NCBI GenBank assembly: GCA_028868515.1
Contig: JAGWUI010000015.1
Coordinates: 1-64,000, forward strand
Reading direction: 5' to 3'
DNA from: Gammaproteobacteria bacterium
GTDB taxonomy: Bacteria > Pseudomonadota > Gammaproteobacteria > Pseudomonadales > Moraxellaceae
Length of the DNA: 64,000 nucleotides
A program made the translations under genes and the position numbers. Numbering within the stretch: the stretch's first letter is position 1; each line of letters opens with the position of its first letter. Below are positions 1 to 64,000 of the stretch, in pieces. The notes beneath the pieces were generated by a model. It did not search any database. It had not been told where the DNA came from and saw nothing but the letters and a program-made list of their open reading frames with translations.

Positions 1-1
1 C

Positions 2-1153
2 TTAGCTTATATCAGTTACAACACTTATCCGGGATGGAAATATCGCGAAGTCATTCGAGATGCCATGATGTTTCGAAGCGCAAATATTAAGAACGCACAG
101 GAACGCCTATCTTACGGACTTGGGATGATTGATTTTTTACAAGAACACTCACCTGTGGGAAGTCTGAACAAAAGTAATATAGACGCCACTCAATCTCTTT
201 TAAAAAATGCTCAAGATTATTATTTATTACATGACTACTTTGAGTTGTGCAATTTGCCTTGTTATTTTCATGAGTTTATAGAAAGATCGAAGCGTAACAA
301 ACTGATCTACCTCGCAGAAAGCCAACCTTCAACAATGTTTGTCAGTAACTTTCCATCAAACATCTCAGAACCACTCTTGAGAGAATGTGGCGGGAATCAA
401 GTTGTTCTAGAGCAACATCTAGACTTTTTAAACGAACGTACATTTCGCCAAACCATTTTAGTACCAGAAAATCGCGCCAGCGAAATCAACTATCAGATAG
501 ACAACCCTCGACTCCAGCAACTCCATTTTGCAGGCACATTCACGCCAATTGAATCATCCAATCGACTGATTGGACTAGATGAATCCTTAACATTCCAAAC
601 CATCAACGGCGCGGTCAAGATCGAACATCCTCTCGCCATCCTAGCTGCTCAAATATTGGATGAACATTACCCCTCAACACTCGAAATTCACACATTAATA
701 CAAATTGTGAATCAAAAATCGCAGCATACGGACAAGCCTCAAAAACTGATCGAGTGCCTACCGATTATCTTTCAATTTATACAAAGCATGATTATCAAAG
801 GAATGATTCGATATCGCTGCTCACCGATCACCCTTGCTACAGAGATTGCCGAATATCCTCTCAAAGACGCTCATACATATCAAACCCATACCAATAAAGG
901 TTTGATCACTAATACATGGCACGACCCTATTCAACTCAATGTTATAGAGCAAAGTATTTTACCTTTACTCGATGGTCAACATGATTACGCATCACTGCGT
1001 AACCACCTTCATCAAGAAGCCGCCAATCACCGCATTACTTTTTCAAAACAGGACTTACCGATTACCAATCCTGAAGAACTTGAAGCATCCATTAACGACC
1101 ATCTCCAGACTAATTTAATCAGTCTGAAACGTAAAGGATTACTCGCTCGTTAG
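2..1153 (+). CDS. Class I methyltransferase with methyltransferase regulatory domain, C-terminal part (5' truncated by window edge)
   Basis: The reading frame is open from the first bases of the window, so the first internal Met (base 65) is not the true start; the gene begins to the left of the window. The visible N-terminal residues contain SYNTYPGW followed by a methionine-rich stretch, the signature of the methyltransferase regulatory domain (PF10119) found after the SAM-binding domain of a family of bacterial class I methyltransferases. The remaining residues fit the C-terminal winged-helix region of these proteins. The catalytic SAM-binding domain is outside the window. It converges on czcD with only about 10 bases between the stops. 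The substrate is unknown; members are sometimes annotated as protein-lysine methyltransferase-like. Confidence 0.8.
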   Translation, partial: LAYISYNTYPGWKYREVIRDAMMFRSANIKNAQERLSYGLGMIDFLQEHSPVGSLNKSNIDATQSLLKNAQDYYLLHDYFELCNLPCYFHEFIERSKRNKLIYLAESQPSTMFVSNFPSNISEPLLRECGGNQVVLEQHLDFLNERTFRQTILVPENRASEINYQIDNPRLQQLHFAGTFTPIESSNRLIGLDESLTFQTINGAVKIEHPLAILAAQILDEHYPSTLEIHTLIQIVNQKSQHTDKPQKLIECLPIIFQFIQSMIIKGMIRYRCSPITLATEIAEYPLKDAHTYQTHTNKGLITNTWHDPIQLNVIEQSILPLLDGQHDYASLRNHLHQEAANHRITFSKQDLPITNPEELEASINDHLQTNLISLKRKGLLAR

Positions 1154-1163
1154 ATAATAACTC

Positions 1164-2138
1164 TCAATCATGGCGAGACGAATCTGTACATGACCGATCT
1201 GTATGTGAATAGTCATGTGCAGATACCTCGGCTTCCTGATAGTGCTCTACCTCTGGACGACTCATCGCACAGCGATGCTCTTCACATTGAATCGCCACAT
1301 GAAAAATGGAGAATTGCTGCGCAAGTATATCCATCGCATCCTCCAGAACTTCTTGCGTCGCGCGTTCTGGACAGACCAGATGTACGGTCAAAGAGACTTT
1401 ACTCATCGTCAACGACCACACATGCAAATCATGAATACTTTCTACGCCGTCGATAGCAATCAACGCTTCGCGAATGGTCTGCACCTTCAGACCCGCAGGC
1501 ACACCTTCTAACAAGATGTGTACGCTTTGTTTGCAAAGTTGCCATGTCCGAGGCAAAACCCATAACCCAATACCAATCGCAACCAGTGAATCGACCCACC
1601 ACCACTGCGTCACATAAATAATCCATGCGCCCAAAATCACACCTGCCGAACCCACAGTATCCGCAAGCACTTCCAGGTATGCTGCCTTCATATTTAAACT
1701 ATCACGCTGCCCGCTGGTGATAATTTTCATACAGATCAAATTCACGATCAGACCCAAACACGCAATCATCAACATGCCGATCGAATGTAACTCTGGAGGG
1801 TTGGAAAGGCGTAAATACGCTTCATATAAAATATAAATTGCCACGGCAAACAGCAGCAGCGCATTTAAAATCACGCCAAGAATCTCAAACCGAAAATAGC
1901 CATAAGTGCGCTGTTCATCCGCAGGCTTCCGCCCAACTCGTATCGCGATAATCGCAATCGCAACTGCGGCTACATCCGTCGAGACATGCGCAGCATCTGA
2001 TAACAGCGCCAGACTATGCGCCCATAAGCCGCCCAACACTTCTGCTACCAAAAATAGCGACGTTAGAATCAAAACAGCCCAGAGGCGCCCTTCATTCTGA
2101 GTTGCTGGCGCGTGATGATGCCCGTGCGAATCACTCAT
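1164..2138 (-). CDS. czcD: CzcD-like cation diffusion facilitator (Zn/Co/Cd efflux)
   Basis: This is an inner-membrane proton/divalent cation antiporter of the CDF family, expected to export zinc and related metals to the periplasm. It has a His-rich N-terminus (HGHHH at residues 5-9), six predicted membrane segments, the first metal site H51-x3-D55 in SDAAHVSTD, and a second site in YLEVLAD (E156, D160), the E-type variant seen in many proteobacterial CzcD proteins. A cytoplasmic C-terminal domain with HDLHVWSLT and a Cys/His-rich tail (EEHRC) follows. At 324 residues it is normal in length. It is divergent from the response regulator gene, with a MITE-like element in between. Metal specificity cannot be told from sequence alone. 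Confidence 0.93.
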   Translation of the reverse strand: MSDSHGHHHAPATQNEGRLWAVLILTSLFLVAEVLGGLWAHSLALLSDAAHVSTDVAAVAIAIIAIRVGRKPADEQRTYGYFRFEILGVILNALLLFAVAIYILYEAYLRLSNPPELHSIGMLMIACLGLIVNLICMKIITSGQRDSLNMKAAYLEVLADTVGSAGVILGAWIIYVTQWWWVDSLVAIGIGLWVLPRTWQLCKQSVHILLEGVPAGLKVQTIREALIAIDGVESIHDLHVWSLTMSKVSLTVHLVCPERATQEVLEDAMDILAQQFSIFHVAIQCEEHRCAMSRPEVEHYQEAEVSAHDYSHTDRSCTDSSRHD

Positions 2139-2232
2139 AATCTACTCACAAAAAACCATAGAGATTGAAGCTATTTGCAATGTTAAACGATGACTGATTT
2201 CAAACTGATCAATAAAAAATAAATCAGTAACA

Positions 2233-2436
2233 AGGGCGTGTTGACATTTGGTCTTTGCAATGAAAAATGAGCAAAATTGGTCTTAGACAAGGCAATCCGT
2301 GCAGACAATATCAATATATTGGCAAACGGATTAACGCGGGATAAGGACAATTTTGCCATTTTTCATGCAAAAGCAATGTAAATGGCATTAAATTTATCAC
2401 AAAATTTGGGGGCGAGATCAAATGTCAACACGCCCT
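2233..2436. mobile_element. MITE-like non-coding element with 17-bp perfect terminal inverted repeats
   Basis: A 204-bp element is bounded by a perfect 17-bp inverted repeat (2233-2249, beginning AGGGCGTGTTGACA, and its reverse complement at 2420-2436). Just inside lies a second imperfect inverted repeat (TGAAAAATGAGCAAAATTG near 2261 against a TGCATGAAAAATGG-type arm near 2350-2370), so the whole element can fold back on itself. It contains no ORF of useful size. This architecture fits a miniature inverted-repeat element mobilised in trans. No clear target-site duplication could be identified beside the ends. It occupies the intergenic space between czcD and the response regulator, ending about 80 bases before the regulator start. 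Confidence 0.75.
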
Positions 2437-2515
2437 ATTCACTGTATATTAATATTAAAAGCAAAATTGCATGTTGTCATTCAACACGCACCAATCAAAT
2501 CGCTTGGATTATTGT

Positions 2516-3196
2516 ATGAGAATTTTACTCGTCGAAGATGACGCCATGATCGCTGATGCACTCATTGTGACATTGCGAGATGCCAGTTATGCCGTAGACC
2601 ATGTTGCCGATGGGAATCTCGCACATACCGCTTTACGCACTGAAGAATATCAAATGATATTGCTTGATCTCGGGTTGCCGCATCAGGATGGTTTAACTGT
2701 CATTAAAAATTGGCGTACTGAAGGCGGTGAAACGCCAATTATCATTATTACCGCACGCGATGACTTACAATCGCGCGTTCAAGGCTTGGACTTGGGCGCA
2801 GATGACTTCTTGGTAAAACCCTTTGAAACGTCTGAATTATTAGCACGGATTCGCGCTGTTAGCCGACGAAAACAAGGATCAGCGCAACCGATTTTGACCA
2901 ATGGGAAAGTTACGTTAAATCCCGCCAATCATGAAGCAACCTTTATTGACACCGCCGTTGATGATGCTGAATCCAAAAGTGTTCGCCTATCAGCACGCGA
3001 ATATGCGCTACTACACGCGCTCCTTCTTCGTAAAGGAACCATCCTCTCACGTAGCGAACTGGAAACCACTATTTATGGCTGGGGAGAAGAAGTTGAAAGC
3101 AATGCGATTGAATTTCTGATTCACAGCGTCCGCAAGAAGCTCGGACAAAAAGTCATTACTAATGTTCGCGGCGTTGGATGGGTGGTGGAGAAATAA
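2516..3196 (+). CDS. OmpR/PhoB-family response regulator (PmrA/QseB type)
   Basis: DNA-binding response regulator of a two-component system. The receiver domain (residues 1-115) has the acidic pair in VEDD, phospho-acceptor D51 (LLDLGLP) and conserved K101 (VKPF); a winged-helix DNA-binding domain follows, with RGVGWVVEK at the C-terminus. The upstream ATG at 2471 would add 15 residues before MRILLVEDD, so the start at 2516 (226 aa) matches the family better, although neither has a strong ribosome site. The sensor kinase gene starts right after its stop. The lipid A-type genes downstream suggest a PmrA-like role; QseB is the other close family. Confidence 0.92.
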   Translation: MRILLVEDDAMIADALIVTLRDASYAVDHVADGNLAHTALRTEEYQMILLDLGLPHQDGLTVIKNWRTEGGETPIIIITARDDLQSRVQGLDLGADDFLVKPFETSELLARIRAVSRRKQGSAQPILTNGKVTLNPANHEATFIDTAVDDAESKSVRLSAREYALLHALLLRKGTILSRSELETTIYGWGEEVESNAIEFLIHSVRKKLGQKVITNVRGVGWVVEK

Positions 3197-3198
3197 CT

Positions 3199-4659
3199 GT
3201 GACGCAACCGATGAACTCAGATCAAGGAATGCAATCCATACAACCTCACAATGATCATGTTTTTAAACAATATCGGTCGCTGCGTTTTTACCTCATCGTT
3301 TGTTTTTCTGGATTGATCATCGTTATTGGGACATTGACTGCGCTTGGGGTTTACCATTCAACGCGAAAAGAAGCACTGGCATTACAAGACCATCATCTCG
3401 AGTTAATTGCACAAGTGATGTCTCAATATCACTACAACATCGTGCCGAACTATACAGATGGGCCAGAAATCAAATCATCGAACCACATCCCAACAGATCC
3501 AAACCAACAAGAAGCGCTCATCCAAACTGATCATGCGACTGAACTTCAAGAAGCCCAAATTGTCATTCAGCCGATTTCATTCATTCCAAACAAAACTGAA
3601 TTGCATTGGTTACAAACTCCGCCATCCATCAACAACGGCTTATCGACAATCAAAAGTCATGGCGAAGAATGGCGAGTATTTGTCAGTACGAGCTCTATGG
3701 GGCAACGATTTGTGGTTGGGCAACGGACTGAAGTCCGTGATGAACTCGCGGAAAATACCAGTTTACGCATGCTCATACCGCTGGTTATTTTACTCCCTAT
3801 TCTGATTTTGGCGATTACGTTGATCACACGCCAATCCTTTAAACCCATTGCCGAGCTTGCCACTCATATTGATCAACAAGGCGAAAGAACGCTGTTACCT
3901 CTGGACGATTTCAAGATTCCACGAGAAATTCTTCCATTTGTCTATTCTATCAATCAATTACTCACACGCTTATTTAAAAATATGGAGCAACAGCGTCGAT
4001 TTATTGCCGATGCAGCACACGAACTGAGAACACCGCTCACTGCACTCACGCTACAGGCGGAAAATCTGAACCACGCAAAATTATCAACAGAAGATGCCGA
4101 ACGAGTCCATCGGTTACAAGGAGGATTAATTCGCTCGCAAAACTTACTGGAACAACTCCTCAACTTAGCTAGACAGCAAAGTGGCAGCATGGGCGCAAAA
4201 ACTCAAATTTCGTTACTCGCGACACTCAAAGAATTACTGGTGGACTTTCTACCGCTCGCAGCACAAAAGAATATTGATCTTGGCGTTCTTCAGCAGGAGG
4301 ACATCTGGGTCAACGCCGCAGTGCAGGATATCCAGATGCTTTTACGAAACGCCATCAGTAACGCAATTCGTTATACGCCGATGGGAGGTCAAATTGATAT
4401 TCGCATTTATGCTCAAGCCGAATTTGCATGTATTGAAATTACCGACACTGGAATGGGAATACCTGAAACCGAGCTATCGCGAGTCTTTGATCCCTTTTAT
4501 CGCGTGTTAGGTCAATTAGAAGCTGGAAGTGGATTAGGGCTTACCATTATTCAAGAAATTGCACAGCGTTATCACGGTCGCGTGACTTTACGAAACTTAG
4601 AGCAAAACTCAGGGCATCCAAGCGGATTATGTTTTGAATTTCAAATGCCGCTAGGTTAA
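3199..4659 (+). CDS. Sensor histidine kinase (PmrB/QseC type)
   Basis: Inner-membrane sensor kinase that should phosphorylate the regulator encoded just upstream. It has a first membrane helix near residues 28-50, a periplasmic domain of about 120 residues, a second membrane helix near 190-210, a HAMP-like linker, a dimerisation domain with H274 in ADAAHELRTPL, and an ATPase domain with the N box (RNAISNAIRYTP), DTGMGIP and GSGLGL. A GTG at 3199 is preceded by GGTGGAG at about 8 bases and follows the regulator stop (3196), so it is chosen over an ATG at 3178. The C-terminus has the QseC/PmrB arrangement. The periplasmic part shows no obvious metal-binding motif, so its signal is unknown. Confidence 0.92.
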   Translation: MTQPMNSDQGMQSIQPHNDHVFKQYRSLRFYLIVCFSGLIIVIGTLTALGVYHSTRKEALALQDHHLELIAQVMSQYHYNIVPNYTDGPEIKSSNHIPTDPNQQEALIQTDHATELQEAQIVIQPISFIPNKTELHWLQTPPSINNGLSTIKSHGEEWRVFVSTSSMGQRFVVGQRTEVRDELAENTSLRMLIPLVILLPILILAITLITRQSFKPIAELATHIDQQGERTLLPLDDFKIPREILPFVYSINQLLTRLFKNMEQQRRFIADAAHELRTPLTALTLQAENLNHAKLSTEDAERVHRLQGGLIRSQNLLEQLLNLARQQSGSMGAKTQISLLATLKELLVDFLPLAAQKNIDLGVLQQEDIWVNAAVQDIQMLLRNAISNAIRYTPMGGQIDIRIYAQAEFACIEITDTGMGIPETELSRVFDPFYRVLGQLEAGSGLGLTIIQEIAQRYHGRVTLRNLEQNSGHPSGLCFEFQMPLG

Positions 4660-4857
4660 ATATATGGATTCAATGTTCATATATGTTTCCACTAAGTCTG
4701 ATCTGCTAATCTATAAAATGCATTTCATTCATCATATATTTTTTGGAATATCGGGAATTTTTATCATTTCTCGTAAAAAGCAAAAAAGTTCTCAAAAATA
4801 TTGTGTTAACCTTGACTCCAATTTGGAATCACACAATCAGATATCGCCCAACAATTT

Positions 4858-5727
4858 ATGTCGACAGTTTTCTTTTGTGCGGATGATTACGCATTAAATA
4901 AACCTATTAGTCAGGCCATCGTGCAACTGATCGAAGACGGTCGTTTGCAAGCCACGTCCTGTATGACGCAATCCCCGTTGTGGGATGCTCATGGGGCGAA
5001 GTTGCGTGAAGTTCGAAGTGCGCACCCCTACACGCAAATCGGACTACACTTTAATCTGACGCATCACTTTGCCGATGACATGTTGACCATGACGTTGGGG
5101 CGGTTAATGCTGAATGCATGGCTCGGGGGGCTATCCCGTACTGCAATTGAAAAAACGCTTGCTTATCAATGGCAACGCTTTGTTGATGTCATGGGACGTG
5201 CACCTGATTTTATTGATGGTCATCAACATGTCCATCAATTTCCAATGATTCGCGATGTTCTACTCACCTTTCTCACCAACAAAGGCTTCAGCGGCTGGAT
5301 TCGCAGCCTGAGTCACACTGTAGAAGCACCCAGTTTTTTTATAAAAAGTAAGATGTTATCTCTGCTTGGCGCTCGGGCGCTGAGTTTTGAATGTGAAGAC
5401 CTGCATTTTAAACAAAATGCGCGTTTTGGCGGAATATATGACTTCTCAAATCTAATTCCTTACCCAGCTCTAGTGCAACATTGGCTGAGCCGTGCAAACA
5501 ATTACAAATCATCCATCTCTGATCCGAAAGACGTTCAGCATAGTTTACTGATTATGTGCCACCCCGCTGTGGACAAGTCAGATCGCACGGATACCATTGC
5601 TCCCGCTCGCGTCCGTGAGTATAACTATTTAGCATCGCATCAGTTTATTCAAGACTGTGTAAAAAACGACATCACTTTTACTCAGTTCACGACGAAAAAG
5701 TCGGGAGGAGACATCAATGTCCCGTGA
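4858..5727 (+). CDS. naxD: YdjC/ChbG-family carbohydrate deacetylase, NaxD-like
   Basis: Metal-dependent deacetylase. FCADDYALN (D9, D10), GLHFNL (H64) and DGHQHVHQ (H122, H124, H126) are the metal and catalytic residues of the YdjC/HpnK family. In Francisella and Acinetobacter the NaxD member deacetylates polyprenyl-phosphate-linked N-acetylgalactosamine, so that galactosamine can be placed on lipid A. The next three genes are exactly the other steps expected for such a pathway, and the PmrAB-like system lies upstream. The gene overlaps the glycosyltransferase gene by 11 bases, so translation is probably coupled. The NaxD assignment rests on this context; a hopanoid HpnK role is not supported because no hopanoid genes are nearby. 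Confidence 0.78.
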   Translation: MSTVFFCADDYALNKPISQAIVQLIEDGRLQATSCMTQSPLWDAHGAKLREVRSAHPYTQIGLHFNLTHHFADDMLTMTLGRLMLNAWLGGLSRTAIEKTLAYQWQRFVDVMGRAPDFIDGHQHVHQFPMIRDVLLTFLTNKGFSGWIRSLSHTVEAPSFFIKSKMLSLLGARALSFECEDLHFKQNARFGGIYDFSNLIPYPALVQHWLSRANNYKSSISDPKDVQHSLLIMCHPAVDKSDRTDTIAPARVREYNYLASHQFIQDCVKNDITFTQFTTKKSGGDINVP

Positions 5728-6739
5728 GACCCCCTTTCTTTCCTGCATTATTCCTGCTTATAACGAAGCAGAGAATATTCCTTACTTCATCCCTGCGCTC
5801 GCCAAAAGTCTAACCGAGCTCAATATTCGCTACGAAATCATCGTGATAGACGATGGCAGCAAAGACAATACTTTGGCGGCCCTACAGCCATTTCTTGATC
5901 AATATCCGCTAAAAGTATTCGAACTGTCTCGGAACTTTGGTAAAGAAGCTGCAATTAGTGCGGGCTTAGATCAAGTCAGTGGCAATGTCACATTATTGAT
6001 TGATGCGGACTTCCAGCACCCGATTAGCGCCGTTGCAACCATGCTCGACCTATGGCGTAGTGGCTATGATATGGTCTATGGCATTCGCGACCGTAAAACA
6101 GAAAGCGGCATTAAACAATTTCTCACACGCCAATTCTACTGGTTAATGAACGCGGCGTCTTCGATCGATATTCCAGCAGATGCGGGCGATTTTCGTTTAA
6201 TGGATCAACGTGTAGTCAAAGCTTTGCAGGAACTTCCAGAGCGCACGCTTTATATGAAAGGCATGTATGCATGGGTTGGCTTTCGTAGTATTGGCATACA
6301 CTTCACTGAAGCAGAGCGTCATGCGGGCGAATCTAATTTTAACTGGAAGCGCCTCACGGGATTGGCATTAACAGGCTTGACTGCATTTTCCGACCTACCT
6401 CTGCGCATTTGTGTTTTCTTGGGTGCATTTATCGCATTTATGGCACTAGCCTATGGGACTTACATTACCTGCGATGCGTTGATTGATGGGACGACCGTAC
6501 CCGGCTGGACAACGCTCGCAGCGGGCATGATGCTTTTGGGTGGGATACAACTATTATTCATTGGGGTATTAGGGGAATATATCGCTCGGATTTACAACGA
6601 AACCAAAGGACGCCCAAAATATATCATCGCACGTCAATACGATGAGGCTAATCCCGCAAAACCGTATGAAATGAACATGATTGAACGAGCCTCTCAACGA
6701 TCTTCCAACACATCCCAAGTGATTTTGCGAGATGACTAA
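5717..6739 (+). CDS. Family 2 polyprenyl-phosphate glycosyltransferase (ArnC/FlmF2-like)
   Basis: This should transfer a sugar from a UDP donor to undecaprenyl phosphate on the cytoplasmic face of the inner membrane. The GT2 fold is visible as PAYNEAENI near residue 13, VIDDGSKDNT (D45, D46) and IDADFQHP (D96, D98), followed by two C-terminal membrane helices (about 231-254 and 267-289), as in ArnC and dolichol-phosphate mannosyltransferase-like proteins. GGGAGGAG stands just upstream of the ATG, inside the end of the deacetylase gene. Sitting between a NaxD-like deacetylase and an ArnT-like transferase, it corresponds to Francisella FlmF2. The sugar (GalNAc versus another amino sugar) is inferred. 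Confidence 0.85.
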   Translation: MSRETPFLSCIIPAYNEAENIPYFIPALAKSLTELNIRYEIIVIDDGSKDNTLAALQPFLDQYPLKVFELSRNFGKEAAISAGLDQVSGNVTLLIDADFQHPISAVATMLDLWRSGYDMVYGIRDRKTESGIKQFLTRQFYWLMNAASSIDIPADAGDFRLMDQRVVKALQELPERTLYMKGMYAWVGFRSIGIHFTEAERHAGESNFNWKRLTGLALTGLTAFSDLPLRICVFLGAFIAFMALAYGTYITCDALIDGTTVPGWTTLAAGMMLLGGIQLLFIGVLGEYIARIYNETKGRPKYIIARQYDEANPAKPYEMNMIERASQRSSNTSQVILRDD

Positions 6740-7148
6740 ACAACAATCACTGATTCAAACGATTGGTCAATTGATGCGGTTCGGTATCATTGGTGTATTA
6801 GCTGCATTGACCCATTATGCAATTGCGATTACCTTAACTCACAGAGGAATGCTACCCGCTTGGGCAAATCTGATTGCGTTTGTCACTGCTTTTTGGGTCA
6901 GTTATTTCGGACATCGTTATTTTAGTTTTGATGCTGGGGATGTTTCTCATCAGCAAACCTTACCACGCTTTATTCTAGTGGCAGTACTTGGCTTTATTTT
7001 AAATGAATCGTTATTACTGCTCATGCTGCATTTTACATCCATAACGATCGCTCTCGGTTTACCATTTATTATTATATTGACGGCTATCTTTACGTTTATT
7101 TTAAGCCGTCAATTTGCTTTTGATACATCCAACTCTCGTACCGAATAA
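6732..7148 (+). CDS. GtrA-family membrane protein (putative polyprenyl-sugar flippase)
   Basis: A small protein (138 aa) with four predicted membrane helices, the FGIIGVLAALTHYAI start and the FWVSYFGHRYFSF segment of the GtrA/DPMS_2 family. Members are thought to help move undecaprenyl-phosphate sugars across the inner membrane. The start overlaps the preceding glycosyltransferase gene by 8 bases, and the transferase gene begins 12 bases after its stop, so it is part of the same transcription unit. In this setting it would deliver the amino-sugar donor to the periplasmic ArnT-like enzyme. The flippase role is a family hypothesis. Confidence 0.85.
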   Translation: MTKQQSLIQTIGQLMRFGIIGVLAALTHYAIAITLTHRGMLPAWANLIAFVTAFWVSYFGHRYFSFDAGDVSHQQTLPRFILVAVLGFILNESLLLLMLHFTSITIALGLPFIIILTAIFTFILSRQFAFDTSNSRTE

Positions 7149-7160
7149 ACAGAGAAAATC

Positions 7161-8843
7161 ATGTTTTCCATTCGCTCCAATAAAGTATTTTTTGTCATTA
7201 TTGCGCTCTGGCTTGGCATTGCCGCCAGCATTCGTCAACTCGCTGTACCTGATGAAGGACGCTATGGAGACATTACGCGTTGGATGGTGGAATCGGGCGA
7301 CTGGTTGACGCCACGCATCAACGGTATCCCTTTCTTTCATAAGCCACCCTTACTCCACTGGCTCGGCGGCGGGCTCATGGAAGTCTTCGGTGTCCACATT
7401 TGGGTCATGCGTTTAGTTCCTGTGTTTGCAGGGATGGTGATGTTGCTCGGCATGTTCTGGTTTGTATCACGTCATGCTGAAGAAAAAATTAGCCAATCTC
7501 TTGCGCGTAGTAGCGTCTTGGTATTGGCAACCAGCCTTTTGTTTTATGGCAGCAGTCAATACGTCAATCATGATTTATTAGTTGCGGCATGGATTTCCAT
7601 GACTGTATTTGCTTTTGCAGACTATGCCTTAAAGAATGAGAAAAAGAGCTTATTCTTAGGTTATTTTGCAGCGGCACTTGCCCTGCTATCTAAAGGTCTG
7701 ATTGGCGTGCTGATTCCAGGCATGATTTTATTGCCATGGTTAATTGTTGCTGGTCACTGGCGACGAATTCCTGCACTACTCAACCCTTTGGGCATCATTT
7801 TACTCCTGATCATCGTGTCACCGTGGTTATACTTGGCACAACAGAAATACCCAAACTTCTTACATTATTTCTTTATCGAACAACAATTTGATCGTTTTGG
7901 TGGCAAGCAGTTTAATAACAAACAGCCGTGGTTCTTTTATGTTGGCTGCTTGTTGATCAGCTTCTTGCCTTGGCTGCTTCTGGTCGGGACACAATACTCT
8001 TGGAAAACTGCAAAAACGCTGCTCAATAAAAGTGTATTTGGATTATTAGTCTGGTGGGCGATCTCGGTAACGGTATTCTTCTCATTACCACCCTCGAAAC
8101 TTGCAGGCTATATCCTGCCAGCCACGCCACCACTCGCGATTTATATTGCAATGGTATTGCATAACATCTATCAATCATCCTCAAAAATCACGATTGATCG
8201 CGAACAGTTAAAGAGCTGGAGTGGCTTAGTTTTTGTCGGATTAATTGCGATTAGTTTATTAGTCTTGCCCTATCTCCCAAAAACCGCGAGCCAACTGTCT
8301 GGCGATGAATTAATTCAACTTTTTGCCCTAGCAATCGTCTTACTCGTGAGCATCACAGCAATTAGTACGTTATTTTATCGACAAAAATTAACCGCTTTTC
8401 AGGTTACATTGCTCTCAAGTCTATTAATTTGTTCAAGCGTCACGCTACTGGTCAAATGGTTGGATCACAAAACCAGTGCTGACCAAATGGAGTTTGCCAA
8501 AGACCTAACGCCTGATACGTCACTTGTGTTCTATCACAACTATTACTATGACATTCCATTCATGCTAGATCGTAAGCAACCCGCGTATTGGGTGGAGGAT
8601 TGGCCTAGTGTAGAAGGCGATAATGGCGCAGCACAAATCAAAGATGGCTTGCGCTTTGAACCACAACAAAGTCATTTGTTATGGACAGATAGCGACTTAG
8701 ATACTCGTATCAAACAAGGCGAAAAATTGATGATTCTCGTTCCTAAAGAACTACAGATTTCATCATTAAGCGCATTAAAACCGATTTATGAAGAGCGGAA
8801 TTTTAATGTTTACCTGACAGGACAAAGTCAGGTTCAACCTTAA
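7161..8843 (+). CDS. ArnT/FlmK-like lipid A glycosyltransferase (GT83/PMT family)
   Basis: Integral membrane glycosyltransferase of 560 residues with about twelve membrane helices. The N-terminal periplasmic loop has PDEGRYGDITRWM (D31, E32, R34) and then FFHKPPLLHW (K61-P62-P63), both diagnostic of ArnT-type enzymes that move an amino sugar from undecaprenyl phosphate to lipid A phosphates. It is the last gene of the four-gene cluster and is followed by a strong terminator. Francisella FlmK, which adds galactosamine, is the best functional parallel given the NaxD-like gene; no arnA, arnB or arnD gene is present here, so the L-Ara4N route is not supported. Expected effect: less negative charge on LPS and altered cationic-peptide susceptibility (inferred). 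Confidence 0.87.
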   Translation: MFSIRSNKVFFVIIALWLGIAASIRQLAVPDEGRYGDITRWMVESGDWLTPRINGIPFFHKPPLLHWLGGGLMEVFGVHIWVMRLVPVFAGMVMLLGMFWFVSRHAEEKISQSLARSSVLVLATSLLFYGSSQYVNHDLLVAAWISMTVFAFADYALKNEKKSLFLGYFAAALALLSKGLIGVLIPGMILLPWLIVAGHWRRIPALLNPLGIILLLIIVSPWLYLAQQKYPNFLHYFFIEQQFDRFGGKQFNNKQPWFFYVGCLLISFLPWLLLVGTQYSWKTAKTLLNKSVFGLLVWWAISVTVFFSLPPSKLAGYILPATPPLAIYIAMVLHNIYQSSSKITIDREQLKSWSGLVFVGLIAISLLVLPYLPKTASQLSGDELIQLFALAIVLLVSITAISTLFYRQKLTAFQVTLLSSLLICSSVTLLVKWLDHKTSADQMEFAKDLTPDTSLVFYHNYYYDIPFMLDRKQPAYWVEDWPSVEGDNGAAQIKDGLRFEPQQSHLLWTDSDLDTRIKQGEKLMILVPKELQISSLSALKPIYEERNFNVYLTGQSQVQP

Positions 8844-8853
8844 AACACCCAAT

Positions 8854-8893
8854 AAAAAACCGCCCTGTATCATCGTGATAAGGGCGGTTTTTT
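8854..8893 (+). terminator. Rho-independent terminator of the lipid A-type operon
   Basis: A 13-bp perfect stem (AAAAAACCGCCCT with AGGGCGGTTTTTT) has a loop that can extend pairing (TATCA with TGATA). It begins 11 bases after the stop of the ArnT-like gene and ends in a T run. Confidence 0.93.
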
Positions 8894-8984
8894 ATTAACT
8901 AAAATTTGATAAAAAACGAGAAGAAGAAATTGAAGTTGATGTAAATCTAGTCTGTTAATCAGATAAATTCGTAAATGAAATGTT

Positions 8985-9194
8985 TTACCTATTTTTTAAT
9001 TCATCCTTAACGTGTCCGGGAAACCACTCCCAAAGCACATCATAATAGACAGCGCGGATTTCATTGTAATTCACCTCAGCAAAACCATGTACATTTGAAA
9101 AGTTCATCGGTTGGTGGAAAAAGTCATGCATCTGTTCCACTAAGAGAAAAACACGTTTAATGTCATCAAGCTTCACAACTACTGTATCAGTCAT
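8985..9194 (-). CDS. Small hypothetical protein
   Basis: A 69-residue acidic soluble protein with no recognised domain and no signal peptide. The ATG at 9194 is preceded by GGTGAG at a suitable distance; a GTG at 9203 would add three residues. It lies alone between the terminator of the lipid A-type operon and the convergent-side AraC gene on the same strand. The spacing and ribosome site make it a plausible real gene, but nothing in the sequence suggests a function. Confidence 0.55.
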   Translation of the reverse strand: MTDTVVVKLDDIKRVFLLVEQMHDFFHQPMNFSNVHGFAEVNYNEIRAVYYDVLWEWFPGHVKDELKNR

Positions 9195-9315
9195 AGCACT
9201 CACCGCATGATAAATTTAAGGGTACGATCGGGCAAATCAAGCTTGCCATTAAAAATTCGCTCTATTGCTTAACTTAATAGGCTATGACTCATATTTCTAC
9301 TTTAGCAAGAATCCT

Positions 9316-10338
9316 CTAATCCACAAACTTCTTCGGTGTCATCCCCGTCCAGCGTTTAAATGCGCGCGTAAAATTAGCGGTATCAGTATAACCGAGCTTC
9401 TCGGCAATAGAATCCAAACTCATCTCACGTTTGCGAAGCATCGACCTTGCTTTGTGTTGTCGTAACTCATCAATCACGGAGCTAAAACTTTTATCTTCTT
9501 GTGCAAGTTGGCGCTGTAATGTCCGTGGAGACATATGTAGTTTCTCCGCAACATCCTCCAAAGTACAAAAGCCTAACGCCTCATCGTATGCCAACTCACC
9601 CACCAAACGACTGAAGCTACTGTTTTTCATCACAGCATTTAACTCGCGCTTACACTGCTCTCGTGCCAAACGTGCCGTCATCGGGTCAGCCATAATTAAA
9701 GGCAAATCCAAATAACTACTCGGAAAAATCAACCGCGTTTGTGGTTGCTCAAAGCTTACCTTGCCAGGAATGAGGTTTTCGAACCGAGAATAATACTCAG
9801 GACGCTTAAATGAACACTCAGCTGCACCTACTAAACGCTGTCCTGTCAGCGCTTCCCCCATCATCGCAAAGCCCAGCATGAGTGCCATGACACCTGACGA
9901 ACCTAGCGAATACTCAGGATAGACCTCATTAAAATACAAGCTACAGTTCTCTTCACCCACATCGAGCAGAATCGTAAAAGCTGACGACAGCACACCAGAG
10001 AATTGCTGGGCGATCTCTAACGCTGCACGCACATCTTTACCAATCATGGCGGCGAAACCAACCAGCCCGTGACACGAAACCTTCATCTGTAGACCGAGTA
10101 GAAATCCAAGACCCGGTTCATTGGTCAATTGAACTGCACGCGCAAAAAGTTGGGAGAACACCTCAAAATCGAGATACCAAAACACATCATTGGCCTGTTC
10201 TAAGGTAATACCACTCCCCTCCAGCAGCTCTTCGGCAGAGATATTCATTCGTTCGACCACGTCGATCAACAAGCCAATATAGATCGCGAGAATCTTCGGC
10301 TGTGTGGTACTTGATGAGGAAGTTGAGGTTGGACGCAT
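9316..10338 (-). CDS. AraC-family transcriptional regulator (PF12625 N-terminal domain)
   Basis: 340-residue regulator with an N-terminal ligand-sensing domain of the AraC arabinose-binding-like type (roughly residues 25-205) and a C-terminal AraC DNA-binding domain with two helix-turn-helix units (LEDVAEKLHMSPRTLQRQL and LDSIAEKLGYTDTANFTRAFKRWTGMTPKKF). It is divergent from the PF10118 protein gene 110 bases away, so that gene is its likely target. This pairing of an OruR-like AraC regulator with a PF10118 protein fits lipid or hydrophobic-compound metabolism in related bacteria, but the ligand is unknown. It is a distant paralogue of the regulator at 62.9 kb. Confidence 0.9.
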   Translation of the reverse strand: MRPTSTSSSSTTQPKILAIYIGLLIDVVERMNISAEELLEGSGITLEQANDVFWYLDFEVFSQLFARAVQLTNEPGLGFLLGLQMKVSCHGLVGFAAMIGKDVRAALEIAQQFSGVLSSAFTILLDVGEENCSLYFNEVYPEYSLGSSGVMALMLGFAMMGEALTGQRLVGAAECSFKRPEYYSRFENLIPGKVSFEQPQTRLIFPSSYLDLPLIMADPMTARLAREQCKRELNAVMKNSSFSRLVGELAYDEALGFCTLEDVAEKLHMSPRTLQRQLAQEDKSFSSVIDELRQHKARSMLRKREMSLDSIAEKLGYTDTANFTRAFKRWTGMTPKKFVD

Positions 10339-10447
10339 ATTTTGTACTGGCGTGAAGTGACAGAAAGATGTCGTACTGTGAACTATATCACATCAAATAT
10401 TAGACACATAATGAGGGTGTACGATTGTTCACCAGAGGAAATATCCC

Positions 10448-11368
10448 ATGAGCGCGATTACCAACATTGATCCAACACACGCAAAGCCAGTGGCAGAAAA
10501 AACAGCAACTAAAGCACCAGCCAAGATTCCTCCACGCAGAATCGACTTCAACTTTTCTGCTGAAAATGTGCCTCGCTATTATGTTGGAAATGATCCGTTC
10601 CTCACCACATTCGTCACTGCATTATCGTCAGTATTTCCTGAAGGTGAGTTTTTCTTTGTTGAATCCGTTCGCCATTATCGTGACCGCGTCACCGATCCTG
10701 CACTTAAAGCAGACGTTTCAGGCTTTATCGGTCAGGAAGCATTGCACTCATTGGCACATAAAGCATTCAATGATGCGGCAACAGTTCAAGGCTTTCAAGT
10801 TGACAAATTAGATCGTGATATTGGCGTCATATTACGCGCAGTCAAACGTTTAACACCGCCGATGTTTCATCTTGCAGTGACAGCATGTTTGGAGCATTAC
10901 ACAGCTGTATTTACTGAGATGTTGCTAAAACGCGACGATGTCATTGAACTTTTTTCGCCTGAAATTCGAAATCTTTATCTTTGGCATTCAGTCGAAGAAA
11001 ATGAACATAAGAATGTCGCATTTGATGTCTACGAAACTGTAGGTGGTGGCTATTTGCTTCGTGCTGGAACGATGATTCCAGTGACGGTTGTTTTCTTTGC
11101 CGTCATTCTCGCTTTTCAAGCACGTTTACTGGCTAAAGATGGTCAACTCCTTAATCTTCGCCAGAACATCAAAGGTTTCAGCTATCTTTTTGGTACCAAA
11201 GGTTTGTTATCAAACTTGATTCCACAATACATCGACTGGTTCAAACCAAACTTTCACCCAAGTCATCATGACACTGATGCATTATTGGATAAATGGAGAA
11301 ATGCATTGTTTGGTGAAAATGGTGTACTCACCAGCAAAATGATGAAACCAAAAAGTAAGAAAGATTAA
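10448..11368 (+). CDS. PF10118 predicted metal-dependent hydrolase (ferritin-like)
   Basis: 306-residue protein of the PF10118 family. A helical di-metal pattern can be seen: E72 (FFFVESVRHY), E97 and H100 (GQEALHSLAH), E149 and H150 (CLEHYTAVF), and E183/E184 with H187 (EENEHKN), like ferritin-like di-iron proteins. One likely membrane-associated hydrophobic helix lies near residues 208-228 (TMIPVTVVFFAVILAF). The N-terminus is rich in Lys, Ala and Pro. AGAGGAAA precedes the ATG. It is divergent from its presumed AraC regulator. The reaction is unknown; hydrolase is only the family label, and an oxidase or oxygenase role is equally possible. Confidence 0.85.
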   Translation: MSAITNIDPTHAKPVAEKTATKAPAKIPPRRIDFNFSAENVPRYYVGNDPFLTTFVTALSSVFPEGEFFFVESVRHYRDRVTDPALKADVSGFIGQEALHSLAHKAFNDAATVQGFQVDKLDRDIGVILRAVKRLTPPMFHLAVTACLEHYTAVFTEMLLKRDDVIELFSPEIRNLYLWHSVEENEHKNVAFDVYETVGGGYLLRAGTMIPVTVVFFAVILAFQARLLAKDGQLLNLRQNIKGFSYLFGTKGLLSNLIPQYIDWFKPNFHPSHHDTDALLDKWRNALFGENGVLTSKMMKPKSKKD

Positions 11369-11387
11369 TAACGGTAAAATTTATACG

Positions 11388-11408
11388 GGGCAACGCTTGT
11401 CGTTGCCC
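11388..11408. terminator. Hairpin between convergent genes
   Basis: An 8-bp stem GGGCAACG/CGTTGCCC with a 5-base loop lies between the stops of the PF10118 gene and truB. It is followed by TAATTGCTTTTC on the plus strand, only weakly T-rich, so terminator function is probable rather than certain. Confidence 0.55.
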
Positions 11409-11419
11409 TAATTGCTTTT

Positions 11420-12322
11420 CTAATTCACCACACGTTTCGGGTGCAATGTCCTAAATTTATCGACAATCCCCAGACCTAAAAATCGACCATTTTCAAACGC
11501 CAGCGTCTCACCTTGTGGTGCATTGCCCGCATTAATCGCCTGTCCACGACAAAAGAATACCGCCTCATCCAAACTGAGATCTATTCTCGGAAAATCATCC
11601 ACTGGCGCATAAGTTGGCAACAACAACGCATCACGTCCTGCCTCGTCCAGCGACTCTAAATATTCAATAGTATTTCGTTCATCCAAAACAAAAGACGCCG
11701 TTTGTGTACGATGCAGACTTGCCACATGACCACCACAGCCTAATGCCGTACCTATATCTTCAGCTAATGTTCTAATATAAGTACCTTTGCTGCATTTCAC
11801 AGTGAGAGTCAGCGTTGTCGCATCAAACGCATCCAGCGTCAGCGCATAAATCGTCACGGGTCGCGCAGGACGTTCGACTTCAATGCCTTGTCGCGCTAAT
11901 TCATATAACGGACGACCGTCTTTTTTCAGTGCTGAATACATCGGTGGTACTTGCATGATGTCGCCACGAAACTGAGCTAGAACGCTTTCAATCAATTGTG
12001 CATTCAGCGCAGGCACGGCAAATTCTTGGACGATTTCACCTTCTTTATCTCCTGTCGTCGTCGTTGCACCGAGTTGCACGACAGTTTGATAGGTTTTATC
12101 GGAATCCAATAAATAATGCGAAAACTTGGTCGCCTCACCCAAGCAAATCGGCAGCAACCCAGTTGCTAAAGGATCAAGTGCACCTGTATGTCCTGCTTTT
12201 TGCGCACGATATAACCAGCGGACTTTTTGCAAAATACCGTTGGAGCTATAACCTTGCGGCTTATTTAGTAGGAAAACACCGCTAATGGCGCGACGAATGA
12301 TCTTTGGACGTGGATCTGACAT
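11420..12322 (-). CDS. truB: tRNA pseudouridine(55) synthase TruB
   Basis: Converts U55 to pseudouridine in the T loop of tRNAs. The catalytic motif [12 protein letters not shown] is at residues 44-55 with nucleophile D50; KPQGYSSN, the [16 protein letters not shown] segment and [16 protein letters not shown] follow as in other TruB proteins. At 300 residues it is normal length, with a C-terminal PUA-like portion. It stands alone here rather than in the usual rimP-nusA-infB-rbfA-truB order. It is divergent from the ECF sigma gene. Confidence 0.95.
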
Positions 12323-12490
12323 TATAAAAAATCGATAAAAATGGATAATTTATTTTAACAGGTTTCGAGTTTTTCAGGGACGAACAAATATTTTACTAAT
12401 CATTTAACGACTACCTTGCTAATCATGCCAGATTCGCTTCAAATACAGGCTCACTCGCTCCAATAATCATTCAGACTCAGTTGATTTGGT

Positions 12491-13093
12491 ATGTACGAAG
12501 AAGAAATAGAAATTGCATCGCGCATCAATGCTGGTGATCGCAGCGCATTACGTGAAATTATGAAGCTCCACGGTGGCGCGATGATCGCCGCTGCGCGGGG
12601 AGTTTGCCCTCATGCTGTGGATGATGTGGTGCAAGAAGCGTGGATTGCAGCGCTTGCAGCGTTACCCAATTTTGAGCATCGTTCCAGCCTAAAAACATGG
12701 CTCGTGCGAATCACCATCAATAAAGCATACACCTATGTCCGCCAAACTCGGCGCGAAGTTTCGTTAGATGGTTTAAGTGATGCGCAAGATCCACTTCAGC
12801 ATTCTTTTGATGCATCTGATCACTGGGTATCGCCGTGGCAAGGCTGGACGGATGATTCTCCTGACAAGTTACTTGAAGCTCATGTTTTAAAAGAATGTTT
12901 AGAGAAGCATCTCGATAAACTTCCGCAAGGTCAGCGTATGGCGATGACTTTGACTGATTTTATGGGGCTTGATGCTGAAGAAGTGTGTAACAATTTGGCG
13001 GTTTCTGCGTCTAACTTACGGGTGCTATTGCATCGTGCGCGCATTACGATTCACGCGATGGTGGCGCATTACGAAGCGACTGGCGACTGCTAA
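12491..13093 (+). CDS. ECF RNA polymerase sigma factor
   Basis: Extracytoplasmic-function sigma factor, 200 residues. Region 2 is visible at about residues 24-95 (VDDVVQEAWIAALAALPNFEHRSSLKTWLVRITINKAYTYVR) and region 4 at about 132-190 (LPQGQRMAMTLTDFMGLDAEEVCNNLAVSASNLRVLLHRARI). A zinc-finger anti-sigma gene starts 10 bases downstream and the HvfA-type copper locus lies 1-2 kb further on. Related ECF factors control DoxX/bufferin loci in other proteobacteria, and both divergent promoters of that locus here carry an ECF-type -35/-10 pattern. I see no copy of that pattern before this gene, so autoregulation is not supported. Confidence 0.9.
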   Translation: MYEEEIEIASRINAGDRSALREIMKLHGGAMIAAARGVCPHAVDDVVQEAWIAALAALPNFEHRSSLKTWLVRITINKAYTYVRQTRREVSLDGLSDAQDPLQHSFDASDHWVSPWQGWTDDSPDKLLEAHVLKECLEKHLDKLPQGQRMAMTLTDFMGLDAEEVCNNLAVSASNLRVLLHRARITIHAMVAHYEATGDC

Positions 13094-13103
13094 GGGGATT
13101 ATT

Positions 13104-13325
13104 ATGTTGAAATGTAAAGATATTGGTTATCTTTCCAGTGATTATCTGGATGGAAATTTAACAAAATCTCAGCGTCTGAGTTTTCGTTTGCATTTGACCA
13201 TTTGCAGTCATTGCCGCCGTTTTATGCGCCAAATGAATTTAATTCATAAGACCCTGCCGCAATATCGTTTTGTTGAACCTGATGATCAGCAGGTTGATGC
13301 GTGGATGAATGGGTTGTCTAAATAA
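13104..13325 (+). CDS. Zinc-finger (ZAS/zf-HC2) anti-sigma factor
   Basis: A 73-residue soluble protein with the zinc-associated anti-sigma motif H-x3-C-x2-C in HLTICSHC and an upstream Cys (residue 4). There is no membrane helix, so it should act in the cytoplasm, binding the ECF sigma factor encoded immediately upstream. The start is fixed by AAGGGGATT just before the ATG at 13104; an upstream in-frame ATG at 12969 lies inside the sigma gene and is not used. The AbiJ-like gene begins 2 bases after its stop. The signal that releases the sigma factor is not evident from the sequence. Confidence 0.82.
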   Translation: MLKCKDIGYLSSDYLDGNLTKSQRLSFRLHLTICSHCRRFMRQMNLIHKTLPQYRFVEPDDQQVDAWMNGLSK

Positions 13326-13327
13326 CT

Positions 13328-14167
13328 ATGGATGAAAGCACTTTAGATAAAATTGCAGAAATTATCTGTGGGAATGGAGAACAATATCCTGAATATCGCT
13401 CCTCTGCTAAACTAACTGAATTTTTTGCTAGAGCAGGGGTTCCAAGATTTGTCCACGACGGTACAACACGTCAACGTTGGGTATTAGCTTGTCTTAACAA
13501 TTGCTCGCGAGATGAACTAGCCAAAGTATTAAAAAGACTAGTGTCTCCTAAAGAATATGCGGGGAATAAAACAAAGATAAGCCAAGCACTAAAATCCCTT
13601 AATGAAGCCACGTATGTTGAAGGTTTTCGTATTAAATTAGATGGTCTTGAAGCTAAATTTGAAAGAATAGAAATTAATTTTGAAGAAGACTCTATTGATG
13701 AATTAAAGCCGCTACCTCCTCCTGATTTTATGAATTTAGGCCTTGAAGCTGGAATTGGTGAGATATTACAGTCACGTTGGATAGAGACACAAAAATGTGT
13801 CGATGCGGAAGCTTTCCTTGCAAGTATTATTATGATGGGTAGTCTATTAGAAGGAATATTATTAGGTATATGCCAAAAAAAGCCCGCAGAGGTAAATACC
13901 TGTACTTCCGCACCTAAAGATAGTAAGACTGGGAAGGTTAAGAAATTCCACGAATGGAGTTTAGCTGAGATGATAGATGTAGCACATCAAATTGGCTGGC
14001 TTGGTTTAGATGTGAAGAAATTTAGCCATGTCTTGCGAGGCTTCAGAAACTTAGTTCACCCATATGAACATATGGTATCTGGCGCAAATCCAGACAAAGA
14101 TACATGCGGTATTTCTTGGCTAGTTGTCCAAGCTGCGGTAAATGATCTAGCAAAATCGATCAAATAA
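13328..14167 (+). CDS. AbiJ/HEPN-like protein (putative abortive infection)
   Basis: A 279-residue soluble protein. The N-terminal ~110 residues (RWVLACLNNCSRDELAKVLKRLVSPKEYAG...LNEATYVEGFRIKLDG) resemble the AbiJ N-terminal domain type 3. The C-terminal helical part has R237-x6-H244 in RGFRNLVHP, which fits the HEPN ribonuclease motif (R-x4-6-H). Such proteins act as toxins or RNases in phage defence. Composition is more A+T-rich than neighbours. It begins only 2 bases after the anti-sigma stop, so it may be cotranscribed with the sigma operon, and it separates that operon from the copper locus. No antitoxin partner is visible. Domain names are from motif recall, not a profile search. Confidence 0.6.
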   Translation: MDESTLDKIAEIICGNGEQYPEYRSSAKLTEFFARAGVPRFVHDGTTRQRWVLACLNNCSRDELAKVLKRLVSPKEYAGNKTKISQALKSLNEATYVEGFRIKLDGLEAKFERIEINFEEDSIDELKPLPPPDFMNLGLEAGIGEILQSRWIETQKCVDAEAFLASIIMMGSLLEGILLGICQKKPAEVNTCTSAPKDSKTGKVKKFHEWSLAEMIDVAHQIGWLGLDVKKFSHVLRGFRNLVHPYEHMVSGANPDKDTCGISWLVVQAAVNDLAKSIK

Positions 14168-14201
14168 CGCAGCTAAAGAATTTCTATTAGATGCCACTAA
14201 C

Positions 14202-14816
14202 TCAACGCTTCGTCATCTTCACCAACCAATAATCCACACTGACATAACGTCCACCGCCCATATAAATCAGTGCTAACAACATAATCAAGTAGGTCACGGC
14301 AAACTCAACGCCATTGTTAATAATCGCAAAATTACCACTTGATGTGAGCCAATCATAATTGCCATATTTCATCAGAATCTCACGTGCAGCTTCAATCTTA
14401 TCGCCCGACTCAATGACACGCTGATTAGCAAATGGCGCAGTGTAATCTGCTATCGCTTGCCAGCCATTTGGTAAATGCACCTTAAAGATCGCAACCAACA
14501 TCGTGACAATCAGTGGAATACTGATCCAACGCGTAAACAAACCTAAAGTCAGCAAAACTGCACCACTTAATTCTGTACCCGTAGCTAAACTCGCCATCAA
14601 AGTCGGAAATGGCAATCCCAATCCATCCGCGCCAAACCAAGCAACCGTATCCGAAAACGCAGCTAATTTATTCATGCCAGCAGTCCAGAATACAGGTGCG
14701 AGATAAAGCCGCAATGCCAACGCAGGAATCCCATCCAGAGGTTGCAGCAAACTTGATATACGATCTAGTAGTGTATGAACAGTTTGAATTGGAGATTTTA
14801 AGCAAATGGTTTTCAT
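14202..14816 (-). CDS. DoxX-family membrane protein of the HvfA/bufferin locus
   Basis: 204-residue inner-membrane protein with four predicted membrane helices and the DoxX pattern (LRLYLAPVFWTAGMNKL near residue 36, then TGTELSGAVLLTLGLFTRW). DoxX genes accompany MNIO-modified copper-binding peptides in many proteobacteria, where they are thought to help the redox or membrane side of the system. It is divergent from the precursor gene with 212 bases between. An ECF-type promoter reads into it about 30-40 bases upstream of the ATG and closely matches the promoter of the precursor gene. Confidence 0.85.
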   Translation of the reverse strand: MKTICLKSPIQTVHTLLDRISSLLQPLDGIPALALRLYLAPVFWTAGMNKLAAFSDTVAWFGADGLGLPFPTLMASLATGTELSGAVLLTLGLFTRWISIPLIVTMLVAIFKVHLPNGWQAIADYTAPFANQRVIESGDKIEAAREILMKYGNYDWLTSSGNFAIINNGVEFAVTYLIMLLALIYMGGGRYVSVDYWLVKMTKR

Positions 14817-14852
14817 GATATTGACTCACCTGACTATAGAAAATGTACTCCT

Positions 14853-14880
14853 TAGACACATGAGTCTTCATTTCATTACA
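14853..14880 (-). promoter_or_regulatory. ECF-type promoter for the doxX gene
   Basis: Read on the minus strand: TGTAAT (14880-14875), a 16-base spacer, then TGTCTA (14858-14853), placed 37 bases before the doxX start codon. The AAY at -35 and GTC at -10 are the ECF hallmark. The arrangement is the same as the promoter facing the precursor gene, with one change in each hexamer. Confidence 0.6.
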
Positions 14881-14935
14881 CGTCGCGATTAAAAAAACGA
14901 AAAAAAAATTTATTTAAAATATTTTTTGAAATCGA

Positions 14936-14963
14936 TGTAACAAATCCTGATGAACTTCGTCTA
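14936..14963 (+). promoter_or_regulatory. ECF-type promoter for the HvfA-like precursor gene
   Basis: TGTAAC (14936-14941), a 16-base spacer and CGTCTA (14958-14963) match the classic ECF promoter form (AAC at -35, CGTC at -10). A start site near 14970 would give a leader of about 60 bases before the precursor ATG. An A+T-rich tract separates this promoter from the divergent one. Confidence 0.65.
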
Positions 14964-15028
14964 CCTTAGGAGCGTACAACTGAGCGTGCGCCACTTAACC
15001 CAAATGCACATTTAAAGGAATACATTCC

Positions 15029-15418
15029 ATGTCAAACAAACTCCAAACTCTGACCCCAATCGCTGCAATGTTAGCAATGTCACTCACAGGTCTAGCACAT
15101 GCTGCGGATACAGCAAACCCAGCGCCTACAGCAATGGCAATGTCCAAAACAGCCGATGCAAATTGCGGGGCAAACAAAAAAACTCAAGAAGCCAAATGTG
15201 GTATTCATAAAGCAGCAATGGGCGGCATGAAAGAAGGCAAATGCGGTGAAGCAAAATGCGGTGCTGACAAAGGCAAAAAAATGGAACACGGCATGGTCGT
15301 CGAATCCTATGTCCACAAACCAGCCATGGGCGGCATGAAAGAAGGTAAATGCGGCGAAGCAAAATGCGGCGCGGACAAAGGCAAAAAAATGGAACACGGC
15401 ATGGTCGTCGAAAAATAA
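15029..15418 (+). CDS. hvfA: HvfA/bufferin-type precursor peptide (EGKCG copper-binding RiPP)
   Basis: 129-residue secreted precursor. A Sec signal peptide covers residues 1-25 (cleavage after GLAHA). The mature part has six cysteines, all followed by Gly: C46, C57, C72, C77, C108 and C113. Four lie in two EGKCGEAKCG units. In Haemophilus HvfA such cysteines are converted to oxazolone/thioamide pairs by the HvfB-HvfC enzyme, giving a copper-binding peptide. A 36-residue block (ending GKKMEHGMVVE) is present twice in tandem, with extra Met and His residues that could also bind metal. The modifying enzyme genes follow directly. The modification and metal in this organism are inferred. Confidence 0.85.
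   Translation: MSNKLQTLTPIAAMLAMSLTGLAHAADTANPAPTAMAMSKTADANCGANKKTQEAKCGIHKAAMGGMKEGKCGEAKCGADKGKKMEHGMVVESYVHKPAMGGMKEGKCGEAKCGADKGKKMEHGMVVEK
15209..15412 (+). repeat. Two tandem copies of a ~96-bp coding repeat in the precursor gene
   Basis: Copies at about 15209-15304 and 15317-15412, offset by 108 bp, differ at only a handful of bases, mostly silent. Each encodes the 32-residue segment from K-x-AMGGMKEGKCG to HGMVVE. Confidence 0.88.
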
Positions 15419-15424
15419 TGATTA

Positions 15425-15472
15425 TTCGCGGCTGTTTATGATGCTTGCTTCTGTCTCATAAATAGCCGCGAA
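15425..15472 (+). promoter_or_regulatory. Large intercistronic hairpin between precursor and MNIO genes
   Basis: A 17-bp stem with one G-U pair (arms 15425-15441 and 15456-15472) and a 14-base loop starts 6 bases after the precursor stop. It lacks a T run, so it is more likely a partial terminator or mRNA stabiliser than a full stop. This would keep the precursor mRNA in excess over the enzyme mRNA. Confidence 0.65.
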
Positions 15473-15517
15473 AATCCTTTGTGATTTTTCAAAGCTATTT
15501 CACACGGAATCTTCACC

Positions 15518-16426
15518 ATGGCGACATTGACCCAACAAAAAAATAATCAGATTTTGCATGGCGCAGGACTTGGGCTACGGCGCGACTTTATGCCAGAACT
15601 CAAACAAAGATTGGATTCAGGTGAAATCATCAATCCACCTGATTTCTATGAAATTGCGCCAGAAAACTGGATTGGCATGGGTGGTCGTCATGCACGCGTA
15701 TTGCGTGAATATACTGAAAAATATCCTTTTGCTTGTCATGGCCTGTCATTGTCGATTGGCGGTGTCAGTCCACTAAATATTGAATTTTTAAAGCAAATTC
15801 GTACATTTTTAGACACGCATCAAATCTCCATCTATTCCGAACATCTCAGCTATACCCATGACAGCTCATATTTATACGATCTGATGCCGATTCCCATGAC
15901 TTTGGGTGCAGCCAAATATGTCGCAGATCGCGTCATTCAAGCGCAAGAGATTTTAGGTCGTAGGCTTATCTTAGAAAACGTATCCACTTACGCCATGCCC
16001 GCAGCAGAAATGTCCGAAGCCGAATTCATTTGCGAAGTCATTCAACGCGCAGACTGCGACCTCTTGCTCGATGTAAATAATGTCTATGTGAATAGCATCA
16101 ACCATCACTCAGACGCACGCGCCTTGATTCAAGCGATGCCGCCTGAACGCATCCGCTATCTGCATATCGCAGGTCATCATCAGGAGGATGCAACGCTGTT
16201 GATTGATACGCATGGTAATGACGTGAATCATGCGGTGTGGGAACTTCTACAATTTACCTATGACACCATCGGCATACGCCCGACTTTGCTTGAACGGGAT
16301 TTTAATATTCCCTCATTGGATGGATTACTCAACGAAGTCGATCAGATCCGACATTTGCAAACGTCACATCGTCATCAGAAGTTCACACAACCAAATGCGC
16401 ATGAATTAAGCCACGCGAGCGCATAA
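15518..16426 (+). CDS. hvfB: MNIO-family RiPP modifying enzyme (DUF692, HvfB/BufB)
   Basis: Multinuclear non-heme iron-dependent oxidase that, with its partner, modifies cysteines of the precursor. The DUF692 TIM-barrel ligands are present: YEIAPENW (E45), CHGLSLS (H74), SEHLSY (E108, H109), LENVSTY (E153, N154), LDVNNVYVN (D185, N187), NHH (H196, H197), HIAGHH (H216, H220), DTHG (D230, H232) and ERD (E259, D261). Length 302 fits the family. The start has GGAATC just upstream. The partner gene begins 1 base after its stop, so the two are translationally coupled. The protein should act in the cytoplasm before export of the precursor. Confidence 0.92.
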   Translation: MATLTQQKNNQILHGAGLGLRRDFMPELKQRLDSGEIINPPDFYEIAPENWIGMGGRHARVLREYTEKYPFACHGLSLSIGGVSPLNIEFLKQIRTFLDTHQISIYSEHLSYTHDSSYLYDLMPIPMTLGAAKYVADRVIQAQEILGRRLILENVSTYAMPAAEMSEAEFICEVIQRADCDLLLDVNNVYVNSINHHSDARALIQAMPPERIRYLHIAGHHQEDATLLIDTHGNDVNHAVWELLQFTYDTIGIRPTLLERDFNIPSLDGLLNEVDQIRHLQTSHRHQKFTQPNAHELSHASA

Positions 16427-16427
16427 C

Positions 16428-17243
16428 ATGACTAACGCCAATATGATTCATTCAAATGATTTTCAGACACATCAGCGCGCCTTTACACATTGGATTCGTC
16501 ATTCTGAGCACGCACCATTACCAGATCATGTTTCTGCGGAACGCATGACGATTTACCGAGAACTCATTTTTAATAATATTTCGAGCTTCATTGAACACAC
16601 TTACCCCGTGACACAAGCCTTGCTGCCAACTGAAATATGGGATGCATTAACTCATTTATTTTTTCAACAAGGACAATGTGATTCGCCGTATTATTATGAT
16701 ATTTCAATGCATTTCAAAGATTTCATAGATCAAGAAGAATTTAATTCCATTGAATCACTACACAGTCTTCATCAAACCTATTCATGGCTGCGTGAACTCA
16801 TGCAATATGAATGGATGGAGCTTTACGTCGATATGGCGGAAACCTCTTGGCTTGAAGACAACTCGTCCGAATCATCGAATGTGGATATTCAACAACTCTC
16901 GCCTGATCACTCCTTCACATTGAAAACAACTTGTTGGATATTGGCGTACCAATATCCCGTTCACACTTGGTCAACAACCACACAACTAGCAGATATTCAG
17001 ATCACACCAACCTGCTTGCTCATTTATCGGAATCGCAGCGACGAGATGCAGGTTCACCCACTTCATCCGTTATGGGCATTTCTTTTGGAGACCATTCAGA
17101 ATCAAGAGAACATGCATTTCGACAAGCTCACCGCACAACTCCAAGAGGCGACTCAACTTGCCAAAGAAACAATCGACGAAATAACCATCAACCTACTCAG
17201 TTGGCTGAAAACATTGACATTACTACATGTCAACATTTCTTGA
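16428..17243 (+). CDS. hvfC: HvfC/BufC-type partner of the MNIO enzyme (DUF2063)
   Basis: 271-residue protein with an N-terminal DUF2063 helical domain (QRAFTHWIRH...RMTIYRELIFNNISSFIEHTYPVTQALL, residues about 14-65) and a C-terminal winged-helix-like domain that resembles RiPP recognition elements. Partner proteins of this kind bind the precursor and present it to the MNIO enzyme. It follows the hvfB-like gene by one base. Nothing suggests export or membrane insertion. It is probably the last gene of the plus-strand unit, since 170 bases separate it from the CBS protein gene. Confidence 0.87.
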   Translation: MTNANMIHSNDFQTHQRAFTHWIRHSEHAPLPDHVSAERMTIYRELIFNNISSFIEHTYPVTQALLPTEIWDALTHLFFQQGQCDSPYYYDISMHFKDFIDQEEFNSIESLHSLHQTYSWLRELMQYEWMELYVDMAETSWLEDNSSESSNVDIQQLSPDHSFTLKTTCWILAYQYPVHTWSTTTQLADIQITPTCLLIYRNRSDEMQVHPLHPLWAFLLETIQNQENMHFDKLTAQLQEATQLAKETIDEITINLLSWLKTLTLLHVNIS

Positions 17244-17413
17244 TCAAACATCAAATAATTGCAAAAACAAACTGAATAAATCCCTTTCACTTATGTAATT
17301 TTATGATATAAAAAGAATGAATATGCCAATCTGCAAACAGAACTACATATTCATGCTGTCCGTGCAAAATACATACAGCTTTATTCCAATCAACCCTACA
17401 CTTGGAAATCACC

Positions 17414-17848
17414 ATGAAAACAGTCGCATATATCCTTCACTCAAAAACCAACCATGCGGTTTATACCATTACCCCGTCAGCGACCGTGCTTGAAGCAATT
17501 ACACTTATGGCTGAGAAAGGAATTGGAGCACTTGTGGTCACGGATCACGAGAAGGTCGTTGGGATTGTGACGGAACGCGACTATGCCCGTAAAATTGCAC
17601 TCATGGAACGATCTTCTTATGCAACCCAAGTTCACGAAATCATGAGCAACGCTGTTCTGTCTGTGACACCAAAAGACACCACTGAACATTGCATGATTCT
17701 GATGACTGACAATCACTTACGCCATCTTCCCGTCATTGAAAATGATCAATTACTCGGCCTCATCTCAATCGGCGACTTGGTCAAAAACGTCATCGAAGAT
17801 CAGAAAAATCTGATTGAACAACTACAAAGCTACATTCGCGGTGAATAA
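17414..17848 (+). CDS. CBS-domain pair protein
   Basis: 144-residue stand-alone protein with two CBS domains (residues about 8-66 and 76-132; the second holds HLPVIENDQLLGLISIGDLVK). Such proteins bind adenine nucleotides and act as energy-state sensors or regulators of other proteins; no partner can be named. The ATG at 17414 has TTGGA about 7 bases upstream; an upstream TTG at 17402 in the same frame is less likely. It is preceded by a 170-base gap, and the DUF2459 gene follows after 31 bases, perhaps in the same transcript. Confidence 0.87.
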   Translation: MKTVAYILHSKTNHAVYTITPSATVLEAITLMAEKGIGALVVTDHEKVVGIVTERDYARKIALMERSSYATQVHEIMSNAVLSVTPKDTTEHCMILMTDNHLRHLPVIENDQLLGLISIGDLVKNVIEDQKNLIEQLQSYIRGE

Positions 17849-17879
17849 AAAAACTTCAAATTAGACAGGCAGCATCCCA

Positions 17880-18593
17880 ATGAAAAGACTTTTCTTATGG
17901 GTTGCTGCCCCGATTGTACTTCTACTGGCTATCATCCTCATCTATTTCGCCGTTGCTTTCGGCTCACTGCTTTTTCCTGCAAACACGACAACCAGCTCAA
18001 CGCAAACAAATACTGCCACACCAACCATTGATGCCTATATCAGCTCAAACGGCGTGCATACTGATTTCATCTTTCCCACTCGTACACCACAAATCGACTG
18101 GACAACGATCTTTCCAGTCACGGCTTTTCCGAGTCCGACCCTCGGTACCGACTTTATCGCCATCGGCTGGGGTGATCGAGAATTCTATTTAAATACACCT
18201 CGATGGAAAGATTTGACCTTAAAACGCGCTGTTTTTGCATTAACAGGACAAGATCATAGTTTGATGCATGTGGAATATTTAGGTCAGCGCGATTTTCAAG
18301 CTATCACACGCACACAAACCTATCATTTACGTCTCAGCACGGATCAATACATACGATTACGCAATTACGTCATCCAATCCACGCGCATAGACAAAAATAC
18401 AGCACAAAATGTCCCCAACTATCACTATGATCAGAACGATGCATTTTTTGCAGCGAATGGACAGTATAGTGCGCTTAAAACATGTAATATTTGGATTGGA
18501 AATGGATTACAACAAGCTGGCGTAAAGGTCAGCCGGTGGACGCCATTAGATATCACCGTTTATTGGTACTTAAAACCTGTCACATCGAATTGA
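17880..18593 (+). CDS. DUF2459 family protein (TIGR02117-like), membrane anchored
   Basis: 237 residues with an N-terminal uncleaved signal or anchor (residues 1-34) and a Thr/Ser/Gln-rich linker, then a periplasmic domain with IDAYISSNGVHTDFIFP, IGWGDREFYLNTPRW and the C-terminal TCNIWIGNGLQQAGVKVSRWTPLD segment containing a conserved Cys. These mark the DUF2459 family, sometimes called urease-associated because of gene neighbourhoods in other bacteria; there are no urease genes here. The Cys and His residues suggest a cysteine-hydrolase-like fold, but the function is unknown. Confidence 0.82.
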   Translation: MKRLFLWVAAPIVLLLAIILIYFAVAFGSLLFPANTTTSSTQTNTATPTIDAYISSNGVHTDFIFPTRTPQIDWTTIFPVTAFPSPTLGTDFIAIGWGDREFYLNTPRWKDLTLKRAVFALTGQDHSLMHVEYLGQRDFQAITRTQTYHLRLSTDQYIRLRNYVIQSTRIDKNTAQNVPNYHYDQNDAFFAANGQYSALKTCNIWIGNGLQQAGVKVSRWTPLDITVYWYLKPVTSN

Positions 18594-18660
18594 CGAATAA
18601 ACGTCAACTAAAAAAATATCAAAACAACATCATGCTTCACTTAGCGGAGGATCGCTTTTT

Positions 18661-19344
18661 ATGTATCAGCTCTATATCGCGAACAAAAATTACTCATCAT
18701 GGTCATTACGTCCTTGGCTGCTAATGAAAACTCTCAACATTCCATTTGAAGAACAACCAGTTCACTTCGCAGATGATAACTGGAGTGCGTTTCGTACCTT
18801 TTCACCTTCTGGCAAAGTGCCTTGTTTAGTTGCGGAATTCGTGACCGTCTGGGATTCCCTCGCGATTACAGAGTTCGTTGCGGAATCCTATCCTCAAGTC
18901 TGGCCAATGAGTGTCAAAGCTCGCGCTTGGGCACGCTCTGCGGCAGCAGAAATGCACTCTGGATTCGGGACATTACGCGAAAGATGTTCAATGAATTGCA
19001 GTATTCAAGTCGAACTTCATCAAATGACTGAAGATTTGCAAAAAGACATCACACGTATCGATGAACTGTGGAATGAAGGTCTACAAAAGTTTGGTGGGAA
19101 CTTCCTTGCAGGAAATGAATTTACTGCTGTAGATGCTTTTTTTGCACCTGTTGTTTTACGGATTGCAACCTACGGTTTGAAGCTAAGCGATGTCTCTATG
19201 GCTTATTGTGAACGAATCCAGCAACTCCCCACACTACAAGCATGGATCAAAGCTGGGCAGCTTGAAGCACCTCATGAAGCCCATGAAGCTGCCTGCGTGC
19301 AGTATGGTCGACTCACGCATGATGTCAGGGAATCAGTACATTAA
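18661..19344 (+). CDS. Glutathione S-transferase family protein
   Basis: 227 residues. The thioredoxin-like N-terminal domain begins YIANKNYSSWSLRPWLLMKTL, with the catalytic Ser in the SSWS/SLRPW region, and FSPSGKVPCL holds the cis-Pro; WDSLAITEFVAE follows, then an all-helical C-terminal domain (about residues 85-215). This is close to the GST group with an NYSSWSLR start, seen widely in proteobacteria near no fixed partner. AGCGGAGG lies a few bases before the ATG. The substrate is unknown. Two small hairpins follow the gene. Confidence 0.9.
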   Translation: MYQLYIANKNYSSWSLRPWLLMKTLNIPFEEQPVHFADDNWSAFRTFSPSGKVPCLVAEFVTVWDSLAITEFVAESYPQVWPMSVKARAWARSAAAEMHSGFGTLRERCSMNCSIQVELHQMTEDLQKDITRIDELWNEGLQKFGGNFLAGNEFTAVDAFFAPVVLRIATYGLKLSDVSMAYCERIQQLPTLQAWIKAGQLEAPHEAHEAACVQYGRLTHDVRESVH

Positions 19345-19350
19345 AATTGA

Positions 19351-19378
19351 TTAGGGCAGGTTTAGAACCTGCCCCTAC
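19351..19378. repeat. GTAG-type palindrome (a)
   Basis: A 9-bp perfect stem GGGCAGGTT/AACCTGCCC with a TAG loop (19354-19374), ending CCTAC, lies directly after the GST gene. One of a dispersed set of small palindromes with GTAG/CTAC ends in this window. Confidence 0.75.
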
Positions 19379-19398
19379 GACTGAAAAAATGTAATGTT

Positions 19399-19424
19399 GT
19401 AGGGGTGGGTTCCAAACCCACCCT
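19399..19424. repeat. GTAG-type palindrome (b)
   Basis: A 9-bp stem GGGTGGGTT/AACCCACCC with a CCA loop (19403-19423), preceded by TGTAG, stands 25 bases after palindrome (a) and just before the ycgN stop. The pair separates convergent genes. Confidence 0.75.
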
Positions 19425-19436
19425 GAACTCCAAGAC

Positions 19437-19910
19437 TTAGCGCACCCAGCGAATCACATATTCTTCAATATCAGCTTCATTAATTTCAGTTTCAGACACA
19501 CAGCGCCCCGCAGCCGACTTACGCGCTTTGCGCACACTTTTTGGATTCCCAGTAATCAACGGATGCCAGCTTGGCAATGCTTGTCCCAAATCAAGCCGTT
19601 TATACGTACAACTCGGTGGCAACCATTTCAGTTCTGGAACGCGCTCTGGCGTGAGTTGTAAGCAATCAGGAACAATGCTCTGACGGTCTGCATAATTCGT
19701 GCAACGCGCAGTCTTGGTATCCAATAGCTGGCACGCAGCGCTGGTATAGACCACCTCTCCCGTATCCTCATCTTCGAGCTTCACTAGGCAACACAACCCG
19801 CAGCCATCGCACAACGCCTCCCATTCAGCAGGCGTTAACTCGGCGAGGGAATAATGCTGCCAAAATTTTTCACGGAGCAAGGGTGCAGACTCTGACTTTA
19901 ATTCGGACAT
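19437..19910 (-). CDS. ycgN: YcgN family cysteine cluster protein (UPF0260/YkgJ-like)
   Basis: 157-residue cytoplasmic protein with the cysteine cluster CDGCGLCCL near residue 34, further Cys residues in CQLLDTKTARC and DC, and the SCTYKRL segment of the YcgN/UPF0260 group within the zinc- or iron-chelating YkgJ fold. Most gammaproteobacteria carry one copy; the role is unknown. Its own promoter should lie in the gap between it and the LytM peptidase gene, where that gene's terminator also lies. Confidence 0.88.
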   Translation of the reverse strand: MSELKSESAPLLREKFWQHYSLAELTPAEWEALCDGCGLCCLVKLEDEDTGEVVYTSAACQLLDTKTARCTNYADRQSIVPDCLQLTPERVPELKWLPPSCTYKRLDLGQALPSWHPLITGNPKSVRKARKSAAGRCVSETEINEADIEEYVIRWVR

Positions 19911-19994
19911 AAACCATTCACTTCAAAAAAATATTCATGCGTACCTTGAGCCGCGTGGATAACATTATAAATCATTCATCGCATCAAAAAGAAA

Positions 19995-20024
19995 AAGAGC
20001 CATCTGACCATTCAAATGACTCTT
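19995..20024 (-). terminator. Terminator of the M23 peptidase gene
   Basis: On the minus strand AAGAGTCATTTGA pairs with TCAGATGGCTCTT (two G-U pairs, 4-base loop) and is followed by TTTCTTTTTG, 31 bases after the peptidase stop. Confidence 0.8.
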
Positions 20025-20054
20025 CTCTGATATACGCTCAAGCGTTGGCGTCAA

Positions 20055-20891
20055 TTACTCTTCGCGACGTGGTGCCAAGGCTAAATACGTTGCTGGATTT
20101 TGACGCTGACCATTCAACAATACCTCATAATGCACATGAGGACCTGTGCAACGACCTGTGCAGCCTACCAGTGCGATTTCTTGGTTTTTCTTAACATGAT
20201 CGCCAACCGAAACCAGTAAACGCGAAGAATGACCATAACGTGTCACATAGCCATTACCATGATCGATTTCAATGAAGTTACCGTAGCCATTTTTCCAGCC
20301 CGAATAGACAACTACACCTGTGCCAGTCGCATAAATTGGCGAACCATATGGAACAGCTAAATCAATTCCTGGATGAAATTCACGACCACCTAAAGTACGA
20401 TAGCCATATGGCGACGAAACTCGTGCATTCGCAACAGGTTCAACAGCCAAAATATCCGCACCAATCTGAATTTTGTCTTGTACACGACTCGTCATCGATT
20501 GATTCAAACGCTGTAAACCAGATTCACGGCGTTCCATTTGTTCTGTCACCTGATTAATCGTATCGGAAATACGATCAGAATTAGATGTTGGAACGTCATT
20601 TTCTTCTTCATAGTCACCACCCATCCCATTTGGATTGGTATGGTGATCATGTTCATCATCTGCATCGTGCGCAACCAAACCTATCGACTCTAAAGAGGAC
20701 GACAAAGCAGATTGTTGTTGCCACAACTGCGTAATAGAAGCATCAGCTGCCACTGCAGGCTGACCAAATACGGAAATGGTGCTCGACGGAGCCGTCGCAG
20801 CAGAACTTGATGTCACAAAACAAGCACTACTTAACACTAGCGTAGATAACGCAAACAAAGAGCGCTTCATGCGCAATGTCTTCAAATGCAT
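20055..20891 (-). CDS. M23 family (LytM) peptidase, periplasmic
   Basis: 278 residues. A signal peptide follows the start (MHLKTLRMKRSLFALSTLVLSSACFV). Then comes an acidic His/Asp-rich linker (DDEHDHHTNPNG), a short coiled region (SDRISDTINQVTEQMERRESGLQRL), and a C-terminal LytM domain with metal ligands in FHPGIDLA and HVHYE and the GYVTRYGHSSRL loop. With these ligands complete it may be an active peptidoglycan endopeptidase. The ATG at 20891 has AGGT just upstream; an earlier in-frame ATG at 20939 lacks one. It is divergent from dciA and next to lpxC-ftsZ, a division/envelope setting. Confidence 0.9.
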   Translation of the reverse strand: MHLKTLRMKRSLFALSTLVLSSACFVTSSSAATAPSSTISVFGQPAVAADASITQLWQQQSALSSSLESIGLVAHDADDEHDHHTNPNGMGGDYEEENDVPTSNSDRISDTINQVTEQMERRESGLQRLNQSMTSRVQDKIQIGADILAVEPVANARVSSPYGYRTLGGREFHPGIDLAVPYGSPIYATGTGVVVYSGWKNGYGNFIEIDHGNGYVTRYGHSSRLLVSVGDHVKKNQEIALVGCTGRCTGPHVHYEVLLNGQRQNPATYLALAPRREE

Positions 20892-21047
20892 AACAACCTC
20901 ATGTTTAAGTCTTGCGTATCGGTCATGTTGGTTATGCAAGCATCATGCCTACACATCTTTCAAGCTTCTCGGAAATATCTTACCGTGCTATCGTAGTCAA
21001 ACAACGATCATATGCACCATTACTTCATTCGCGAGAAATTGATCAAC

Positions 21048-21524
21048 ATGAAACTCCCTGCTCAACCCTTCAAACAACAGCTTAAAAAGCAAAAAAGGGT
21101 CGCCGAAAAGTCCTATTCACAAAACAATTTATCTGATCTTCAGACTCATATTGAGTATCTAAAGAGATTAACTCAATTGATTTCGCCCATCTTGTCCCAA
21201 ACGCTATCACACGAAGGAGATTGGCAAGTTGCCGCACTTGAAGGTGAAGTTCTTTGCATCGCAACCGAACATCATACCGCGGCAAGTCAATTAAGATATT
21301 TACAACACCATGTCATCAAGGCTCTTCAGCAGCTTCCAGATTTTGCTACCGTCCAACGCTTGAAGATAGTGATCGAAATCCAGCCTAAGCCTAAAACAGT
21401 TAGTCATGGCCGATTGCCGGAACTCACTCCTGAGGTTCGACAAATACTGGATGATGCAGCCTCTGCGTTTCAAGACACGGATATTAGCGACACCTTACGG
21501 CGTTTAGCAAGAGAGCGACGATAG
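21048..21524 (+). CDS. dciA: DciA family protein (DUF721)
   Basis: 158-residue protein of the DUF721/DciA group, which loads or interacts with the replicative helicase DnaB in bacteria lacking DnaC. It shows the N-terminal KH-like domain pattern (LISPILSQTLSHEGDWQVAALEGEVLCIATEHHTAASQLRYLQHHVIKAL, about residues 50-95) and a C-terminal flexible tail (LPELTPEVRQILDDAASAF). The Met at 21048 (MKLPAQP) is preferred over one at 21012. It is convergent with lpxC; a gene of this family beside lpxC is the usual Moraxellaceae/Pseudomonas order. Confidence 0.82.
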   Translation: MKLPAQPFKQQLKKQKRVAEKSYSQNNLSDLQTHIEYLKRLTQLISPILSQTLSHEGDWQVAALEGEVLCIATEHHTAASQLRYLQHHVIKALQQLPDFATVQRLKIVIEIQPKPKTVSHGRLPELTPEVRQILDDAASAFQDTDISDTLRRLARERR

Positions 21525-21607
21525 AATGTACCAAACGTTACGTTGTAACATTTACACATACTTATAATTATTCACACTAACTATCTGTTTTATCAATACA
21601 AAAACGA

Positions 21608-22522
21608 TTAATCTGCGTCAATATAGTGAATCGGACAAGAGTTTCTGTCATCAAATGTCACAATTTCATAAGCATCTGGGCGATCAATTAATGCACGAAG
21701 TAACTGGTTATTGAGCGCATGACCTGACTTATAACCATCAAATTGCCCAATGATGCTATAGCCTAATAAGTACAAATCACCCACTGCATCTAGCATTTTA
21801 TGACGAACAAATTCATCGGCAAAACGCAAGCCTTCTTCGTTGACAATACCGTGATCATCCACCACGATGGCATTGTCCAGACTGCCACCCAGCGCTAGAT
21901 TATTGGCCTGCATGTATTCAATATCACGCAAAAATCCAAAAGTCCGCGCATGACTCAACTCTTCAACATAAGATGTCGTCGAGAAATTAAGTTCTGCAGA
22001 CTGATGTTCTTCATTAAACGCTGGATGATCAAAATCAATCGTGAAGCACACACGGAATCCATCATAGGGCGTAAAAGCTGCACGCTTATCACCCACAATG
22101 ACTTCAACAGGCTTAGTGATTTTGACAAACTGTTTGGGCGCAGCCTGCTCTACAATTCCAGCCGTTTGAATGAGAAAGACAAAAGGTCCTGAGCTGCCAT
22201 CCATAATGGGAACTTCAGCAGAGGACACATCAATCATTAAATTATCAATACCCAAGCCTGCCAACGCACTCATGAGGTGCTCAACAGTACCTATACGCGC
22301 ACCATCATGTTCCAAATTTGAAGACATGGTGGTTTCATTCACCAGTAGCGCTTTTGCTGGAATCTCAACAGGTGGATTAAGATCGACACGACGAAAAACG
22401 ATCCCGCCATTGACTACATGGGGATGTAACGTAAGATAAACTTTTTGACCACTATGTAATCCAATTCCAGTCGCGCGAATCGTTCGGCGAAGCGTACGTT
22501 GCTGGAGGACATGTTTTGACAT
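21608..22522 (-). CDS. lpxC: UDP-3-O-acyl-N-acetylglucosamine deacetylase LpxC
   Basis: Catalyses the committed step of lipid A synthesis with a zinc ion. The ligands sit in [10 protein letters not shown] and in [18 protein letters not shown], and the general acid His in [12 protein letters not shown]. At 304 residues it is the standard length. It lies downstream of ftsZ on the same strand but after a strong terminator, so the 200-base gap (22523-22727) must carry its promoter. A LPS-modification cluster and lptFG elsewhere in the window relate to the same pathway. Confidence 0.97.
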
Positions 22523-22668
22523 TTCATTTCAAAATATTACAATAATGATGCATCCTATCATTGATTACAAAGCATGCCAACCTAACAATAATTCTGAGCC
22601 GTCACCAAATTGTGTGCGTTTTGTTTATTCTTATATTTTTTACAAATAAATTCATAGCATTAGAAAAA

Positions 22669-22701
22669 ACAAAAAGCCCAAGAGAGAATTGGGCTTTTTG
22701 T
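22669..22701 (-). terminator. ftsZ terminator
   Basis: A 13-bp perfect stem (ACAAAAAGCCCAA with its complement) has a 7-base loop, and the minus strand continues TTTTTTCTAA. It starts 27 bases after the ftsZ stop. Confidence 0.92.
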
Positions 22702-22727
22702 TTGAAGAAAATCTACAGAACCAACTT

Positions 22728-23903
22728 TTAGCGCTTTTGTTGATTCTTCAAGAAGTCCTGAATACGCATTGGCGAAGATGCTGCAGGTTGCGCAGGAGCT
22801 GCGGCTGCAACAGGTAAAGGCTCTGTCAGACCCGCATGGCGACGATCAATTGCGGGAGCATCAGCATCATCTAAAGGTAGTGGCACTTGATCTTTACGCG
22901 TTGGAATTGGACGACGCTGTTGTTGAACAGAACGATCATCATAGCTCAGACCTGTCGCAATCACAGTAATGCGTAACTCTTCGCCTGCATCTGGATCATC
23001 AACCAACCCGAGGAAAATATTGGCATCTTGATCAGCAATCTGTTCAATAATGTCACCAACTGCTTGAACTTCATCCATGCGGACATTCGCACCAGTTACA
23101 TTCACCAATAAGCCTTGTGCACCTTCTAACAGCACATTGTCCAGTAGCGGACTACGAACTGCCATCTCAGTTGCGATACGCGCACGGTCATCACCTTTAC
23201 CCGCACCAATCCCCATCATGGCATGACCACGCGCCGCCATCGCAGTACGAATATCCGCGAAGTCGATATTGACATAACCAGGACGCGTAATTAAATCAGA
23301 AATTCCGCGTACCGCACTCAACACCACGTCATCAGCGCGTTTAAACGCATCAATCACTGACAGATTGCGATAAACACTCATGAGTTTTTCATTCGGAATC
23401 GTGATCAGGGAATCCACATATTGAGTCAAATCCTCAATACCACGCTCAGCAGAAGCGGCACGACGTTTACCTTCAAACTTAAATGGTGTGGTGACCACTG
23501 CAACCGTCAGAATACCCATTTCTTTGGCAATTTCTGCGATTACAGGTGCTGCGCCAGTTCCTGTACCACCGCCCATACCTGCGGTAATAAAGACCATATC
23601 AGAACCTTGCAAAGCGTCACGAATGAGCTCATGTTCTTCTTGCGCAGCTTGACGTCCCACATCAGGATCAGCACCTGCACCTAGACCACGACTCGTTTGC
23701 ATTCCCAATTGAATACGATTTGGAGCAGACATGCGATCCAAAGCCTGACGATCGGTATTTGCACATGCAAAAGAAACGCCTTTGATGCCAGAGCGCACCA
23801 TATGTTCGATGGAGTTACCACCACCACCGCCCACACCTATCGCGGTGAAACGAGCATTGCCGTTATTATCAAGGGTATCATCTTGCACCAATGTGTAGGA
23901 CAT
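22728..23903 (-). CDS. ftsZ: Cell division protein FtsZ
   Basis: Tubulin-like GTPase that forms the division ring. The N-terminal GTP-binding core has [13 protein letters not shown] and the tubulin signature [16 protein letters not shown]; the T7 catalytic loop follows near [10 protein letters not shown] Pro/Ala-rich linker (about residues 325-375) leads to the conserved C-terminal peptide [13 protein letters not shown] that binds FtsA and ZipA. Length 391. It is the last gene of the murG-murC-ddl-ftsQ-ftsA-ftsZ series, but 279 bases separate it from ftsA, so it likely has extra promoters there, as is common for ftsZ. Confidence 0.98.
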
Positions 23904-24182
23904 GGTGTTGCATCTCCAAAAATAAAAAATACCGTAACAATCTGCTTAAATCGCAATCAGCGCGAGAACATTCTATGCAAATCGTTACCCAAAGTGGTAT
24001 AGGTATACGTTAAGTTCTGTTTTAAAATATCAATGTAGATTAACCATCATTGCCATCAATAATGCTTAAAACTGTCTGACCAGAACAACCAAATAAAATC
24101 AACTTCTCATACAAAACTAAAATTACAAAGCTCAATACAAAATCTATAAACACGTTTTCCAGCAAATTCGTTCAGCCATTTT

Positions 24183-25454
24183 TTAAAAAACGGCCCGTAA
24201 CTTATCTACTAATCGTCGCCATGGTGTCACCATCAAACGCGTCACAATTTGTTCACGTCCTGCGTCACGATCAGTTTCTTCGCTCCACCGTTGATTTTCG
24301 CTTTGGCTATATAGCAGTAGTCCACTCGCTGTGGCAAATATTGTCCGATGAAGTAACGGTTTGCGATCGTCGCGAATCTCAACACTGGCTGGATGATTGC
24401 CTAAATGAACAGGCACACCGAGTGCATTTCGCGCCAAACTCACAATGCCTTCAATCTGACAAGACGCGCCAGAAAGTACAACACCATGACGCAACACATG
24501 AATTGCACCGCTATCCGCCAATAATCGACGTACTTCTTCAAAAATTTCTTCGTAACGTGCAATGATAATATCCGCCAAATCCATACGGCTTAGCGTCAAT
24601 GGATTATTACCCACCCCTGTGACTTGAATCATTTGATCAGGACGAATCAAATCACGATTAACACCACCATAGCGAACTTTCAGCATTTCAGCTTGTTCGG
24701 TCGATGTGTGCAGAACAGAAGCGATGTCGCGCGTGACATTTTCACCGCCACGTTGCAGGGTACTACTCAAAATCAAGCGATTCTCAAGATAAACCGAAAC
24801 TGCTGTTGTTCCCGCACCAATATCGACTAAACAAACACCGTATTCTTTTTCATCACGCAGCAATGTGGATTCTGCTGTCGCAAGATTAGAAACAATCATT
24901 CGCTCCACACCAATATTTGCAGATTTCAATGCTTTATCAATGTTTTGCATAATATTGTTTGGCAGCATCATGAGGTGATAATGCCCCGTGATTGCTGAAG
25001 CAGCCATATTAATCGGATATTCCGCCCAATCATCACGGTCATCAATCGCCACGCCAAGCGGCACAGCATTAATCAAATAATGGGTCGGCATCAAATGACT
25101 GCTTTTTGCCATTTCTAATGTACGGACAATTTCTGCGGTCGAAATCGAGCCATTGGCAACGGGAGTGCGTCCTGAGGCATTAAAGCTTTGCAATTCAGGA
25201 CTAGGAATCGCAACCCACGCACTATGTACACGACAATCCGCCATATCCTCAGCTAAAGCAACAGCTTCTTTGATCGCAGCAACAACTTTGTCCATATTGT
25301 TGATCATGCCTTTGCTCATGCCACGATTCGCAGCATGACCTAGACCAATGACCTCAATACGATCAGCGGCATGAACACGACCAATGAGTGCCGCGACTTT
25401 ATGCGTCCCAATATCAATCGCAACTATCGTCGGAATCGTTTCAATCTCACTCAT
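24183..25454 (-). CDS. ftsA: Cell division protein FtsA
   Basis: Actin-like ATPase that tethers FtsZ to the inner membrane. It has VAIDIGTHKVAALIG at the N-terminus (phosphate 1), a 1C domain, VCLVDIGAGTTAVSVY (phosphate 2) and VVLSGASCQIEG (adenosine motif). The C-terminus RLMVTPWRRLVDKLRAVF is an amphipathic membrane-targeting helix. 423 residues, normal length. Position between ftsQ and ftsZ confirms the identity. Confidence 0.97.
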   Translation of the reverse strand: MSEIETIPTIVAIDIGTHKVAALIGRVHAADRIEVIGLGHAANRGMSKGMINNMDKVVAAIKEAVALAEDMADCRVHSAWVAIPSPELQSFNASGRTPVANGSISTAEIVRTLEMAKSSHLMPTHYLINAVPLGVAIDDRDDWAEYPINMAASAITGHYHLMMLPNNIMQNIDKALKSANIGVERMIVSNLATAESTLLRDEKEYGVCLVDIGAGTTAVSVYLENRLILSSTLQRGGENVTRDIASVLHTSTEQAEMLKVRYGGVNRDLIRPDQMIQVTGVGNNPLTLSRMDLADIIIARYEEIFEEVRRLLADSGAIHVLRHGVVLSGASCQIEGIVSLARNALGVPVHLGNHPASVEIRDDRKPLLHRTIFATASGLLLYSQSENQRWSEETDRDAGREQIVTRLMVTPWRRLVDKLRAVF

Positions 25455-25545
25455 CTTTACTGCCCATTCATCAAACTCATTTATTCAAACTTATCGCTAA
25501 AAAACAAAATCTCTCTAAAGGCTCACCCTGTGTATGCAAAGACCT

Positions 25546-26412
25546 TTATGGTGATGCAACAGGAGCAACATTCGGCTGCGCCTGATTTGCTGTATCTAAC
25601 GTGACAACGGCAGGACTTGTTGCTGACGATTTACGAGTATTCGCAGCTCCATTCCACTGAATCGCCATTCCATTACGATAACGCAAATCAACCGATGCAA
25701 TACGCGACCACAGTTGATGGAGTCTGTCATTACCTTGCCCTAACTCACTTAAACGCTGTAGCTTTAAGTTCGTTTGTTCCTGATCCACAATCACACGCAT
25801 TCCCGAATCAAACGACATAAACCATGTCATACGATCGGTCAGATAAAGCTCTTTTAACCGTATACCCAATGGCGCAAACCACTGATTAATCTGCTGATAC
25901 TGTTTCATCATTGCAAGCGACTGGCTGATTGGTCCATGTAGAAGCGGCAAATCTAAATGATCATTGCGGTCTGCCTCTATAAAAACAACACCTTGTCCAC
26001 TCAACAATCGTCCACTACCCCAACGTGCAATCGGTTGTCGAGGAATCACACGTACAATCAATCCATCTGGCCAATGCCGAGTCACGGTCACACTTTCAAC
26101 CCAAGACAGACTCAAGGCCGCATCTCGAATCGCAACTAAATCCGCCGTAAAATAATTCTTGTGCATCAAAGGTTGAATCTTTTGCTGCAATAAACTTGCT
26201 TCAACAGCATCAATATCACCCGTCACCGTCACTTGGGCAACAGGAGCATGCAATAATCGATGAACAACACCCCATCCACCAATTCCGCATAATACCAGCG
26301 CAGCAAGCAGCAATAACCAGCTTCCCAAGCCAGATAACTTTCCACCTAACGTTTGTGGTGTATTAGACTGGGAAGACATTGACCGCTGTATCATGCTGGG
26401 TAATTGAGCCAT
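25546..26412 (-). CDS. ftsQ: Cell division protein FtsQ
   Basis: Bitopic inner-membrane divisome protein linking early and late division proteins. A short cytoplasmic N-terminus is followed by one membrane helix (WLLLLAALVLCGIGGWGVV), a POTRA domain (VAQVTVTGDIDAVEASLLQQKIQPLM) and the FtsQ beta domain (WVESVTVTRHWPDGLIVRVIPRQPIARWGSGRLLSGQGVVF). The reading frame is open further upstream, with possible starts at 26475 and 26436 that overlap the ddl gene by 50 or 11 bases; the Met at 26412 just past the ddl stop gives a family-like length of 288 residues. No strong ribosome site distinguishes them. Confidence 0.92.
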   Translation of the reverse strand: MAQLPSMIQRSMSSQSNTPQTLGGKLSGLGSWLLLLAALVLCGIGGWGVVHRLLHAPVAQVTVTGDIDAVEASLLQQKIQPLMHKNYFTADLVAIRDAALSLSWVESVTVTRHWPDGLIVRVIPRQPIARWGSGRLLSGQGVVFIEADRNDHLDLPLLHGPISQSLAMMKQYQQINQWFAPLGIRLKELYLTDRMTWFMSFDSGMRVIVDQEQTNLKLQRLSELGQGNDRLHQLWSRIASVDLRYRNGMAIQWNGAANTRKSSATSPAVVTLDTANQAQPNVAPVASP

Positions 26413-26425
26413 GTTTGATCTGATT

Positions 26426-27391
26426 TTAACCTGCATGCGCTGAAATAGAATCTGAACCTGTCGCAACCGATGCATTCGAATTTTGGCTCAATGTCTGGCC
26501 CAAAATCGCAATGCACAAATCAGCAAAACTATAGCCCACTGCTTTTGCTGCCATCGGAACGAGCGAATGATCAGTCATGCCTGGCACAGTATTCACTTCA
26601 AGTAACCAGAATCGACCTTGCATATCCTGCATCGCATCAATACGTCCCCAACCTGTCGCGCCCACCGCATTAAAAGCACGAAGCGCTAGACCTTGAAGCT
26701 CTTTCTCTTCAGTCTCTGTTAAACCCGAAGGAATACCATAATGAGTATCATTGCGCAAATATTTCGCCTGATAATCATAAAATGCAACATCTTTTGGAGG
26801 TTCTAAACGAATGACTGGCAGTGCTTGTCCATTCAACATGACCACCGTAAATTCACGTCCTGTAATCCATGCCTCGGCCATCACTACCGCGTCATGTCCA
26901 CTCGCTTCGCGGTAAGCAGGTTCCAGTTGCTCTGGACGCTCGACTTTACTCATGCCAATACTTGAACCTTCATGCACAGGCTTGATGATCAACGGCAAGC
27001 CCAGTTCGGCAATGACTGCGGAATAATCCGTATTTGCATCAAGTAAGCAATAAGGCGCTGTTGGTAAATCGACGCCTTTCCATAATTGTTTTGTTCGGGC
27101 TTTATCCATACCGAGAGCAGAAGCGAGCACCCCGGAACCTGTGTATGGAATATTCATCCACTCCAACAAGCCTTGGATTTGACCATCTTCACCACCACGA
27201 CCATGAAGTACAATAAAAGCTCGGTCGTATTGAGATAGTTCAGCCACAGCACGCGATGCAGGATCAAATGCCTCAGCATCTACACCCTTAGACAGTAATG
27301 CATCCAAAACAGCCTGACCACTTTTCAGCGAAACTTCCCGCTCGCCTGATGTTCCACCAAATAAAACCGCAACTTTTCCAAACTGTTTCAT
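26426..27391 (-). CDS. ddl: D-alanine--D-alanine ligase
   Basis: ATP-grasp enzyme making D-Ala-D-Ala for peptidoglycan. It starts MKQFGKVAVLFGGTSGEREVSLKSG, followed by LHGRGGEDG, the ATP-grasp core (PLIIKPVHEGSSIGMSKV; EAWITGREFTVVML) and the metal-binding end WLLEVNTVPGMTDHSLVP. The start at 27391 is chosen because an in-frame ATG at 27418 adds nine residues not typical of the family. Length 321. It overlaps or abuts ftsQ, and 176 bases separate it from murC. Position suggests the DdlB type. Confidence 0.96.
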   Translation of the reverse strand: MKQFGKVAVLFGGTSGEREVSLKSGQAVLDALLSKGVDAEAFDPASRAVAELSQYDRAFIVLHGRGGEDGQIQGLLEWMNIPYTGSGVLASALGMDKARTKQLWKGVDLPTAPYCLLDANTDYSAVIAELGLPLIIKPVHEGSSIGMSKVERPEQLEPAYREASGHDAVVMAEAWITGREFTVVMLNGQALPVIRLEPPKDVAFYDYQAKYLRNDTHYGIPSGLTETEEKELQGLALRAFNAVGATGWGRIDAMQDMQGRFWLLEVNTVPGMTDHSLVPMAAKAVGYSFADLCIAILGQTLSQNSNASVATGSDSISAHAG

Positions 27392-27567
27392 GCTGCCGCA
27401 ATCCAATAAAAAATCCAATTAAAAACAATCCAATTTAACCATCTACACACAGCGTCCAATTCACCGCGCTCATTCTTACAATATCGCTCTCATCGCGCAA
27501 TTTATCACGCACAACTCCACGCACATATACTTTCATGTATGCTTTTTATAGGAGGATGTCTTGGATA

Positions 27568-29070
27568 TTACGATTTTACCTGTAAATACAAGCTTTTCTT
27601 CGCTAAATCGTTAGACACAGCACCGACATTTCCTGCACCTTGGGTGAGTAGCAAATCCCCTGCTTGCAACATATTTTGCAAGACTTGTGGAAGTTGCTCC
27701 TCCACAGGATCAACCAAAATCGGTTCAACACGACCACGAGCACGAATACTACGCGCTAAACTGCGGCTATCTGCACCCACAATTGGTTTTTCACCTGCCG
27801 AATACACTTCCATTAGCAGCAAAACATCCACTTGCGATAGCACTTCAACAAAATCCTCAAAACAATCACGCGTCCGCGTAAAACGATGAGGTTGGAACAA
27901 CATCACTAATCGACGATCTGGATGACTTTGGCGTGCAGCCTTGATGGTAACTTCAACTTCTTTTGGATGATGTCCATAATCATCGACCAACAGAATGCTA
28001 CCGTCCTGATATGGAAAATCACCCTGAATTTGAAAACGACGACCTACACCTGCAAAGCCCGATAAAGATCTGCTTATCGCAGCATCACTGACGCCTTCAT
28101 CGGTTGCAATACCAATTGCCGCCAATGCGTTCAGCACATTATGCAAACCGGGTTGATTGGTCGTCACGGTCAAAGGCTCACGATCACGGCGTAATACCGT
28201 AAAGCGAGTCTGCATACCGAGCTGAACCACATCTACAGCACGGATATCATTCTCTTCATTAAAACCATAAGTCAGAAATGGACGACCCACGCGTGGCAAT
28301 AATTCGCGAATATTTGCATCATCACCACATAACACCGCGAGTCCATAGAACGGCAAATTATGCAAAAATTCAATAAAAGTATCTTTCAGTTTCTCAAAAC
28401 TGCCACCATACGTTTCCATATGGTCCGCATCGATATTGGTCACAATCGCCGCCATGGGCTGTAAATATAGAAACGACGCATCACTCTCATCGGCTTCAGC
28501 CACCAAATAACGACTCGCACCAAGCTGGGCATTTTTGCCCATGCTATTCAGCAGACCACCAATCACAAACGTTGGATCTAAACCGTCTTCGGCAAGCATC
28601 ATGGTCAACAAGCTGGTCGTGGTAGTTTTACCATGCGTCCCAGCAACGGCAATACCATGACGATAGCGCATCAACTCACCGAGCATTTCTGCACGGCGTA
28701 CCAATGGAATGTGCTTCTCGATTGCGGCCTTAATTTCAGGGTTCTCACGATCAATTGCCGTTGAAACCACCAAGACATTTGCGCCTTCAACATTCGCCGC
28801 ATCGTGTCCGTAAAAGACTTTGACACCCATGCTTTCAAGTCGCTGCGTGGTTTCACTGATTTTTTGATCAGAACCCGACACGTCATAGCCCTGATTTTTA
28901 AGCACTTCGGCAATACCACACATGCCCGCGCCACCAATGCCGACAAAATGAATTCGTCCAATACGGCGCATTTCTGGAATTTCGATAAGTCGACTGGTTT
29001 TATTACTTGCACAGGTGGTTGTGCTGGTCTGCAAAGACGCTGATGTCGGCATATCCAACTCCATATTCAT
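27568..29070 (-). CDS. murC: UDP-N-acetylmuramate--L-alanine ligase MurC
   Basis: Adds L-alanine to UDP-MurNAc in the cytoplasm. [19 protein letters not shown] begins the Rossmann domain, [14 protein letters not shown] is the ATP P-loop, and [12 protein letters not shown] with [12 protein letters not shown] are the Mur ligase central motifs; the C-terminal domain includes [12 protein letters not shown]. 500 residues, with a slightly long N-terminus (about 35 residues before the conserved domain), so a later start such as the Met at RRIGRI is possible. It belongs to the division/cell-wall series. Confidence 0.97.
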
Positions 29071-29155
29071 AAGATAAAACTTAGTATCTACAACTATTTA
29101 AAACAAAATTTCTTCAAACAAAAATCATTAACGCGAAACCATTACAATGAATCCA

Positions 29156-30280
29156 TTACAGTGAAACAACCGCATCAACAACGACTGACGTCGCGCAAGG
29201 CTTTGCTTGTAAGCGTGATTTTTCCGCCATCGCAAGCAAAGTTTCCCGATTGAGCAATGGACGGAGCCGCTCGGCAAGCGTCTCTGGCGTAAGCGTTGCC
29301 TGAGGACAAAGCAACGCAGCCCCAACAGCACTTAAATAACGCGCATTTGCAGTTTGATGATCATCCACTGCATGAGGTAACGGCACAAACACCGCAGGCA
29401 AACCGACAGCCGCGACTTCTGATACCGTCAAAGCCCCGGCACGACAAATGATCAAATCGGCATCGCCATATGCTGCCGCCATATTATCGACAAATGGCAC
29501 AACTTCAAATGTTAAATGTCCAGCATGGGTCAAGGATTGGTAGCGTGTCAACGTTTCATCCACCTGTTTTGCACCGCACTGATGACGGACATGAATCGGC
29601 TGATTCGCTGACGCAAGCAGAGCCAATGCACTCGGAATCCGTTCATTCAAAGCCTGAGCACCCAAAGACCCACCAATCACCAAAACTTGTAATGTGTCAC
29701 TACGATGAGCAAAACGGAGCACAGGCTCAGACACATTTAAAATATCTGCACGAACTGGATTACCTGTCGTCCGAACTTTATTCGATGCTGGAAATGCATC
29801 AGGAAAGGCTTGCAATACCGTTGTTGCAATGCGAGCCAATTGTCGATTGGTCATACCCGCAATCGCATTTTGCTCATGAATCACCAGTTTGATGCCAAGC
29901 AGACGTGCAGCCAAACCACCAGGGCCTGCAACATATCCGCCAAAACCCACCACAACATCGATCTCAAGTGCTTTCATCAACCGCATCGCCGCTAATGTCG
30001 CTTTGATAATCTTAAATGGCGCTGCAATCAATCGACGCAAACCATTACCACGCAGACCTTGAATATCAATCGGGTACAACGGAATACCTGACGGCGGAAC
30101 CAAACGATGCTCCATCCCTGCCAATGTCGCAAGCCAATGCACATTGACACCTTGTGAACGTAATTTTTCCGCAACGGCCAGCGCTGGAAAAATATGTCCT
30201 CCCGTACCCGCTGCCATCACCATCACATTCGTGACACGTTTTTGTGAACTGCCTTGTGGTTTAGTTTGATTCTTAGACAC
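29156..30280 (-). CDS. murG: MurG N-acetylglucosaminyltransferase (lipid II synthesis)
   Basis: Transfers GlcNAc to lipid I at the cytoplasmic side of the inner membrane. Diagnostic motifs are MAAGTGGHIFPALAVA, GFGGYVAGPGGLAA, HEQNAIAGMTNR and CRAGALTVSEVAAVGLPAVFVPLPHAVDDHQTANA. The start is a GTG at 30280 preceded by AAAGG and a GG pair; 374 residues with a Lys/Gln/Ser-rich N-terminus of about 16 residues. It is the first gene of the visible division cluster; upstream genes such as ftsW or murD are not present in the following plus-strand region, so the cluster is interrupted here. Confidence 0.97.
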   Translation of the reverse strand: MSKNQTKPQGSSQKRVTNVMVMAAGTGGHIFPALAVAEKLRSQGVNVHWLATLAGMEHRLVPPSGIPLYPIDIQGLRGNGLRRLIAAPFKIIKATLAAMRLMKALEIDVVVGFGGYVAGPGGLAARLLGIKLVIHEQNAIAGMTNRQLARIATTVLQAFPDAFPASNKVRTTGNPVRADILNVSEPVLRFAHRSDTLQVLVIGGSLGAQALNERIPSALALLASANQPIHVRHQCGAKQVDETLTRYQSLTHAGHLTFEVVPFVDNMAAAYGDADLIICRAGALTVSEVAAVGLPAVFVPLPHAVDDHQTANARYLSAVGAALLCPQATLTPETLAERLRPLLNRETLLAMAEKSRLQAKPCATSVVVDAVVSL

Positions 30281-30661
30281 CCAATTTGCCTTTGATGAAA
30301 TACAAAAATAATGATTAAAAATTTACCACCAATCGCATGAACAATCTGATCCGATATGGTGCGTTCAGCAATCCGCCATGATACTCGGTTGCAGGGTAAA
30401 GTTTGAATATTTTCTTCAATTTTGATCAATCAAAAGTTACCGTTTATGATCTTTTTTGTGGTTTTTTCTCAGTTCAATAGTTCTGATGTATTTATCATGT
30501 TCATTTATAGAATATATACGTCTTTCAAACGATAGAATTTCATCAGTACAGCTACCGAATGACTCAAAAAAAGCGTATTGTAAGTCACAAGATGAAGTAA
30601 AAAATTTAGCAACACAACGGACATTTACGACCACATTCAAAAAAGAATTTTTAGGGGAATC
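30281..30661. other. Intergenic region between divergent murG and DUF1993 genes
   Basis: About 380 A+T-rich bases. It must hold the murG promoter and that of the DUF1993 gene. A plus-strand TTG-initiated ORF (30456-30665) begins with a hydrophobic stretch but has no ribosome site or recognised homology. No hairpin or repeat of note was found. Confidence 0.6.
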
Positions 30662-31168
30662 ATGATGACTTTTTCAATCTATTCAGCGCTCATTCCAACC
30701 TCAAAACACATCTTGCAAAATCAATCAAAAATACTGGATAAAGCAGCAGCCTATGCCGAAGAAAAACAAATTGATCCTTCAACCTTACTTACTGCACGTC
30801 TTGCACCAGACATGTTTCCACTCAGCCGCCAAATTCAGATCGCTTGCGATACGGTAAAAAAAGGTGCGGCACGTTTAGCTGCCGTCGAAGCTCCTGTTTT
30901 TGACGACACAGAATCAACGATTCCAGAACTACAAGCGCGAATCGCTAAAACCATCGCTTTTTTAGAAAGTATCCATGAGAATGATTTTGTCGGCGCAGAA
31001 ACGCGCGCATTGAAAATCCCCATGGGGCCAGAAATCGTGATGGACTTTACGGGTGAGGATTATTTAAACCAGTGGGTTCTGCCTAATTTTTACTTTCATA
31101 CCACCACAGCGTATGACTTGTTGCGCCAACAAGGTGTAGCTCTCGGTAAACGTGATTTCTTAGGCTAA
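30662..31168 (+). CDS. DUF1993 family protein (DinB-like helical fold)
   Basis: 168-residue soluble protein matching DUF1993 (ILQNQSKILDKAAAYAEEKQIDPSTLLTARLAPDMFPLSRQIQIACD; C-terminal LPNFYFHTTTAYDLLRQQGVALGKRDFLG). The family has a four-helix DinB-like fold and unknown function. AGGGGAATC precedes the double ATG. It is followed by the DUF924 gene after 28 bases, and both are followed by a YnfA gene, so the three may be one transcript. Confidence 0.85.
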   Translation: MMTFSIYSALIPTSKHILQNQSKILDKAAAYAEEKQIDPSTLLTARLAPDMFPLSRQIQIACDTVKKGAARLAAVEAPVFDDTESTIPELQARIAKTIAFLESIHENDFVGAETRALKIPMGPEIVMDFTGEDYLNQWVLPNFYFHTTTAYDLLRQQGVALGKRDFLG

Positions 31169-31196
31169 TGTTTAACCACAATTGGAGGACATCACG

Positions 31197-31751
31197 ATGC
31201 ATGATCCAATAACTCATCAAGACATCCTTCAATTTTGGTTTGAAGAAGCCACACCTGCACAATGGTTTAGCAAAGATCTCGCTTTTGATGAGACGATTCG
31301 TACTCGATTTGCAGCAATCCATGCTCAAGCAGTAGCAGGCGAGCTTGCTGATTGGCGCAACTTTGGCTCACATGGTCGTTTGGCTGAAATTATTGTCTTA
31401 GATCAATTTTCACGAAACCTCTATCGCGATGATGCACGTCAATTTTCCTACGATACGATGGCTTTGGTACTCGCTCAAGAGCTTGTCACCAGTGGCTTTG
31501 ATCAGAAACTTACCCCAGAAGAACGCGCATTTACTTATCTGCCTTATATGCACAGCGAATCACGCTTGATTCATGAAGAAGCATTGCTGCTGTTTACCGA
31601 CTTAGGTGTGGAGTTGAACTTAGAATTTGAAAAAAAACACAAAGCCATCATTGATCGCTTTGGTCGTTATCCACATCGCAATGCAATTTTGGGACGAATT
31701 TCAACAGCAGAAGAAATTGAGTTTTTGAAATCGCCCGATAGTCATTTCTAG
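31197..31751 (+). CDS. DUF924 family protein
   Basis: 184 residues. [84 protein letters not shown] and the final [24 protein letters not shown] are the DUF924 signature, a TPR-like all-helical fold of unknown function. The start at 31197 has GGAGG 8 bases upstream; a TTG at 31182 overlaps that ribosome site and is rejected. It lies between the DUF1993 and YnfA genes. Confidence 0.9.
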
Positions 31752-31761
31752 GACTATTGAT

Positions 31762-32091
31762 TTGATTGAAATTAAAGCTATTTTTCTCTTTATCATCACA
31801 GCCATCATGGAAATTGTCGGCTGTTATTTACCTTACCTCTGGCTCAAACAAGACAAAAGCCCGTGGCTGCTACTCCCCGCTGGTTTAGCACTCAGTGTAT
31901 TTGTCTGGTTATTAACCTTGCATCCGACTGCTGCTGGTCGGGTGTATGCGGCATATGGCGGGGTTTATATTGGCGTTGCAATTTTGTGGTTGTGGGTGGT
32001 AGATGGCATCCAACCAACTGCATGGGATATTGTCGGTTGTGTCGTCACTTTAATTGGCGCATCGATTATTATTTTTGCGCCGAAGGGTTAA
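31762..32091 (+). CDS. YnfA family small multidrug-like membrane protein (UPF0060)
   Basis: 109-residue inner-membrane protein with four predicted helices, matching the YnfA/UPF0060 group: [46 protein letters not shown], then [24 protein letters not shown]. YnfA proteins are related to small multidrug resistance transporters; substrates here are unknown. The start is TTG, with TAGGA upstream, 10 bases after the DUF924 stop. Confidence 0.9.
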
Positions 32092-32208
32092 TATCAATAG
32101 ATTTCGGTTCACAATTTTTACGAAAAAAAATCATTCTAAAACAAATTTACAGACAACTTGTTTATGAAAAGAACATCCTGAAACTGTAATTAAATCACGG
32201 AGCCAGAT

Positions 32209-32688
32209 ATGACACTACCTGAATGCATAATCCCATTATTAAAGAAAATTTCCGATCGAAGAGATTGTAAAGTTGAATTCTGGAATGAACTTGTTGGTGA
32301 TGAACTTATTGATGCTTTCTTAGAGCTATCTGGCGAATTGAAGCTATCCGAAATAGATGAACAATCGATCCCAAATGGCTACATTAACTTGGCATATGTG
32401 TTCGACTGGGAAAGTCACTGCCAATTTAGTGGTTGGCTTGCTATCGAAAATAATCAAGATGAAATGGCTAAGATTTTGTCTTGCTACAGAAATGTTGGAC
32501 TATCATCTGAAGCTGACGCACTAGAAGCTGCTGTAAAAGTTTGGTTCTCAAGCAATCAAGACCATGACGCAGTAGGTGCGGCTTACAGTGCTATTGCAAA
32601 TGAATATAGTGATGAAGATAAGCGCTTCTCATATCTTGCGGAATATTTTTCTAAAAATGCTAAAACACTACTATACATATCTACTTAA
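32209..32688 (+). CDS. Hypothetical protein (unrecognised)
   Basis: 159-residue acidic soluble protein with no signal peptide. It is rich in Glu, Asp and Ser, with LPECIIPLLKKISDRRDCKVEFWNELVG at the N-terminus and a helical C-terminus (AVGAAYSAIANEYSDEDKRFSYLAEYFSKNAKTLLYIST). CACGGAG lies before the ATG. Composition is more A+T-rich than core genes. The all-helical, Glu-rich look is like small immunity-type proteins, but I cannot assign a family. It opens the accessory stretch, and a palindrome follows its stop. Confidence 0.7.
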   Translation: MTLPECIIPLLKKISDRRDCKVEFWNELVGDELIDAFLELSGELKLSEIDEQSIPNGYINLAYVFDWESHCQFSGWLAIENNQDEMAKILSCYRNVGLSSEADALEAAVKVWFSSNQDHDAVGAAYSAIANEYSDEDKRFSYLAEYFSKNAKTLLYIST

Positions 32689-32690
32689 GT

Positions 32691-32753
32691 GTAGGCTGTA
32701 GGCTTGCCCCAGCATAAAAAACCGAACAATCGCTGGGTTAAAACCCAGCCTAC
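32691..32753. repeat. GTAG-type palindrome (c)
   Basis: An 8-bp stem GCTGGGTT/AACCCAGC with a 2-base loop (32732-32749) is inside a longer unit where GTAGGCT (32691-32697) can pair with AGCCTAC (32747-32753). It lies just after the unrecognised gene. Confidence 0.65.
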
Positions 32754-32850
32754 CTCTACTAATAAAAATACGACACCGCAACAACTTGTTAAATTCAATT
32801 TGAGACTTTACTATCTAATATCGATTTTCAAACCTATTAATTTAGACCCT

Positions 32851-33597
32851 ATGAATAGCCTATTCCAATCGCCTCGTTTTCGTGCATTTCTAATTCATTT
32901 AATTGCTTCTTCAGTTTTAGCATTAGGCGCATTAGTATTGGTCTTCCGCATTTGGTATCCATCGGTACTTGCCCAAGTAGTCGGCGTTACACATGTTTTT
33001 ATATTGATGCTGGTTATTGATGTCATCGTAGGACCACTGCTGACTTTAATCATTTACAAAGTCGGAAAAAAAGGGCTCAAATTTGATCTTTTTATGATTG
33101 CGATTATGCAGATTGCGGTCTTTAGCTATGGTCTACACACCGTTGCAGTTGGTCGCCCAGCTTGGCTAGTCTTTAGCGTCGATCAATTCTATCTCGTACG
33201 TGCGGTTGACATAAATTCAGATGGAATAAAAAATGCACCCAGCGAATACCGCCATACCCCATGGTTTGGTCCAAAGTGGGTAGCCGTAAAACTGCCAGAT
33301 ACTAAAGAGAAACGCCATCAGATTATTGCAGAAACACTCGCTACAGGACACGGTCTATTTGCAAGTCCTCAGTTATATGAACCACTGGCAAATGCCAAGG
33401 AAAAAATACAGCCTAAATTACGCCAATTAAGCGAACTTAACAAATTCAATGATGCAAAAACAGTTCAAACCACTTTAGCAAAATGGCCTAGTGCCAGCAA
33501 TTGGCTGCCCCTCTGGAGCGATCATCAGAGCATGTCAGTTCTCTTAGACAATAATGCTCAAATTGTGTCTATTGTTGATTTAAACCCCTCTCTCTGA
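32851..33597 (+). CDS. tfpZ: TfpX/TfpZ-family type IV pilin accessory protein
   Basis: 248-residue protein with about four N-terminal membrane helices and a periplasmic C-terminal domain. FRAFLIHLIASSVLALGALVLVFRIWYP, GVTHVFILMLVIDVIVGPLLTLIIY, KKGLKFDLFMIAIMQIAVFSYGLHTVAVGRPAWLVFSVDQFYLVRA match TfpZ, which assists particular type IV pilins in Pseudomonas and relatives, where it is encoded next to the pilin. No pilin gene is near here, so its partner must be elsewhere or its role has changed. The ATG at 32851 is preferred; the open frame extends upstream to 32704 through the palindrome. Confidence 0.8.
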   Translation: MNSLFQSPRFRAFLIHLIASSVLALGALVLVFRIWYPSVLAQVVGVTHVFILMLVIDVIVGPLLTLIIYKVGKKGLKFDLFMIAIMQIAVFSYGLHTVAVGRPAWLVFSVDQFYLVRAVDINSDGIKNAPSEYRHTPWFGPKWVAVKLPDTKEKRHQIIAETLATGHGLFASPQLYEPLANAKEKIQPKLRQLSELNKFNDAKTVQTTLAKWPSASNWLPLWSDHQSMSVLLDNNAQIVSIVDLNPSL

Positions 33598-33649
33598 AGA
33601 GCCACTAATTTTGTAGACTAATCTTAACCACTCAACAGCCCCAAAATTT

Positions 33650-34501
33650 ATGTTCAATCTGACCATATCCGAAGCAAACAAGAAGCTCATCAATGAGTAT
33701 CGATTAAAACTCTCTGATTTTTTGGGAATGATGGGGCGATCTTGGCGTCTGATCTTAGGTGTAGTCTTATTTTCGATATTCGTTTCATTCGTAATTACCC
33801 TGATCTTACCCAAAAAATGGGAAGCCTCAGCGACACTACAAATTGCTAAACTCCCATCAGAAGATGGTGATATTACGTCTGTAGAAGACTCTCTACACTG
33901 TGTAGAAAAAGTAAATCAAATTGATTTTAAAGAAAAAATACTCAGCGACTTACACTTGCCTACGAATCAAGGGCAGGATAAGCGAAGTGATATTTTATTG
34001 GACACGTTTATTGCGCGTCCGATTAAAAAAACAGAATTGATCAATATCTCTGTCTCTGCTTACAGTCAGCAGGATGCATTAAAAAGCATTCAAACTGCGA
34101 TTGCTGAACTCCAAGCAACGCAGGCTCCAATGATCACTCCCACCACAAATCGTCTGAATAAACAGTTGCAGATTGTCGATCAGGGCTTATCTAGAGTTGA
34201 CAGCGATATTTCGGCACTAAATCATCAGATGTCACGCGGTGGGTATTCCGTGTCTGGTTATATCAAAGCCAAAGAGGCAGCAAGAAGGGCTTTGCAATTA
34301 CAACAAGATCAACTCAAGGGCAACTTAGCACTAATCGATCAACTTGCAACAAAACCCATCCATCCGATTGATAATTCAGATAAACCGATATTTCCAAATC
34401 GTATGGTTTTCTTAATCTTGGCGGCGATTTTTGGATTGTTGTTGGGTTGTGGAGTTGCGTGGTGGAAGGATAAAAATAATGTGAATGATGCAATCAGCTA
34501 A
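33650..34501 (+). CDS. Wzz/chain-length-determinant-like protein
   Basis: 283 residues with two membrane helices (about 34-53 and 250-268) around a periplasmic coiled-coil-rich domain, the architecture of polysaccharide co-polymerases such as Wzz. ISEANKKLINEYRLKLSDFLGMMGRSWRLI precedes TM1, then KKWEASATLQIAKL and, before TM2, PIHPIDNSDKPIFPNRMVFLILAAIFG with the Pro-rich segment typical of the family. No polysaccharide genes are adjacent, so the polymer it might control is unknown. It follows the TfpZ gene by 53 bases. Confidence 0.8.
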   Translation: MFNLTISEANKKLINEYRLKLSDFLGMMGRSWRLILGVVLFSIFVSFVITLILPKKWEASATLQIAKLPSEDGDITSVEDSLHCVEKVNQIDFKEKILSDLHLPTNQGQDKRSDILLDTFIARPIKKTELINISVSAYSQQDALKSIQTAIAELQATQAPMITPTTNRLNKQLQIVDQGLSRVDSDISALNHQMSRGGYSVSGYIKAKEAARRALQLQQDQLKGNLALIDQLATKPIHPIDNSDKPIFPNRMVFLILAAIFGLLLGCGVAWWKDKNNVNDAIS

Positions 34502-34557
34502 GGCATATTGCATCCTACATTTACTCGACCTTATAAATATAAAATGGAGTTTGCAAC

Positions 34558-35151
34558 ATGAAGCCTTATGGATTCAAAGTAATCACTGACGAAGGCGAAA
34601 GAGAATTCAAGTTCACTAGAAGAGACTGGAGCATACTAACTTCATTCGATGGATTTTCTAAAGTTAGCGGTTTTTTTAAACGATTAATCGGCATGGACTC
34701 TCTAGAGTTTCAAATCGGACAAAAAAAGTATTCCATATATGTTACACGCACCAAGCGATTTTTCATGCAACAGCTATCAGGTGTGCAAAGATGCTTTATT
34801 ATTGAAAAAGAAGATCTTTGTACTGACTTTAGTGTTGCCACGCATGGATATGGAGCTTCCAAAAGCGTTCGCTTCCAATATATGGGATATTCTGCTGACA
34901 CTTGGTGTTCCCCTGGACTTTGCACGCTCAGAGCATATGATATGGAATATGCAGGAGGGGTTAGAGAAATTATTAAAATTGATTTGCGTAGATACAATGA
35001 ATTTTTGGTTGATGGTGAATGTAAGATAAAGATTAAGAGAAAAAAAAGAGAAAGTGAAATCGAGGAAACTTTGAATGAGTTAAGTAAATATGTAGAAAGT
35101 AATGTAGTTAGTGAGATATTAAAAATTGAATTAATAGGTGGTGACCATTAA
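34558..35151 (+). CDS. Hypothetical protein (unrecognised)
   Basis: 197 residues, soluble, with mixed strand-rich composition, three Cys residues around YSADTWCSPGLC and a strongly basic then acidic C-terminus (KIKIKRKKRESEIEETLNEL). It has a good ribosome site (GGAG 9 bases before the ATG). The A+T-rich 3' third and lack of recognisable homology suggest recent acquisition. It is followed by a palindrome (d) before the convergent TPR-protein gene. Confidence 0.65.
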   Translation: MKPYGFKVITDEGEREFKFTRRDWSILTSFDGFSKVSGFFKRLIGMDSLEFQIGQKKYSIYVTRTKRFFMQQLSGVQRCFIIEKEDLCTDFSVATHGYGASKSVRFQYMGYSADTWCSPGLCTLRAYDMEYAGGVREIIKIDLRRYNEFLVDGECKIKIKRKKRESEIEETLNELSKYVESNVVSEILKIELIGGDH

Positions 35152-35186
35152 TGTCATATACGTCAATCTGTCACTAACAAAGCTAG

Positions 35187-35220
35187 TGTAAGGTGCAATA
35201 AGCCAAAGCGCATTGCACCC
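35187..35220. repeat. GTAG-type palindrome (d)
   Basis: GTAAGGTGCAAT pairs with ATTGCACC (8-bp stem, 35192-35199 and 35212-35219). The GGTGCAATAAGC...GCATTGCACC form is a related variant of palindrome (e). Confidence 0.7.
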
Positions 35221-35236
35221 GTTTACTACTATTTAC

Positions 35237-36361
35237 TTATGCGAGCTTCAATGCTGGATATTTCTCTCGCAAGTTAACAACCATCGCTTTTTCGCCATGC
35301 ACACGCAAGACTTTCCAGTATTTAGATAACAACTCCTCTGACCGTTTCTTCGACTGTTCCGATTCAGCATACATTGCATATTCGCCAATACAATGGGCTA
35401 AAACAATCCAGCTCGCGGGTTTGTCTGTACGGGTCAACAGCATACTTGAAAGCGCAGAAGATAACGTCGCTTCAGCAAGATGACTATTTTTCTTATATTC
35501 GAGCAAACCTAGAATCCAATTATAAAATGGGAGTCCTATAGTTTGTAATTCTTCAAGTCTAATTCCAGCCAATAGTTGCTCAGCTTTATGATGATCACCA
35601 TACCTAACTTCGACCATAGCCAGATCTAAAGCATAAGTTTGATTATGGTTTGATTTTTCATATGCCAGAGTTCTCAGATCAATAACTTTCTTGAAGTTTT
35701 CAGTTTTGTGATACACCGAAGCGAGTCTAGACTCTAACATTCCTGGAGAATTTGTTTCTGTATAGTCACGCCACTTTTCTAATAAGGCAACAGCCTCATC
35801 AATACGACCATCTGATGCGTAAATTGTTGCGGCTCGTCCATCTAAATCAAGATTAATAAGAGGTTTACTTACATGTTGTTGTAGAAATCGTTTACTTTTA
35901 AAAAACAGCTGATGATCTCCCAATGCATGCGCTTTCAGCGCATCTTGATAAGCATCTGGGATTTTATATTTCCGAATAGCACGAAAGACATACGATATAA
36001 AGCTAAACAAAACAAAAATCGATAAGCCATAATAAGGCGTGAAGAACCCTAAAATAAACAGTAACAGGAAACAAGATAGTAAGCGCCTATCGGTTTCAAA
36101 CACACGAATTAAATGTCTAGATAATTTTGACCCCTGTAACCTAATAGCCAATTCATATTTAGCGATTTGAGCAACTTCTTGTGCTGTCTTTCCGTCAAGA
36201 TATTCCTTTTCTGTCGAAATTAGTGCGTCACCATGTAATTTAATATCACTATAGCCCTCTTCTTTTAACTTCTTCAGTGCATTCGCATTGCTATCACACT
36301 CTATAAAACTTGTTACTTTTTCACCTTGTGCACTTATTGCCTCATACAATATTTTATTCAT
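35237..36361 (-). CDS. TPR-like membrane protein with GspF-arm-like N-terminus
   Basis: 374 residues. The first 45 residues (LYEAISAQGEKVTSFIECDSNANALKKLKEEGYSDIKLHGDALIS) closely resemble the arm domain at the start of GspF/PilC secretion and pilus proteins, but no further GspF domains follow. Two membrane helices come next (about 95-125), then a helical repeat region like TPRs (DGRAATIYASDGRIDEAVALLEKW; LESRLASVYHKTENFKKVIDLRTLAYE; LAEATLSSAL). No known family name comes to mind. It lies between palindromes (d) and (e), and is convergent with the preceding unrecognised gene. Function unknown; a protein-protein interaction role at the inner membrane is likely. Confidence 0.75.
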   Translation of the reverse strand: MNKILYEAISAQGEKVTSFIECDSNANALKKLKEEGYSDIKLHGDALISTEKEYLDGKTAQEVAQIAKYELAIRLQGSKLSRHLIRVFETDRRLLSCFLLLFILGFFTPYYGLSIFVLFSFISYVFRAIRKYKIPDAYQDALKAHALGDHQLFFKSKRFLQQHVSKPLINLDLDGRAATIYASDGRIDEAVALLEKWRDYTETNSPGMLESRLASVYHKTENFKKVIDLRTLAYEKSNHNQTYALDLAMVEVRYGDHHKAEQLLAGIRLEELQTIGLPFYNWILGLLEYKKNSHLAEATLSSALSSMLLTRTDKPASWIVLAHCIGEYAMYAESEQSKKRSEELLSKYWKVLRVHGEKAMVVNLREKYPALKLA

Positions 36362-36421
36362 AAATCCCTCTGTGCTTATTTTCCAATTAATCTATTGTTT
36401 TATTAGTAGTTTTAAGCCAGC

Positions 36422-36453
36422 GTAGGGCACAATAAGCCTAAGCACATTGCACC
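36422..36453. repeat. GTAG-type palindrome (e), partly decayed
   Basis: GTAGGGCACAATAAGCC followed by GCACATTGCACC is the same unit as palindrome (d) with a base lost from the left arm, so pairing is imperfect. It separates the TPR-protein gene from gshB. Confidence 0.6.
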
Positions 36454-36468
36454 AAACAACTCGACTAT

Positions 36469-37410
36469 TCAACCCCGCCCCTTTTCCAACACCTCAAACA
36501 AATCATCCGCAATCGACGTTCCAAACTGCGCATCAATCTCACGCACACACGTCGGACTCGTGACATTAATTTCCGTCACATATTCACCAATCACATCCAA
36601 ACCAACAAAAATCAAGCCCTTCTCACGCAACACAGGCCCAACTTTCGCAGCAATCGCACGATCTTTCTCAGTCAAAGGTCGCGCCTCACCACGTCCACCC
36701 GCCGCGAGATTGCCACGCACCTCGCCATTCTGCGGAATACGCGCCAAACAATACGGCACAGGCTCACCATTAATCATCAAAATGCGCTTATCACCATCGA
36801 CAATCGCAGGAATATACTTTTGCGCCATGATCGGCAATTGACCGAGATTCGTCAGCATTTCCAAAGTCGAACCGACATTCGGCACGCCAGTTTGCAAACG
36901 GAAAATCCCCGAACCACCCATCCCATCCAACGGCTTGACAATAATATCGCCATGCTCCGCCAAAAACTCACGAATCAGCGATTGTTGCGAAGTGACCAAT
37001 GTCGGAACCATCAGTTCGGGAAACTGCGTCGCAAACAGCTTTTCATTGCAATCACGCAAACTCTGTGGACGGTTGACCACCCACGCGCCTTCACGCTCCG
37101 CCTGCTCCAAAATATACGTCGTATAGACAAAATTCATATCGAACGGCGGGTCTTTACGCATCAAGATCACATCATAATCCGCAAGTGATTCACGCACAGT
37201 TTCGCCGAGTTTATAGAAGTCTTTAGTGTTTTCAAAAACATCAAGCGGTTTAATTAAACCAAAAGCCTTGCCATTATTAATAAATAAGTCGTTTTGCAGC
37301 ACATAACCGAGCTGATGCCCACGACGCTTCGCCGCCCACATCATCGCGAGAGTCGTATCTTTTTTAATATTAATGTTTTCAATCGGATCCATGACGACGA
37401 GAATGCGCAT
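36469..37410 (-). CDS. gshB: Glutathione synthetase
   Basis: ATP-grasp enzyme joining gamma-glutamylcysteine and glycine. The N-terminus MRILVVMDPIENINIKKDTTLAMMWAAKRRGH is characteristic, with LMRKDPPFDMNFVYTTYILE, IIVKPLDGMGGSGIFR (ATP-grasp), RILMINGEPVPYCLARIPQNGEVRGNLAAGG and the C-terminal VGLDVIGEYVTEINVTSPTCVREID. 313 residues, normal. It is followed by palindrome (e) on its 3' side. Confidence 0.98.
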   Translation of the reverse strand: MRILVVMDPIENINIKKDTTLAMMWAAKRRGHQLGYVLQNDLFINNGKAFGLIKPLDVFENTKDFYKLGETVRESLADYDVILMRKDPPFDMNFVYTTYILEQAEREGAWVVNRPQSLRDCNEKLFATQFPELMVPTLVTSQQSLIREFLAEHGDIIVKPLDGMGGSGIFRLQTGVPNVGSTLEMLTNLGQLPIMAQKYIPAIVDGDKRILMINGEPVPYCLARIPQNGEVRGNLAAGGRGEARPLTEKDRAIAAKVGPVLREKGLIFVGLDVIGEYVTEINVTSPTCVREIDAQFGTSIADDLFEVLEKGRG

Positions 37411-37496
37411 GATGTGACAACCTTTTTAATAATTAAACTGAGTCATTTATTGAGGAGAAAATGTCTTTTTTCAACAACGAAAATCGAAAAAGAAAA

Positions 37497-37519
37497 AGCC
37501 CTCTAAAGATAAGAGGGCT
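37497..37519 (-). terminator. pyrE terminator
   Basis: An 8-bp stem AGCCCTCT/AGAGGGCT with a 7-base loop; on the minus strand it is followed by TTTTTCTTTTTCG, 15 bases after the pyrE stop. Confidence 0.9.
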
Positions 37520-37533
37520 CATTCGAAAATTGA

Positions 37534-38256
37534 TTAAAACGCCACTTCATCAAACAACCCACGTTGCAGCGGATCACCACCATGCGCAGGATCAACAATT
37601 CCAAATTCGGCACGATAATTTTGCATACGCGCCAAATCTTCATGGCGATTTTCTTTTTTCAGATAATTCATCAGATCAGTCATCGTCAGTAATGCTTGGA
37701 CTGGGATGCCGTATTGTTGTTCAATTTCCTGAATCGCAGACAACGCGCCTTGACCACGTTCTTGGCGATCCAGCGCAACCAACACACCTGCGACCTTAGC
37801 ACCAGCTTGCTTCAGCACGGTCATCACTTCACGAATCGCTGTGCCTGCCGTGATTACATCATCGACAATCCATACACGCTGACCTGATACTGGCGCGCCA
37901 ACCAGCAAACCGCCTTCGCCGTGATCTTTCACTTCTTTACGATTAAATGCCCACGGCACATTCACGCCATGTTCATGCCAGAGTGCGCTTGCAGTCGCAG
38001 CAACCAGTGGAATGCCTTTGTACGCTGGACCAAACAACACGCCAACATCTTCGCTTGCCATCATTTTTTGTGCATAGCCGCTCGCGAGCAATGACAGTGC
38101 TTCGCCATCATTTAGCAACCCTGCATTGAAAAAGTAAGGACTAATTCGACCTGACTTTAGGGTAAACTCACCAAATTTAAGCACGCCGCGTTGTAGCGCC
38201 AGCTCAATCAGCCCATGTACTGTGAATTTTTGTGGCGAAGGCTGAGATGACGACAT
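37534..38256 (-). CDS. pyrE: Orotate phosphoribosyltransferase
   Basis: Pyrimidine synthesis enzyme converting orotate and PRPP to [30 protein letters not shown] starts the domain, and [18 protein letters not shown] is the PRPP-binding loop. The true start is the ATG at 38256 with GGAGAATATC just upstream (240 aa); the frame stays open for another 78 codons toward crc, but that stretch is unlike the family. It is divergent from crc, the usual order in Pseudomonas and Acinetobacter. Confidence 0.97.
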
Positions 38257-38374
38257 GATATTCTCCAATTTAGGTGGGCTGTCAGGGTGAAAAGGAACGC
38301 ACGCAAAATGCGGACTTTTTAATACTAAACAAGCAAAGTAATTTAGCAAATATATAGGTAATGAGGATAGCGTA

Positions 38375-39187
38375 ATGATAGCAAAGGAAACAGGTTTAAT
38401 CCGTATTGTTTCACTGAATGCCAACGGTTTACGCTCTGCCACAAGCAAAGGACTCATTGAGTGGCTAGATGCCTCTGACATTGACATCATCTGTCTGCAA
38501 GAAACACGTTTACAAGAACATCAATGGCTTGAAAGCCACAAACCAGCGCTCTGGCATACGCATTTATTCCCTGCCGAAAAAGCTGGCTATGCAGGCACAG
38601 CCATCTATAGCCGCCTACCTTTTGTGAAAGTCAAAGACGGCTTAGGCTTCGATCTCTGTGACAGCGAAGGTCGCTGTACTATCGCAACATTTGAGGTGAA
38701 TGGCAAAACATTTGATGTGGCTTCGGTCTACATTCCATCAGGTTCAAGCTCAGAGCTTGCCCAAGCTCGCAAAGATGAGTTTATCGAAAAAATGCTGCCG
38801 ATTTTTCAATCATGGCGCGATGAAAACCGCTCTATCGTCTTCTGTAGCGATGTCAATATCACGCACAAAGACATTGATCTTAAAAACTGGAAAGGCAATA
38901 TTGGCAATTCTGGCTGCTTGCCACATGAACGCGCATGGATGGATGATGTATTTTCACTCGGTTACATCGACACGTTCCGTGAGTTAAACAAAAACGCGGA
39001 AGAGTATTCTTGGTGGTCAAATCGCGGCCAAGCATGGGCAAAAAACGTGGGATGGAGAATCGATTATCAGATCGCATCATCTGACTGGAAGGATCAGATA
39101 AAAAATGTTCTTATTTATAGAGATACACGTTTCAGCGATCATTCTCCTGTCGTCATTGACTACCAAATAGCCAACCAAGGCACATAA
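38375..39187 (+). CDS. crc: Crc, catabolite repression control protein (ExoIII/AP endonuclease fold)
   Basis: 270-residue protein of the exonuclease III family. [52 protein letters not shown] and [12 protein letters not shown] are visible. Divergent pairing with pyrE identifies it as the Crc orthologue, which in Pseudomonas and Acinetobacter works with Hfq to block translation of catabolic mRNAs rather than as a nuclease. The E, D, N and H residues at nuclease-site positions are largely present here, so loss of catalysis cannot be claimed from sequence. It is 118 bases from the pyrE start. Confidence 0.88.
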
Positions 39188-39420
39188 TGTAGGCAAACAC
39201 TTACAATACAAGACGAATTACGACGCTATTCAATATGTCGTAAACGGAACATCATATGCCTGCAAGATAGGATTATCGGTAAGGATCGCCAAAAAAGGGG
39301 GAGGTTCCCGCCGTAATTACAAAAAATACTATTGCAGTGCTCACGCACCGCAGCAGAGCAACATCCCAGAGCTTCAAAAAGAGCCATATAGATCAGGACG
39401 ATTTATATGGCTCTTTTTTA
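39188..39420 (+). ncRNA. Possible structured small RNA or crc 3' UTR
   Basis: The ~190 bases between the crc stop and a strong terminator can fold: TGTAGGCA (39188-39195) pairs with TGCCTGCA (39257-39264, one G-U), enclosing TTACGAC/GTCGTAA (39218-39224 with 39237-39243), and GTGC-TCAC-GCAC appears further on. No ORF is credible. It could be an independent small RNA or a processed 3' end of crc mRNA; I do not recognise a named family. Confidence 0.35.
39376..39418 (+). terminator. Strong Rho-independent terminator
   Basis: A perfect 15-bp stem AAAAAGAGCCATATA/TATATGGCTCTTTTT (39376-39390 with 39404-39418) with a 13-base loop and T run, located 190 bases downstream of crc. Confidence 0.93.
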
Positions 39421-39563
39421 TGCCTATTTTATCATTTCATTCAATCAGAATAAGCGCTCGAGAAAGCATGGACGTCTCTTTTATCTTGGACAACATTTTT
39501 TGTTCATAATCAAAATCGTTTATCATAGCGTCCCAATGATTATCCGCCTTGGAAAAAAACACC

Positions 39564-40163
39564 ATGAATCGCCAAGAACTCGACGCTCTCCACACACGCT
39601 GGCGTCAAGATTTAAAATTTGAAGAACCTGTGTTGGGTAAATCGATGCAATTCACATCGACTTGGGGATTATTTTCACCAGAAAAGCTGGATGAAGGTTC
39701 GCTGATGCTACTCGATCATATTGAGTTTGGTAAGGCAGACTCCTCAATTGATCTGGGCTGCGGCTACGGTGTGCTTGGCATGACTGCTGCACGTGAATGC
39801 CCTGAAGGTCAGCATTTGTTAATTGATAAAGATTTCGTCGCTGTCGAATATGCAAAGAAAAACTGTTTTGATAATAAATTAGCAAACACCGAGGTTCAGC
39901 TATCCAACGGCTTTCGCCATGTTGATCCAGCACGACGTTTTGATTTAGTCATGTCCAATTTACCTGCGAAAGCCAGCAAAGAACAGCATTACTTATATTT
40001 ATTGGATGCATACAACGCCATGAATGTCGGCGGACGCTTCTATGTCGTGACCATCAATGGTTTGCGCGAGTTTATGCAAAGAACGTTTAAAGAAGTTTTC
40101 GGCAATTCAAGCAAACTGAAACAAGGCAAGACTTACACCATCACGATGGCACAGAAAGACTAG
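39564..40163 (+). CDS. Class I SAM-dependent methyltransferase (RsmC-like small domain)
   Basis: 199 residues. SIDLGCGYGVLGMTAAREC is the SAM-binding motif I, LLIDKDFVAVEYAKKNC motif II and FDLVMSNLPAKASKEQH the post-II catalytic region, close to the N-P-P-F/Y type (here NLPA) of the MTS/RsmC small-domain family that methylates guanine N2 in rRNA. The FTSTWGLFSPEKLDEGS stretch also fits. The start at 39564 has TTGGAA upstream; a TTG at 39549 is rejected. Target unknown; an rRNA role is likely. Confidence 0.85.
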   Translation: MNRQELDALHTRWRQDLKFEEPVLGKSMQFTSTWGLFSPEKLDEGSLMLLDHIEFGKADSSIDLGCGYGVLGMTAARECPEGQHLLIDKDFVAVEYAKKNCFDNKLANTEVQLSNGFRHVDPARRFDLVMSNLPAKASKEQHYLYLLDAYNAMNVGGRFYVVTINGLREFMQRTFKEVFGNSSKLKQGKTYTITMAQKD

Positions 40164-40253
40164 CGCTTAGGGGCGAGCGTATTACAGACGCAGGCGAACA
40201 AATATACAGGCTAACAAAGTTCGCCACTACATTGTTATTGTTCATTCCAATAC

Positions 40254-40294
40254 ATCAGCAAGCCAAATACTCTTTGATATTATGGCTTGCTGAT
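40254..40294. repeat. 12-bp perfect palindrome with 17-base loop
   Basis: ATCAGCAAGCCA (40254-40265) pairs with TGGCTTGCTGAT (40283-40294). No T run follows, so terminator activity is doubtful; it lies between convergent genes, next to palindrome (f). Confidence 0.7.
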
Positions 40295-40304
40295 GCCTGA
40301 TACC

Positions 40305-40328
40305 GTAGGGTCGAACTCTGTTCGACCG
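40305..40328. repeat. GTAG-type palindrome (f)
   Basis: GTAGGGTCGAAC pairs with GTTCGACC (8-bp stem, 40309-40316 with 40320-40327, loop TCT), just before the lptG stop. Confidence 0.75.
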
Positions 40329-40346
40329 TGATGTACTCACATCATT

Positions 40347-41426
40347 TTAACGCGCACGGCGCAAAGAATAGGCACCCAGTAGGAATGCGCCAACAATCGG
40401 CAACAGCACATATAAAAAGATCACACCACCCGCGACAAGACTGACATAACCCACAAAATCTTGCAGATAGCGAAATCCTAAACCGACCATCAGCGCAATA
40501 ACCACACGATAGCCCATCGAGCGATTTCTCAGCGATCCAAATACAAATGAACACGCCAAAACCACCAGCGACAATAAACCTAATGGCGCCAACACTTTTT
40601 GCCAAAATGCCAATTTATAATCATTCGTAGTGCCCGCATTATCCAGCGAAACAGATCGAACATATTTAAACAATTGGCTTGGAGAAAGCTCATCAGGTTC
40701 GGTAGTCGCAGCAGCAAGTAATTTCGGTTTAAGGTTGACGTTCCACACCTGATTCACGGTATGCACAGGTTTACTCTGCCCACTCGGCAAAATTTGAGCA
40801 CTCGTCACGGTCTGCAATATCCATGCGCTCTGGCTCGCATTACCCTGACTCGCACTGCCTTGATATGACCCTGAAGGACTTTCCCAGCTATTCACCATGA
40901 CTTGATGATCATCGAACTGGAACGCCTTTGTCGGTCCCAGCTCACCGCTATCATTAGCATAAGAAATAAATGAAAACTCCTGCCCTTCTTTGTGCCAATA
41001 ACCGCGTACTGCCGTATCCTGTTTCACGCCATTACGCACCGCCGTTGAGGCAAGATTAGCAGGTGGAATCAACCATTGGCTGAGCGCAACCGCAAGCAGA
41101 CCAAAAATCAAAGCGGGACGCAAAACCCACGCAACAATCCGCCAAACGCTCACACCAGCCGCGCGCATCACAATCAACTCACTATTCGTAGCAAGCGACC
41201 CAAGACCAACAACAGCACCAATCAAAGCACCAATCGGCAAAATTGCATATAAATTCTCTGGGATTTGTAGGAACACGAAATAAAGTGCTGAACCAATTCG
41301 ATAATGCGCATTTAAATCGCCCAATTGCCCCAAAAAGACAAAGAGCATTTGCACGGTTAGCAAAATCAGAATCACTCCCAGCATTGCAGCAAAGGTGGCC
41401 TGACTCACGTGACGACGCATAATCAT
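40347..41426 (-). CDS. lptG: LPS export permease LptG
   Basis: Inner-membrane component of the LptB2FG transporter that extracts LPS for delivery to the outer membrane. The YjgP/YjgQ fold shows six membrane helices, with the periplasmic beta-jellyroll domain between the two halves (about residues 110-265). The start at 41426 follows GGGAG; an in-frame ATG at 41480 would overlap lptF further. The C-terminal half (LAFWQKVLAPLGLLSLVVLACSFVFGSLRNRSMGYRVVIAL) is typical of LptG. It is the second gene of lptF-lptG, with the start about 50 bases past the lptF stop on the minus strand. Confidence 0.94.
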   Translation of the reverse strand: MIMRRHVSQATFAAMLGVILILLTVQMLFVFLGQLGDLNAHYRIGSALYFVFLQIPENLYAILPIGALIGAVVGLGSLATNSELIVMRAAGVSVWRIVAWVLRPALIFGLLAVALSQWLIPPANLASTAVRNGVKQDTAVRGYWHKEGQEFSFISYANDSGELGPTKAFQFDDHQVMVNSWESPSGSYQGSASQGNASQSAWILQTVTSAQILPSGQSKPVHTVNQVWNVNLKPKLLAAATTEPDELSPSQLFKYVRSVSLDNAGTTNDYKLAFWQKVLAPLGLLSLVVLACSFVFGSLRNRSMGYRVVIALMVGLGFRYLQDFVGYVSLVAGGVIFLYVLLPIVGAFLLGAYSLRRAR

Positions 41427-41476
41427 TTCACATCTCCCACAACAACTGCTTTCGCACCGCCAGATGAACCACCATC

Positions 41477-42559
41477 TCAATCATGTTTACCTGCAAAACG
41501 TGCCGTTAATCGATGCTTCCTCGCTAAGAGCAATGAAAAGAACAGATAAAAAACGATCAATCCCGCATACGCCCACACAGAAAGTACACCTTTACCAATG
41601 CGCAACTTGATTGCCAACAATCCGATCACCAAAGCAACAAACAAGAGTAATGCTGGAAAAAGTCGTAAAAAGCGACCTTGGCGTGGACTTACTTCTGACA
41701 GAGGTAAAGCCAAAATCACAGCAATCAAGATCATAACTGGCATAGACCACCGCCAGCCTAGTTCGCTCAAGGACTTTGCATCTTTCAAATGCTTCATCAA
41801 ATCCGTCGTGCGCATTGATTCTGTCGGAGTAGCCATCACTTCTGCTGATTGAGCATCATTAAGATTCAATCTGTACGTTGCAAATTGTGCCTCTGAATAG
41901 CGCAGTTGCCCGGCCTTCAACTCATAGCGACGACCATCGTGCAACTCCACAATCGTATTGAGATGCTTTGGATCAATCAGTCGAATGGCTTGTTGAGCAA
42001 CGATCAGGACATCTGATCCATTCGCTGCATTTTGGTGAACAAAGACTTTCAGTAGTTTTGTTTTGTCTGGGGATTGATCTTCGGCATAAAACGTATAAGA
42101 ACCTGACGTAATAAACTTCCGAGGACTGACTAAATCAAAGCCTTTTTTAGAAGATTGCTCTGCCATGACTTTGGTCGCATGCTCAAATCCCCAAGGTGCG
42201 GCAAATAGCGTCAGACCTGCTTCAGAGATCATTAATAACAACACAAATGGCCATAGCATGATGCCCAAGCTGTCACGACTAATCCCACTGGCATTGATCA
42301 CGGCCATTTCATGATCGACGTACAAACGACCAAAGACCAGCATCAGTCCTGTAAAAAAACCGAGCGGTAAAATTAACGTCAAAAAATCGGGCATCCGATA
42401 AGCAACAATCAAAAAAAGTGCGCTGACATCCAAACCGCCTTGAGCGGCGATACCGAAATACTTAATGAGTCGCCCACCTATCATGATAAACGCCAAAAAA
42501 CCCGTCACAATCAGAGTTGTTGCAACGACTTGACGTAACAAATAGCGATTTATAATCAC
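41477..42559 (-). CDS. lptF: LPS export permease LptF
   Basis: Partner of LptG. It begins MIINRYLLRQVVATTLIVTGFLAFIMIGGRLIKYF, typical of LptF, with AILKG/ASGISRDSLGIMLWP in the cytoplasmic coupling region and a C-terminal membrane half with SEVSPRQGRFLRLFPALLLFVALV. 360 residues. It is divergent from pepA with a 351-base spacer, a gene order (pepA divergent from lptFG) shared with Pseudomonas and Acinetobacter. Confidence 0.96.
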   Translation of the reverse strand: MIINRYLLRQVVATTLIVTGFLAFIMIGGRLIKYFGIAAQGGLDVSALFLIVAYRMPDFLTLILPLGFFTGLMLVFGRLYVDHEMAVINASGISRDSLGIMLWPFVLLLMISEAGLTLFAAPWGFEHATKVMAEQSSKKGFDLVSPRKFITSGSYTFYAEDQSPDKTKLLKVFVHQNAANGSDVLIVAQQAIRLIDPKHLNTIVELHDGRRYELKAGQLRYSEAQFATYRLNLNDAQSAEVMATPTESMRTTDLMKHLKDAKSLSELGWRWSMPVMILIAVILALPLSEVSPRQGRFLRLFPALLLFVALVIGLLAIKLRIGKGVLSVWAYAGLIVFYLFFSLLLARKHRLTARFAGKHD

Positions 42560-42910
42560 GATGTTTGATCCAAGATATTATTTAATACACTACTTATCGA
42601 TAAACCCATCACGCAATTCCAAAAAAGACTCAAGAGCGTATTCGCATCTGAGGCACGATAGTGTACCTGATTGTGATTCATCATGGATAACGACAATCAC
42701 GATGACGCATCATTGTCGCATAGCAACCATTCAAATCGACCACGACTCATGTAAAAGAACAATATCGCATTCAAATCACCATCAAACTACTGTTCAGAAA
42801 GGAGCGACAATGCTTTAATGCACTGATGCATTGCGATGAATACGTCCGCTACTTTCTCGCATCACCACATTTCTAGACATTTTAGTTAAACCGATTGGAC
42901 ATCACGACTT
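42560..42910. other. lptF-pepA divergent promoter region with a two-codon ORF
   Basis: Must hold promoters in both directions. About 110 bases before pepA, AAAGGAG stands 6 bases before ATG-CTT-TAA (42810-42818), a strong ribosome site in front of a two-codon ORF. No long inverted repeats were found. The ORF upstream of it in the same frame looks spurious. Confidence 0.5.
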
Positions 42911-44416
42911 ATGGCATCGAAGACCCATTCTGATACAGCAACGCTCTCTAGTGCCTCTTTATCATTACAAATTAAACATCGCGCCATCGCCTCTCAGCCT
43001 GACGATGTTCTGGTTATTTTTTTAGATATGGATGAATTGGCGAATCTGCCTGACACTTTGCCACCAAGCACACAATCTGCAATCCAAACTAGCGCCACAC
43101 GAGCAGGGTTTACCGCTAAACTTGGCGAGACATTACCGCTCTATCAAGTCGAACAAGATGGTTTTGAGCAAGTTCTCGTTGTCGGAACAGGCACTTTAGC
43201 GCAACTCACCGCAGGACAAGCACAGAAACTTGCGGCAAGCATTATCAAAGCACTCTCAGAACGTAGTACACATGTTGCGATTACAATTGATGGGATGCCT
43301 GATGCCGTCATTGATATTTTTGCCTTGGCATTAGCCAACAAGAGCTATCAGTTTGACCTGTATAAAACTAAAAAATCAACCAATAAGCTCACTGAAGTAA
43401 CATTACAAACTGCTCAGGCAGAAAATTTGCAAGCTCGCATTAACCTAGTCAATGCAACGCATATCGGTCAAAGCTTTACGCGTAATTTAGGCAATCAGCC
43501 AGCCAATGTCTGCTTTCCAGAATATCTTGCTGAACAAGCTCAAGCGCTTGCTGCTGAATATCCAGATTTGCTCAAAGTCACGGTACTTGATGAAAATCAA
43601 ATGGCTGAACTCGGCATGCACTCATTCCTTGCTGTATCCAAAGGTTCAGAGCGCCCAGGTCGTTTAATTACTCTGGAATACACAGGTAAAGCCGATCAAA
43701 GCAAACCAATCGTCCTCGTCGGCAAAGGCGTGACTTTTGACACAGGTGGTATCTCGATCAAGCCTGCTGCAGGCATGGAAGACATGAAGTTTGATATGAG
43801 TGGTGCTGCATCAGTGATTGGTACGATTCGCGCGCTCTGTGTGTCGAAACTGCCTATCAATGTCGTCGGTGCATTAGCCTGTGCTGAAAACATGCCATCA
43901 GGTCGTGCAACTCGCCCAGGTGATATCGTGACCTCCATGAGCGGTCAAACCATCGAAATCCTTAACACCGATGCAGAAGGTCGTTTGGTGCTTTGTGACA
44001 CATTGACCTACATCGAGCGCTTCAACCCTGAATTGGTTGTCGATATGGCAACCCTAACAGGTGCATGTGTCGTGGCACTCGGTGAAGTCGTTTCTGGTCT
44101 ATTTAGTCCTGATGATGAGTTGGCAGATGAACTACTCGCAGCAGGTCTAGCTGTACACGATCGCGCATGGCGCTTACCTCTGCTTGAAGATTATCAAGAG
44201 TTACTCGACTCTCCTGTTGCAGACATGGCGAATATCGGTGGACGCTTCGCAGGTGCAACCACCGCAGCGTGTTTCTTGTGGCGCTATACCAAACAATACC
44301 GCTGGGCACACTTGGACATCGCAGGAACAGCAAACACCACTGGCGCAAATAAAGGCTCTACAGGTCGCCCTGTACCGCTCTTAATGCAATTCTTGCGTGT
44401 ACGTGCGGGTCTATAA
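42911..44416 (+). CDS. pepA: Leucyl aminopeptidase (PepA, M17)
   Basis: Cytosolic two-metal exopeptidase. The C-terminal catalytic domain has [31 protein letters not shown], the M17 signature [10 protein letters not shown], and [13 protein letters not shown]. The N-terminal macro-like domain covers residues about 30-165. 501 residues, normal. Some PepA proteins also bind DNA (Xer recombination, carAB control); sequence does not tell here. The holC gene overlaps or follows directly, the standard gammaproteobacterial order. Confidence 0.97.
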
Positions 44417-44450
44417 GCATAGAGGCCAAAACATAGAGGTATGTAGCGCA

Positions 44451-44879
44451 GTGACCAGTGCTGTTAGTTTTTATTTACTTAATGATGACAAGGTGAACCA
44501 AGAAGCGTTTGCCTGTCGTCTTTGCCAGCGTGCGCTCAGCGAAGGTCTACCACTATTTGTCTGGTGTGAATCGCAAGAAAGTATGGAACGTTTCGATCAA
44601 TTGCTCTGGACGTTTCAAGCCTCTAGCTTTATTCCACATGATATTGATGATGTGAATGCACCCATTTGCTTAGGATTATCGATTCCTGATGCGTTCCTCA
44701 AAGCATCAGCACAGAAGATTGGCTGCCTGAATCTCAGTCAAAATGCTGTAGATGCAAAACTGTTTGACCGTGTTCTCGAAATTATTGAAGCGAATGATGC
44801 CGCAAAAATCGCAGGACGCGAACGATTTAAAGGATATAAAACACAAGGCATTACGCCAACAACGCATCAGATTAAATAA
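44451..44879 (+). CDS. holC: DNA polymerase III chi subunit HolC
   Basis: 142-residue clamp-loader accessory protein linking SSB to the polymerase. From the GTG at 44451 it reads MTSAVSFYLLNDDKVNQEAFACRLCQRALSEGLPLFVWC, the usual start; RFDQLLWTFQASSFIPHDI follows. AGAGGT lies 10 bases before the GTG. The frame is open upstream into pepA (to 44397), but that start would not fit the family. Position after pepA supports the call. Confidence 0.93.
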   Translation: MTSAVSFYLLNDDKVNQEAFACRLCQRALSEGLPLFVWCESQESMERFDQLLWTFQASSFIPHDIDDVNAPICLGLSIPDAFLKASAQKIGCLNLSQNAVDAKLFDRVLEIIEANDAAKIAGRERFKGYKTQGITPTTHQIK

Positions 44880-44916
44880 CTGAGCGTTTGTTCAATCTAG
44901 CTTGAGAGAAATACGA

Positions 44917-45294
44917 ATGTCACTACAACTTGGCGCAAATTTTCCAAATCGTTGGCTGGCTGCGCCGCAGGAAGTCAGACGGCAGTTTTTGCGCGACTTA
45001 AATAATGTCTGCTTACTGCTAGATCCCAAGACTGACTTTGATGAGTGGCAAATCGATCAAATCGAAGATCCTGATCATATTGTCCCGATGAAAACAAACA
45101 TCAATACCAGTCCAAATCAAGATGCGGCAAAAGTCTCTCTCCCAGTAAACTCATTGGTTGCTCTGGAACAACGCCTACTTAAGCAAGCTGATCAAGTCAT
45201 CGAACGCGCGCTAGATCCGATTCGTGCAGAGCTAAGAAGTTGGATTCAGGAGCAGATTCGGCAGGAGATTGGGGCGATGGGGAGTCAAGGCTAG
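44917..45294 (+). CDS. Small conserved-looking protein downstream of holC
   Basis: 125-residue soluble protein with FPNRWLAAPQEVRRQFLRDLNNVCLLLDPKTDFDEWQ near the N-terminus and a helical, Gln/Arg-rich C-terminus (LEQRLLKQADQVIERALDPIRAELRSWIQEQIRQEIGAM) that could form a coiled coil. Acinetobacter-type genomes have a small unknown protein between holC and valS that may correspond. The ATG at 44917 has GAGAG upstream; valS is not found after it, as the Mrr gene follows instead, suggesting an insertion or rearrangement at that point. Confidence 0.72.
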   Translation: MSLQLGANFPNRWLAAPQEVRRQFLRDLNNVCLLLDPKTDFDEWQIDQIEDPDHIVPMKTNINTSPNQDAAKVSLPVNSLVALEQRLLKQADQVIERALDPIRAELRSWIQEQIRQEIGAMGSQG

Positions 45295-45326
45295 TCTTTA
45301 CGGTATAAATTCAACAAGAGAATAAA

Positions 45327-46205
45327 ATGGAACTACCTAAATTCAACGAAACCTTTTTACCAATTCTTGAAATATTGGGTAACGAAGAAATCATCACTGG
45401 CCGTGAGTTAATAAAAAAGGTGGAAGAAAGGTTCTATTCTAAATTGCCTGAAGAGTTACTTTCTCAAACCACAAAAAGTGGCGAGAGACTTATTGAAAAT
45501 AGAATTGCTTGGGGAAAATCATATCTTAAAAAAGGTGGGTTCGTTCACTTCCCTCAAAGGGGTCTTGTCCAAATAACGCAAAAAGGTAAAGAGGCTAAGC
45601 CAAAAAGCCTTACATTAGAACAAATGCAATCTGATGTAATATCTTTTTATGAACCTGAAAATAGCACGCCAGCACAAATCAGCCAAATTAATACTGCAAG
45701 CCCGCAGGACTTAATTGATAGCGGCATTGAGCAAATAGAGCTGAGTGTTAAAATCGAGCTTTTAGAAAAACTCAAAAACGTTGACCCCTACTCATTTGAA
45801 AAAATTATTTTAATTCTTCTGAAAAAGATGGGTTATGGCGACTTTATTGAAACATCAAAGTCTAGAGATGGAGGAATTGATGGAATCATAAATGAAGATC
45901 AACTCGGTCTTGAAAAAATCTACATTCAAGCCAAGCGCTATGCTGAAAATAAAGTTCGAGAAACTGACATTAGAAATTTTATTGGCGCAATGAGTGGAGA
46001 TACAGAAAAAGGAATATTTGTCACAACCTCAGATTTTGACGTCAGTGCTCAGAAGAAAGCTAATGATGCTCGCCATAAAATCATTCTTGTGAATGGTACA
46101 AAGTTAGTTGAGCTGATGCATAAATATAATATTGGCGTTCAAGTAAAAAGTTACTATGAAGTTAAAGTATTAGACAATGACTTCTTTGATAGCGAAGATT
46201 TATAG
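45327..46205 (+). CDS. mrr: Mrr-type type IV restriction endonuclease
   Basis: 292 residues with an N-terminal Mrr_N winged-helix domain (LNGNEEIITGRELIKKVEERF region and NRIAWGKSYLKKGGFVHFPQRGLVQIT) and a C-terminal PD-(D/E)xK Mrr_cat nuclease: MGYGDFIETSKSRDGGIDGIINEDQLGLEKIYIQAKRYAENKV, with the catalytic D in DGGIDG and the Q-x-K in IQAKRY. It should cleave methylated DNA from phage or plasmids. It is A+T-rich versus core genes and stands where valS is often found. No modification methylase is adjacent, as expected for type IV. Confidence 0.93.
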   Translation: MELPKFNETFLPILEILGNEEIITGRELIKKVEERFYSKLPEELLSQTTKSGERLIENRIAWGKSYLKKGGFVHFPQRGLVQITQKGKEAKPKSLTLEQMQSDVISFYEPENSTPAQISQINTASPQDLIDSGIEQIELSVKIELLEKLKNVDPYSFEKIILILLKKMGYGDFIETSKSRDGGIDGIINEDQLGLEKIYIQAKRYAENKVRETDIRNFIGAMSGDTEKGIFVTTSDFDVSAQKKANDARHKIILVNGTKLVELMHKYNIGVQVKSYYEVKVLDNDFFDSEDL

Positions 46206-46216
46206 CCTATTTTTAA

Positions 46217-46600
46217 TTACTTCTTATGCCTCACCGTCACCTTTAACCCCACAGGCTTAGTCGCAATCCACGCTGCAAACTTCGCGATCTCAGGATGAGC
46301 AGCTAAAGCCTCAACCGTGTTGTATTGCTGCATCAGTGTCGCGTTATCGAGCACTGCATGCACTTGTGAATGACACGGACGACACAACAACGCAATCCGA
46401 AACAACATCTCTTCTTTTTCAAAAAAACGCTGTGTGCGTCCTTTGTTATGCCGAGACTGCGGGATTAAATGATGGCGAGTCAAAGGTAACTGAGTTCGCC
46501 CACATAACTCACAAGCAGCATCACTTGCGCCTACTTCCTGTTCTGGTTCAGCACGATTATTGACTGTTCTGTTCATCGTTTCTTGATGCATCATGTCCAA
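46217..46600 (-). CDS. HNH endonuclease-like protein
   Basis: 127 residues. CELCGR then LTRHHLIPQSRHNK and LLCRPCHSQVHAV make the HNH zinc motif (C-x2-C ... HH ... C-x2-CH). The rest is short and featureless. Stand-alone HNH proteins of this type are common and of unknown target. It is convergent with mrr, with the stops 11 bases apart, so the two nuclease genes may form a defence pair only by neighbourhood. Confidence 0.82.
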   Translation of the reverse strand: MDMMHQETMNRTVNNRAEPEQEVGASDAACELCGRTQLPLTRHHLIPQSRHNKGRTQRFFEKEEMLFRIALLCRPCHSQVHAVLDNATLMQQYNTVEALAAHPEIAKFAAWIATKPVGLKVTVRHKK

Positions 46601-46708
46601 TTCGGCTCTATTGTGTCATGAATCGAGACCTGTAAAAAGTTCTCTCCTTAAGCGTACTGCCATGAATCATAAAACAACTTTTTGATATGTTCCTGATGGA
46701 GTCTTTTG

Positions 46709-47176
46709 ATGTTCGAGAAACTCAAACGTAACTCAACGATTGCACGACTATGGCTGAACTCCTATATTCCCTATTTTGGTGCGAGTATTCGAACTACCCA
46801 ATTAGATCTCGATGCAGGAATTGTACAAGTTGAAATGCCGCTGAACGCCCTGAATAAAAACGCTGTCGGTACTCAGTTTGGCGGCAGTCTGTACGCAATG
46901 ATTGATCCGTTTTATATGCTGCTTCTAATGCACCAACTCGGTCATGACTATGTTGTCTGGGATAAAGCTGCAAATATTAATTTCATTTCACCGGGTCGTG
47001 GCCGAGTGACAGCACGAATCGAATTATCCAAAGAAGAAGTACAACAAATTAGAGAGCTCGCCGCAGACAACAAGCCTGTCCTTCGCACCTATCCTGTAGA
47101 TATTTATGGAGAGGATGGGAAGCTCGTCGCTCATGTGGAAAAGGTGTTGTATATCAGACGTAAAAAAAGCACTTAA
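46709..47176 (+). CDS. DUF4442 hotdog-fold (thioesterase-like) protein
   Basis: 155 residues with a hotdog fold: RLWLNSYIPYFGASIRTTQLDLDAGIVQVEMPLNALNKNAVGTQFGGSLYAMIDPFYMLLLM and DKAANINFISPGRGRVTARIEL match DUF4442, related to acyl-CoA thioesterases and the YiiD C-terminal domain. The ATG at 46709 has GGAG 7 bases upstream. The stop overlaps a terminator. Substrate unknown, probably an acyl-CoA or acyl-carrier thioester. Confidence 0.85.
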   Translation: MFEKLKRNSTIARLWLNSYIPYFGASIRTTQLDLDAGIVQVEMPLNALNKNAVGTQFGGSLYAMIDPFYMLLLMHQLGHDYVVWDKAANINFISPGRGRVTARIELSKEEVQQIRELAADNKPVLRTYPVDIYGEDGKLVAHVEKVLYIRRKKST

Positions 47177-47198
47177 CCAGTTTGATTAAATGCTTTTT
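47164..47198 (+). terminator. Terminator overlapping the thioesterase stop
   Basis: AAAAAGCACTTAA (47164-47176) pairs with TTAAATGCTTTTT (47186-47198), one mismatch, with a T run. It lies at the convergent junction with the SPFH gene. Confidence 0.7.
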
Positions 47199-47218
47199 AG
47201 AGAAAAATCATGAACAAC

Positions 47219-48109
47219 CTAAGTCGTCGTTGTATTCACAATCGGATTCACGCTTTTTTCACCGCAGAGGACAATCAATAAATTACTGACCAGCGCTGCA
47301 CGACGATCAGCATCTAACGTCACAGTGCCCTTGGTTTCCAAGCGCTGCAATGCCATTTCAACCATTCCCACCGCACCATCTACAATCTGACGACGCGCAG
47401 CAATCATGGCAGCCGCTTGTTGACGTTGTAGCATCGCTTGCGCGATTTCTGGGGCATATGCGAGATGACTAATTCTTGCTTCGGTCACAATCACGCCCGC
47501 ACGCGCAAGACGCGCATTCAGCTCTTGTTCCAAATACTCATTTATCAGACCTGTACTATCACGCAAAGTCACATCCGCATGATCATCTTCACCATGATCA
47601 TAGGCATAAGAACTTGCAAGCTTACGCACTGCGGCTTCGGATTGAATATTGACAAACAATCCATAATCATCGACATCAAACGTTGCACGTGCCGTATCAT
47701 CTACTTGCCACACGACAACCGCTGCAATTTCAATCGGATTTCCACTTTTGTCATTTACCTTCAAGGCTTGACCATTCAGATTACGCGCACGCAGACTGAT
47801 TTTTTGTTTGCTATAAAACGGATTAACCCAACGCAAGCCGCTCTTTTTCATCGTCCCCATATAGGTACCAAGAAAAGTCGTGATCACCGCTTCATTCGGC
47901 GCAATCACTGACATGCCTTTGAAAATCAACATGCTAATCACAAACAAAACAATCGATATTGCAGTAGGCTCTTGTGAAGCAATAAAAGAAACCAAAGAAA
48001 AACCCAGCAAAACTAATGCAACAACCAGTAGAGCATAGCCACTCACCTGAACAAGCAGTGGTTTCTCAACGACCGAAGTTTTTGAGATTGGATGATTCGT
48101 AATGGCCAT
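47219..48109 (-). CDS. SPFH/band 7 domain membrane protein
   Basis: 296 residues with two N-terminal membrane helices (about 24-45 and 50-66), then an SPFH/band 7 domain (IAPNEAVITTFLGTYMGTMKKSGLRWVNPFY; LRARNLNGQALKVNDKSGNPIEIAAVVVWQV) and a helical end with EARISHLAYAPEIAQAMLQRQQAAAMIAARRQIVDGAVGMV. Similar proteins scaffold membrane microdomains or protect against proteases; the exact partner is unknown. It follows the AgmX-like gene on the same strand by 35 bases, so they are probably cotranscribed. Confidence 0.9.
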   Translation of the reverse strand: MAITNHPISKTSVVEKPLLVQVSGYALLVVALVLLGFSLVSFIASQEPTAISIVLFVISMLIFKGMSVIAPNEAVITTFLGTYMGTMKKSGLRWVNPFYSKQKISLRARNLNGQALKVNDKSGNPIEIAAVVVWQVDDTARATFDVDDYGLFVNIQSEAAVRKLASSYAYDHGEDDHADVTLRDSTGLINEYLEQELNARLARAGVIVTEARISHLAYAPEIAQAMLQRQQAAAMIAARRQIVDGAVGMVEMALQRLETKGTVTLDADRRAALVSNLLIVLCGEKSVNPIVNTTTT

Positions 48110-48144
48110 CTTCTTTTCCTTATTGAAGTATTGATTGAGAGTTT

Positions 48145-49116
48145 CTAGTCAAAACTAAACGTATACACAATATCAAACGTTGCATACTGACCCGATTTAA
48201 AGTTTAGACCCTTGATGATATAGACTAAATTGTTTTCAAAATCAGCATTATCCAAGTCGCTATCCACAATACTTGCCGCATCTACCTGCCCATAAGTATC
48301 AATCATAATATGCACTTTGACATCGCCACTCATATCAGGATCGGCAAGTTTGGCGCGCATGTATGCATTCTTAATTCCCGGCATTGCACTGCGAATAACT
48401 TTCTTGAAATCTGGACGAAGCGCTGTGTAATGTGGCGCTAAATCATCCGTTGGACCTGTCGGCACAGGAGCAGGAGGCAATTGCACACCAGTCCATTTGG
48501 CATCAATCAACTCAGGATCAAACCATTTCTCGCCATCGTTGTTATATACATGTTCCGTCAGTGTGACTTTTGGCTTCAATGAGTACCATGAAAATACAAA
48601 ATCTCGCTTACCACTATGCGGCTCAGACATGTCCGCATGCTCTAAATGCGGACCGATTAAGCTGTTTTCGGTCACACCATATAGTGCACAACTTTGAGCA
48701 CAATCATTTTGCATCGCAGTCGTCGCAACATTGCGGTAATGCGCAATTTGGTTGGCTTCATCGAATTGATTTGATTCATAAACAATCAAATATACAACAG
48801 CAGCAGCAAAGCCTAATGCAATCCAATGTTTCTTGTCAGATAAAAGGGAGGTCGTAACCGCTTCTTGCTTAGAATTTGCAGCATTCCACGGGAGCTTAAT
48901 ATTGGGGTTAGTCAGTACTTTCCATGTTGCCCACGGAAGTGCTATCGAACACGCAACGATAAGCAATCCAAGACCATGCGGAATGTGGTAGTAGACAAAA
49001 AATGGATCCAGAATCGCCTTCACCAATAAAAATCCAGCCACAACTGCAGCCAGAATAACGCACCACTTGATTAAAAACGCAATCGGAAGACGCGCTAATA
49101 ATTCACCTTTATTCAT
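48145..49116 (-). CDS. Membrane protein with AgmX/TonB-like C-terminal domain
   Basis: 323 residues. Three predicted membrane helices lie near residues 15-40, 47-66 and 99-115. The C-terminus (FKKVIRSAMPGIKNAYMRAKLADPDMSGDVKVHIMIDTYGQVDAASIVDSDLDNADFENNLVYIIKGLNF) resembles the AgmX/PglI C-terminal and TonB-like domain, which couples envelope machines to the inner membrane. No ExbB/ExbD-like gene is nearby. Two cysteines (NDCAQSC) could form a disulfide. It precedes the SPFH gene on the same strand. Confidence 0.72.
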   Translation of the reverse strand: MNKGELLARLPIAFLIKWCVILAAVVAGFLLVKAILDPFFVYYHIPHGLGLLIVACSIALPWATWKVLTNPNIKLPWNAANSKQEAVTTSLLSDKKHWIALGFAAAVVYLIVYESNQFDEANQIAHYRNVATTAMQNDCAQSCALYGVTENSLIGPHLEHADMSEPHSGKRDFVFSWYSLKPKVTLTEHVYNNDGEKWFDPELIDAKWTGVQLPPAPVPTGPTDDLAPHYTALRPDFKKVIRSAMPGIKNAYMRAKLADPDMSGDVKVHIMIDTYGQVDAASIVDSDLDNADFENNLVYIIKGLNFKSGQYATFDIVYTFSFD

Positions 49117-49367
49117 ATCACACCATAATATTAAGATTCGCGACGCCTAAAAATCCTCGAGATGGCATCACGTCTACATCTTCGACTTCACCACAAACTA
49201 TACGGCAGAAAAATAACAGAACAACTGATGATTCAATTCTTTTTAACTGACACTGTAAAAAACTGCTTTTCTGTAGAGCAACACGCTTTTTCTACGATGC
49301 ATCGACGGAATCAGATCATGGGCAATTACAAACGGTTATGCAAGATCGTATTCAAATAAACGTTTAT

Positions 49368-50078
49368 TTATTCAGTTTCAGGCCACTCAAAGCGATAACC
49401 AACTCCATAAACCGATTGAATCCAATCATGATGATCCATCCGTTGTGCGGCATCACTGAGCTTGCGACGTATATTTTTGACATGACTATCGATGACCCGA
49501 TCGACGACCTCAACACCATTTGGACTGATGTAATCCAACAGTTGAGATCGAGTATATAGGCGTCCTGGATTTTTAATAAATATTTTTAATAATTTATATT
49601 CATAGGGAGTAAGTGTAAGCGGTTTATCATGGCAAATAATCTGCTGCCGAAATTCATTCACTTTAAAAACATGCGACTCTAAAGTATGAAGTTGACTTTG
49701 AGGATAACCTGCTAGAAGTGGGTTACGACGTAGAACCGTCTGGACTCGTGCGACCAACTCACGAGGACTAAATGGTTTACACATATAATCATCTGCACCA
49801 ACCTTGAGTCCCACAAGTCGATCAATTTCTTCTGTCCGTGCGGTCACCATAATAATCGGCACTTGCGAAAATTGCCGAATGGCATGACACATGGTAATGC
49901 CATCAAGTCCCGGTAACATCAAATCCAAGACAATCAAATCAGGTGGTGTATGACAAATCACATCGAAGGCATGCTGACCATTGCCATACACCCCTACCTC
50001 AAAACCAGCATGAACTAAATAATCCTCAATCAGACTCGCCAGTTCCTTTTCGTCCTCAACCACCATTACATATGCCAC
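49368..50078 (-). CDS. OmpR-family response regulator (BaeR-like)
   Basis: 236 residues. Receiver domain with VEDEKELASLIEDYL, phospho-acceptor D52 (IVLDLMLP) and CKPFSPRELVAR; winged-helix C-terminus ending SVYGVGYRFEWPETE. Closest in style to BaeR and AdeR, regulators of drug and metal efflux. It lies 17 bases after the sensor gene on the same strand. No efflux pump gene is adjacent, so the targets are elsewhere or include the divergent FilA-like gene. Confidence 0.92.
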   Translation of the reverse strand: MAYVMVVEDEKELASLIEDYLVHAGFEVGVYGNGQHAFDVICHTPPDLIVLDLMLPGLDGITMCHAIRQFSQVPIIMVTARTEEIDRLVGLKVGADDYMCKPFSPRELVARVQTVLRRNPLLAGYPQSQLHTLESHVFKVNEFRQQIICHDKPLTLTPYEYKLLKIFIKNPGRLYTRSQLLDYISPNGVEVVDRVIDSHVKNIRRKLSDAAQRMDHHDWIQSVYGVGYRFEWPETE

Positions 50079-50095
50079 GTCTATACCTCTAACAC

Positions 50096-51724
50096 TTAAA
50101 CTTCTGGATCAATTGGCTGAACTGGTAAACGTAATATCACCCGCAACCCACCTAAAGGAGAGTGCTCAAATAAAAGCTCACCACCATGAGAAATTGCGAC
50201 CTGACACGACAATGCCAACCCTAGACCTGCTCCGCCTGTCTCTCTCGTACGAGAAGAATCAGCGCGAAAGAAACGCTCGCCTAAATGAGCCAAAACCGCA
50301 TCAGACACACTCGGCAAACTATCATCAACATAGAGCATCCAAAAAGTTTCTTTTTGCAAAGTTTGTAAAGTTGAGCTAACGCGAACAGTGCCTCCTGAAT
50401 TTGTATAACGGCGACTATTTTCCAATAAGTTCACCACAATCTGACGAATCCGATCAGGATCTCCATAAACTTCGACATCCATTTTTTCTGGTTCAACGAT
50501 CTCCAGCGTCAAACCTTGCTCCTGCATCCGCTCACCAAACGCCTCGCACTCATGCAGCACAATCAACCATGGGTTAAATAAACGCTTCTCCAACGAAAGT
50601 TTCCCGACATCTGCACGCGCAAGATCATAGACATCATCCAATAACCGAGACAATGACAGTACTTGTCGATGCATTAACTGCAAATGCTGGGGTGATGGCT
50701 GTCGAACACCATCTTGAATCGCTTCGATTTGAGCACGAAGCACACTGACAGGCGTCCGCAGTTCATGTGAGGTATCAGCAACCCACTGTCGCCGAGATGA
50801 CTCATGTTGACTCAAGATATCAGCCAACTGATTCATTTTTCGGCCTAACTCGCCAAGCTCATCAGAACGACCGATATGATTCTTCGTGGTAAATTCGCCT
50901 TGGATCAAATGATCTGCAGATTCCATCAAACTTAAAATAGGTCTCCTAAAATGGCGCGCTAATAAACTGGCAACCAGCGCACTCAAGACCACACATCCAA
51001 TACCAATCCATACAAGCTGCGTCTTTTGCTTGGCAAAGAAATCAATCGATAAGACATCTTTTGGATCGATCCCCGGCTTCAACGTTAGATATCCCACAAC
51101 CCCTTGAGGTGTTCGTATCTCGCGTCGTGGAGCTGTCGCTGAAGCAGCCAATCCCGTCAGTAATACGCCATGGACATCCAATAACCCAAGACGACTCGCC
51201 ACATCTAAACGATCAGGCTCAAATCTAGGAGGTGTAAAAAATGACTGCTCAAAAGGAAACTGAGGCTTCCCCATTGGAGACTCACCTCGATGATCATCAA
51301 AAGGCGGCGCATGATCGCCATGCTTCTCGCCAAATTGCGCTGGCATCTGCGGTGGAAAAGATCGTTGATCGTGCCGTGCGAAATTCATGCCTGGAGGCAT
51401 CATGTCTGGGTGATGCTCTTTTCCACCATTCATCGTTGAAAACATGTACGCTTTGTAATGATGTTTTAACCAGCTCGCTTGGTCTTGGCTGGAAAAATCA
51501 GGCCAATGCCCTGCTTGTTGATATTCTTGTTGTAACTGCGTAACGAAACCATCTAGTTTTTTTGCCTCAATCTGCGTGACATACGATGCAAAACTCGCCT
51601 GCATTGCAAAATCGAGCAACCAGAGGCCACCCAACGTAATCGTCACCGTCGTGAGAAGAATCGCCATAAACAAGCGCATCGCAATAGGCACGCGGATTGG
51701 AATCTGATTAAAAGCAGGGCGCAC
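50096..51724 (-). CDS. Sensor histidine kinase with His/Met/Pro-rich periplasmic region (BaeS-like)
   Basis: 542 residues. Two membrane helices (about 16-38 and 236-257) flank a periplasmic domain whose residues 88-167 are full of His, Met and Pro (8 His, 7 Met; HHPDMMPPGM, HGDHAP, DDHRGESPMGKPQ), suggesting metal, probably copper or zinc, sensing. A HAMP linker follows, then H320 in ADTSHELRTPVSVL, the N-box NLLENSRRYT, and an unusual VDDSLPSVSD in place of a plain DxGxG, with GGAGLGLA at the end. It precedes its response regulator by 17 bases and is divergent from the FilA-like gene. Confidence 0.92.
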   Translation of the reverse strand: MRPAFNQIPIRVPIAMRLFMAILLTTVTITLGGLWLLDFAMQASFASYVTQIEAKKLDGFVTQLQQEYQQAGHWPDFSSQDQASWLKHHYKAYMFSTMNGGKEHHPDMMPPGMNFARHDQRSFPPQMPAQFGEKHGDHAPPFDDHRGESPMGKPQFPFEQSFFTPPRFEPDRLDVASRLGLLDVHGVLLTGLAASATAPRREIRTPQGVVGYLTLKPGIDPKDVLSIDFFAKQKTQLVWIGIGCVVLSALVASLLARHFRRPILSLMESADHLIQGEFTTKNHIGRSDELGELGRKMNQLADILSQHESSRRQWVADTSHELRTPVSVLRAQIEAIQDGVRQPSPQHLQLMHRQVLSLSRLLDDVYDLARADVGKLSLEKRLFNPWLIVLHECEAFGERMQEQGLTLEIVEPEKMDVEVYGDPDRIRQIVVNLLENSRRYTNSGGTVRVSSTLQTLQKETFWMLYVDDSLPSVSDAVLAHLGERFFRADSSRTRETGGAGLGLALSCQVAISHGGELLFEHSPLGGLRVILRLPVQPIDPEV

Positions 51725-51861
51725 GCAGGCTCATCCTCATTTAAATACTCATTCACAACATGCCTAGTCTATGGCGTTTTTGCAAGCATTCTACGATCCA
51801 TAATTAATCCACAATCGAGATGCAGAGTTTATTCACCTTCAAAAATCGCAAGGATGGCAGG

Positions 51862-52983
51862 GTGAACATCATGCAGTTCAGCACACACAACCTCTCGAAT
51901 ATTCGACCAACACGATCGACTCTGCTCACTCTGGCAATCTGCATTTCCTGCCCTGTCCATGCCGCATTAAAGGAATTATCTGAATCGGATATGTCCGATA
52001 TTCGAGGACAAGCAGCTCTCTATACAGAATATGTTGCCCCTGGGCAAGATGGTAATAACAATGCAGTCGATGGCAGTACGACCTCTAATGTCGGATTTTT
52101 TCGTTTGGGTCTCAATGCCACGATAGACCTCAATACCAATATCCGACATCTACAACTCGGCTGCGGTGGAGTCAATGGTGCAGGATGTGATATCGACATC
52201 TCTAATCTAAGTTTGACGGGTGTGAATGCGGGAAGTGATGGCACTTATGCAAGCTCTGACGCCAAGATTACCAATCCATTTATCGAACTGGCGATCAAAA
52301 ATCCAAATAGTCTATCCACCCGAGAACTCGAAGGATTTCGCCTCGGTGCGGCCAGCATTCTGGGGCGACTCTCCATCGGAACCAACTCCAATACCACATC
52401 AACAACTGACGACACGGGGATTAAAAGCCTGAGTGGAAATCTCACCGTAAATCTTGTGAATGGAGTTTTGAATAACGTCAATATTGGAGGAGTCGCAACA
52501 ACCACAGCAACCGTATCCAGTTACACCTCCACACAATCCCTATCGAGAGCATCCACGATTACTTTAGATGGAATTAGTGCCACGACAGGAACGGTGAAAC
52601 TTGGGGGCGTTCTCCCGACTATTTCAGGACTGACGCTCAGCAACGTTAGCTTAGTCAATGAGCCTCTTTCATCAGTACACAATCTATTGCTTGCCAATGC
52701 CGATGGAACAGCAACTTCTGATGCTTATTTATCGCTACAAAAAACTGCCATTACTTGGCAGACGCTCAGTACAGGGGCTTTTGACACAACGACGACAGCT
52801 CAAACAGGCTGGTGGTTATCACTGCCATCAGTCACGATTTCCAATCTCAGCAGCAACTCAGAAGTTTATGTACCTTTACTGACTGCATTAACAGGCACTT
52901 TTGGATCGAAAGTCTCACTCGCTGCCTTTGACCTAGGACAAACACCAGTACAAAACTGTTATGGCTCTTTGAAGTTCTGCTGA
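51862..52983 (+). CDS. FilA-like secreted or surface protein
   Basis: About 373 residues. A signal peptide (TLLTLAICISCPVHA) is followed by LKELSESDMSDIRGQAAL, a motif seen at the mature start of FilA and related outer-surface proteins in Acinetobacter. The rest is Thr/Ser/Asn/Gly-rich with many short strands (SNLSLTGVNAG; LSGNLTVNLVNGVLNNVNIGG; ISGLTLSNVSLVN), as in a beta-solenoid or barrel. It ends with a Cys pair (NCYGSLKFC). The start is GTG at 51862 with AAGGA upstream, or ATG at 51871. Function unknown; it may be controlled by the divergent two-component system. Confidence 0.7.
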   Translation: MNIMQFSTHNLSNIRPTRSTLLTLAICISCPVHAALKELSESDMSDIRGQAALYTEYVAPGQDGNNNAVDGSTTSNVGFFRLGLNATIDLNTNIRHLQLGCGGVNGAGCDIDISNLSLTGVNAGSDGTYASSDAKITNPFIELAIKNPNSLSTRELEGFRLGAASILGRLSIGTNSNTTSTTDDTGIKSLSGNLTVNLVNGVLNNVNIGGVATTTATVSSYTSTQSLSRASTITLDGISATTGTVKLGGVLPTISGLTLSNVSLVNEPLSSVHNLLLANADGTATSDAYLSLQKTAITWQTLSTGAFDTTTTAQTGWWLSLPSVTISNLSSNSEVYVPLLTALTGTFGSKVSLAAFDLGQTPVQNCYGSLKFC

Positions 52984-53027
52984 TTACCTAAATGATTAAT
53001 GCTGCCCAGTATTGAAAACAAAAATCG

Positions 53028-54257
53028 CTATCCAGACTTCGTCAAATCCGCATCTTTTGCTTCGTAACCAAAGAGCGCAACGCACGCTAACACAACCGCC
53101 ACAACACCAATCGTCCACGACAATGCCAACGCATAATTATTGCCATGTGACTCTGCAATACCCGCTTGAAAAGGTGCCATTTTTGACATGGCTAAATTGC
53201 CAAGTTGATAGGCAAAACCTGGCAAAATTGCACGAACTGCGGGAGGCGACAATTCATTCAAATGTGCAGGTACAACACCCCATGCACCTTGTATCATGAA
53301 CTGCATCAGAAAAACCCCGATTGCAAACATGAGTGGCGTTGTCGAATATGCCCACATCGGAATCATCGGGAGCGCCAAAATTGCTGCAAGCGCAATCGTT
53401 CGTCCACGCCCCAATTTCGACGAAATTGCACCAAAGAAAATCCCGCCAGACAATGCACCCAAATTCAGCATGATGACAATATTGGCGGTCGTTCCCGTGT
53501 CATAACCATGTTGTACTTGCAAGAAAGTGGGATATAAATCCTGTGAGCCATGACTAAAGGCATTAAAGCAAACCATCAAGGTAACCATAAACAACATCAA
53601 CGGGAAATGTCCACGTATAGCACGCCACATTTCACCAATCGTCGCACGTTTCTCTTTAGTTCCTTCAAGCCAAGCAGGTGACTCATCCACTGTTCGGCGA
53701 ATATAGAAAACAAATAACGCAGGTAGCGCACCGATCACGAACATGCCACGCCAACCGACATAATCAAACGCGAACTTAAAGACCAAAGCCGCAAGCAAAT
53801 AACCAATCACATAGCCTTCTTGCAATAACCCTGAGAAAAATCCGCGATTATTTGCTGGCAACGTTTCCAATGCTAATGCCGCACCCACACCCCACTCACC
53901 GCCCATTGCCAAACCAAATAAGGCTCGCATCGCCAAAAGCACTCCCAGACTGGGTGCAAATGCTGACGCGAGCTCACACGCTGCATAGCTGATCACATTG
54001 ATCATCAGAATTGGACGTCGTCCGTAGCGTTCAGCTAACCAACCAAAGAGCAACGCACCAATCGGACGCATCGCCAACGTCAGAAAGATTCCTTCGGACA
54101 CTGCCTTCACGTCAGTATGAAAGTCACCAGCGATGGACTTAATTGCGAACACAAAGATAAAAAAATCGAACGCATCCAATGCCCAGCCTGCCAGCGAGGC
54201 AATAAATGCATGAAGTTGCGGGCCTGTCAGTGCTGAAAATGGATTAGAGAATTTCAT
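53028..54257 (-). CDS. MFS transporter (sialate/lactate-type H+ symporter group)
   Basis: 409 residues with twelve predicted membrane helices. MRPIGALLFGWLAERYGRRPILMINVISYA and RALFGLAMGGEWGVGAALALETLPANNRGFFSGLLQEGYVIGYLLAA contain the MFS loop motifs; the second is typical of the SHS group (NanT, Jen1-like carboxylate transporters). LDAFDFFIFVFAI lies in helix 1. It has AGGAT upstream of the ATG on the minus strand. The substrate is probably a small organic acid, but this is not decided by the sequence. Convergent with the FilA-like gene. Confidence 0.88.
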   Translation of the reverse strand: MKFSNPFSALTGPQLHAFIASLAGWALDAFDFFIFVFAIKSIAGDFHTDVKAVSEGIFLTLAMRPIGALLFGWLAERYGRRPILMINVISYAACELASAFAPSLGVLLAMRALFGLAMGGEWGVGAALALETLPANNRGFFSGLLQEGYVIGYLLAALVFKFAFDYVGWRGMFVIGALPALFVFYIRRTVDESPAWLEGTKEKRATIGEMWRAIRGHFPLMLFMVTLMVCFNAFSHGSQDLYPTFLQVQHGYDTGTTANIVIMLNLGALSGGIFFGAISSKLGRGRTIALAAILALPMIPMWAYSTTPLMFAIGVFLMQFMIQGAWGVVPAHLNELSPPAVRAILPGFAYQLGNLAMSKMAPFQAGIAESHGNNYALALSWTIGVVAVVLACVALFGYEAKDADLTKSG

Positions 54258-54592
54258 AAATTCATCCTATCTCGATTTGAACTTCATGTTCTTAGATGGA
54301 ATCCCTATTTATTTCGAAGATCGACACAACATTTACTTTTTATCGGAATCACTTAAACCTATCACAACCCACCCAACAATCCCATATCGATTACAAAACA
54401 AACAGCACTCATTCATTATTCACATGTTTTTTATCAATATATTAATTTACTAACATGACTTCTTTACCGACTGTCGAGTGGTATTGCTGACGTAATTCAA
54501 CAACAAACTATCCCCACAATCCATGCAACATCCCCTACAATAGAAGCATTATTTTGTCATATTCAACTCATCACAAAAGAACGAGCTTTTTC
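54258..54592. other. Intergenic region between MFS and hisIE genes
   Basis: About 335 A+T-rich bases holding the divergent promoters. I see no hairpin, repeat or small ORF worth reporting. Confidence 0.6.
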
Positions 54593-55372
54593 ATGCAACC
54601 TGCCGCACAAAACCAATGGCTAGACGACATCAAATTTGATGCTCACGGCCTAATTCCAGCGATTGCCCAAGACCGCGATACTGGACGTATTCTCATGGTC
54701 GCGTGGATGAATCGAGAGTCATTGCTGCTCACCGCTGAACGTCGTCAAGGCGTTTATTTTTCTCGTTCACGCCAAGCACTCTGGCACAAAGGCGAAAGCT
54801 CAGGACACACCCAAGACGTCCATGAAATTCGCCTCGACTGCGATGGTGATGTGATTGTGCTACAAATTACCCAAAATGGCGGTATCGCCTGCCATACTGG
54901 GCGCGAATCTTGCTTCTATAGAGTGCTAACACCAGATGGTTGGCAAATTGTCGATGCGGTCAAAAAAGACCCAGAAGCGATTTATGGTGCAACAGCGCAT
55001 ACACATGCAACTTCAAATATTGAAAGTATTTCGACCAGCGAAACCCTCGACGTTTTAGCGCAACTTGGACAAATCGTACAACAGCGCAAAAATGTCGATC
55101 CAAAATCATCTTATGTGGCAAGCCTCTACCACAAAGGACTGAATAAGATTTTGGAAAAAGTAGGTGAAGAAGCGTTTGAAACCGTGATCGCAGCAAAAGA
55201 TGCCAGTGAAGCAGATACACAAGATCTGATTTACGAAACTGCCGACCTGTGGTTTCATGTGATTGTGATGCTTGGACAGTTTAACGTCCCGCCTCAAGCC
55301 ATTTTAGATGAATTATCGCGTCGCTTTGATTTATCTGGTTTGGATGAAAAAGCCTCTCGAACACAAGAGTAG
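54593..55372 (+). CDS. hisI: HisIE bifunctional histidine biosynthesis enzyme
   Basis: 259 residues fusing phosphoribosyl-AMP cyclohydrolase (HisI, about residues 1-115, with [45 protein letters not shown] and [11 protein letters not shown] metal and catalytic residues) to phosphoribosyl-ATP pyrophosphatase (HisE, about 150-245, with [30 protein letters not shown] and [16 protein letters not shown]). Steps two and three of histidine synthesis. The ATG at 54593 is preferred; the frame is open from a TTG at 54554. It precedes tatABC, an order known in gammaproteobacteria. Confidence 0.95.
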
Positions 55373-55481
55373 TTGTCATGATAGGGAGTAATGATCATGG
55401 TATTGCCGTCATTGTTATTCCTTGTTCTCACTTATTTTTGATTGATCACTCATAGACTGATTTACATAGAGAGAGTAGACC

Positions 55482-55709
55482 ATGTTTGGCTTATCACCCG
55501 CACATCTGATTCTGATTTTAATTGTCGTTGTCTTAGTGTTTGGTACCTCCAAATTAAAAAACATGGGAAAAGACCTCGGCGGTGCGGTTAAAGGTTTCAA
55601 AGAAGCCATGAAAGACCCCGAGGAGCAAGCACGCCTTGATCGTCAGGATTCAGATCGGACGATTGATGGTACAGCTAAACGCACTGAACGAGACAATGAC
55701 AAAGTTTAG
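55482..55709 (+). CDS. tatA: Sec-independent translocase subunit TatA
   Basis: 75-residue pore-forming subunit of the twin-arginine translocase. N-terminal helix [41 protein letters not shown] with the FGxxKL hinge and amphipathic helix, then an acidic tail. GAGAGAG is upstream. It heads tatA-tatB-tatC after hisIE. Confidence 0.96.
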
Positions 55710-55760
55710 TTTTTAATAAACTTTGTCAACTTCACTCCACATCAAAGAGACTTTCATAGC

Positions 55761-56324
55761 GTGTTAGATTTTGGTCTAGGTGAGCTTTTACTACTGGGCG
55801 CAGTGGCACTCATTGTGCTCGGCCCAGAAAAGTTGCCTCACGCGGCACGTATGGCTGGCGCGTGGTATGGGCGGATTCGCCGCACACTAGCCAACGTACA
55901 AGCTGAAATTGCCAATGAAGTTCATCTCGCTGAAATGCGTCAAAAAATGAATGATGAGCTATCCAAGATTCGAGAAGCCAACAGCAATCTCGTCAATGAA
56001 ATGCGTGCCATCGACCAAAGCTCCAAAAAAAATAATTTAGAACAAAATATGGAAAACCATACCGATCAAAACGATCAAACCAGCGATACACATACCGCCA
56101 TCATGAGCCAAAATACAGATTGGTCACATGGGATTGAAGCTCCGATTAAATCGTATACACATGGTTATTATTTCTTTTTTGTCCCGAGTTCGATGTATGC
56201 TTCGCTGATTCCAGCCGCGCCACGTTTGCCCAAATCGATTATTGTGCAAAGCCAACGTGTCATTCAAAAATCAATAGATACTCCACATCAGACTGAATCG
56301 CCGATCCATGCTGCACCGCTATGA
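55761..56324 (+). CDS. tatB: Sec-independent translocase subunit TatB
   Basis: Substrate receptor subunit that works with TatC. It begins MLDFGLGELLLLGAVALIVLGPEKLPHAARMAGAWYGRIRRTLANVQAEI, the TatB membrane helix with GPEKLP hinge and amphipathic helix. The start is GTG. The C-terminal ~60 residues include an unusual aromatic and hydrophobic stretch (YYFFFVPSSMYASLIPAAPRLPKSIIV) after a Asn/Asp/Gln-rich linker; Tat subunits vary here. 187 residues. The stop overlaps the tatC start by 4 bases. Confidence 0.94.
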   Translation: MLDFGLGELLLLGAVALIVLGPEKLPHAARMAGAWYGRIRRTLANVQAEIANEVHLAEMRQKMNDELSKIREANSNLVNEMRAIDQSSKKNNLEQNMENHTDQNDQTSDTHTAIMSQNTDWSHGIEAPIKSYTHGYYFFFVPSSMYASLIPAAPRLPKSIIVQSQRVIQKSIDTPHQTESPIHAAPL

Positions 56325-57109
56325 CAGAACATTTACCATTACCCAATCAATCCAATCCATCAGAATCTCCTCAAGACCTTGGAGAGATGTCGATCACAGG
56401 ACACTTGATTGAATTACGAAAGCATTTGATTCGAATTTTTGCCAGCGTACTCATCCTATTTTTTTCGCTGTTGTATTTTGCACGAGACTTATATCAAATC
56501 CTGTCTGGGCCACTACGCGCGCAGTTGCCGCCACACGCGACCATGATTGCCACAGACATTACCTCGACCTTTGTTGCGCCGTTTAAGCTCGCGTTTTACA
56601 TTTCGATCATGTTGGCAATGCCTTACATCCTGCACCAGATTTGGCAATTTATTGCTCCAGCGCTGTATAAACATGAACGCAAAATCGCGATTCCCATGTT
56701 GATTGCCAGTACAATTTTATTTTATCTCGGTGTGGCATTTGCTTATTTCATTACGCTACCTGCGATTCTGACGTTTTTCATTCATATCGCTCCTGAAAAT
56801 GTCGTGCCGATGACTGACATCAATCTATATTTAAACTTCTGCTTGAAGTTATTTTTGGCATTTGGTGCGACGTTTGAGATTCCGATTGCGACATTGTTAT
56901 TGATATTAGCAGGTGTCGTTTCCGTTGAGTCCTTGGTCGCAAAACGTCGATATATCATTGTCGGCTGTTTTGCGATTTCTATGTTTATTACCCCGCCCGA
57001 CGCAATGAGTATGGCAATGCTCGCCATTCCCATGTGGTTGTTGTTTGAAGTGGGTTTACTGTTTGGACGTGTGCTGGAAAAAAGCCGTAAAGGCGCAGTC
57101 ACAGAATGA
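56321..57109 (+). CDS. tatC: Sec-independent translocase subunit TatC
   Basis: 262-residue polytopic protein that binds twin-arginine signal peptides. MSITGHLIELRKHLIRIFASVLILF, the LRAQLPPHATMIATDITSTFVAPFKLAFYISIMLAMPYILHQIWQFIAPALYKHERK segment and FAFGATFEIPIATLLL/KRRYIIVGCFAISMFITPPDAMS are hallmarks. It has six membrane helices. It overlaps tatB by 4 bases and the helicase gene by 4 bases, so the three genes should be translated together. Confidence 0.97.
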   Translation: MTEHLPLPNQSNPSESPQDLGEMSITGHLIELRKHLIRIFASVLILFFSLLYFARDLYQILSGPLRAQLPPHATMIATDITSTFVAPFKLAFYISIMLAMPYILHQIWQFIAPALYKHERKIAIPMLIASTILFYLGVAFAYFITLPAILTFFIHIAPENVVPMTDINLYLNFCLKLFLAFGATFEIPIATLLLILAGVVSVESLVAKRRYIIVGCFAISMFITPPDAMSMAMLAIPMWLLFEVGLLFGRVLEKSRKGAVTE

Positions 57110-58689
57110 ATCAGTCTATCAATCCGTCGACCATGCCAATCCCGTCGACATCCAAGCCTTATCAAATCACCGAAGAACAAAATCAGGCGATCGAACAGGC
57201 TCGCCGCAACCAATCTTTTAAAATTATTGCCTATGCGGGTAGTGGTAAAACAACAACACTGCAATTGATCGCGGAGGCCATGCCGCAGAAAAAAGGCTTA
57301 TATCTCGCTTTTAATAAAGTCATCGCGGATCAAGCCAAAAATCGCTTTCATGGTAATGTCGATTGCCGCACCTTCCACTCCCTCGCCTATCGCCATGTCA
57401 ATCGTGCGATCACGGATAAGCTGCGTCTGCCACGCATGAGCCCTGCGCGCATGGCGGAAGAATACCAGTTAGAGCCGATGAAAATTCGGCGGATGCTCGG
57501 TAATCGTTTTGAGCACTTCACGCTGACACCGAGTCGTCAGGCAAGTTTTGTGAGCAATGCGGTCAGTCGTTTTTGCGCCACCAATGCCCAGCATCCCGCA
57601 CCACGTCATCTGGAATTGCCTGAATGGCTCCATCCTGATGATGCGGAAAGTCTACGCATGCATCTGTTTCCTCATGTGGAAAAACGCTGGCAAGATTCGA
57701 TTGATCCACGCCATCAAGCGGGAATCGGACATGATATTTACCTGAAATGCTGGGCATTGTCTGATCCTATTATTCCTGTCGATTACATCCTGTTCGATGA
57801 AGCACAAGACTCTGATCCGCTCATGCTTGGTGTACTGATGAAACAACAACGCGCCCAAGTCATCTATGTCGGCGATGCTCATCAACAAATCTACGCATGG
57901 CGCGGTGCAGTCAATGCCATGCAGCAATTGCCACTGACAGCAACACGTTTGACTCGTTCTTTTCGTTTTGGTGAAGCGGTCGCCGATGTCGCGAATGTCT
58001 TTTTACGCGAACTTAAAGAGACCATTCCACTGGAAGGCGAGCCAACCAGACAATCCAAGATTGATTTATCTCCTCGTATGGCGGTAAAAAATGCTGTACT
58101 GTGCCGTACCAATGCTCGCGCCATGTCGCTGTTGCTTTCTGGATTGGTCAATGGCGATAAAATCGCACTACAAGCGGATAGTGATCGATTACTCAAATTT
58201 GTCGAAGGCGCGGCGGCGCTTAAAGCAGGGCGACGGGTGTTTGATGCGCCAGAGTTGGCGTGGTTTAACAGTTGGCAGGATGTCCATGAATACTGCGAAA
58301 CGCATGATGGCAATGACATCAAATCGCTGGTAAAACTGGTCGATGATCACGGCACTGAACCACTGAAAAAAGCCCTCATGAAAATCACACCAATCGCTTC
58401 TGCTGATTATGTGATTTCTACGGCGCATAAAGCAAAAGGACTGGAATGGCACAACGTCCATATCGAAGATGACTACAGCTATAAGCTCAACAAAAACGAC
58501 GTGCAGATTGCCGATGAAGAATTGCGCCTACTCTATGTCGCCACGACGCGCGCGCAAACCAATCTGAATGTGCATCATATTTTATCGTTAGTTGGAGCAT
58601 TGCGAATTAAGCAGAACAAAGAAGGAATTGCACCGAAGATGCAAGCAGGAAAAATACCGAGTTATCGGGCGGAAGACCCAGCACCATAA
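57106..58689 (+). CDS. UvrD/PcrA-like superfamily 1 DNA helicase
   Basis: 527-residue ATP-dependent helicase. Walker A is AYAGSGKTTTL (residues about 43-52), motif Ia/Ib include CRTFHSLAYRHV, Walker B is LFDEAQDSDP, motif III VIYVGDAHQQIYAWRGA, motif IV LTRSFRFGEAVAD, motif V STAHKAKGLEWHNV and motif VI YVATTRAQTNL. The short length and layout resemble F-box-helicase (FBH1)-like bacterial proteins rather than full UvrD. It starts 4 bases inside tatC, so it is transcribed with the Tat genes; a functional link is not obvious. A terminator follows. Confidence 0.9.
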   Translation: MNQSINPSTMPIPSTSKPYQITEEQNQAIEQARRNQSFKIIAYAGSGKTTTLQLIAEAMPQKKGLYLAFNKVIADQAKNRFHGNVDCRTFHSLAYRHVNRAITDKLRLPRMSPARMAEEYQLEPMKIRRMLGNRFEHFTLTPSRQASFVSNAVSRFCATNAQHPAPRHLELPEWLHPDDAESLRMHLFPHVEKRWQDSIDPRHQAGIGHDIYLKCWALSDPIIPVDYILFDEAQDSDPLMLGVLMKQQRAQVIYVGDAHQQIYAWRGAVNAMQQLPLTATRLTRSFRFGEAVADVANVFLRELKETIPLEGEPTRQSKIDLSPRMAVKNAVLCRTNARAMSLLLSGLVNGDKIALQADSDRLLKFVEGAAALKAGRRVFDAPELAWFNSWQDVHEYCETHDGNDIKSLVKLVDDHGTEPLKKALMKITPIASADYVISTAHKAKGLEWHNVHIEDDYSYKLNKNDVQIADEELRLLYVATTRAQTNLNVHHILSLVGALRIKQNKEGIAPKMQAGKIPSYRAEDPAP

Positions 58690-58710
58690 ATCAAAAAATA
58701 TTGCCGAAAT

Positions 58711-58742
58711 AAAAAAGGATAGTCAAATCAACTATCCTTTTT
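58711..58742. terminator. Bidirectional terminator
   Basis: AAAAAAGGATAGT pairs with ACTATCCTTTTT across a 7-base loop; T-rich sequence follows on both strands. It separates the helicase gene from the convergent lipoprotein gene. The same stem occurs after the second lipase gene. Confidence 0.9.
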
Positions 58743-58811
58743 CTTTGTCTTTTCTTCACTCGCTGGTTTAGAAATGTACCTCTATCAGCGAGCTTTCCTT
58801 TAATACAATGA

Positions 58812-59840
58812 TTAGTTCAACAAATCATCAGTATTAGGGATACTTGCATCAGCCTCATCCCAGAATTTGGTCAAACCATCTTCAGGCGCACGTTTACCCG
58901 TTTTAGTCGTCCAATAGCGATTAGCAATATTCCAGACTTCGTGACCACCCATCGCATCAAAGAGTTTATATTGCGGATTAACAGGCATATTTGCATCTAC
59001 TGTTTTTCCGTAAGTTCTTAGCGCATCACGGATTTTATCATCCTGACCTGTGGCTTGAGCAGCCAATGCGTAAATCGCATGTGATATACGAACACCTTTA
59101 CTTTCACCAATGCGATTAGAATCTTTCATTGTCTGCCATGGATCTGGATGACCTTCCCCTGCACCTGGTAACAGGGTCCAAATTGCAGCTCGCATCGCCA
59201 TTGGCGCGCCCCAGAACTGCTGATTATCCAAACATCCCATCCCACGCTCAACAACGGCGGCAATGTCCTTCGGTACGTTCACTGCACCTTGTGATGCAAT
59301 ATCGTTGGTAACCGCTTTGACCCCATCAATCATCCCGAGCAGATAAACGGTTTTCTCAAGATCGGTTTTCATGGTTGGGCATTGATCGCCCAATTTGATT
59401 TTGTAGTCACGTTCCCAAGCTTTTTGGAACAATTGATATGCGGTGTATTGGCGACGTGCTGCTAAAGCAGACCAATTCTTTTGAGCAAGACGCTGATCTT
59501 GCGCCTCAGTCACGCGACCATCATGAGATGCACGCAAATAAGCCAACTCATGCTCAAGTGCGGTATCTTCTGCACAGCTTGCAGAGCTCGTATAAAGCAG
59601 CACTTCCATCTTGGTTGCATCGGCGCCTTGTGCATCCATAGTCAGAATCGCTGGTAATAGCGAAGTTCCTGATACACAAATCATATTGGTATCATCTTGG
59701 GCAAAAGTGACAGGGACAACATTTTTTTCAGCGAAACGTAAAGCCATATTCGCTCCCGTTCTTTGAACGGCAGCACAACCTGTGAGCACGGCAGATGCGG
59801 CAATGGCAACAACCATACTTTTTGCAATGTTGTTTTTCAT
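58812..59840 (-). CDS. Putative lipoprotein
   Basis: 342 residues from MKNNIAKSMVVAIAASAVLTGCAAVQ, a lipoprotein signal peptide with lipobox LTGC. The mature part contains RTGANMALRFAEKNVVPVTFAQDDTNMICVSGTSLLPAILTMDAQGAD, an Ala-rich helical middle and PCxxC-like Cys pairs scattered (SASCAED, QCPTMK, GMGCLDNQQFWGAPMAMRAAIWTLLPGAGEGHPDPW). This family occurs in Acinetobacter without known function. The frame is open up to an ATG at 59909, which would hide the signal peptide, so 59840 is preferred. It lies beside secreted lipase genes on the same strand. Confidence 0.75.
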   Translation of the reverse strand: MKNNIAKSMVVAIAASAVLTGCAAVQRTGANMALRFAEKNVVPVTFAQDDTNMICVSGTSLLPAILTMDAQGADATKMEVLLYTSSASCAEDTALEHELAYLRASHDGRVTEAQDQRLAQKNWSALAARRQYTAYQLFQKAWERDYKIKLGDQCPTMKTDLEKTVYLLGMIDGVKAVTNDIASQGAVNVPKDIAAVVERGMGCLDNQQFWGAPMAMRAAIWTLLPGAGEGHPDPWQTMKDSNRIGESKGVRISHAIYALAAQATGQDDKIRDALRTYGKTVDANMPVNPQYKLFDAMGGHEVWNIANRYWTTKTGKRAPEDGLTKFWDEADASIPNTDDLLN

Positions 59841-60214
59841 AAACATGGATTGCAACAATCCAGACTGGTGAGCTGCTTGATCAGCTCGCGGATGTATTTT
59901 TTTCAACATATCGGTTCATTCCATTGGCTAAGTGGCTAGAGCGTCCTACTTCCGTTCTATCCTAGATGCTACGACAAGAACACGAACTACGGCAAGGTAA
60001 AATTAGCAATAAAAGCACAATTTTATATGATTGAATAACTTTCTAAACATCTCAAATTCAGACAAAAATTTGACTTGCACAGCAGTGCTGCTCATAACAC
60101 CAAATCAACTTTCATCAGAAAAGCAAAAGCCAGCTACTTGCATAACTGGCTTTACGCTCAAATCTGCCAACCCATTTTAGGTCGGAACAATATGGGAAAC
60201 TATAAGATGGAAAA
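59841..60214. other. Intergenic region between lipoprotein and lipase genes
   Basis: About 374 bases containing the promoter of the lipoprotein gene and the terminator of the first lipase. Nothing else was recognised. Confidence 0.6.
60126..60153 (-). terminator. Terminator of the first lipase gene
   Basis: An 8-bp stem AAAGCCAG/CTGGCTTT with a 12-base loop, followed on the minus strand by TTGCTTTTC; about 60 bases after the lipase stop. Confidence 0.65.
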
Positions 60215-61204
60215 CTACAAACCAAGATTTTTCAGACGGTTAGCATGATCACGATAAATCGTCACTGGGCTTACTTCAAAAACATTCACTAAGCCAAGCA
60301 CTTGATTCACCTCATCGCCATGATTCATGGCGTAATTATCACGAATATTAGTACCTAAATGTTGTGAACATTGCGGCACCATACCGTCACTTGCACTTGG
60401 AATGATGAATGAAGTTGGTGTGAATAAATAATCCAATGGATCAAGGACATTGGTCAGTGGGCTTGTACCACCCCAAGAGAAATAGGAAACCCCATTCGAT
60501 GCTTTCTGAACACCATTCCCACATGCAATTGTAGGCAATCCTGCTGGGAATTGCGCATTGAATGTTGCAGCACTAGCGGTCGTCAATTGAGTCATCGCTG
60601 CCAATGAGTTCTGATCATAGTAGTGTCCTGATGCAACATCAATCAATGCAAAAAATGCATCCGCAACGGCTGCCGATGCTGCACCCACTGCCGTACCGAC
60701 AACAGGGATTCCAACAAATTGAGACACGGCATCTGCAACTGGTGTACCAAAATTAACACCACCTACTGAAGTCACTGAGGCAATATTGGCAGGCATGACA
60801 CCCGCGACATAACGTGTATCCATCGCCCCTTGGCTATGGCCGATCAGATTAACTTTTGACGCACCTGTAATCGCCATGATGGTTTGAACTTGGCTACGGA
60901 GTTGTTCGCCGCGCACATAAGAAGAGTCTAATGATGAAACTTGCGTATCGAATACATTTGCGCCATTCGACGTTAAATCTGGTGCAACACCATAGAAATA
61001 CTCAACACTTGCGACATTCGTAAAGCCCATGATGCCATGCGCAAGGACGATTGGATATTTAGTCTTGGCATACGAAGTCCATGCAAAAGCACTACCGCCT
61101 GTGCTACAGCCTGATGTATTACAAAGTTGATATGTTGCTGCGGATGCCGCACTCGCTGCGACTAAACCACCTGTTAATAATAAAGCACTCAGAATTGATT
61201 TCAT
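60215..61204 (-). CDS. lipA: Secreted triacylglycerol lipase (family I.1/I.2-like), copy 1
   Basis: 329 residues with a Sec signal peptide (LLLTGGLVAASAASAA). The alpha/beta-hydrolase core shows YPIVLAHGIMGF (oxyanion loop), NLIGHSQGAMDTRYVAG with nucleophile S124, D273 in ASDGMVP and H295 in MNHGDEVNQ; C228 and C279 correspond to the conserved disulfide of Pseudomonas-type lipases. Such lipases are exported by Sec, folded by a membrane foldase (Lif) and secreted by the type II system. No foldase gene is in this window. The second ATG (61204) has AAGGA 8 bases upstream. It is a paralogue of the next lipase gene. Confidence 0.93.
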   Translation of the reverse strand: MKSILSALLLTGGLVAASAASAATYQLCNTSGCSTGGSAFAWTSYAKTKYPIVLAHGIMGFTNVASVEYFYGVAPDLTSNGANVFDTQVSSLDSSYVRGEQLRSQVQTIMAITGASKVNLIGHSQGAMDTRYVAGVMPANIASVTSVGGVNFGTPVADAVSQFVGIPVVGTAVGAASAAVADAFFALIDVASGHYYDQNSLAAMTQLTTASAATFNAQFPAGLPTIACGNGVQKASNGVSYFSWGGTSPLTNVLDPLDYLFTPTSFIIPSASDGMVPQCSQHLGTNIRDNYAMNHGDEVNQVLGLVNVFEVSPVTIYRDHANRLKNLGL

Positions 61205-61213
61205 TGATGACAT

Positions 61214-61522
61214 CCTTATCCAATATAAATATGAATGGTGCGTCTATATAAACCTGCAATCCCTGCAATACTTCCATGGGTTTCAGTACAAAAAAACCGC
61301 ACTGACCCTATACTGCTCGCATACACAGCTACAGTATTGATCAAATTATCAACAATATTGAGAAATCGCGCAAAGTGATAAACAACCGACCACTGGCATT
61401 TTGTGAACGATTAATGGTGAGTCGTTTTTATTAAAATTTCTATTTTGAATGTATTTGTGTTCTGTCCAAACCATACAGGATGAATTCAGCCCTGATTTGA
61501 ATAACCTCAAAATTGAGACAAT
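61214..61522. other. Promoter region between the two lipase genes
   Basis: About 310 bases upstream of copy 1. Its first 100 bases and the matching stretch upstream of copy 2 share a short GATTAAATTATC-like segment near 61334 and 62694 (ATTGATCAAATTATCAACAATATTGAGAAATC versus ATTGATTAAATTATC...GATTGAGAAATC), suggesting duplicated regulatory sequence. Confidence 0.55.
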
Positions 61523-61550
61523 AAAAAAGGATAGTCAGACTATCCTTTTT
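61523..61550 (-). terminator. Terminator of the second lipase gene
   Basis: The AAAAAAGGATAGT/ACTATCCTTTTT stem with a 3-base loop repeats the sequence of the terminator at 58711, 18 bases after the lipase stop. Confidence 0.87.
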
Positions 61551-61567
61551 ATCACTGATTCAGAGTA

Positions 61568-62566
61568 TTACAAACCGAGATTTTTTAGACGGTTCGCTTG
61601 ACCACGATACTGAGTCACTGGGCTCGCCGCAAAAATATAAGTTAAGCCCAAAACCTGATTCACTTCATTACCATGATTTTGATAATAATTGTCGCGAATG
61701 ACTGTTCCCAAGTGCGTTGAACATTGTGGCACCATACCATCACTTGCACCAGGAATAATCAATGAGCTTACAGCAAACACATAATCCAATGGATCAAGGA
61801 AATTGGTCATCACACCTGTACCACCCCATGAGAAGTAGCTCACGCCATTAGATGCCTTCTGTACACCTTGTCCACAGTTTGTGGTTGGCACACCCGCTGG
61901 GAATTGGGCATTAAATGTGGTTGCGGTAGATGTGGTCAATTGATTGATCGCTGCCATGAAATTCTGGCTATAACCCTGTCCAGAAGCCACTCCAACAAAC
62001 GAGAAGAATGCATTCAGCAATGATGAACTTGCAGCAGCAATCGTAGAACCAATCACAGGAATACCCGCAGCTTTTGCCACCGCATCAGCAACTGGTGTAC
62101 CAAAATTTACACCGCCCACACCTGTCACAGATGCAATTTGAGCAGGCATCACGCCAGCTACATAGCGGCTATCCAATGCGCCTTGACTATGACCAATCAA
62201 ATTGACTTTTTGTGCGCCAGTGATTGCAAGAATCTGCTGAACTTGGCTGCGCAGTTGCTCGCCACGAACAAACGATGAATCTAAAGAGGAAACTTGTGTA
62301 TCAAATACTTTTGCACCATTTGCAGTTAGATCTGATCCAATGCCATAAAAATAATCAACACCAAGAATTGACGAAAAACCCATGATGCCATGAGCTAAGA
62401 TGATTGGATATTTAGTTGCGGCATAGGTAGAAGTAACATTAACACTGCTACTCGCTCTACAACCTGAAGTACTGCAATATTGATAAGTTGTGGATGTTGC
62501 AAATGCTGCTGTACTTGCAATGGTTAAACTACCGGTTAATAGTAATGTGCCAAGAATAGCTTTCAT
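61568..62566 (-). CDS. lipA: Secreted triacylglycerol lipase (family I.1/I.2-like), copy 2
   Basis: 332 residues. Signal peptide MKAILGTLLLTGSLTIASTAAFA, then the same layout as copy 1: YPIILAHGIMGF, S127 in GHSQGALDSRYVAG, C231 and C282, D276, H298. Overall identity to copy 1 is high by eye across the whole length (GVSYFSWGGTGVMTNFLDPLDYVF). AAGGA precedes the ATG. A tandem duplication followed by divergence is the simplest origin; small differences near the entrance (SFVGVASGQGYSQNFM versus ALIDVASGHYYDQNSL) might change substrate range. Confidence 0.93.
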   Translation of the reverse strand: MKAILGTLLLTGSLTIASTAAFATSTTYQYCSTSGCRASSSVNVTSTYAATKYPIILAHGIMGFSSILGVDYFYGIGSDLTANGAKVFDTQVSSLDSSFVRGEQLRSQVQQILAITGAQKVNLIGHSQGALDSRYVAGVMPAQIASVTGVGGVNFGTPVADAVAKAAGIPVIGSTIAAASSSLLNAFFSFVGVASGQGYSQNFMAAINQLTTSTATTFNAQFPAGVPTTNCGQGVQKASNGVSYFSWGGTGVMTNFLDPLDYVFAVSSLIIPGASDGMVPQCSTHLGTVIRDNYYQNHGNEVNQVLGLTYIFAASPVTQYRGQANRLKNLGL

Positions 62567-62915
62567 TGGTAATTCCTTTTTAGTCCCTAATACGATTTAT
62601 TCGTCCAAATGACTTTGCAATCACTGCAATTATTGAACGACGACTCAAACGTCTCTGTGGCGCTAGAATGCCGATTAAAATTCCACCTGTATTGATTAAA
62701 TTATCATCATGATTGAGAAATCACGCAAAAGTACAAAAAAAGTTCAATCGATAAAATATTCCATCCGATTTGTGCATTTGTCATCAATTCACAACATATC
62801 CACAAGCCTACTACTATGCTAGGATTAATCAGGTCGTCGCTGTAGACGCCATAACAAGTCAGCGTATGGAGTGCGTAGGTCTTGTTTCAGGGAGCAATCA
62901 GAAGACAGTCACGTT
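62567..62915. other. Divergent promoter region of lipase copy 2 and AraC-type regulator
   Basis: About 349 bases. It contains the segment ATTGATTAAATTATC...TTGAGAAATC at about 62690-62730 that resembles the one upstream of lipase copy 1, a candidate operator or conserved promoter part. No hairpin was found. Confidence 0.55.
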
Positions 62916-63959
62916 ATGAATCAATCACATAAGGATATGCAAAAAAGCAAATCTGCCTTACAGTCTGCTGAAGGGGCTGTCAGCACATTGTACGCAAGTT
63001 CATTACTAGACTACCTGCGTAGCATAAGCATTGATCCATCTACCCTATTTGAACCCGCAATCATTGCTGAATTACAAGAATCTAGCGGAACGATCTCTAT
63101 TGCTCGCTGGCAAATGATGCTGGAACATGCCGTGACCTATACAGGTGACATCGATTTACCCCTTAAAGTCTCGGAACAATTACAGGCGAAGCATTTCGGC
63201 ATGTTGGGATTTCTCATCATGAGTTTCAAAACCGCACGAGATGTGATTGAGAGCATGCTGCGCTTTGGGCCGCTCATCAGCGATATTCACGACACCATCT
63301 TAGTCATGAATGGCGACAATATTGAAGCGCATTGGATTCCTAAACTTGGGCCATCTACCCAGACTTTTATGCAGCAATCCCTTGTCGGTTGGGCAGTCAT
63401 GGCTCGTCAGATTACATCAAGGCCTGATATCATCTGTGACGCTTACTTTAGTTTTCCGAAACCTGACAATATCGAAAATTACCAACGAATCTTTGGTGGC
63501 AATATTTATTTTGATGCGCCAGTCACCAAGTTGGTCGCACCTCAATCCCTCTTAGATTTGCCCCTCACATTGAGTGATCCCGCAACCAATAGCCTGTTAC
63601 TGGCACAAGTAGAAAAGAAGCTGCAATTCATCAATCAGCCTGATTTCTTACAAGAGTTGCGTGAATATCTCATTGTGAGTCTTCCTTACGACGAAGTTTC
63701 CATTACCGAGGTTGCCGCTGCGTTCAATGTTTCTCCGCGTACATTGCAAAACCGATTAGCGGAGTTTGGCTATGGATACCGTACGCTCCTTGAGCAAGTC
63801 CGAGAAGAGCGAGCAAAGCACTACTTAAGTCAGACTGATTTGAGTTTAAATGAAATCGCCGATTTGCTGGGTTATTCGGAACAAAGTCCGTTTCAAAATG
63901 CGTTTCGGCGTTGGACGGGAGAGTCACCTGGGAGTTTTAGAAAGAATGCGGGGCGGTGA
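62916..63959 (+). CDS. AraC-family transcriptional regulator
   Basis: 347 residues. The N-terminal part fits the PF12625 ligand-binding domain (GTISIARWQMMLEHAVTYTGDIDLPLKVSEQLQAKHFGMLGFLIMSFKTARDVIESMLRF) and the C-terminal AraC HTH is EVAAAFNVSPRTLQNRLAEFGYGYRTLLEQVREERAKHYLSQTDLSLNEIADLLGYSEQSPFQNAFRRWTGESPGSFR. It is divergent from lipase copy 2, so it may control the lipases. The Met at 62916 is preferred over a GTG at 62871. A distant paralogue of the regulator at 9.3 kb. Confidence 0.9.
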   Translation: MNQSHKDMQKSKSALQSAEGAVSTLYASSLLDYLRSISIDPSTLFEPAIIAELQESSGTISIARWQMMLEHAVTYTGDIDLPLKVSEQLQAKHFGMLGFLIMSFKTARDVIESMLRFGPLISDIHDTILVMNGDNIEAHWIPKLGPSTQTFMQQSLVGWAVMARQITSRPDIICDAYFSFPKPDNIENYQRIFGGNIYFDAPVTKLVAPQSLLDLPLTLSDPATNSLLLAQVEKKLQFINQPDFLQELREYLIVSLPYDEVSITEVAAAFNVSPRTLQNRLAEFGYGYRTLLEQVREERAKHYLSQTDLSLNEIADLLGYSEQSPFQNAFRRWTGESPGSFRKNAGR

Positions 63960-64000
63960 AAACTCAGCTGAATAAATCTACCTAACCTTCACTTAAGAAG

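Follow-up and report, generated by a model that had tools for sequence, protein, structure and literature searches.

The sigma-E / MseR pair of Neisseria, encoded in the NMB2140-2145 operon, consists of an ECF sigma factor and a small anti-sigma factor with a zinc motif (PMC2893595, PMC3240639). According to the accessible part of PMC2893595, its promoters combine a -35 element GTMAGBWTT and a -10 element CGTCTAAH that lie 12-13 bases apart, the consensus also includes an A/T-rich stretch upstream of the -35, and the regulon comprises the sigma factor's own operon and, as the other proven target, msrA/msrB. Haemophilus influenzae RpoE2 / HrsE also pairs a sigma factor with a co-transcribed zinc-type anti-sigma factor and activates msrAB; rpoE2 itself is hardly autoregulated (a 284-bp region upstream of the gene was inactive and an 865-bp region went from 11 to 95 units), and the targets tested in the accessible text were msrAB, dmt, and rpoE2, with no hvf promoter among them and no promoter motif given (PMC7907618). 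The Haemophilus hvf/oxazolin cluster encodes HvfA with KCG repeats, HvfB, HvfC, and HvfX, and oxazolin, a related Haemophilus product, is described as a copper-binding peptide; the accessible text on this cluster does not cover its control by a sigma factor (PMC13419390). Acinetobacter SigAb / AabA-AabB, from the family that also contains the closest named relatives of the DNA studied here, is a copper-responsive ECF sigma factor with its anti-sigma genes in the operon; it differs in its promoter (GTCAAC / CGTT) and in being autoregulated, and DUF692 and DoxX are unmentioned in the accessible part of its description (PMC12153292). In Corynebacterium glutamicum, sigH-rshA is reported to be transcribed from housekeeping promoters, while a SigH-dependent promoter inside the coding sequence of sigH, PrshA, drives rshA alone (PMC3489674). 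A stress promoter upstream of rshA was found in 63 Corynebacterium species and is explained as securing a sufficient supply of anti-sigma factor once the stress has passed (PMC10012870).

Layout of the locus and comparison with described systems

The window, i.e., the whole 64-kb stretch of DNA that we analyzed, is part of a 3.34-Mb genome (G000, contig C34), whose closest named public relatives are Moraxellaceae MAGs, followed by Perlucidibaca, Paraperlucidibaca, and Amnimonas. The genes of interest run in the order truB (-), ECF sigma factor (+), anti-sigma factor (+), a 279-aa ORF (+), hvfX (-), and an hvfA-type precursor, hvfB, and hvfC (+) (Table 1). HvfB, HvfC, and HvfX all scored above curated cut-offs, as expected of an hvf/oxazolin-type cluster, and an MNIO gene of the hvfB kind was present once per genome in all seven genomes searched. 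The precursor passed the repeat-domain model and fell below the cut-off of the HvfA equivalog NF050188 (32.6 bits vs. 95), and is thus called hvfA-type rather than HvfA proper. The anti-sigma factor also matched the anti-sigma family NF052368 (67.1 bits, cut-off 50), and Cys4, His30, Cys34, and Cys37 are present when residues of its translation are counted. The 279-aa ORF matched nothing in Pfam and NCBIfam profile searches and gave a single, very weak PADLOC match (Stk2, E 0.0078); it was found in one congener (G001, 83% identity), tblastn of the corresponding stretches of two others (G002 and G003) returned no match, and it looks like an accessory insertion.

Table 1. Coordinates of the features of the sigma factor-hvf locus in the window
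Feature	Position	Strand	Evidence
ECF sigma factor gene, 200 aa	12491..13093	+	Pfam Sigma70_r2 51.5 bits (cut-off 24), Sigma70_r4_2 36.3 bits (cut-off 25.7)
Third exact copy of the pattern, in sigma codons 166-175, toward anti-sigma gene	12986..13013	+	exact match
Anti-sigma factor, 73 aa	13104..13325	+	zf-HC2 36.8 bits (cut-off 22.2)
Accessory ORF, 279 aa, directly 3' of anti-sigma gene	13328..14167	+	no family assigned
hvfX (DoxX family)	14202..14816	-	NF050144 226.3 bits (cut-off 80); DoxX 75.6 bits
Putative ECF-type promoter of hvfX, TGTAAT-N16-TGTCTA, TGTAATGAAATGAAGACTCATGTGTCTA	14853..14880	-	exact match; predicted start about 14846
A/T-rich tract separating the two -35 boxes, 55 bases	14881..14935	.	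sequence
Putative ECF-type promoter of hvfABC, TGTAAC-N16-CGTCTA, TGTAACAAATCCTGATGAACTTCGTCTA	14936..14963	+	exact match; predicted start near 14971
hvfA-type metallophore precursor, 129 aa, KCGE repeats	15029..15418	+	NF050137 domain 44.8 bits (cut-off 19.5)
hvfB, MNIO maturase	15518..16426	+	NF003818 393.9 bits (cut-off 360)
hvfC, partner protein	16428..17243	+	NF050145 193.6 bits (cut-off 142)

The comparison with the Neisseria and Haemophilus systems was made by published description. As in Neisseria, the window encodes an ECF sigma factor next to a small zinc-motif anti-sigma factor, whose Cys4 and H-x3-C-x2-C residues correspond to positions studied in MseR; both systems also share a DoxX gene (there within the sigma factor's operon) and msrA/msrB as a target, proven in Neisseria and proposed here (PMC2893595, PMC3240639). 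The -10 element CGTCTA and the -35 to -10 distance agree with those of the window sites, whereas the -35 is GTAAG-like in Neisseria and TGTAAC or TGTAAT in the window, and sigma and anti-sigma lie within the regulated operon in Neisseria, whereas no site precedes the sigma gene here. The hvf genes are of the kinds described for the Haemophilus cluster, but hvfX is divergent from hvfABC in the window (PMC13419390).

Divergent sites between hvfX and hvfABC

A preliminary description of this DNA had reported two divergent promoters of the form TGTAAY-N16-YGTCTA, the plus-strand one facing the precursor gene and the minus-strand one facing doxX. Both sites, their letters, their 16-base spacers, and their orientations were reproduced exactly in the window sequence, with the genes in question being the hvfA-type precursor and hvfX. 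The assignment to ECF recognition is supported as well, in that the sites carry the AAC-like -35, the CGT-like -10, and the 16-17 base spacing given as the rule for this promoter class in the accessible part of PMC8103513. The A/T-rich stretch that separates the -35 boxes may be a shared UP-like element.

The pattern occurred three times in the window against 0.02 expected, and none of 100 shuffles of the window reached three matches. This enrichment is an unfair test by itself, because two of the three sites had served to define the pattern, which was therefore evaluated elsewhere. The whole genome contains six exact matches, three of which lie outside the window: one before an msrB-msrA pair, one in an 859-aa ORF, and one in the 3' end of another ORF. 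The site before msrB ends 54 bases upstream of the gene, whose product scored 178.1 bits against a cut-off of 113.05; its leader presumably is a twin-arginine signal, and we take the next ORF, by eye, to be msrA. Recognized in the same way, the 859-aa ORF is presumably a Tn3-type transposase and the other ORF appears to be ferredoxin-like. These two matches, on contigs C25 and C88, were set aside as chance, because of their position within ORFs and because genes of these kinds do not recur among the exact matches of three congeners. The genome scan that had been proposed for defining the regulon thus yielded the msrB-msrA site in its exact form, but the relaxed form could not define a regulon, since the 35 one-mismatch matches in the genome were fewer than the 75 of the backward control pattern.

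The congeners, i.e., three other genomes of the window's genus that our searches revealed (G001, G002, and G003), preserved the hvfA site exactly in all cases and the hvfX site in two of three, one -10 letter being changed in G001 (AGTCTA). In the four-genome alignment of the genus, the surrounding bases have drifted while the sites were kept. A long-form msrB was found in the window's genome, G001, and G002, with the exact site preceding msrB-msrA in all three; in G003 the search found no long form, only a shorter msrB with 45% identity. Across six relatives there were 18 exact matches (vs. 8 for the backward control): four before hvfA, two before hvfX, six inside sigma genes, two before msrB-msrA, and four without a link to known genes (L074, L081, L086, and L088). 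The L081 site precedes a gene that we take, by eye, to encode a desaturase. The site at L086 (G003:C1:2120770-2120797) points away from the neighbouring ORF, which we take to encode the periplasmic methionine sulfoxide reductase MsrP, and no gene was seen in the site's own direction.

Beyond the genus, intergenic motif matches within 250 bases of an ORF numbered eight in 80 named loci, against none for the backward motif. In other families that carry an orthologous sigma factor, hvf genes are likewise preceded by related sites. An hvf-anchored test covered the 40 loci that have hvfA, hvfB, or hvfX out of 97, these being the 101 loci entered minus four (L156, L259, L260, and L261) whose sigma factor was missed by the helix pattern. 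A loose site preceded an hvf gene in 38 of the 40 (backward pattern 6, opposite strand 8) and a strict site in 21 (backward 0, opposite strand 6); divergent pairs can explain some of the opposite-strand matches, and the counts across loci are not independent, because the sequences are related. Overall, we consider it very likely that the two reported divergent sites are promoters. The earlier suggestion that one sigma factor, probably the one encoded at 12.5 kb, serves both sides of the locus is supported by the comparison across genomes, by which both sites are probably read by this linked sigma factor.

A conserved copy within the sigma factor gene

The preliminary description had found no such pattern upstream of the sigma gene, which is correct for the window, and had missed the copy inside the gene. 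No site precedes the sigma gene in G001 or G003 either, and in G002 the contig extends only 40 bases upstream of the gene; elsewhere, L161 and L196 have a site before the sigma gene, and L169 and L171 possibly do. The intragenic copy falls within the region-4 domain match (residues 135-184), in the codons of the DNA-binding region 4.2. Its start point, predicted by analogy, would be near 13020, and the anti-sigma gene starts about 84 bases beyond. All three congeners have the exact copy, as do four of seven genomes of genus g2 in their main sigma gene (G004, G019, G030, and G257); the other three (G256, G258, and G259) deviate in one or more -10 letters. Four g2 genomes additionally carry a second related sigma factor without the Cys-Asn pair (L058, L060, L061, and L114); in G030 (L061), it lies beside hvf genes, of which hvfA has an exact site.

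We assembled 83 orthologues (80 from a collection scan plus those of the window, G003, and G004). The -35 half, TGTAA, was kept in 80 of them; Pseudomonas aeruginosa PA7 (L181) lost the copy, and L131 and L132 read TGTCAC. The -10 half varies, and only 11 genes hold the full exact pattern. Order- and class-level searches added 45 loci, whose species may overlap the 80, and TGTAA was present in all 41 that could be read by the pattern (L227, L228, L242, and L243 could not). The class-level copies read TGTAAG in 6 of 14 cases. The idea that the intragenic -35 there follows the Neisseria GTAAG form was dropped, the intergenic candidates of L246, L249, L250, and L253 reading TGTAAC.

The divergent sites could be genuine while the intragenic copy is mere coding sequence, in which Cys-Asn and Ser-Asn are required by region 4.2 and the resemblance of their codons to the pattern is accidental. 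The conservation of this region at the protein level, the small number of full exact patterns noted above, and the Pseudomonas copies that lack the local -10 are in line with such an explanation. Amino acid requirements nevertheless leave the codons unexplained. Cys166 is encoded by TGT in 82 of the 82 orthologues that have it (P. aeruginosa PA7 being the only one without), compared to 38% for cysteines elsewhere in the same genes and to 33 and 32 of 83 at two other conserved cysteines of the sigma factor. Its third base underwent no change on the protein tree, against 5-23 changes in 20 other conserved two-fold columns. The same preferences persist in the 52 orthologues with GC3 above 0.6, where TGT encodes Cys166 in 51/51, GCA encodes Ala173 in 23/24, and AAT encodes Asn175 in 45/52 (vs. 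23%, 8%, and 33%, respectively, at other positions of these genes), and the choice of GCA and AAT in such GC-rich genes is likewise not accounted for by coding. Ranked by codon bias among 153 testable columns, codons 173, 174, and 166 occupy the top three places, 175 the seventh, and 167 the tenth; the choice at Ser174 may be biased because it falls, together with Asn175, within the peptide pattern of the scan, outside of which lie Cys166, Asn167, and Ala173. Moreover, four paralogous sigma factors that have the Cys but no Asn are split evenly between TGT and TGC, two and two. The DNA of the intragenic copy is thus constrained at the codon level, and we regard an origin from coding alone as unlikely.

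Codons 196 and 199 of the sigma gene (window 13076-13078 and 13085-13087) are also strong codon-bias outliers among the 83 orthologues; they may belong to the ribosome-binding region of the anti-sigma gene, because that gene overlaps the end of the sigma gene in many orthologues.

The -10 half offers a second line of comparison, as its form varies by clade and the intragenic copy tends toward the local form. Shared forms include GTCTA in the window's genus, ATCTA in L120, CATCGAA in L140, and CATCCA in Alloalcanivorax (L147 and L153); in L124, GTCCA is shared with the hvfA site, and the hvfX site reads GTCTG. In the hvf-anchored set, both variable -10 letters agreed in 21 of 42 pairs, compared to 11.5 under free shuffling (p 0.00015) and 17.2 under shuffling within families (p 0.0036). 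This test was made after an unanchored one and allowed looser spacing (15-17) and CGTAA, with L061 and L181 left out of the pairs, their intragenic copies not starting with TGTAA. In the unanchored test, which used any ORF, both letters agreed in 17 of 32 pairs (vs. 6.8), and co-variation within families was not significant (p 0.39, 0.34, and 0.053). Five Pseudomonas loci (L178, L179, L182, L193, and L197) read TCTCCA inside the sigma gene vs. CGTCTA or GGTCTA before hvf, a sixth (L194) shows agreement of the two, and all eight Kangiellaceae pairs disagree. The -35 half is therefore nearly universal, as the orthologue counts above indicate. For the -10 half, the case is convincing among Moraxellaceae and fair among Alcanivoracaceae, but doubtful for Pseudomonas and Kangiellaceae.

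An element under such constraint might act without initiating transcription: the sigma holoenzyme might bind or pause there, or the element might be a decoy or might influence, as RNA, the translation of the overlapping anti-sigma gene. The -35 half being stricter than the -10 half would suit such a role, as would the bias at codons 196 and 199, where the sigma gene overlaps the start region of the anti-sigma gene, and the binding or pausing of sigma factors at promoter-like sites within genes is mentioned in the accessible part of PMC10771440. Yet the codon outliers fall exactly on both the -35 and the -10 halves, and the intragenic -10 tracks the local intergenic form better than shuffled pairs do, so we consider a non-initiating role quite improbable. 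Least probable of all, in our assessment, is that another ECF sigma factor of the genome reads the divergent promoters, for which one could cite the eight sigma-like candidates listed in the window's genome at first look and the second related sigma factor of genus g2, encoded beside hvf genes in G030 (L061), but only one of the eight candidates passed E 1e-20, the sites and the linked sigma factor co-occur across families, and the element lies within the sigma gene itself.

The intragenic copy, in our judgment, is probably a promoter. That the region-4.2 codons double as the promoter of their own sigma factor throughout this group of sigma factors, which is spread over Gammaproteobacteria, is a somewhat less secure reading that we nonetheless favor, and the Cys-Asn pair may then be kept for the sake of the DNA rather than the protein. 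The kind of system is already known; what is unexpected is that a conserved promoter-like element occupies region-4.2 codons of its own most likely reader, the sigma factor. No account of an intragenic promoter in this group of sigma factors was found in a search of open-access literature.

Proposed circuit and wider reach

We think it likely that the targets of the linked sigma factor are hvfABC, hvfX, msrBA, and, through the intragenic copy, the anti-sigma gene. In the circuit that we propose on the basis of the sites, their conservation, and the codon constraint, binding by the sigma factor, transcription from each site, a feedback role, and an inducing stress would fit together as follows. 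In its simplest form, the sigma and anti-sigma genes would be transcribed from a housekeeping promoter, and a stress, perhaps metal or oxidant by analogy, would release the sigma factor from the anti-sigma factor. The freed sigma factor would activate hvfABC, hvfX, and the distant msrB-msrA operon, and would also raise anti-sigma mRNA through the promoter inside its own gene, by which inhibition would be restored. Such feedback could act as a built-in shut-off without raising the sigma factor itself. It is the third copy that changes the proposed circuit, because the anti-sigma gene has a site in front and the sigma gene has none.

This proposed topology, in which a promoter of the sigma factor's class lies inside the sigma gene, the anti-sigma gene lies downstream, and no such promoter precedes the sigma gene, is the same as that of Corynebacterium SigH/RshA, which differs in its phylum, its sigma group, and its promoter (GGAAT / GTT) (PMC3489674, PMC10012870). 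A further difference is that the window element occupies region-4.2 codons and is kept across Gammaproteobacteria, codon constraint being a subject on which the accessible parts of the Corynebacterium papers are silent. At L121, the sigma, anti-sigma, and hvfABC genes are collinear and the intragenic copy is the sole site found by the patterns, so this copy may also feed hvf there.

Candidate sites in other loci give hints of a wider response to metals, metalloids, and oxidants. At L140, a candidate site precedes an ArsM-like methyltransferase gene, and at L253, an ArsS radical-SAM gene (461 against a cut-off of 300) lies 213 bases beyond the candidate site, which makes a link to arsenosugars possible. 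Sites in Alcanivorax L145 and in G019 (L074) precede PstS-like substrate-binding genes that scored below the cut-off of the PstS model; the names ArsM and PstS are given by resemblance, because the models, including that for ArsM at L140, were not passed. A candidate site at L133 precedes a flavoprotein gene. We also observed sites before genes that begin like ArsM-type methyltransferases (L146, L147, and L258), before PstS-like genes in further Alcanivorax loci (L146 and L152), and, in a Kangiellaceae locus (L158:4250-5749, minus strand), facing a glutamate-synthase-domain gene (PF01645, 284 bits) just before hvfX.

This reading ties the copper-binding peptides, a family recognized only recently, to one specific sigma factor with a small regulon. 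It also provides an example, open to experiment, of a regulator whose recognition domain would be encoded by the same DNA as one of its targets. If this is true, synonymous changes in the sigma gene would alter the feedback while leaving the protein unaltered, and the target motifs of sigma factors whose genes lack an upstream autoregulatory site could be recognized from constraint on codons.
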